The notes under the pieces are model-generated. The model saw only the letters and a program-made list of their open reading frames with translations. It searched no databases and was not told the origin of the DNA. The position numbers and the translations under genes are program-made. A DNA stretch of 32,760 nucleotides from Campylobacterales bacterium (GTDB lineage Bacteria; Campylobacterota; Campylobacteria; Campylobacterales; Sulfurimonadaceae): positions 1-32,760 of the forward strand of contig JACUTT010000023.1 in assembly GCA_014859655.1 (NCBI GenBank). Reading direction: 5' to 3'. The stretch's first letter is position 1. The number at the start of each line of letters is the position of its first letter. Of the stretch, positions 1-32,760 are shown piece by piece.

Positions 1-50
1 CTCATCTCTCTTTTTCCCTCTGAAGGCAGTTGGGGTTTTTAGAGGTGCCC
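1..50. mobile_element. Insertion-sequence end (left window edge)
   Basis: Positions 3-50 are the exact reverse complement of 32713-32760 at the other edge. The end reads inward from GGGCACCTCT (minus strand, 50 to 41), followed by AAAAACCCCAACTGCC. The outer flank is TAAA (51-54). The same terminus occurs in a complete 39-bp mini-element at 25075-25113 with a 4-bp target duplication, so this is the terminus of a transposable element whose body lies outside the window. The transposase is not visible. The short inverted repeats and 4-bp duplication would fit an IS5-like family, but this is inference. Confidence 0.8.
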
Positions 51-312
51 TAAAGCATGCATTAAATGTTCTCATAAGTTATGGCTAATTTAATTTTTGG
101 AGTTTTCTAGAGGAGAAAAAGCTATTTCTTAAAATTATAATTTAATTTATTTTGTCCAGCTTTCCCGCTATAGAACACTTTCAGAAACTTAATATAATAT
201 TATTTGCATAAAATAATATTAAACACTTAAACATTGCTAATAATTTAATAATTATATATTTTTCTTATACTTTTATAACTATACTTAATTTCCAAAATCA
301 AAAGGAGAAGTT
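51..312. other. AT-rich upstream region, no gene
   Basis: About 260 bp of very AT-rich DNA between the IS end and the first gene, with no credible reading frame. It contains a perfect 10-bp dyad, TAATATTATT (195-204) against AATAATATTA (212-221). A possible -10 box TATACT lies at 280-285 and a strong Shine-Dalgarno AAAGGAG at 301-307. No good -35 box is seen, which is common in this phylum. It probably holds the promoter of the ComEA/LigE gene pair. Confidence 0.5.
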
Positions 313-555
313 ATGGGACGTAAGTTTTTTGTTTTTGTGCTAGGGATATTGATGAGTTTTCAACTCTTTGCTGTTGATCTTAACACGGCAAGTCTTGAAG
401 AGCTTAGTGGTTTAAAAGGCATAGGTCAGGGAACGGCGGAAAAGATCATTGCATACCGCACTGAGAAAAAGTTTAGCAGCATCGAAGAGCTGATGCAGGT
501 CAAGGGAATCGGACAGAAGAAGTTCGATGCGATAAAAAAAGATCTGAGTATCTGA
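313..555 (+). CDS. ComEA-like helix-hairpin-helix DNA-binding protein, exported
   Basis: This 80-residue protein has a signal peptide (hydrophobic residues 5-20, likely cleavage after Ala20). The mature part begins VDLNTAS, typical of ComEA-type domains. Two helix-hairpin-helix units follow, each with a GIG turn (36-38 and 65-67). Such proteins bind double-stranded DNA in the periplasm and pull it in during natural transformation. ATG 313 follows Shine-Dalgarno AAAGGAG by 5 nt. A periplasmic DNA ligase gene follows after 86 bp on the same strand. The length is normal for single-domain ComEA homologues of this phylum. The role in uptake is inferred from the family. Confidence 0.85.
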   Translation: MGRKFFVFVLGILMSFQLFAVDLNTASLEELSGLKGIGQGTAEKIIAYRTEKKFSSIEELMQVKGIGQKKFDAIKKDLSI

Positions 556-580
556 GCGTAGCCGGCTTTAGGGTCGGCAG

Positions 581-622
581 AATTTTCACAAAAGTAAAGT
601 GCTCTGTGCTTTTGTGAAAATT
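581..622 (+). repeat. 14-bp perfect inverted repeat between comEA-like gene and ligase
   Basis: AATTTTCACAAAAG (581-594) and CTTTTGTGAAAATT (609-622) are perfect inverted copies separated by 14 nt. The stem is AT-rich and has no following T-run, so it is not a classic terminator. It could be an mRNA processing or partial termination hairpin, or an operator for the ligase gene that starts 19 bp later. Confidence 0.6.
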
Positions 623-641
623 TATCACAAAGAGTTCCCTG

Positions 642-1484
642 ATGAAAATTTCCCTTCTTATTCTCCTCCTGCATTATTTTGCTTACGCCGAGGCACCAAA
701 GTTATTTTTGCTGAAAGACTACACCGAGCAGAGTGATGTGAGAGGCTGGGTGATGAGCGAGAAGCTTGACGGCGTGCGTGCCTATTGGGACGGTGAAAAG
801 CTGATCAGCCGCAACGGAAAAGTATTCACGCCTCCCTCCTCTTTTACGGCAGATTTTCCGCCCTTTACCATCGACGGGGAGCTCTGGAGCAGACGCGGCG
901 GATTTGAGCAAGTCGTCTCTGTCATCAACACTAAGGCAGCGCACGAGGGCTGGGATGCGCTGACAATGAATGTCTTTGAGCTTCCCTCTCAGAGAGGGGG
1001 ACTCTTTGAACGTCTGGCGGTACTGGAAAACTACCTTGCTTTGCACCCGACTTCAAGGATAAAGATTGTCAAACAGAGGGTGATAAAAGAACAGGAAGAA
1101 ATAAAGGCCTATCTCGAAGAGGTGATGGCAAAAGGCGGTGAAGGCCTCGTCCTGCGAAATCCGCTTACGCCCTACTATAGCGGACGGACGGACGATGCGC
1201 TCAAATATAAAACCTTTATCGATGCCGACTGCCGGGTCCTCTCCATCATAGATGGGAAGGGAAAGCTTGATGGAAATATGGGCGCACTCACCTGCGACTA
1301 TCAGGGCAAAGTCATCAAGATAGGCTCCGGATTCAGTTCGCAGCAGCGAAGCTCTCCCCCGCAGATCGGTAGCGTGATCAGCTTCAAATACTACGGCCTG
1401 ACGCACCTTGGCAATCCCAAATACCCCATTTTTCTGCGAGTGCGTTCTGACGCAGAGCTGAACATTATGGAGCAAGCACGCTGA
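642..1484 (+). CDS. Periplasmic ATP-dependent DNA ligase (LigE type)
   Basis: This 280-residue protein seals nicks in duplex DNA using ATP. The N-terminus is a signal peptide (residues 1-17, ending FAYAEA), which marks it as exported, as in the LigE group of minimal bacterial ligases. Motif I is KLDGVR with nucleophile Lys41; the motif IV region is GGEGLVLRNP (Glu167) and motif V is LKYK (188-190). The C-terminal part (about 195-275, ending FLRVRS) fits the OB-fold domain. It follows the ComEA-like gene on the same strand, suggesting a shared job on incoming or extracellular DNA. This enzyme is distinct from the NAD-dependent replicative ligase LigA. An exported ATP-dependent enzyme raises the question of its ATP source. 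Confidence 0.88.
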   Translation: MKISLLILLLHYFAYAEAPKLFLLKDYTEQSDVRGWVMSEKLDGVRAYWDGEKLISRNGKVFTPPSSFTADFPPFTIDGELWSRRGGFEQVVSVINTKAAHEGWDALTMNVFELPSQRGGLFERLAVLENYLALHPTSRIKIVKQRVIKEQEEIKAYLEEVMAKGGEGLVLRNPLTPYYSGRTDDALKYKTFIDADCRVLSIIDGKGKLDGNMGALTCDYQGKVIKIGSGFSSQQRSSPPQIGSVISFKYYGLTHLGNPKYPIFLRVRSDAELNIMEQAR

Positions 1485-1564
1485 TCGCCAAATCGACACA
1501 AGACGACATCGACAAGGCACGGGAGTATCTGGGTGGAAATGGGGTACTAATGTTTAAACCTGAC

Positions 1565-1583
1565 TTTAGAGGTGCCTTTTATT
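1565..1583 (+). repeat. Solo IS-end-like 19-bp motif, copy 1
   Basis: The stretch matches TTTAGAGGTGCCCTTTATT at 18 of 19 positions (T for C at the 13th). It contains the element terminus AGAGGTGCC (1568-1576) followed by TTTTATT. No second terminus lies at a plausible distance on the inward (left) side, so it looks like a solitary remnant. It sits between the convergent ligase and transporter genes and touches the 3' end of the latter. Confidence 0.6.
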
Positions 1584-1589
1584 TCAAAT

Positions 1590-2525
1590 TTATTTAGCCG
1601 CCAATCTTTTATCGATCATGATCGCCAAGGGTATCTGAATGACATAGGCCATCATAATCGGCAACAGCATCGAAACACCGAAGGTGCTGGTGGTAAAGGT
1701 GGAGATGACCAGGGCAAGAGTGATGTAGCGGGTCACACTGTGCCAAAAGGCCGAACGCTCGTATATCGAGCCCAGATCAAAGATGAGCTTCGAAGCGATG
1801 AGCGCAATAAGATAGAATCCCAGAACCGCGCCTAAGGAGACATAGATAAGTTCAGGTTCAAAAGTATACAGATCAAAAAGCGTTTGCGAGCTCTGCAGTC
1901 CAAAGAGGTAGAATAGGATGACAAAGATGCTGATATTGCTGATATAGCTGTTGTATCGGTTGATAAGGGCAACAAGAGGGTCTATAAAATTAACGACCCG
2001 GCTTGCGACAAAGGGGATAACGACCAACAGTATCAACACCGTCTGTGCAAAATTACTGACATTAGGACCTTCCTCATACGCCTCGCCAAAATAGCTTGAG
2101 GCGTAGAGACCGAAACCATGCAACATCAACAAGGAGAGGGAAACAAAGAGAAGGTTGATAAAGAGCAAGAGGAACCCCAAAGAGGTATCCGCCTGCGACT
2201 TCTTGATCCAATGCATCACCATCCCGCCGCCACTGAGTACAGAGAGCAGAAACAGCCCTGCAGCGACACCAAAGTCATGTGACAATAGTCCAATGCCCAG
2301 TGCCGCTATCGGCAGGATCAGGTAGTTTAAAAATAGACCTTTGATGACGAGGATGCGATGCGGCCACAAAAGCTGGGCATCACGCACTCTGACATTAAAG
2401 AGTGAAGGCATAATAAGCGTAAGCCCGGCAAAAAGACAGATCTTTGAACTGAAAATAAAGCCGTCACTGTGGGCACCATAAGTCAACCCCAGTATTGCCC
2501 CCAGTATGACGATAATAAGCTGCAT
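1590..2525 (-). CDS. BASS/ACR3-type membrane transporter (bile acid:sodium symporter superfamily)
   Basis: This 311-residue protein has about nine or ten predicted hydrophobic helices, starting with a very hydrophobic N-terminus (IIVILGAILGLTYG). The segment around residues 96-118 (SGGGMVMHWIKKSQADTSLG) resembles the mid-protein signature of the bile acid:sodium symporter and arsenite permease (BASS/ACR3) superfamily. The substrate cannot be told from sequence. No arsenic-resistance genes are nearby, so an arsenite role has no support. ATG 2525 is preceded by a GAGGG-type Shine-Dalgarno. The gene is monocistronic, on the opposite strand to its neighbours, and bracketed by inverted IS-end motifs (1565-1583, 2654-2672), which may indicate acquisition. 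Confidence 0.65.
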   Translation of the reverse strand: MQLIIVILGAILGLTYGAHSDGFIFSSKICLFAGLTLIMPSLFNVRVRDAQLLWPHRILVIKGLFLNYLILPIAALGIGLLSHDFGVAAGLFLLSVLSGGGMVMHWIKKSQADTSLGFLLLFINLLFVSLSLLMLHGFGLYASSYFGEAYEEGPNVSNFAQTVLILLVVIPFVASRVVNFIDPLVALINRYNSYISNISIFVILFYLFGLQSSQTLFDLYTFEPELIYVSLGAVLGFYLIALIASKLIFDLGSIYERSAFWHSVTRYITLALVISTFTTSTFGVSMLLPIMMAYVIQIPLAIMIDKRLAAK

Positions 2526-2653
2526 CTCAACCCTCTTTTTATTTATTTAATAAAGATTATATAGCAATATTAATGAAGGACAAAGGCTTTAGGAAAAAAT
2601 GTCAAGAAAATAGCATAAATCCGGGGAGACAATACCAATTTGAGCGAGAAAAG

Positions 2654-2672
2654 AATAAAGGGCACCTCTAAA
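2654..2672 (-). repeat. Solo IS-end-like 19-bp motif, copy 2 (inverted)
   Basis: The minus strand reads TTTAGAGGTGCCCTTTATT exactly. It is identical to copy 3 (6205-6223) and 18/19 identical to copy 1 (1565-1583). The core GGGCACCTCT is at 2660-2669, flanked by TAAA (2656-2659), which matches the TTTA/TAAA target preference of the element. No matching partner terminus is seen inward of it. Confidence 0.65.
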
Positions 2673-2691
2673 TATAAAGTGCCTGTTTCTC

Positions 2692-2720
2692 TTGACACAA
2701 AATATCACATGTGATACAAA
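2692..2720 (+). promoter_or_regulatory. Sigma-70 promoter with overlapping palindromic operator
   Basis: TTGACA (2692-2697) is followed by a 17-nt spacer and TACAAA (2715-2720), giving a near-consensus promoter. A perfect 14-bp palindrome, TATCACATGTGATA (2703-2716), lies in the spacer and overlaps the -10 box, the expected place for a repressor site. The downstream frame is a broken XRE-type regulator, so the site probably served autoregulation. Confidence 0.65.
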
Positions 2721-2746
2721 AAGAAGAAACAATATTCAAGACACTT

Positions 2747-2877
2747 ATGCGCAGTGAACTAAAAAACAAAAAGAGGCCCTGCGCACTCCTTATGAGGTGA
2801 TCTCTTTGCGCGCCGGCGTGGGGATAGCTACGGTCAAACGCGCTTTTACGGGGCATGAGATCTCTTTGGATACTTAG
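2747..2877 (+). pseudogene. Frameshifted XRE/Cro-type helix-turn-helix regulator
   Basis: ATG 2747 opens a frame (MRSELKNKKR) that runs into a TGA at 2798. The other frame from about 2773 continues as EALRTPYEVISLRAGVGIAT, then VKRAFTGHEISLDT, to the TAG at 2875. That second piece is a clear helix-turn-helix core (AGVGIATVKRAFTG). Adding one base in the A6-C-A5 run at 2761-2772 would join both parts into one protein. The C-terminus is also short for the family. An upstream in-frame GTG (2711) exists but lies inside the promoter. It may be a true pseudogene, a homopolymer sequencing error, or slippage-dependent. Confidence 0.6.
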
Positions 2878-2988
2878 ATAAAAGACGAACTCTACTTCGT
2901 TTTCAAGACGACTCCGCTTTCTTGAACAGCTCCTTTTTCAAAATATGATACAATCGTGCGAATACCCCATCCGACACCAGGAAAGAGC

Positions 2989-3411
2989 ATGCTTGAGATT
3001 TCAAACACCGTTACCATCCCCGATGCCGAGATCGAGATAAACGCTGTGCGAAGCCAGGGCCCGGGAGGACAAAACGTCAACAAGGTCTCCACCGCCATCC
3101 ATCTGCGCTTCGACATCAATGCCTCCTGCCTTCCCGACTTCTACAAAGAGAAGCTTCTGGAGATGCGCGACCACCGCATCTCCAAAGAGGGCATCATCAA
3201 CATCAAATCCCAGGCGTCACGTTCCCAGGAAGAGAACAAAGAAGCCGCACTGCAGCGGCTAAAAGAGCTTATCCAAAGCGCCGCCATCATCCAAAAGAAG
3301 CGAAAAGCGACCAAACCGACAAAAAACTCCCAGAAAAGACGCATGGACAGCAAGACAAAACATTCAAAGACAAAAAATATGCGAAAAAAGGTGGACAGTT
3401 CAGAGGGATGA
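2989..3411 (+). CDS. arfB: Alternative ribosome-rescue factor, peptidyl-tRNA hydrolase ArfB
   Basis: This 140-residue protein releases nascent chains from ribosomes stalled without a stop codon. The catalytic GGQ (residues 26-28) sits in RSQGPGGQNVNKVSTA, the release-factor signature. The C-terminus (about 100-140) is a very basic, lysine/arginine-rich tail (KKRKATKPTKNSQKRRMDSK) which in ArfB enters the empty mRNA channel. The length matches the family and excludes full release factors. ATG 2989 was chosen because AGGAAAG lies just upstream and the protein then starts like its homologues (MLEISNTVTIPDAEIEI); an in-frame GTG at 2956 is less likely. Confidence 0.9.
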   Translation: MLEISNTVTIPDAEIEINAVRSQGPGGQNVNKVSTAIHLRFDINASCLPDFYKEKLLEMRDHRISKEGIINIKSQASRSQEENKEAALQRLKELIQSAAIIQKKRKATKPTKNSQKRRMDSKTKHSKTKNMRKKVDSSEG

Positions 3412-3620
3412 GACGTTTGAGAACGGCTTACGCAAATACTCTTCAAACTGGCATTGGAGAAAGATTATGGAACATGAGCTTATTAACAACCAAGAAAGAC
3501 CGCAAACAAGAGCTTCGTAATTTTATCAAACTTCAAGATTTAGTCAAGAATGGTCATATTTGGGCACAGTTGCTAATTAATTATTTGGGAAACTTCGTAA
3601 AATATGGATTTAAAAGGGAT

Positions 3621-3697
<77 letters not shown>

Positions 3698-3706
3698 ACA
3701 TGAGGG

Positions 3707-3781
3707 TGGATGGGGTAGAGGGATTCGAACCCCCGAATGCCAGTACCAAAAACTGGTGCCTTACCGCTTGGCGATACCCCA
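3707..3781 (-). tRNA. tRNA-Gln (TTG)
   Basis: A 75-nt cloverleaf with encoded CCA; the anticodon loop TTTTGGT contains TTG. The acceptor stem TGGGGTA/TACCCCA gives the U1-A72 pair typical of tRNA-Gln charged by the GatCAB transamidation route. The discriminator base reads T73 rather than the usual G. It is 9 bp from tRNA-fMet in one transcript. Confidence 0.93.
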
Positions 3782-3814
3782 ACACATACCTAAACTAATG
3801 TTTAAGAGGGCGGA

Positions 3815-3843
3815 ATTATAGGCTAAATATATGCTTTTGTCAA
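3815..3843 (-). promoter_or_regulatory. Sigma-70 promoter of the Gln-fMet tRNA operon
   Basis: On the minus strand TTGACA (3843-3838), a 17-nt spacer and TATAAT (3820-3815) form a perfect consensus promoter. Transcription should start near 3808, about 27 nt before tRNA-Gln. The strong match fits a stable-RNA gene. Confidence 0.9.
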
Positions 3844-3947
3844 GGGTTGCGCGCGAGTAATGCGTATTTTTCATATCTCTGCCGGTTTCTCTTGATATTT
3901 TCGCGCTATAGCACAGGGGATAGATGGTACCTTGTCGCGGGTATTGC

Positions 3948-4748
3948 CTACTCTTTTATGTTCTGGTAGACCCGTTTTCCGCGGATGTCTCCAAAGAGGA
4001 TGACGTCTTTGAGGAGTACGTCTTTGGCTAAATAGTCACGGTCAAAATTAACATGGAGTTCCCCTTTTTTGCTTTGGAAGATATCCTGGTTGATGATGAT
4101 GGTAATGAGTTTCGCCTCTTCGTCCGTCATAAGTGTGAGAAGCTCCTCTCTGAACTTGCCCCGGGGGACGATAATATCTATGATGCCCTCGGGACTCTTG
4201 GAGCCTATGGCAGAAAACTGTTTTGCATCTCCCTCTTTGAGTGTCGGCAGGATCTTCTGGGTGTTGAAAAAGAGAGAGAGAAGATCGTTGTTCGCAAAAA
4301 ACTCAAAGGGCTCTTCGGAGTGGCTGAACGCCTTGCTTTGTACGCCAACGCTTTTCATCGTACCCACATCGAAGCGCGTGGAGTTGACGAACTCCTCTTT
4401 AGACTCCAAGAGCACAACCTCCTGCGCGTCGTGTTTGAAGAGGTAAACGCTGCTTTTTACGGCGCTGTCGTTTTTGCGCTGCTTAACAAAGACGTCGGGG
4501 CGCAAGATGCCTTTAATGATGCTGCCCTGAGAGATATATTCCTCTTCACGGTTTTTACTCAAAACAGAGGCCATCCCGGTCGTCCAGGCATGCACGCAGA
4601 CCGTATACTCATCCTTGTCGTAAATGTAGGTGATTTCAGCCTTCCCGATCTCCCCGACAATGCCGAAGCTGACATCATAACCCGCAGTAACACTCTGCGC
4701 ATAGAGCGGCAGAAGCAGCAAAGATAGCATTAGAATATATTTTTTCAT
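3948..4748 (-). CDS. DUF3108 family exported protein
   Basis: This 266-residue protein has a signal peptide (MKKYILMLSLLLLPLYAQS; likely cut near residue 18). The mature part is rich in beta-strand-like segments (AGYDVSFGIVGEIGKAEITY, then alternating polar and hydrophobic stretches to the C-terminus), fitting the DUF3108 family of periplasmic or outer-membrane-associated proteins of unknown role. ATG 4748 is preferred because it gives a standard signal peptide; a TTG at 4754 is also in frame. No strong Shine-Dalgarno is visible, and a TATAAT sits only a few bases upstream of the start. It is a single gene between two tRNA loci. The function is not known. Confidence 0.75.
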   Translation of the reverse strand: MKKYILMLSLLLLPLYAQSVTAGYDVSFGIVGEIGKAEITYIYDKDEYTVCVHAWTTGMASVLSKNREEEYISQGSIIKGILRPDVFVKQRKNDSAVKSSVYLFKHDAQEVVLLESKEEFVNSTRFDVGTMKSVGVQSKAFSHSEEPFEFFANNDLLSLFFNTQKILPTLKEGDAKQFSAIGSKSPEGIIDIIVPRGKFREELLTLMTDEEAKLITIIINQDIFQSKKGELHVNFDRDYLAKDVLLKDVILFGDIRGKRVYQNIKE

Positions 4749-4770
4749 AGCCAAATTATACTCTCTCTTG

Positions 4771-4799
4771 TTGTAAATATAATGTTAAGTCGCTAAAAT
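4771..4799 (+). promoter_or_regulatory. Probable promoter of tRNA-Arg
   Basis: TTGTAA (4771-4776), a 17-nt spacer and TAAAAT (4794-4799) place a start near 4806, about 12 nt before the tRNA. A second TATAAT at 4778-4783 is an alternative -10 box. It overlaps the divergent DUF3108 upstream region. Confidence 0.5.
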
Positions 4800-4817
4800 A
4801 CGCTTTTCATCCACCAC

Positions 4818-4894
4818 GTCGGCGTAGCTCAGCTGTATAGAGCATCCGATTCCTAATCGGAAGGTCCTGGGTTAGAATCCCAGCGCTGACACCA
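4818..4894 (+). tRNA. tRNA-Arg (CCT), with U19/A56 instead of G19/C56
   Basis: A 77-nt cloverleaf with encoded CCA and anticodon loop TTCCTAA, reading AGG codons. All four stems pair, including GTCGGCG/CGCTGAC with one G-U pair. The D loop reads AGCTGTATA, so position 19 (4836) is T instead of the near-universal G. The T loop reads TTAGAAT, so position 56 (4874) is A instead of C. These two positions form the tertiary D-loop/T-loop pair, and both changes together would keep a Watson-Crick pair (U19-A56). The gene is likely functional. Confidence 0.9.
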
Positions 4895-4985
4895 CCAAAA
4901 TCCCTCACAACCCTTGACACAGTATATGCAAACAAAAAACATAGTGATTCAATCTGTCGTATTTTTATCTACTTCTCTTTTTTAA

Positions 4986-5240
4986 TACTATCCTTGCCTA
5001 TGGATTTTAAAAAACTTAACAACAACCTTTAGGGCACATTATAAATTTGCTAAAAAGCCTACTGACTTCGACAAGGGTTATCTGAAAATCAGTGACTGGG
5101 TGAATGATCTGTGCTGGCATTGCATCACCAAACGCAGGCAACTTGAAAAGAAGATGGATACGGAGTTCAAGAAGCTTCCGCACGAGCAGAAAAATAAAAT
5201 ATTGACTTTGCCGCCATCTGCGTACAAAGATGGCCTTTAA
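4986..5240 (+). pseudogene. Decayed reading frame of unknown origin
   Basis: An open stretch of 84 codons runs from just after a TAA (4983-4985) to TAA 5238-5240 but has no usable start before an internal ATG. Its composition looks like protein (KGYLKISDWVNDLCWHCITK, then KKMDTEFKKLPHEQKNKILT). A short ATG frame at 5000-5032 (MDFKKLNNNL) stops just where this frame becomes protein-like, suggesting a frameshift. At 5029-5046 the DNA resembles a degenerate IS end (TTAGGGCACATTATAAA). It lies directly downstream of tRNA-Arg, a common integration site. I do not recognise the family. The remaining flanks, 4895-4985 and 5241-5307, show nothing else clear. Confidence 0.4.
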
Positions 5241-5307
5241 ACGGCTGTAGATGATGTCTGCTAGTGTTTTTGTTGGGGTGTAGGAGCGAAAACGAGGGGG
5301 CTAAACC

Positions 5308-5331
5308 TGAAGGCTGGTCTTGCCGCCTTCA
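5308..5331 (-). terminator. Hairpin downstream of galU
   Basis: TGAAGGC and GCCTTCA form a 7-bp stem with a 10-nt loop, 12 bp after the galU stop on the minus strand. No strong T-run follows, so termination strength is uncertain. Confidence 0.45.
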
Positions 5332-5342
5332 AAATGGATATT

Positions 5343-6185
5343 CTACTCTGCCACACCTTTGGCGTAAAAGTAGTTAGTAGCCTCGACAAAACCGTCAACC
5401 GACCCGCAGTCAAAACGTTTGCCCTTGAACTTATAGGCCAGGACCCTCCCCTGCTTCGCCTGCTCCAAAAGGGCGTCAGTGATCTGAACCTCACCCCCTT
5501 TTCCGGGTTTGGTTTCACGCAGGATATCAAAAATATCGGGCGTCAGGATATAGCGGCCAATAATGGCCATATTTGACGGTGCATCCTTGGGATCAGGTTT
5601 TTCTACCATATCACTGACACGGTAAAGCCCCTTTTCAATCTCCTCACCGGCTATAACACCATATTTATGCGTCTGCTCTTTTGGGATCTCTTCAATCGCA
5701 ACGACAGAGCATCCGTACTGCTCATAGAGCGCGACCATCTGGGCCAATACACCATTTCTGTTATCGTCACACAAGTCATCCGCCAAGACGACGGCAAAGG
5801 GCTCATTTCCGATAAGCGTCTCGCCGGAGAGTATCGCGTGCCCAAGCCCTTTCATCTCTACCTGGCGGGTATAGGAGAAGGTGCATTGCGTTATCAGTGC
5901 GCGTATCTCCGTAAGATAGTGCTCTTTATCGGTCCCTTTGATCTGGTGTTCAAGCTCATAGGAGATATCAAAATGGTCTTCTATCGCCCGTTTACCCCGG
6001 CCTGTGACAATCGCTATGGTAGTGATATTCGCGGCAACAGCCTCTTCGACTCCGTACTGCAGAAGGGGCTTGGTGAGTACCGGCAGCATCTCTTTGGGAA
6101 TAGCCTTGGTTGCCGGCAAAAAGCGTGTTCCGTAGCCGGCTGCAGGGAATAGGCATTTTCTAATCGTCGGGAATTTTGTGTTCAA
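5343..6185 (-). CDS. galU: UTP-glucose-1-phosphate uridylyltransferase
   Basis: This 280-residue enzyme makes UDP-glucose from UTP and glucose-1-phosphate for surface polysaccharide and lipooligosaccharide synthesis. The N-terminal nucleotide-binding signature FPAAGYGTRFLPATKAIPKE (residues 13-32) is intact, followed by the family blocks VEEAVAANI, GLGHAIL, VVLADDL and MVEKPDPKDAPSNMAIIGRY. The length matches bacterial GalU. The start is TTG 6185: an AAGGA lies 8 nt upstream and the next Met is inside the conserved active-site loop. A 19-bp IS-end motif (6205-6223) sits just upstream of the Shine-Dalgarno, inside any leader. It is a single gene downstream of the fusA terminator. Confidence 0.93.
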   Translation of the reverse strand: MNTKFPTIRKCLFPAAGYGTRFLPATKAIPKEMLPVLTKPLLQYGVEEAVAANITTIAIVTGRGKRAIEDHFDISYELEHQIKGTDKEHYLTEIRALITQCTFSYTRQVEMKGLGHAILSGETLIGNEPFAVVLADDLCDDNRNGVLAQMVALYEQYGCSVVAIEEIPKEQTHKYGVIAGEEIEKGLYRVSDMVEKPDPKDAPSNMAIIGRYILTPDIFDILRETKPGKGGEVQITDALLEQAKQGRVLAYKFKGKRFDCGSVDGFVEATNYFYAKGVAE

Positions 6186-6204
6186 AAAGGATCCTTGGAG
6201 AGCA

Positions 6205-6223
6205 TTTAGAGGTGCCCTTTATT
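6205..6223 (+). repeat. Solo IS-end-like 19-bp motif, copy 3
   Basis: TTTAGAGGTGCCCTTTATT, identical to copy 2 (inverted, 2654-2672) and 18/19 to copy 1. The terminus core AGAGGTGCCC is at 6208-6217 and the flank TTTA follows. It lies 20 bp upstream of the galU start codon and may form part of its leader or promoter region. Confidence 0.65.
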
Positions 6224-6315
6224 ATTAAGTGTGAATATTTGTAGGATTTTATAGCACAGGGGCTTACAGAGCAATTAAAGGCAGGGTGTTGGATAAATTG
6301 TTTAAGAGGAATAGA

Positions 6316-6333
6316 CTCGGGCCTAAGCCCGAG
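6316..6333 (-). terminator. Hairpin terminator after fusA
   Basis: CTCGGGC/GCCCGAG forms a 7-bp GC-rich stem with a 4-nt loop, 12 bp beyond the fusA stop. The following minus-strand sequence is T-rich but has no long T-run. It marks the likely end of the long ribosomal and RNA polymerase cluster. Confidence 0.65.
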
Positions 6334-6345
6334 AGAGAGAAGAGA

Positions 6346-8436
6346 TTAGCCGTTACGCTTTTTAATGATCTCTTCAGAAATGTTACGAGGAACCTCTGAA
6401 TAGTGGTCGAATTCCATTGAGTAAGTCGCACGTCCCTGTGTTGCTGAACGAAGGTCAGTTGAGTAACCGAACATCTCAGAAAGTGGAACGAAGGCATCAA
6501 CGATCTTGTTACCTGAACGGTCACCCATGTTATTGATCTGTCCACGACGACGGTTAAGGTCACCGATAACATCACCCATGTAGTCCTCTGGAACTTCAAC
6601 TTCAACCTTCATCAAAGGCTCAAGAATAGCAGGGTTTGCTTTTCTACAGCCCTCTTTAAAGCCCATTGAAGCGGCCAGTTTAAATGCCATCTCGTTCGAG
6701 TCGACATCGTGGTATGAACCGTCGTAAAGTGTGACTTCTACGTCTTCAAGAGGATAGCCGGCAAGGATACCGCCGTGCATCGCTTCTTGACACCCTTTTT
6801 CAACTGCCGGGATAAATTCGCGAGGAATTGCCCCACCTTTGATCTCGTTGTTGAAGATATATCCGCTGCCTGCTTCGCCTGGCTTGATCTTAAGATAAAC
6901 GTGTCCGAACTGACCGCGTCCGCCTGACTGCTTGGCGTATTTGTACTCTTGCTGCACTTCGGCACGGATCGTCTCACGGTAAGAAACCTGAGGTGCTCCG
7001 ACTTCTGCTTCAACGTTAAACTCACGCTTCATACGGTCAACAAGGATCTCTAGGTGAAGCTCACCCATTCCCGAGATAATTGTCTGGCCTGTCTCTTCGT
7101 CAGTAGCGACACGGAAAGATGGATCTTCTGCAGCCAGTTTGCCCAGTGCCGTTCCCATTTTTTCCTGATCCGCTTTTGTTTTTGGCTCAACTGCAACCGA
7201 GATAACCGGAGCCGGGAAGTCCATACGCTCTAGAACAACAGTCTCAGAAGGATCACACAGGGTGTCTCCTGTTGTTGTATATTTAAGACCGACAACCGCA
7301 GCGATCTCGCCGGCGTAGACTGTCTTGACTTCTTCACGCTTGATCGCGTGCATCTTCATGATACGGCCAATACGCTCTTTTTTGTCTTTTGTCGAATTGT
7401 GAACCTGAGAACCCGCCTCAAGCACACCGCGGTAAACACGAATAAAGGTCAACTGTCCGACAAATGGATCGGTCATAATCTTAAATGCCAATGAAGCGAA
7501 AGGACCCTTGTCTGTTGACTCAACAACAACCTCTTTATCCTCATCGTCCATCATCGTACCCCTGATCTGAGCGACCTCAGTCGGAGCAGGAAGGTAGGCA
7601 ACAACAGCGTCAAGAAGCGTCTGAACACCCTTGTTCTTAAAAGACGTACCTGCAGTCATCGGAACGATGTGCATCGCAAGCGTTGCTGCTTTGATCCCGG
7701 CAATGATCTCATCTTCACAGAGTGCTACGCCATCAAGGTATTTTTCTGCAAGTTCTTCATTACCGTCTACTTCAGAGATCGACTCAATCATCTTTTCGCG
7801 ATACTCTTTAGCCTTAGCTTGCATATCAGCCGGGATCTCTTCTACGTGGTAGCTTGAGCCCATCGCCGCATCAAGATCCCAGACGATCGCCTTCATTTTT
7901 ACGAGGTCTACAACACCCGTAAACTTGTCTTCAGCACCGATTGGAAGCTGGATAGGAACCGGGTTTCCTTTTAGACGTGTGCGGATCTGCTCTTCGACCT
8001 GATAGAAGTCTGCACCTGTACGGTCCATCTTGTTTACATAGACGATCGACGGTACGCCGTAGCGGTTGCGCTGACGCCATACTGTCTCAGACTGAGGCTG
8101 AACGCCGCCGACTGCACAAAATACAGATACCGCGCCGTCAAGTACGCGCATAGAACGCTCAACTTCGATCGTGAAGTCAACGTGGCCCGGAGTATCGATA
8201 ATGTTGATCTGCTTGCCGTCCCATTCACATGTTGTTGCCGCAGAGGTGATCGTAATGCCGCGCTCCTGCTCTTGAACCATCCAGTCCATTGTAGCAGCAC
8301 CGTCGTGTACCTCGCCGATCTTGTGCTCAACACCCGTATAGAATAGAATACGCTCTGTTGTTGTTGTCTTGCCCGCATCGATGTGTGCAGCAATACCGAT
8401 GTTTCTTACGTCTTCAAGTTTATGAGATCTTGCCAT
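6346..8436 (-). CDS. fusA: Translation elongation factor G
   Basis: This 696-residue GTPase moves tRNA and mRNA through the ribosome and helps recycle it. GTP-binding motifs are intact: AHIDAGKT (17-24), [15 protein letters not shown] and NKMD. Domains II to V follow, including the domain IV/V segment ending [21 protein letters not shown]. Length and order are standard for EF-G 1. It is the third gene of the str unit (rpsL-rpsG-fusA), 135 bp after rpsG, with AGGAC before ATG 8436. A GC-rich hairpin follows the stop. Confidence 0.97.
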
Positions 8437-8571
8437 GGTTATATGTCCTATATGTAATTAGTGAATTTGGAAGCCGGAAATCGAAAATGAGACCGCTGTC
8501 TTCTTTCCGCTTCCCGCTTTCCGCGTTCATGGAGGGGGCAGCCTGCCCTTAGGCTGGCTGCGACGATAGTC
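8437..8571 (-). other. rpsG-fusA spacer with alternative hairpins
   Basis: After rpsG the minus strand can fold either GCAGCC/GGCTGC (8561-8556 with 8543-8538) or an inner CAGCCT/AGGCTG stem; the two are mutually exclusive. Beyond it lies a low-complexity purine stretch built of GGAAAGCGGGAAGCGGAAAG-like units (about 8526-8501), followed by AATCGAAAT-like sequence. It could be an attenuation or processing site between S7 and EF-G genes. Confidence 0.4.
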
Positions 8572-9039
<468 letters not shown>

Positions 9040-9114
9040 TTAATTTCCTTCTTCAATTTTTTCAAATTTACTCAAGAGATAGCGGATAGAGCTAAATCCT
9101 GTGCGCGCTTGAAA

Positions 9115-9495
9115 TTATTTTTTAGCTTTTGGCTTCTTAGTTCCGTATTTAGAACGAGCAACGGTACGATTTGCAACACCAGCAGTATCCAGTGCACCAC
9201 GTACGATATGGTATTTAACACCCGGTAAATCTTTTACACGGCCACCACGTACGAGTACGATAGAGTGTTCTTGAAGGTTGTGACCCTCACCACCAATATA
9301 TGAAATTACTTCAAAACCTGAAGTCAAACGAACCTTCGCTACTTTACGTAGAGCCGAGTTTGGTTTCTTAGGCGTTGTAGTATAAACACGAGTACATACA
9401 CCACGACGTTGCGGGCATGATACTAAAGCAGCAGATTTTGATTTCTTAACTACTTTTTTGCGTCCATTACGGACCAGTTGATTAATAGTAGGCAC
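9115..9495 (-). CDS. rpsL: 30S ribosomal protein S12
   Basis: This 126-residue decoding-centre protein begins [15 protein letters not shown] with a GTG start at 9495, preceded by AGGAG. A longer in-frame extension to 9555 lacks family similarity and is rejected. The conserved loops [19 protein letters not shown] (about residues 40-58) and [19 protein letters not shown] are present; the lysine of PKKPN that changes in streptomycin-resistant strains is wild type. It is the first gene of the str unit, placed directly downstream of rpoC after a 225-bp spacer. Confidence 0.96.
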
Positions 9496-9720
9496 TATAA
9501 TCTCCTTTTCAAAATGTTCCAGTAGAATTTCCCCTATTAAAATAGGGATTACCAAATGGTGCGAAATATTAGCTGAATTTTGTTTAAGTTATGCTTTATT
9601 TTAAGAGGTGGATTGGAGTATCGTAGAATTTGTGTAAGAAGTAGATAGCAAGAGGCGGAGGTCCGTCTGATTTCTCAGATTTTCCTCTGTTATGCTCTAG
9701 CTAAGCGGAACAGGCGAAGA
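9496..9720 (-). other. rpoC-rpsL spacer with hairpins
   Basis: No reading frame is credible here. The minus-strand RNA after rpoC can form TCTGA-GAAA-TCAGA (9679-9666) nested inside AGAGG/CCTCT (9688-9684 with 9655-9651). Closer to rpsL is CCCTAT-TTTA-ATAGGG. A possible -10 box TAATAT lies at 9571-9566. The region may combine a terminator or attenuator after rpoC with a promoter for rpsL-rpsG-fusA. Confidence 0.4.
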
Positions 9721-18391
<8,671 letters not shown>

Positions 18392-18455
18392 TTAAATTTA
18401 CAAATGGCAATATCGGAGTATCGCAGGGCATTTGTTTGTATGTACTAATCCAATA

Positions 18456-18549
18456 GTTGGACACAATTAAAATCAAATATAATGCTTGTCTTTACACATA
18501 ATAAGAGCATTAACAGTAAGAAAAACAGATGAAATTAATTATGTCCAAC
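18456..18549. repeat. 94-bp segment bounded by 15-bp inverted repeats
   Basis: GTTGGACACAATTAA (18456-18470) is repeated inverted as TTAATTATGTCCAAC (18535-18549) with one mismatch. A second inverted pair lies inside. The layout resembles a miniature inverted-repeat element, but no clear target duplication or second copy is present in the window. A large regulatory dyad is the alternative. Confidence 0.45.
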
Positions 18550-18669
18550 GACATGGAAATGACAATTCAGGCGTCCCTGAATGGACCACAGGTAAAAAAT
18601 GTTAGTGGTTTATACCCCGAAAGGGCCATTTAACCTGCAGACACTCCGCAAGTCAAATGACCCTGAGGC

Positions 18670-18686
18670 GAGGGCTTTAGGCCCTC
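18670..18686 (-). terminator. Attenuator-like hairpin after rplL
   Basis: GAGGGC/GCCCTC with a 5-nt loop follows the rplL stop by about 25 bp on the minus strand. There is no T-run, so partial termination rather than full stop is expected, consistent with lower need for RNA polymerase than for L7/L12. Confidence 0.5.
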
Positions 18687-18711
18687 CGTAGAAAAAAAGT
18701 TTTCGCTAAGA

Positions 18712-19083
18712 TTACTTAACAGTAACTGTTGCACCAGCTTCTTCAAGCTCTTTCTTAGCAGCTTCTGCATCTTCTTTAGAAACGCCTTCTTTGATTGTTG
18801 AAGGAAGTGCTTCTGAAGCATCTTTTGCCTCTTTAAGACCAAGACCTGTAAGTGCACGGATAACTTTAATTACACCGATTTTCTTAGCGCCAGAGTCAGT
18901 GATGATAACATCAAACTCAGTTTGTTCTTCAGCCGCTTCAGCAGCGCCACCAGCAACACCGGCTACAGCAACAGGCTGAGCAGATACACCAAATTTCTCT
19001 TCGAACTCTTTAACTAATTCAGAAAGTTCAAGTACAGATAAAGCAGAGATAAACTCTAATACGTCTTCTTTTGTAACAGCCAT
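18712..19083 (-). CDS. rplL: 50S ribosomal protein L7/L12
   Basis: This 123-residue acidic stalk protein recruits translation GTPases. The N-terminal dimerisation domain (1-32) is followed by an alanine/glycine-rich hinge ([15 protein letters not shown], about 38-53) and the globular C-terminal domain with [20 protein letters not shown] and the ending [14 protein letters not shown]. Length is standard. ATG 19083 has AGGAG 7 nt upstream. It is 69 bp after rplJ, with which it forms the stalk complex. Confidence 0.97.
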
Positions 19084-19152
19084 TTTATAGCTCCTGTTTA
19101 TTATTTTTTTATTTCAGGAAATTTTCCTGTCTATCTCGACTCAAGTTGAAAC

Positions 19153-19632
19153 TTAAGCCTCTTCTTTTTGACGCTTAAGCGCATCCAATCCGATAGTAAA
19201 GTTTCGGATAGGACCCATCCAAACAGATGCAAGCATTCCGAGAAGTTCTTCACGTCCTGGAAGCTTAGCAAAGGCTTCGATCTTAGCCGCGTCTGCAGCT
19301 TCGCCATCAAGGTAACCTGCTTTGATAACGAATTTGTCTGTCTTCTTAGCGAAATCAGCAGCAATTTTAGATGCAGCGATAACGTCATCAGACCAGATAA
19401 AGATGTTAGTGTCTTTGATATCAACACCGTTCATACCAGCTTTGCTTAGAGCAATTGAGGCAAGTGTGTTTTTAACAACCTGAACGGAAGTCGCATTTTC
19501 TTTTGCTGCGATACGAAGTTCGTCAAGCTGGGAAACTGTAAGACCTTTGTAGTCACAAATAACAACTGCGCTAGTGTTAACGAAAGCAGTATTAAGCTTT
19601 TCAATTATGTCGGCTTTTTGTGTTTTTGTCAT
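19153..19632 (-). CDS. rplJ: 50S ribosomal protein L10
   Basis: This 159-residue protein anchors L7/L12 dimers to 23S rRNA. The N-terminal rRNA-binding domain contains VVICDYKGLTVSQLDELR (about residues 18-35) and VQVVKNTLASIALSKAG; the C-terminal helix (RNFTIGLDALKRQKEEA) carries the L7/L12 binding region. ATG 19632 has AAGGAG upstream. A 262-bp leader between rplA and rplJ carries hairpins that fit L10 autoregulation. Confidence 0.96.
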   Translation of the reverse strand: MTKTQKADIIEKLNTAFVNTSAVVICDYKGLTVSQLDELRIAAKENATSVQVVKNTLASIALSKAGMNGVDIKDTNIFIWSDDVIAASKIAADFAKKTDKFVIKAGYLDGEAADAAKIEAFAKLPGREELLGMLASVWMGPIRNFTIGLDALKRQKEEA

Positions 19633-19860
19633 GTATTCTCCTTTCCAGACTTAGGCTTCAAGTTGGGCAGCTTGCGCTGATTAAGTGGTGACCCCGAACT
19701 GTCTTTAGTCCATAAGATAATTTCAAGATAGAAATCTCAAATCGGAAATCTGGATAGATCGCCTATAAAAAATTTCGTATAAGGAATGAAATTATATCGA
19801 ACTATTTATAAAAGAATGCTTTAATTATTTTTATGCTTAGAAGACTTAGAAGTGGAAACT
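19633..19860 (-). promoter_or_regulatory. rplJL promoter and L10-leader-like region
   Basis: TATAAT (19796-19791, minus strand) could start an rplJL transcript with a leader of about 150 nt; no good -35 box is seen. The leader can form CAGC-GCAA-GCTG (19679-19668), a stem capped by a GNRA loop, and further pairs around it (for example CTTA with TAAG). In many bacteria L10 binds such a leader to repress rplJL; assignment to that RNA family here is inferred from position and folding only. Confidence 0.5.
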
Positions 19861-19878
19861 AGGCGGAGAGATCCGCTT
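19861..19878 (-). terminator. Hairpin after rplA
   Basis: GCGGA-TCTC-TCCGC (minus strand), extended by two further pairs, lies just beyond the rplA stop. It separates rplK-rplA from rplJ-rplL and could be a partial terminator. Confidence 0.5.
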
Positions 19879-19894
19879 AGTAAAAATTAACTGA

Positions 19895-20590
19895 TTATCG
19901 AATGTCTGCTATAGAAGAGAGATCAAACTTGATAGCCGGGCTCATCGTTAGTGAAAGCGCAGCATTTTTGATATAACGGCCTTTTGCAGAAGCAGGCTTT
20001 TGTCTGTTGATCGATGCGATGAAAACGCGAAGGTTTTCAGCAATCGCTTCAGGAGCAAAAGAGACTTTACCCACACCGGCGTGGATATTTCCTTTTTTGT
20101 CAACACGGTAGTTTACCTGGCCGCCCTGAAGGTTTTTGACTGCCTGTGCGACGTCTGCTGTAACTGTGCCTGTCTTAGGGTTAGGCATCATACCTTTTGG
20201 CCCTAGAATACGACCGATCTTACCGACAAGTCCCATACAATCCGGTGCTGCAACGACAACATCGAAGTTGAAAATACCGTTTTGGATCTGCTCGACAAGG
20301 TCGTCTGTTCCAACGACATCTGCGCCCGCTGCCTTAGCTTCGTCAGCCTTGGCACCTTTTGCAAATACAGCAACACGGACAGTCTTACCTGTACCATTTG
20401 GAAGAACGATAGCGCCACGGATCATCTGATCAGCGTGACGTGGATCTACATTCAAATTCATTGCAATTTCAACAGTCTCGTCGAATTTTGCAGATTTTAG
20501 TTGACTTATAAATGCAGACGCTTCTTCTATAGAATAGGTCTTGCCTGCATCAATTTTTTCGGAAAGTTGTTTATATCTTTTACTTGCCAT
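19895..20590 (-). CDS. rplA: 50S ribosomal protein L1
   Basis: This 231-residue protein forms the mobile L1 stalk at the E site. Features are the N-terminal [20 protein letters not shown], the [20 protein letters not shown] block (about residues 36-55) and the domain II segment [20 protein letters not shown]. Length is standard. ATG 20590 has GGAG upstream and rplK lies 68 bp before it. In other bacteria L1 represses the rplKA operon; no site is evident here. Confidence 0.97.
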
Positions 20591-20658
20591 TGTGATTCTC
20601 CATTTTGATCTGCCGCATTGTTTTAAATCATTGCGGTCGATGATTATATAGTCGTAGA

Positions 20659-21084
20659 CTAGTCTACGATTGTGATACCGATTGCGCGTGCAGAACCCGC
20701 AATGATCTTCGCTGCTTGCTCTTCGTCGTTTGTATTAAGGTCAGCGATTTTAGCTTTTACAACTTCCATCAACTGTGCCTTTGTGATCTTGCCCACTTTG
20801 TTCTTGAGTGGATTGTCAGAACCTTTTTTAAGGTTTGCCGCTTTCATCAAGAGTGCAGACGCAGGAGGCTGCTTAGTTATGAATGAAAAACTTTTGTCAG
20901 AATAAACAGTGATAATAACAGGAACTTTGAACCCCATTTTATCTTTTGTTTTTTCGTTGAAAACTTTACAGAATTCCATGATGTTAACACCACGTTGACC
21001 CAATGCCGGGCCTACTGGTGGAGCCGGATTTGCTTTACCAGCTTCAATATGAAGCTTGATGTATGACGCTATTGCTTTTGCCAT
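20659..21084 (-). CDS. rplK: 50S ribosomal protein L11
   Basis: This 141-residue protein binds the GTPase-associated centre of 23S rRNA. The N-terminal proline-rich segment [20 protein letters not shown] (about residues 12-31) and the C-terminal rRNA-binding part ending [13 protein letters not shown] are intact. ATG 21084 has AAGGAAG upstream; nusG ends 21 bp before it. Confidence 0.97.
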
Positions 21085-21105
21085 TTTTCTTCCTTTCGAT
21101 TTAGT

Positions 21106-21636
21106 TTAAATAATTTTTTCGACTTGTGAATAGGCGATATCCACGGGCGTTGCACGGCCAAAAATCGATACATTGAGTTTCAATGTTCCGTGTTGCATGT
21201 CGTACTCATCCACTACACCCGTGAAGTTGGAGAATGGACCGTCGATGATGCGCACGACTTCACCTGATTCAAAGGCAACCTTAGGCTTAGGCGCTGCACG
21301 GTTTTCAACGCGGTCCAAGATCACTTTAATGTCGTTTTCGCTCAAGGGAGTCGGATGATTCGCCTCGCCGATGAAACCGGAAACTTTTGAAAGCGACTGG
21401 ATCATGTGCTGAATTTCTGTTGTCAGGTCAATGTTAATAAAAACATAACCTGAGTACAAGGATCGCTCTGTCACTTTTTTCTTTCCGTTTTTCATCTCCA
21501 TGACATCTTCTGTCGGTACAACGACCTCTTTAATAACGTCTTGAAGTCTGTACTCTTCGATCAGGTTTAGAATCGCTGTCTTAACACTTCTCTCACTGCC
21601 TGCATATGTTTGTAATGAATACCATTTGTGTGCCAT
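21106..21636 (-). CDS. nusG: Transcription antitermination protein NusG
   Basis: This 176-residue factor keeps RNA polymerase elongating and links it to ribosomes or Rho. The N-terminal NGN domain starts HKWYSLQTYAGSERSVK and contains YSGYVFINIDL (about 81-91). The C-terminal KOW domain has VVRIIDGPFSNFTGVVDEYD and ends PVDIAYSQVEKII. ATG 21636 is 9 bp after the secE stop. Confidence 0.96.
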   Translation of the reverse strand: MAHKWYSLQTYAGSERSVKTAILNLIEEYRLQDVIKEVVVPTEDVMEMKNGKKKVTERSLYSGYVFINIDLTTEIQHMIQSLSKVSGFIGEANHPTPLSENDIKVILDRVENRAAPKPKVAFESGEVVRIIDGPFSNFTGVVDEYDMQHGTLKLNVSIFGRATPVDIAYSQVEKII

Positions 21637-21645
21637 GAGAACCCT

Positions 21646-21825
21646 TTATAGAATAGCTGACAGAGTTGACGACATGATTAGGTCAACAAGTGCTAGAAAA
21701 AGCGACACGAATGCCACTACGATAACCACAGCAATAAACGCTTGCTTGACCTGTGGCTTGGTTGGAAAAATTACTTTTGACAACTCTGCGCGAGAGTTTC
21801 TGATATAAGAGTTAATCTTACTCAT
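21646..21825 (-). CDS. secE: Preprotein translocase subunit SecE
   Basis: This 59-residue protein is the small essential clamp of the SecYEG channel. The translation begins MSKINSYIRNSRAELSKVIF, followed by the conserved P-T/W-type hinge (FPTKPQVKQA) and a single membrane helix (about residues 29-52, AFIAVVIVVAFVSLFLALVD). The one-helix form is typical outside enterobacteria. ATG 21825 has AAGGATAAG upstream. Its place directly before nusG is nearly universal. Confidence 0.95.
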   Translation of the reverse strand: MSKINSYIRNSRAELSKVIFPTKPQVKQAFIAVVIVVAFVSLFLALVDLIMSSTLSAIL

Positions 21826-21893
21826 TATCTTATCCTTTTGTCATTTCCGATAAATAAAGCTCGCAAGATGTATTTATCGAATATGAATATTAG

Positions 21894-21969
21894 TGGCAGG
21901 CGAGGAGGGATTCGAACCCCCAACAATCGGATTTGGAATCCGGAGCTCTACCATTGGAGCTACTCGCCT
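21894..21969 (-). tRNA. tRNA-Trp (CCA)
   Basis: A 76-nt cloverleaf with encoded CCA; anticodon loop TTCCAAA. Acceptor AGGCGAG pairs with CTCGCCT; T loop TTCGAAT is normal. It sits between rpmG and secE, as in other members of the phylum, and is probably cut from the operon transcript. Confidence 0.95.
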
Positions 21970-22027
21970 ACATATCTAAATTATGCAACCGGGAGAATCC
22001 CAACTGCAGCCTAAAAAGAAGAAATTA

Positions 22028-22180
22028 TTATAACTTCATCTCTTTGTGGTTTGTGTGCTCACGGCACCATTTACAGAATTTAGTTACTGAAAACTTTTCT
22101 GTGTGAGTCTTTTTGTTTTTAGTGGTGTGGTAGTTACGACGTGTGCACTTCTCACAGCCTAAATGAATAATATCTCTCAT
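22028..22180 (-). CDS. rpmG: 50S ribosomal protein L33
   Basis: This 50-residue protein begins MRDIIHLGCEKCTRRNYHTT and ends REHTNHKEMKL. Four cysteines in two pairs (Cys9, Cys12, Cys36, Cys39) form the zinc-binding type of L33. ATG 22180 has only a weak upstream AGG. It lies 47 bp after tuf, with a hairpin in between. Confidence 0.95.
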   Translation of the reverse strand: MRDIIHLGCEKCTRRNYHTTKNKKTHTEKFSVTKFCKWCREHTNHKEMKL

Positions 22181-22204
22181 TGCATTTGCCTAAATATAAA
22201 TTCA

Positions 22205-22218
22205 CTTCCCGAAGGAAG
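22205..22218 (-). terminator. UUCG-capped hairpin between tuf and rpmG
   Basis: On the minus strand CTTCC-TTCG-GGAAG folds into a 5-bp stem with a very stable UUCG tetraloop, right after the tuf stop and before rpmG. It may be a processing or partial termination signal that lets tuf be expressed above downstream genes. Confidence 0.5.
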
Positions 22219-22227
22219 CGACATCAA

Positions 22228-23427
22228 TTACTTGATGATTTTAGAAACAACACCTGCGCCAACTGTACGTCCGCCTTCACGAATAGCAAAACGAGTTCCG
22301 TCTTCCATCGCAATCGGGTTGATAAGTTCTGCAGTAATCTTAACGTTGTCACCTGGCATAACCATCTCAGTACCTTCTGGTAGAGTGATCGCACCTGTAA
22401 CGTCAGTTGTACGAACGTAAAACTGAGGACGGTAGTTAGAGAAGAATGGCGTATGACGGCCACCCTCATCTTTGCTTAGTACATAGATCTCAGCTTCGAA
22501 AGTCGTGTGAGGAGTGATAGACTTTGGTTTACAAAGAACCTGACCACGCTCAACCGCTTCTTTAGCGATACCACGAAGAAGAAGTCCACAGTTATCGCCT
22601 GCAACGCCCTGCTCCATTTCTTTACGGAACATCTCTACACCTGTTACAGTTGTAGTCTGAGTGTCACGGATACCAACGATTTCAATTGACTCACCGATCT
22701 TAATTGTTCCACGCTCGATACGTCCAGTAACAACTGTACCACGACCAGAGATTGAGAAAACATCCTCAACTGGCATTAGGAAGTCTTTGTCTGTCTCACG
22801 AGTTGGCTCAGGAATATACTCATCAACTGTCTTCATAAGCTGCTGAATCTTAGCTGACCACTCACCAAGAGTACCAGTTTTTGCTTCTTCAAGAGCTCTA
22901 AGAGCAGAACCGGCAGTGATTGGAGTATCATCGCCTGGGAACTCGTACTGATCAAGAAGCTCACGGATTTCCATCTCTACTAGTTCAAGTAGTTCTTCAT
23001 CATCAACCATATCTTCTTTGTTCATGAAAACAACGATGTAAGGTACACCGATCTGCTTAGAAAGAAGAATGTGCTCACGTGTCTGTGGCATCGGGCCGTC
23101 TGCTGCAGAAACAACAAGAATAGCGCCGTCCATCTGAGCAGCACCTGTAATCATGTTCTTAACGTAGTCAGCGTGACCTGGACAGTCAACGTGTGCATAG
23201 TGACGACTGTCTGTCTCATACTCTACGTGTGATGTTGCGATCGTAATACCACGCTCACGCTCTTCAGGAGCGTTGTCAATAGCATCATAATCCATCATCT
23301 CAGCGCCGTTTGTTACTGCTAGTACTGCTGTAATAGCTGCTGTAAGCGTTGTTTTACCGTGGTCAACGTGACCAATCGTACCGATATTAACGTGTGGTTT
23401 GTTACGTTGAAACTTTTCTTTTGCCAT
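22228..23427 (-). CDS. tuf: Translation elongation factor Tu
   Basis: This 399-residue GTPase delivers aminoacyl-tRNA to the ribosome. It begins [20 protein letters not shown] with P-loop GHVDHGKT (19-26), RGITI, DCPGH and NKED motifs, then domains II and III ending [18 protein letters not shown] 23427 is preceded by GGAGGAT; an upstream in-frame extension to 23502 shows no family similarity. It follows four tRNA genes, the same arrangement as the tufB operon of enterobacteria. It probably also has its own promoter (TATAAT, 23467-23462). Confidence 0.97.
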
Positions 23428-23461
23428 AGTATCCTCCGGCTTTTTATATAAATGAAATGGA

Positions 23462-23467
23462 ATTATA
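23462..23467 (-). promoter_or_regulatory. Possible tuf promoter (-10 box)
   Basis: TATAAT on the minus strand would start transcription near 23455, about 28 nt before the tuf start codon. No good -35 box is seen. Upstream, CACTTCC/GGAAGTG can form a stem after tRNA-Thr, which may end or process the tRNA transcript. Confidence 0.45.
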
Positions 23468-23581
23468 TCTGAAAATTGTTCAAAACTAACCTTGAACTTC
23501 AAATATCATTCAAACGTGTATCCTAACTATAGAGCCGGACACTTCCATAAAGATTCGTCAAACCCTTACGGAAGTGCCCCG

Positions 23582-23656
23582 TGGAGCTCATACCGGGATT
23601 TGAACCCGGGGCCTCTTCCTTACCAAGGAAGTGCTCTACCCCTGAGCCATATGAGC
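23582..23656 (-). tRNA. tRNA-Thr (GGT)
   Basis: A 75-nt cloverleaf with encoded CCA; anticodon loop TTGGTAA. Acceptor GCTCATA pairs with TATGAGC, discriminator T. It is the last tRNA before tuf, equivalent to thrT of the enterobacterial tufB operon. Confidence 0.95.
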
Positions 23657-23786
23657 GCATATAGTAAACAATTAAAAATATAATGGTGATGATTTATAAT
23701 GAAAGCTATGAATTTTTATCGTGTGATCAAGTTATGCAGCAAACGACTATTCAGCTCCCAGATAAATACATTTCTAAACAAATCAA

Positions 23787-23863
23787 TGGAGCGGGTGAAG
23801 GGACTCGAACCCTCGACCCTCAGCTTGGAAGGCTGACGCTCTAGCCAACTGAGCTACGCCCGC
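23787..23863 (-). tRNA. tRNA-Gly (TCC)
   Basis: A 77-nt cloverleaf with encoded CCA; anticodon loop CTTCCAA. T loop TTCGAGT, discriminator T as usual for glycine. Third of four tRNAs before tuf; a 130-bp AT-rich spacer without a gene separates it from tRNA-Thr(GGT). Confidence 0.95.
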
Positions 23864-23874
23864 ATCCTGATAAA

Positions 23875-23960
23875 TGGTGGTGAGAGCAGGAGTCGAACCT
23901 GCGAACCCAAAAGGGAGCAGATTTACAGTCTGCCGTCGTTGGCCACTTGACTATCTCACC
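23875..23960 (-). tRNA. tRNA-Tyr (GTA)
   Basis: An 86-nt class II tRNA with a long variable arm (CTCCCTTTTGGGTT region), anticodon loop CTGTAAA and encoded CCA. It lies 11 bp before tRNA-Gly in the operon. Confidence 0.95.
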
Positions 23961-24027
23961 ACATGAATTTGTTTTATGTTCTGGTCTAGCACTGACGTTT
24001 TTCGTCAATTTTTTTCGAAAGTAAATA

Positions 24028-24104
24028 TGGTGCTGGCACGAGGATTTGAACCCCGGGCCTGCTGATTACAAATCAGCTGCTCTAGCCAACTGAGCTATGC
24101 CAGC
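24028..24104 (-). tRNA. tRNA-Thr (TGT)
   Basis: A 77-nt cloverleaf with encoded CCA; anticodon loop TTTGTAA. It is the first gene of the tRNA-tuf operon, about 28 nt after the start site predicted from the promoter at 24123-24151. Confidence 0.95.
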
Positions 24105-24122
24105 ATCTAAATTCGAGCCGTA

Positions 24123-24151
24123 ATTATAGACATTTTAATTTTTATTGTCAA
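24123..24151 (-). promoter_or_regulatory. Sigma-70 promoter of the tRNA-tuf operon
   Basis: On the minus strand TTGACA (24151-24146), a 17-nt AT-rich spacer and TATAAT (24128-24123) form a perfect consensus promoter. It has the same form as the promoter of the Gln-fMet tRNAs at 3815-3843. Confidence 0.9.
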
Positions 24152-24196
24152 GCCTTTTCTAGGCAAATTACAAATCTTCTTCGCTTTTGTCTTTTT

Positions 24197-24970
24197 TTAG
24201 AAATAAATCGTATCGCCGTCATCTAAAATATGGCCGTTTTTAAGCAGCTCTGAAGCCTTTATCTCTTTTTTTATAGTCTCTGTAAAGCCTGGCTTCAAAT
24301 GATTGAAATAGAGCTTCACCTCTCTTTGCACTCCTTTAATCTCCTCTTCTGCCAATGCAGGTGTCAGATGAAGAGACTCCAGTGCAAGCGCATCCATTTC
24401 CGAGGGAAAGGTGCACTCCAACACAAGTGCGGATATCTCTGGGTATTTGTTGATCGTTTCTCTAAGGCGCGGATTTTTATAGCTATCTGCTGTTATCAGT
24501 ACCGCCGAACTGTTTTTGCGCACGATATAGCCGCAGCTTGGGACAGTGTGCACCGTTTCCATCGCTTCGATCGAGGTTATCTCGTCTATCGTGTAGACTC
24601 TGTTGAGTTCTATACTCTCATAGACGACGCTCATACTGTCTGCATTGCAAAGGGGTATCTTTGAAAAATCGGGCCAAATGACATCATTTAGAAAATGTGT
24701 TTGAATCGCCTCGAGCGTGTGTGCCAGCCCCATCAGTTTAAGCGGCTTGCTTCTGAGGGTAAAATAGGAGTCCAAAATATAGGCGATCTCGACAATATGG
24801 TCAAGATGCGAATGTGTCAGCCAGATCGTCTCAATGCGTGCCGCACCTTCGCCAAGAGAGCGCAGGAGGTTTCCCGCATCTATGGCATGCGTATCTGTCA
24901 GCAAAAACGAGCTGCTTTCCTGTTTAAAACCTTTTGCCCCGTACGCTCCCAAGATTGTAATCTTCTCCAA
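24197..24970 (-). CDS. MBL-fold metallo-hydrolase, class II cyclic-nucleotide phosphodiesterase-like
   Basis: This 257-residue protein has the metallo-beta-lactamase motif THSHLDH (His53, His55, Asp57, His58), followed by further likely metal ligands His141 (HTVPSCGYIV), Asp162 (LITADSYKN) and His224 (FNHLKP). THSHLDHI followed by a hydrophobic helix resembles the class II 3',5'-cyclic-nucleotide phosphodiesterase signature, but substrate cannot be proven; other MBL hydrolases remain possible. The start is TTG 24970 with AAAGG upstream; no ATG occurs before residue 80. It is a single gene next to the tRNA operon promoter. If it is a cAMP or cGMP phosphodiesterase, a cyclase should exist elsewhere. 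Confidence 0.75.
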   Translation of the reverse strand: MEKITILGAYGAKGFKQESSSFLLTDTHAIDAGNLLRSLGEGAARIETIWLTHSHLDHIVEIAYILDSYFTLRSKPLKLMGLAHTLEAIQTHFLNDVIWPDFSKIPLCNADSMSVVYESIELNRVYTIDEITSIEAMETVHTVPSCGYIVRKNSSAVLITADSYKNPRLRETINKYPEISALVLECTFPSEMDALALESLHLTPALAEEEIKGVQREVKLYFNHLKPGFTETIKKEIKASELLKNGHILDDGDTIYF

Positions 24971-25070
24971 GGTCTGCCTTTATCCGTTAACTAAACGTTA
25001 AATTATCTAATTTTTCCATTATACTTTATAAAGCTAAACCGTTAATAACTAAAAATTATTATACCTCATC

Positions 25071-25117
25071 TTTAGGGCACCTCTAAAAACCCCAGTTGCC
25101 TTCAGAGGTGCCCTTTA
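25071..25117. mobile_element. 39-bp miniature IS derivative with TTTA target duplication
   Basis: GGGCACCTCT (25075-25084) and AGAGGTGCCC (25104-25113) are perfect 10-bp terminal inverted repeats of a 39-bp element. It is flanked by TTTA on both sides (25071-25074 and 25114-25117). The left 29 bp match the IS end at the window edges apart from two bases (AG for AA or AC within CCCCA..TGCC). It looks like the same IS with its body deleted, probably between AGAGG microhomologies. It lies in the intergenic region upstream of yaaA. Confidence 0.8.
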
Positions 25118-25198
25118 GAGCTACCCTTTATACTTACCCTCCCCCATTTCTCTTTTGGATACAATGCTGAAAAAATTATCTTCTTTCAAGGACAGGAT

Positions 25199-25969
25199 AT
25201 GTATATTCTTTTTTCACCCAGCGAAGGCAAAAAAGAGGGCGGCACCTTTGCCCCATTAAGGGAGCAGAGCCTTCTTTTTCCTTCTCTTTACGAAAAACGT
25301 CTTCCTCTTGTGCGCAGCTATGATGAGGCTATGCTTCACGGAAGTCTGGAAGAGCTGCAAAAACTCACCGGCATCAAAAAAGAGGAAGAGATCAGAAGGT
25401 ATCAGGAGAGCCTCTTCTCCAGTCCGACCATGGCGGCAATTGAGCGCTATGACGGGGTGGCCTATGACTATCTTGACCTTGCTTCGCTTGCAGCACCGGA
25501 GAAAACGTACCTGTACGAGCAGTGTATTATCTTTTCAAACCTTTTTGGGCCAATAAGAGCCGGGGACGCTATCCCCTCATATAAATTCAAGCAGGGCCAG
25601 ACGCTTGGTGCTGTTGCTACAGAAAAAGTCTATAAACAAGAGTTCTCTTCAGCACTGGATGAACTTTTTAAGGATGAGCTTATCCTTGATCTGCGCGCCG
25701 GATTTTATGAGAAGTTCTATGCCCTTAAGCGTCCTTTTGTGACGATGAAATTTCTAAAAGAGGGGAAGGTCGTCAGCCACTGGGCAAAGGCCTACCGCGG
25801 AAAAGTGCTGCGGACCCTGGCACAGATACAGCCCAAAAACGAAGAGCAGCTTCTGGCTATAGCCTACGAAGGATTGCGCTTTGTCGAGTCAGTTGAATAT
25901 AAAAAAGGGAAGATGCTGGTATTTGAGGTGGTGGAGCAAGAGCGCTCCAAAGATCAGACCGACACCTAG
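25199..25969 (+). CDS. yaaA: Peroxide stress protein YaaA (DUF328)
   Basis: This 256-residue protein belongs to the YaaA family, which in Escherichia coli lowers free iron and limits hydroxyl-radical damage under peroxide stress. Family marks are the N-terminal LFSPSEGKK (residues 4-12), a central AIERYDGVAYDYLDL and the conserved FGPIRAGDAIPSYK (about 116-129). ATG 25199 has AAGGA 6 nt upstream. Length is normal. Its TAG stop overlaps the stop of the convergent hpf gene. A possible -10 box TACAAT lies at 25160-25165. Confidence 0.88.
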   Translation: MYILFSPSEGKKEGGTFAPLREQSLLFPSLYEKRLPLVRSYDEAMLHGSLEELQKLTGIKKEEEIRRYQESLFSSPTMAAIERYDGVAYDYLDLASLAAPEKTYLYEQCIIFSNLFGPIRAGDAIPSYKFKQGQTLGAVATEKVYKQEFSSALDELFKDELILDLRAGFYEKFYALKRPFVTMKFLKEGKVVSHWAKAYRGKVLRTLAQIQPKNEEQLLAIAYEGLRFVESVEYKKGKMLVFEVVEQERSKDQTDT

Positions 25970-26295
25970 GCTTCGACGAGCTCGAGGTCTTTCAGCGAGT
26001 CTTTTCCGTGTGAGACTACTCTGTCATGCAGGCGGCGAAGTGCTTTGGATGCTCGCTCAATCGCCAAGTCAATAGCCGTGTCAAGATCTTTGTCCCCTTG
26101 GTTGATAACGACCGGGTTGGTATGGGCGATGTGCATATTGAACTCGACATTCACCCCGTTTTTTATTTCCGAAACGACCACATTGATGCTGGTGATCTCT
26201 AATTTATATTTTAAAAAACTCTCAAAAGCTGCTTCGATGTGCTGACGGTTAAAGTCGCTGAGCACAATGTGTCTTCCTGTAATCGTTGTGTTCAT
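25966..26295 (-). CDS. hpf: Ribosome hibernation promoting factor (short HPF/RaiA family)
   Basis: This 109-residue protein binds the 30S decoding channel in stationary phase and inactivates ribosomes. The sequence starts MNTTITGRHIVLSDFNRQHI and shows the alternating beta/alpha pattern (ITSINVVVSEIKNGVNVEFN; DLDTAIDLAIERASKALRRL). It lacks the C-terminal dimerisation domain of long HPF, so it is the short type. ATG 26295 has AAGGAG upstream. Its stop shares CTAG with the yaaA stop, tail to tail. Confidence 0.85.
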   Translation of the reverse strand: MNTTITGRHIVLSDFNRQHIEAAFESFLKYKLEITSINVVVSEIKNGVNVEFNMHIAHTNPVVINQGDKDLDTAIDLAIERASKALRRLHDRVVSHGKDSLKDLELVEA

Positions 26296-26399
26296 AATCT
26301 ACTCCTTGTTTGGACATTTTCAAGTGTAACCCGCCTTGGCTTATGAAACTCTTATGTGAAAATTTTTACTGTATAATTCCAAAAAAACAGGGGCCCTAC

Positions 26400-26732
26400 A
26401 TGGATGAGACACTAAACGATCTGGACGCATTAAAAAACAGACTCAAGAAGGCGCCTGCACTTGTCTTGTACTTCAGCTCACCCTCTTGCAGTGTCTGCCA
26501 TGTGCTACGCCCCAAGCTGATGCAAGCTCTTGCCGCAACCTACCCTGCTATAGCACGCTGCCATGTTGACATTGCGTTGACCCCGGAGATCGCGGCAGCG
26601 TTTCAGGTCTTCAGTGCGCCGACGATCATGGTGTTTTTTGAGGAAAGAGAGTTTATCCGCAAGGGGCGTGCGGTGAGTGTCGAGGCGCTGCTCGAGGAGA
26701 TACGCCGCCCCTACGAGCTTATGAACGCCTAA
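26400..26732 (+). CDS. Thioredoxin-family protein
   Basis: This 110-residue protein has a thioredoxin fold with active site SCSVCH (Cys30, Cys33) after LVLYFSSPS and a cis-proline loop FSAPTIMVFF (Pro74). The active-site dipeptide is SV rather than the GP of classical thioredoxin, so it is probably a specialised disulfide reductase. There is no signal peptide, so it is cytoplasmic. ATG 26400 is preferred: AGGGG is upstream and a TATAAT lies at 26372-26377. An in-frame TTG 26310 would add 30 unrelated residues. Its TAA stop overlaps the stop of the convergent methyltransferase gene. Confidence 0.82.
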   Translation: MDETLNDLDALKNRLKKAPALVLYFSSPSCSVCHVLRPKLMQALAATYPAIARCHVDIALTPEIAAAFQVFSAPTIMVFFEEREFIRKGRAVSVEALLEEIRRPYELMNA

Positions 26733-27490
26733 GAGTAGTAGGCGAGGAGTGCTGCTGTTACGGCCACATTGAGCGACTCGACGCCGTTTTTCATCGGAAT
26801 ACTGAGTGTCTTATTGGCCAGTCTCTCCACTTCACGGCTCACTCCTTCACTCTCGTTACCTAGGACAAAAATCGTCTTTTTGCCAAGCTTGAGATCAAAA
26901 AGCGAGTCCTGGGCGTGTGAGGAGAGGGCATAGATATCCGCTCCGTCTTCTTTGAATCTCGGCAGAATTTTTTCCAGCTCGTCGCAGTAGAGTATCCTCG
27001 TCTTGAAAAGGGTTCCCGCGCTCGCCTTGATGACCAGCGGCGAAATCTTGGCCGAGCCTTTTTTAGGCAGGATAAGACCGTCGGCAAAACCGGCCGCGAC
27101 AGAACGGATGATCATCCCAAGGTTTTGCGGGTTGTGCACCGAATCCAGCGCGATATAGCGGTAGGATTGAGAGGGGCGCTTTAAAAACTCTTCGGCGCAA
27201 AGGTAGGAGTTGGCTTCGATGTCCGCGGCAATTCCCTGATCCTGTTTGGAATTTTTTGAGATGCGCGAGAGCGCTGCCTTGGAGTGGTAGACGATCTCCA
27301 CTCCCTTCTTCTCGCACAGCTCTACTATCGTGCTGATCGTTCCATCTTGTCTGTTGGAGTCCGCCATATGTACCTTGGCAACAGCGATCCCCTTCTCTTC
27401 AAGCATCTCCAAAACAACATTGCGTCCATAGACCGTAATCAGTCGCTCGAAGTTTTTCTTTTTTTCATTATAGGCTGAGGAATTTTCCAT
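26729..27490 (-). CDS. TrmH/SpoU-family RNA 2'-O-methyltransferase, RlmB-like
   Basis: This 253-residue enzyme transfers methyl groups from S-adenosylmethionine to a ribose 2'-OH, most likely of 23S rRNA. The N-terminal substrate-binding domain begins VYGRNVVLEML, as in RlmB. The SPOUT domain has all three motifs: NPQNLGMIIRSVAAG, FVLGNESEGVSREV and SIPMKNGVESLNVAVTAALL, which form the trefoil knot. ATG 27490 was chosen from domain start; ATG 27556 gives 22 extra residues and neither has a strong Shine-Dalgarno. It follows tkt closely and is probably the last gene of that operon. Confidence 0.85.
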   Translation of the reverse strand: MENSSAYNEKKKNFERLITVYGRNVVLEMLEEKGIAVAKVHMADSNRQDGTISTIVELCEKKGVEIVYHSKAALSRISKNSKQDQGIAADIEANSYLCAEEFLKRPSQSYRYIALDSVHNPQNLGMIIRSVAAGFADGLILPKKGSAKISPLVIKASAGTLFKTRILYCDELEKILPRFKEDGADIYALSSHAQDSLFDLKLGKKTIFVLGNESEGVSREVERLANKTLSIPMKNGVESLNVAVTAALLAYYS

Positions 27491-27564
27491 AGGCAGTATG
27501 ATTCTTTCGTGTGAGGAGTTTGGTGGAGAATGGAATCTGCCCTTGTAAAAGGGCATAAAACTGA

Positions 27565-29472
27565 CTAAAAGAGCCTGTCAGCTATCGCTTCGGGGCTGAA
27601 GCCGAACTTTTCAAAAAGCTCTCCCGCCGGTGCGGAAGCCCCGAAACTGTCCATGTTGATGATCTCGTCGGCAAAACGGTACCATTCCAGCGCGCGTGCC
27701 GCTTCTATGGCAACGACTCGCTCGGTTTTGATGATCGTGTCCAGGTAGCTCTTCTCCTGCTCGAGCAGAAGGTCAAAACAGGGTACAGAGACGACGTTGG
27801 CGCCAATACCTCTGGAGGCAAGAAGGGCTCTTGTCTTCATCGCCGTTTCTACTTCGGAACCTGAGGCCATCAGCGTGATCGTCGCATTGGCAGACTCCTC
27901 AAGAAGATAGCCTCCGCGTGAAGCCTCGCCGCAGACCGCATCAGGAAGAAGCGGAAGGTTTTGGCGGGAACAGACAAAGGCGGAAGGAGAAGTTTTCATC
28001 TCTATCGCTTTTTTCCATGCTTCAACATTTTCCTTTCCGTCCGCCGGGCGCCAGACATAGAAGTTCGGAAGTGCTCTAAACTGCGAAAGGTGCTCAATCG
28101 GCTGGTGTGTCGGGCCGTCTTCGCCCACGCCGATGCTGTCGTGCGTCCAGACAAAGAATTGCTGGATACCGCTCAGTGCCGCGATACGCGCTGCGGGCTT
28201 GAGGTAGTCGGAGAAGACGAAGAAGGTCGCCGAAAAGGGCATCAATGGACCGTAAAGCGCAATCGCGTTCGTGATCGAGGCCATCGCATGCTCGCGGATA
28301 CCAAAATAGATGTTTTTTCCCTTCGGAAAAATGCCCATATCTGTCAGTTCTGTCTTGTTCGAAGGGCTAAGATCCGCCGAACCGCCGAGAAAGCCGGGAA
28401 TCGCTTTGGCGATCGCGTTGAGTACCTTTCCATTGGTATTACGTGTCGCGTCAGCCTTGTCAAATGTCGGCCACTGTATCCGGGAGAAGTCAGGATTCAA
28501 GAGCGCCTCAAGCGCCTCGTTCTGCTCCATCAGCGGAAGCTCTTTAAGGCGATGTTTCCATTCGCGCTCCGCCAGGTCACCCGACTCGATCGCACATCTG
28601 AAACGTGCCATCACGTCGACATCGACAAAGAACTTTTTAAGCGGATCAAAACCGGCTTTACTTTTTGCTATGGAGATCACCTCCTCGCCCAAAGGTGCGC
28701 CGTGGGAGTGATGAGAGCCCTCAAGCTTGCCTGCTCCCTTCGCGATAAGCGTGTTGGCGATGATCAACGAAGGTTTGTCGGAAGTTTTTGCATTTACTAT
28801 AGCCGCGTCTATCTCCTCGTAGTTGTGCCCGTCTATAGACTGCACATCCCAGCCCTGCGCCTCGAAGCGTTTGCTAATGTTTTCGGAGATGCTAAGTTCT
28901 GTGGAGCCCTCGATGGTGATCTTGTTCGAATCATAGATCAAGATAAGATTGTCCAGCTTGTTGTGCCCCGCAATCGAGCAGGCCTCATAAGAGATCCCTT
29001 CTTCCAAGTCGCCGTCGCCGCAGAGGCAGTAGACGTGGTGATCGATCACCTTGGCAGTCTCGGAGTTGGTCTGCGCGCCCACGAATTTTGATGCCATAGA
29101 AAAGCCGACCGCATTGGCTATACCCTGCCCCAGCGGTCCTGTCGTTATCTCTACCCCTTCTGTATGTCCGTACTCGGGGTGACCCGGAGTCTTAGAGTCC
29201 AGCTGGCGGAAATTTTTAAGGTCCTCGACCTCAAGACCGTATCCCCAAAGGTAGTAGAGCGAATAGATAAGTCCCGTAGCGTGGCCGCCGGAGAAGACCA
29301 GGCGGTCGCGGTTGAGCCATTTTGGGTTTTTCGGGTTGTGCGAGAGGTGTTCACTCAGCACTACCGCGATATCGGCAAGTCCCATCGGTGCACCTGGGTG
29401 GCCTGAGTTGGCCGCTTGAACCATATCGGCTGCTAAAAATCTAATCGTATCTGCCATCTTTTGACGCATCAT
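27565..29472 (-). CDS. tkt: Transketolase
   Basis: This 635-residue thiamine-diphosphate enzyme moves two-carbon units between sugar phosphates in the pentose phosphate pathway and, in autotrophs, carbon metabolism. Key parts are ANSGHPGAPMG (residues 21-31), the cofactor motif CGDGDLEEGIS, the central GIREHAM and EDGPTHQPIEHL. The length is close to the usual 640-670. ATG 29472 has AAGGAAG upstream. It follows ispA by 67 bp; the order ybaB-PDZ-ispA-tkt is also known from Campylobacter. Confidence 0.96.
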   Translation of the reverse strand: MMRQKMADTIRFLAADMVQAANSGHPGAPMGLADIAVVLSEHLSHNPKNPKWLNRDRLVFSGGHATGLIYSLYYLWGYGLEVEDLKNFRQLDSKTPGHPEYGHTEGVEITTGPLGQGIANAVGFSMASKFVGAQTNSETAKVIDHHVYCLCGDGDLEEGISYEACSIAGHNKLDNLILIYDSNKITIEGSTELSISENISKRFEAQGWDVQSIDGHNYEEIDAAIVNAKTSDKPSLIIANTLIAKGAGKLEGSHHSHGAPLGEEVISIAKSKAGFDPLKKFFVDVDVMARFRCAIESGDLAEREWKHRLKELPLMEQNEALEALLNPDFSRIQWPTFDKADATRNTNGKVLNAIAKAIPGFLGGSADLSPSNKTELTDMGIFPKGKNIYFGIREHAMASITNAIALYGPLMPFSATFFVFSDYLKPAARIAALSGIQQFFVWTHDSIGVGEDGPTHQPIEHLSQFRALPNFYVWRPADGKENVEAWKKAIEMKTSPSAFVCSRQNLPLLPDAVCGEASRGGYLLEESANATITLMASGSEVETAMKTRALLASRGIGANVVSVPCFDLLLEQEKSYLDTIIKTERVVAIEAARALEWYRFADEIINMDSFGASAPAGELFEKFGFSPEAIADRLF

Positions 29473-29539
29473 ATCTTCCTTCTGTCTGTTTCATATGTGG
29501 AGATCAAAACGCGCCGCAGCGGATTTTGATCTCTGCATA

Positions 29540-30388
29540 TTAGGCTTTGTGGCGTGCCAGATAACCTAAAAGCAGTGGCGAAAGTTCGTCGTAGAGCCTT
29601 TCGTCAAAGCCCTTGAACTGTTCGCCCAGCTCAGAGGCCAGCGTGTCCGCCTCTGCTATAGCACCTGCCAGGCCCAAAAGGGTGACAAAGCTGTTTTTAT
29701 CGCCATCGTTCTGCGTCGTCTTGCCCGCCTCTTGCGAACTCTGGGTCACATCCAGGATGTCGTCTTGGACCTGAAACAGAAGTCCCAGCTTGATGCCGAA
29801 GGCATAGAGCTCTTCGGCCAGGGCTTTTTTGCCGGCAATGATCGCGCCCATCTTCAGCGAGGCCGCAATAAGCTTGGCTGTTTTGTTGATGTGCAAAAGC
29901 TTGATCTGCTCCAGACTCAATGCCTGGTTCTCAAAGTGACAGTCGATCGCCTGTCCCAGCACCATACCCGCCAATCCGCCATTCGAGGCCAATTCGCGGA
30001 TCAGTCTGACCCGTATCTCATCCGAGAATGCGGCATTACTGAGAATCTCAAAGGCGTAGGTGTTCAGCGCGTCTCCTGCAAGGATCGCCGTGACCTCATC
30101 ATAGCTGACGTGCAGGGTCTTTTTGCCGCGACGAAGGTCCGCATTGTCCATTGCCGGAAGGTCATCATGGATCAATGAGTAGGTGTGCAGAAGCTCAACC
30201 GCATAAGCGGCTGCGTAGGCTGAGTCCAAAAGGAGCCTGTTGTAGGCCTTCACCACGCCCAGCAGCAGGGCCGGGCGAAATCGTTTTCCTCCCGCAAGCA
30301 GCATCTCATGGAGCGCCGCCTCATAGTGGGGGTGAAAACTTTTGGCATGGGGAAGATGTGAACTCAGATATGCTTCAAACGCCTGCAA
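29540..30388 (-). CDS. ispA: Geranyl/farnesyl diphosphate synthase
   Basis: This 282-residue prenyltransferase joins isopentenyl diphosphate to allylic diphosphates to make farnesyl diphosphate for quinones and undecaprenyl carriers. The first aspartate-rich motif DDLPAMD (75-81) with following ADLRRGKKT and the second motif QDDILD (about residue 212) are intact. The start is TTG 30388, with AGG 6 nt upstream; the next Met lies inside the conserved GGKRFRP region, so TTG is needed. It lies 36 bp after the PDZ-protein gene. Confidence 0.93.
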   Translation of the reverse strand: MQAFEAYLSSHLPHAKSFHPHYEAALHEMLLAGGKRFRPALLLGVVKAYNRLLLDSAYAAAYAVELLHTYSLIHDDLPAMDNADLRRGKKTLHVSYDEVTAILAGDALNTYAFEILSNAAFSDEIRVRLIRELASNGGLAGMVLGQAIDCHFENQALSLEQIKLLHINKTAKLIAASLKMGAIIAGKKALAEELYAFGIKLGLLFQVQDDILDVTQSSQEAGKTTQNDGDKNSFVTLLGLAGAIAEADTLASELGEQFKGFDERLYDELSPLLLGYLARHKA

Positions 30389-30437
30389 GGGAACCTACTT
30401 TTTTTTGTTGCTGAAATGATAACTATTTTTTGCTGTT

Positions 30438-31424
30438 TTACGGCTTTGGGAAGCGGATGAAGAAATCAAATCCGCTACGTCTGAACAGCAGGACGATCAC
30501 CTTATTTGTACTCATCTTCTCTCGCGAGAGGTGCTGACGGATCCCTTCTAGCGTGGAGACATTTTTCCCCATCACCTGAAGCAGACGGTCTCCCTTTTTG
30601 ATCTCATACTTCGGGTTGTCACTTTTAACCTCAAGCTTCTCGTCAAGTTCCAGTCCGAAGAGATTGAAGAAGCTGTCAGGAACAAGTCCGCCGCTTAGGC
30701 ATTTTTGCATCAAGGTCTCGAGCTTCATCTTTTTTTTCGCTCGCTCTATGACAAAACTGTGCACACTCCCGGGTTTTGAAAAGAGTATCTCCCGGCTCAC
30801 CCGAGAGGCATTTAGAACCTTTTTACCGTTCATCTCAAGGATGATGTCATCCAGCAGAAAAGGGGAATCTTCAAAAAACGGGTTCACCTCCGCAACACGC
30901 ACCCCCTCCTTGTCACAAAGACGGATGCCAATGTCGCCGTAGACCACCTCTTTTGACTCTAAAAAACGGCGGATATAGGTTTTTTCTATAACCCCTTTCG
31001 GCGTCGCCAGAGCGACTATGCCGCAGCAGGTGCCGGTGATAAGGGCATTTTCACTCAGGGGCGCAGAAAACTGCGCCAGACGGTTCAGCCCTATCTGAGG
31101 ACTAAGTATCTTCCCCTCGCTTATCCCGCCGGGAAGAACAGCCGCGAGCACCTTGGGCGTGTTGCTGTAAAATTTGAAAACGTGCTTGAAGGGTTTGGGA
31201 GATTTCACAAGGTTCAGACCCAAAAAGGGGTCGCGCTTAAGCACCTCAAAGGCGGGAGGCTCTTCGGAATAGAACAGTGCGTGCTCATTGTCGACCGCGA
31301 AGGCCTGGGTAGTGCCTATTGTGAACGAACTGACCTGATATTTGAGCTGACAGGACTTAAAATCCGCAGGTGATGAAAAAAGTGCAAGGGGAATAAAGAG
31401 GAAAAATATATAGCAAAATCTCAT
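30438..31424 (-). CDS. Exported PDZ-domain protein
   Basis: This 328-residue protein has a signal peptide (FCYIFFLFIPLALFSSPA) and a PDZ-like domain at about residues 168-230 (GIRLCDKEGVRVAEVNPFFE, then DDIILEMNGKKV), with a second, weaker PDZ-like repeat near the C-terminus (KYEIKKGDRLLQVMGKNVST). There is no protease catalytic triad in view; the CC at about residue 138 (GTCCGIVALA) is notable but of unknown meaning. Proteins of this type are frequent upstream of ispA in this phylum and have no proven function. ATG 31424 overlaps the ybaB stop (TGATG), so translation is coupled. Confidence 0.8.
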   Translation of the reverse strand: MRFCYIFFLFIPLALFSSPADFKSCQLKYQVSSFTIGTTQAFAVDNEHALFYSEEPPAFEVLKRDPFLGLNLVKSPKPFKHVFKFYSNTPKVLAAVLPGGISEGKILSPQIGLNRLAQFSAPLSENALITGTCCGIVALATPKGVIEKTYIRRFLESKEVVYGDIGIRLCDKEGVRVAEVNPFFEDSPFLLDDIILEMNGKKVLNASRVSREILFSKPGSVHSFVIERAKKKMKLETLMQKCLSGGLVPDSFFNLFGLELDEKLEVKSDNPKYEIKKGDRLLQVMGKNVSTLEGIRQHLSREKMSTNKVIVLLFRRSGFDFFIRFPKP

Positions 31425-31741
31425 CACTTCTGCCCGAACAGATTGCCCATGCTGCCGAACATTCCTGCAACTGAGTTCTTCTTGTCGTCTTCGAGCATTT
31501 TGTTGACATCGTTGATGCAGGAGATCAGCAGTATCTCCAAAGAGGCCTTATCCTGAAGCAAGGAGTTATCGATGCTGATGTCGATAACCTCACCCTTTCC
31601 GCTCATCGTGATGCAGAGCATTCCGCCGCCGGCCTTCGCCACGTACGTTTTGCTCTGCATTTCAGCTTCGAGCTTCCGGCTCTCTTCTTGAGCCTTCTCC
31701 AAGAGTTTTCCCATCTCGTCGAGGTTCATCTTCTCAAACAT
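31424..31741 (-). CDS. YbaB/EbfC nucleoid-associated protein
   Basis: This 105-residue protein is of the small DNA-binding YbaB/EbfC family, a dimer with an N-terminal helix (MGKLLEKAQEESRKLEAEMQ), a central beta-sheet with the family pattern AGGGMLCITMSGKGEVIDIS and a C-terminal helix. The end is glycine/methionine-rich (GMFGSMGNLFGQK). ATG 31741 has AAGGT overlapping the panD stop. The gene is coupled to the downstream PDZ gene. Confidence 0.88.
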   Translation of the reverse strand: MFEKMNLDEMGKLLEKAQEESRKLEAEMQSKTYVAKAGGGMLCITMSGKGEVIDISIDNSLLQDKASLEILLISCINDVNKMLEDDKKNSVAGMFGSMGNLFGQK

Positions 31742-31750
31742 TGTTTTACC

Positions 31751-32119
31751 TTAGATCTCGTCTAAGATTTCGTCGATATTGTTGTCGTCATTAAGCAGGA
31801 CAACCTTCGGTTTGTAGGTCTCAAGCTCTTTCTCATCATAAGTCGCATAGGCAACGATAATGATCTTGTCGCCCTTGTGGACCTTGCGTGCTGCAGCGCC
31901 GTTGAGGCAGATGTCGCGTTTGCCGCGCTCGCCCAAAATAGTGTAGGTCGAAAAGCGCTCGCCGTTGTTTATGTTCAAGATCTCGACCTTCTGTCCCACG
32001 CGCAGCTTGGCGGCTTCAAGAAGTTCTTCATCAATAGTAATCGAGCCGACATAGTTCAGGTTGGCGTCGGTCACCGTAGCACGGTGGATCTTACTATAGA
32101 GCATTTCCATTGTCATCAT
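31751..32119 (-). CDS. panD: Aspartate 1-decarboxylase
   Basis: This 122-residue pyruvoyl enzyme makes beta-alanine for pantothenate and coenzyme A. The self-cleavage site is VGSITID with Ser26 giving the pyruvoyl group. The lead segment [18 protein letters not shown] and the block [18 protein letters not shown] are typical. ATG 32119 has AAGGA 5 nt upstream; an ATG directly after it is also possible. The gene is 6 bp after the ferredoxin gene. Confidence 0.96.
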
Positions 32120-32125
32120 CTGTCC

Positions 32126-32500
32126 TTAGCGACCCATCTGCTTCATCATAGCAGCTGGAGTTATCGGCGCATCCCACAGCTCTTCGCTGATCACATACTC
32201 CTCAACGACATTGCCGCCGATAATGTGCTCTTCGATGATACGGGTGATCTTCTCTTTGTTAAGGCCGACATACATCGTATGGCCAGGCTCTACAAGCATG
32301 ATAGGGCCGGCGTTACAGCGGTTCATACACCCTGTCTGAATAGGCTGAACGGTGCCGATGATCCCTTTTTGCATCAGGGTCTGCGCCAAATGCTGGAAAA
32401 GGTCCTGGTTTTCTGCCGTCACACATGATGGCTTCGGCATGCCCGGAGGTGCCGACTGCTGGCACTTAAAAATATAAAATGAAGGTTGAGGGATTCCCAT
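32126..32500 (-). CDS. Thioredoxin-like [2Fe-2S] ferredoxin
   Basis: This 124-residue protein has the four cysteines of the thioredoxin-like [2Fe-2S] family, Cys13, Cys26, Cys58 and Cys62 (TGCMNRCNAGPIMLVEP). The N-terminal CQQSAPPGMPKPSC arrangement is typical of stand-alone ferredoxins related to the NuoE fold. It probably carries electrons for an unknown partner. ATG 32500 has AGGAG upstream. It is the first gene of the operon continuing with panD. Confidence 0.88.
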   Translation of the reverse strand: MGIPQPSFYIFKCQQSAPPGMPKPSCVTAENQDLFQHLAQTLMQKGIIGTVQPIQTGCMNRCNAGPIMLVEPGHTMYVGLNKEKITRIIEEHIIGGNVVEEYVISEELWDAPITPAAMMKQMGR

Positions 32501-32712
32501 AGCTTCTCCTGACTAAAATTAATGGCGCAATTATAGCGAATGAAAATTAAAGCCTATGCCTAGCTGTGATTTATTAAGTTTTTTATTAGACTCAGCTACA
32601 CAATTAGCACATAGATTGTATGACTCCCCTCTGCTCACCAATGTCTCTTAAGCCGCTTTTTTCTCACACTGTAGCTCCATAAGAGCAAACATCGCGTGCA
32701 TCAAGTGCTATA
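32501..32712. other. Operon upstream region, truncated-looking stretch next to the IS
   Basis: A -10 box TATAAT (32535-32530, minus strand) probably starts the ferredoxin operon about 40 nt before its first codon; no good -35 box is seen. Between 32650 and 32700 the minus strand has a short frame (MHAMFALMELQCEKKAA) that begins right next to the IS end; it could be the 3' remainder of a gene cut by the element, but this is weak. Confidence 0.4.
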
Positions 32713-32760
32713 GGGCACCTCTAAAAACCCCAACTGCCTTCAGAGGGAAAAAGAGAGATG
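32713..32760. mobile_element. Insertion-sequence end (right window edge)
   Basis: The exact reverse complement of 3-50. Starting GGGCACCTCT, it then reads AAAAACCCCAACTGCCTTC into the element body outside the window. The outer flank is TATA (32709-32712), which fits the TWWA-like target choice seen at the other copies. Both window edges enter the same IS end, so the two flanking copies are in opposite orientation or share long terminal repeats. Confidence 0.8.

Follow-up and report, generated by a model that had tools for sequence, protein, structure and literature searches.

The elbow of tRNA is closed by a tertiary pair between position 19 of the D loop and position 56 of the T loop. Reviews and tRNA engineering work regard this pair, G19-C56, as invariant, and it provides a stacking surface for the ribosome, RNase P and other partners. 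A tRNA-Arg(CCU) gene of a Campylobacterales bacterium has U19 and A56 instead. Is this gene a working one, how did its elbow pair come to be replaced, and why in a tRNA for arginine? The window referred to below is the whole stretch of 32,760 nucleotides that was analysed.

The tRNA-Arg(CCU) gene and its elbow pair

ARAGORN identified a tRNA-Arg(CCU) at 4818-4894 on the + strand, which reads GTCGGCG TA GCTC AGCTGTATA GAGC A TCCGA TTCCTAA TCGGA AGGTC CTGGG TTAGAAT CCCAG CGCTGAC A CCA. The Rfam tRNA model RF00005 scored it at 67.2 bits (gathering score 29), which is mid-range among the tRNAs of its own genome. Numbering from G1 (4818) places G18 at 4835, U19 at 4836, A20 at 4837, U54-U55 at 4872-4873 and A56 at 4874. 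The features of the locus are as follows.

4771..4799, + strand: weak promoter-like site TTGTAA-17-TAAAAT, 5' of the tRNA, no more than expected by chance
4818..4894, + strand: tRNA-Arg(CCU) gene with encoded CCA (ARAGORN; Rfam RF00005, 67.2 bits; sequence)
4831..4839, + strand: D loop AGCTGTATA, with G18 at 4835, U19 at 4836 and A20, an arginine identity base, at 4837 (sequence)
4836..4836, + strand: U19, elbow partner to A56, usually G19 (sequence)
4850..4856, + strand: anticodon loop TTCCTAA, with the anticodon CCU at 4852-4854 (ARAGORN, sequence)
4872..4878, + strand: T loop TTAGAAT (T54 T55 A56 G57 A58 A59 T60) (sequence)
4874..4874, + strand: A56, elbow partner to U19, usually C56 (sequence)

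ARAGORN, Rfam and the sequence agree on an elongator tRNA-Arg(CCU) with a complete cloverleaf, paired stems and a CCA end, including a 5-pair anticodon stem and a 9-base D loop. The first-pass annotation had reported U19 at 4836, A56 at 4874, full pairing of the stems and an encoded CCA. Both bases were confirmed by the sequence and the position count, and all stems are paired, with a single wobble (G4-U69) among the pairs. The arginine identity set is complete, comprising A20 (4837), the anticodon (4852-4854) and A73 (4891). In its anticodon, cloverleaf and CCA, and in G18, A20, T54, T55, A58 and A73, the gene resembles canonical bacterial tRNA-Arg(CCU), and G53-C61 is also kept. It differs at the elbow, where the canonical tRNA has G19-C56 and this gene has U19-A56.

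Within the genome, 37 tRNA loci were read, and the CCU tRNA alone departs from G19/C56, which is present in all of the other 36. The other tRNA-Arg genes, with anticodons UCU, UCG and GCG, are normal. A second, normal tRNA-Arg(CCU), which the first-pass annotation had named as a possible objection, was not found in the genome (assembly 99.6% complete, 4.8% contamination), leaving 4818-4894 as the sole CCU tRNA. AGG accounts for 12 of the 417 arginine codons in the 26 window genes, and can also be read by tRNA-Arg(UCU) through wobble.

The 19-56 pair in the genus, in other bacteria and in phages

The comparison of tRNA-Arg(CCU) genes that had been proposed at the outset was carried out across Campylobacterales, using a pattern that left position 56 free and the D loop unconstrained. 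The gene was detected in 24 of 120 relatives. All four genus genomes with the gene, the window's own included, have U19-A56, and G19-C56 is present in the remaining 20. Of 298 high-quality Campylobacterota genomes scanned, the window's own alone had an altered elbow. The genus gene is syntenic, adjoining tRNA-Met/tRNA-Gln. L100 and L139 align with the window over tRNA-Gln, a reading frame and tRNA-Arg at 82% identity, and tRNA or reading-frame neighbours are retained in two more (L102 and L136); the match in L138 is limited to the tRNA, which is identical to that of L102. The presence of U19-A56 throughout the genus at a conserved locus indicates an old change in this genus, passed on by vertical descent. 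In one congener, about 2.5 kb of extra DNA (L102:2129-4600) lies 5' of the tRNA-Arg(CCU), between it and the upstream reading frame.

The CCU gene is unevenly distributed across the family: the pattern matched in 6 of 73 sampled genomes, and the others either lack the gene or carry a form outside the pattern. With so uneven a distribution, tRNA-Arg(UCU) is presumably often the only reader of AGG. A same-family tRNA with G19-C56 (L140) has a similar acceptor stem and the identical wobble. U19-A56 together with an acceptor-stem G4-U69 wobble occurs both in the window's gene and in Silvanigrellales (L074, L033, L080), by descent, transfer or coincidence.

To describe the joint distribution of the two bases, 172 CCU tRNAs from three groups were collected with patterns blind to both 19 and 56. 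The pair was G-C in 151, C-G in 11 and U-A in 10, and mismatched in none. By group, the counts were 92 G-C, 11 C-G and 3 U-A in Acidobacteriota (n = 106), 39 G-C, no C-G and 3 U-A in Oscillospirales (n = 42), and 20 G-C, no C-G and 4 U-A in Campylobacterales (n = 24). Since 21 of the 172 have another Watson-Crick pair, the letters G19-C56 are no defining feature of tRNA-Arg(CCU). The initial proposal that the change is real and compensated, and that the gene is functional rather than decaying, is thus well supported, by the four of four genus genomes sharing one locus and by Watson-Crick pairing at 19-56 in 172 of 172 CCU tRNAs.

The search was then opened to any anticodon, and to any base but C at 56, in 946 genomes (349 Pseudomonadota, 299 Bacillota and 298 Campylobacterota). 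The patterns for this cover only tRNAs whose D stem is GCTC/GAGC and whose T stem has G52; many of the genomes in the analysis as a whole are metagenome-assembled. The scans gave 8 matches, all Watson-Crick, of which 7 were Arg(CCU) and 1 was Gly(UCC) with C19-G56. The latter, from Bacillota (G838:C19:20875-20927), was the sole non-arginine altered elbow in the cellular scans. A search for one-change intermediates, also suggested earlier, yielded no half-switched G19 with a non-C56 base in the 946 genomes among nine-base D loops, in which the pattern was verified to be able to catch such forms. No other minor C34 isoacceptor with a switched elbow was seen in the scans (GCTC/GAGC D stems). The corresponding scan of Acidobacteriota gave 13 matches, all Arg: CCU with U19-A56 (3), CCU with C19-G56 (8) and UCG with A19-U56 (2). 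Like the window's gene, the C19-G56 and A19-U56 tRNAs show compensated replacement of G19-C56, and unlike it they use other Watson-Crick combinations. The two tRNA-Arg(UCG) genes, at G121:C13:218521-218575 and G268:C16:18211-18265, represent a third Watson-Crick replacement.

A wider scan of about 85,000 species, with one genome per species, recovered 83 contigs with a U19-A56 tRNA-Arg(CCU) in many phyla, with carriers in Oscillospiraceae, Acidobacteriota, Marinobacterium, Chromatiaceae, Silvanigrellales, Acholeplasmatales, Rickettsiales and Hirschia. The tRNA folds in 82 of the 83, with a D loop equal or close to AGYTGTATA and the T loop TTAGART. Several carriers are isolates, one of them represented by a complete chromosome (L090, Marinobacterium sediminicola). 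The occurrence of the same pair in independent genus genomes and in isolates, including a complete chromosome, excludes read error as a general explanation. Altered elbows were nearly all in Arg tRNAs in cellular genomes, and mostly so on phage contigs. U19-A56 is a recurrent and strongly arginine-biased change, and is not confined to a single genome.

In Acidobacteriota, the CCU gene often lies directly downstream of apt (25 of 49 loci read), assigned as adenine phosphoribosyltransferase from its translated sequence. The apt tree was taken, by assumption, to represent the species tree. In one supported clade (98/95), the neighbouring tRNA is C-G in 3 genomes, U-A in 3 and G-C in 2, and at least three elbow changes are needed over the whole tree. 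Three genomes, G121, G213 and G268, have nearly identical tRNA bodies and three different elbows. The presence of G-C, C-G and U-A elbows beside apt shows repeated compensated switching in place, at an orthologous locus.

When IMG/VR was scanned for U19-A56 irrespective of anticodon, 68 contigs were recovered, most of them with tRNA-Arg. Because an altered tRNA was the criterion of selection, the proportions on these contigs are not rates: their non-Arg tRNAs had G-C (265), A-U (6), U-A (4), C-G (3) and exceptions (3), and their Arg tRNAs had U-A (48, most of them selected by the scan), G-C (18), C-G (3), A-U (1) and exceptions (3). The phage U19-A56 tRNA-Arg genes share the D loop type AGYTGTATA and the T loop TTAGART with the window's gene; they mostly have the anticodon UCU and lie on viral contigs, whereas the window's gene is chromosomal and syntenic. 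Nine genes with apparent mismatches were inspected, and most could be attributed to an ambiguous D-loop register, as in L177, where AAAGGTATA was read as G18 U19, or to a poorly paired gene (L149). The tRNA-Arg(UCG) of L178/L208, with D loop AATGATA and A56, may be a real A-A case. Altered elbows are numerous on these two phage contigs, among them C19-G56 in Arg(UCU) and U19-A56 in both Arg(GCG) and Arg(CCG), and L208 has an altered tRNA-Met as well.

Pairing, arginine identity and competing readings

Alongside the observed pair, its conservation in the genus, the strict covariation in other groups and the in-place switching at one Acidobacteriota locus, we propose from the sequence that 4818-4894 is probably a functional minor elongator tRNA-Arg(CCU), present in one copy and serving the rare AGG codon. 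A compensated double change from G19-C56 to U19-A56 in the ancestor of the genus would have switched its elbow, with Watson-Crick pairing selected and not G-C identity. Selection, we infer, acts to keep the elbow closed and capped by a planar Watson-Crick pair, rather than on the letters of that pair. RNase P and other enzymes make contact with the elbow, as does the ribosome in each of its three sites (PMC4810234).

The arginine bias may reflect how the tRNA is recognized. For bacterial Arg, A20 is the main determinant in an identity set of A20, C35, U36 and A/G73, and Leu identity depends on G18G19 and on G19-C56 (PMC9976931). Bacterial ArgRS reads A20, a base retained in 4818-4894, and this may be why Arg tRNAs tolerate the switch; switches would then survive mainly in tRNA-Arg. 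The CCU isoacceptor in turn may tolerate a half-switched intermediate until it is repaired, because AGG is rare, demand is low, and tRNA-Arg(UCU) serves as a wobble back-up. Low demand alone cannot account for the bias, as other minor C34 isoacceptors should then switch too, nor can arginine identity alone, as other bacterial Arg isoacceptors rarely switch.

The minimal substrate of TruB is GUUYRANYC, with a pyrimidine at 56 (PMC7912444). The T loop of the tRNA-Arg(CCU), 53-GTTAGAATC-61, has a purine at 56 and departs from the consensus 53-GUUYRANYC-61. The first-pass annotation had suggested that a change at 56 would remove a T-loop recognition sequence, which is plausible. With A56 or G56 off the TruB consensus, pseudouridine-55 is predicted to be reduced, and weaker modification of U55, perhaps also of U54, is a likely side effect of the switch.

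An unlikely alternative is that the elbow of tRNA-Arg was altered to avoid a tRNA nuclease, a tRNA-modifying toxin or a T-loop integrase, the partner base following. Such an escape would be consistent with the strong arginine bias in cellular genomes and phage contigs, with the many altered tRNAs carried by phages, mostly Arg(UCU), and with recurrence in many phyla. However, the genus locus is stable and housekeeping-like, and no integrase family appeared among the Pfam families matched by at least two of the 111 genes lying up to 2.5 kb downstream of 82 altered genes. An origin as an integration site was rejected on the same grounds; a lone integrase could escape this count.

It is quite unlikely that the genus took up a ready-made U19-A56 tRNA-Arg(CCU), for example via phage or from Bdellovibrionota (Silvanigrellales). 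The patchiness of the gene in the family (6 of 73 sampled genomes), the U19-A56 and G4-U69 combination of the Silvanigrellales versions, and the U19-A56 tRNA-Arg genes on phages would fit such a transfer. Against it stand the similar acceptor stem and same wobble of the same-family G19-C56 tRNA (L140), the one common locus across the genus genomes, and the occurrence of in-place switching in Acidobacteriota. The switching at the apt locus also weakens a single horizontally spread lineage as the sole explanation of all cases.

A role outside the ribosome, or another specialised one, is very improbable. Altered-loop staphylococcal tRNA-Gly species, which serve cell-wall synthesis, would be the parallel. 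To judge from the TruB substrate (PMC7912444), A56 may reduce modification of the T loop and alter contacts at the elbow. In the window's gene, however, the change is confined to a 19-56 pair that is still paired, G18, T54, T55, A58 and G53-C61 are kept, the tRNA is the sole CCU decoder of the genome, and an associated gene was not seen. A decaying or silent gene, or a sequencing error, is scarcely credible, for all the low AGG use and the chance-level promoter-like match, given the strict pairing, the intact stems and the conservation in independent genomes.

The elbow series and its relation to tRNA-Pyl

Beyond the preferred reading of selected pairing in a working minor tRNA, it is a doubtful possibility that Arg tRNAs, above all CCU, are subject to a regime of their own that repeatedly replaces 19-56 by another matched Watson-Crick pair, the elbow being a target of conflict (nuclease, toxin or integrase) or held outside normal T-loop modification. 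Elbows of the G-C, C-G and U-A type, occurring naturally in a single isoacceptor and at one orthologous locus, offer a ready test of whether partners of the elbow need its letters or only a flat pair, and likewise of the role of C56 in T-loop modification. The bias towards arginine, seen in hosts as well as phages, is now also directly testable.

A search of the open-licence literature for U19-A56, C19-G56 or elbow covariation in Arg tRNAs gave only the case of tRNA-Pyl. No description was found there of recurrence in one ordinary isoacceptor, of three states at a single locus or of an arginine bias, which argues only weakly for novelty. The pair as such was already known, since it is natural in tRNA-Pyl, where U19:A56 forms a tertiary Watson-Crick pair and its replacement by G19:C56 improved suppression in mammalian cells (PMC5758916). 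In tRNA-Pyl the D loop and T loop do not interact in the usual way, the D loop is small, the anticodon stem has six pairs and the T loop starts with UUAGA (PMC6337575); a G18-U55 pair is absent. The window's gene shares the U19:A56 elbow and the UUAGA start of the T loop with tRNA-Pyl (PMC5758916, PMC6337575). Unlike tRNA-Pyl, it is an ordinary class I elongator, with a five-pair anticodon stem, a nine-base D loop, G18 and T55, and the anticodon CCU.
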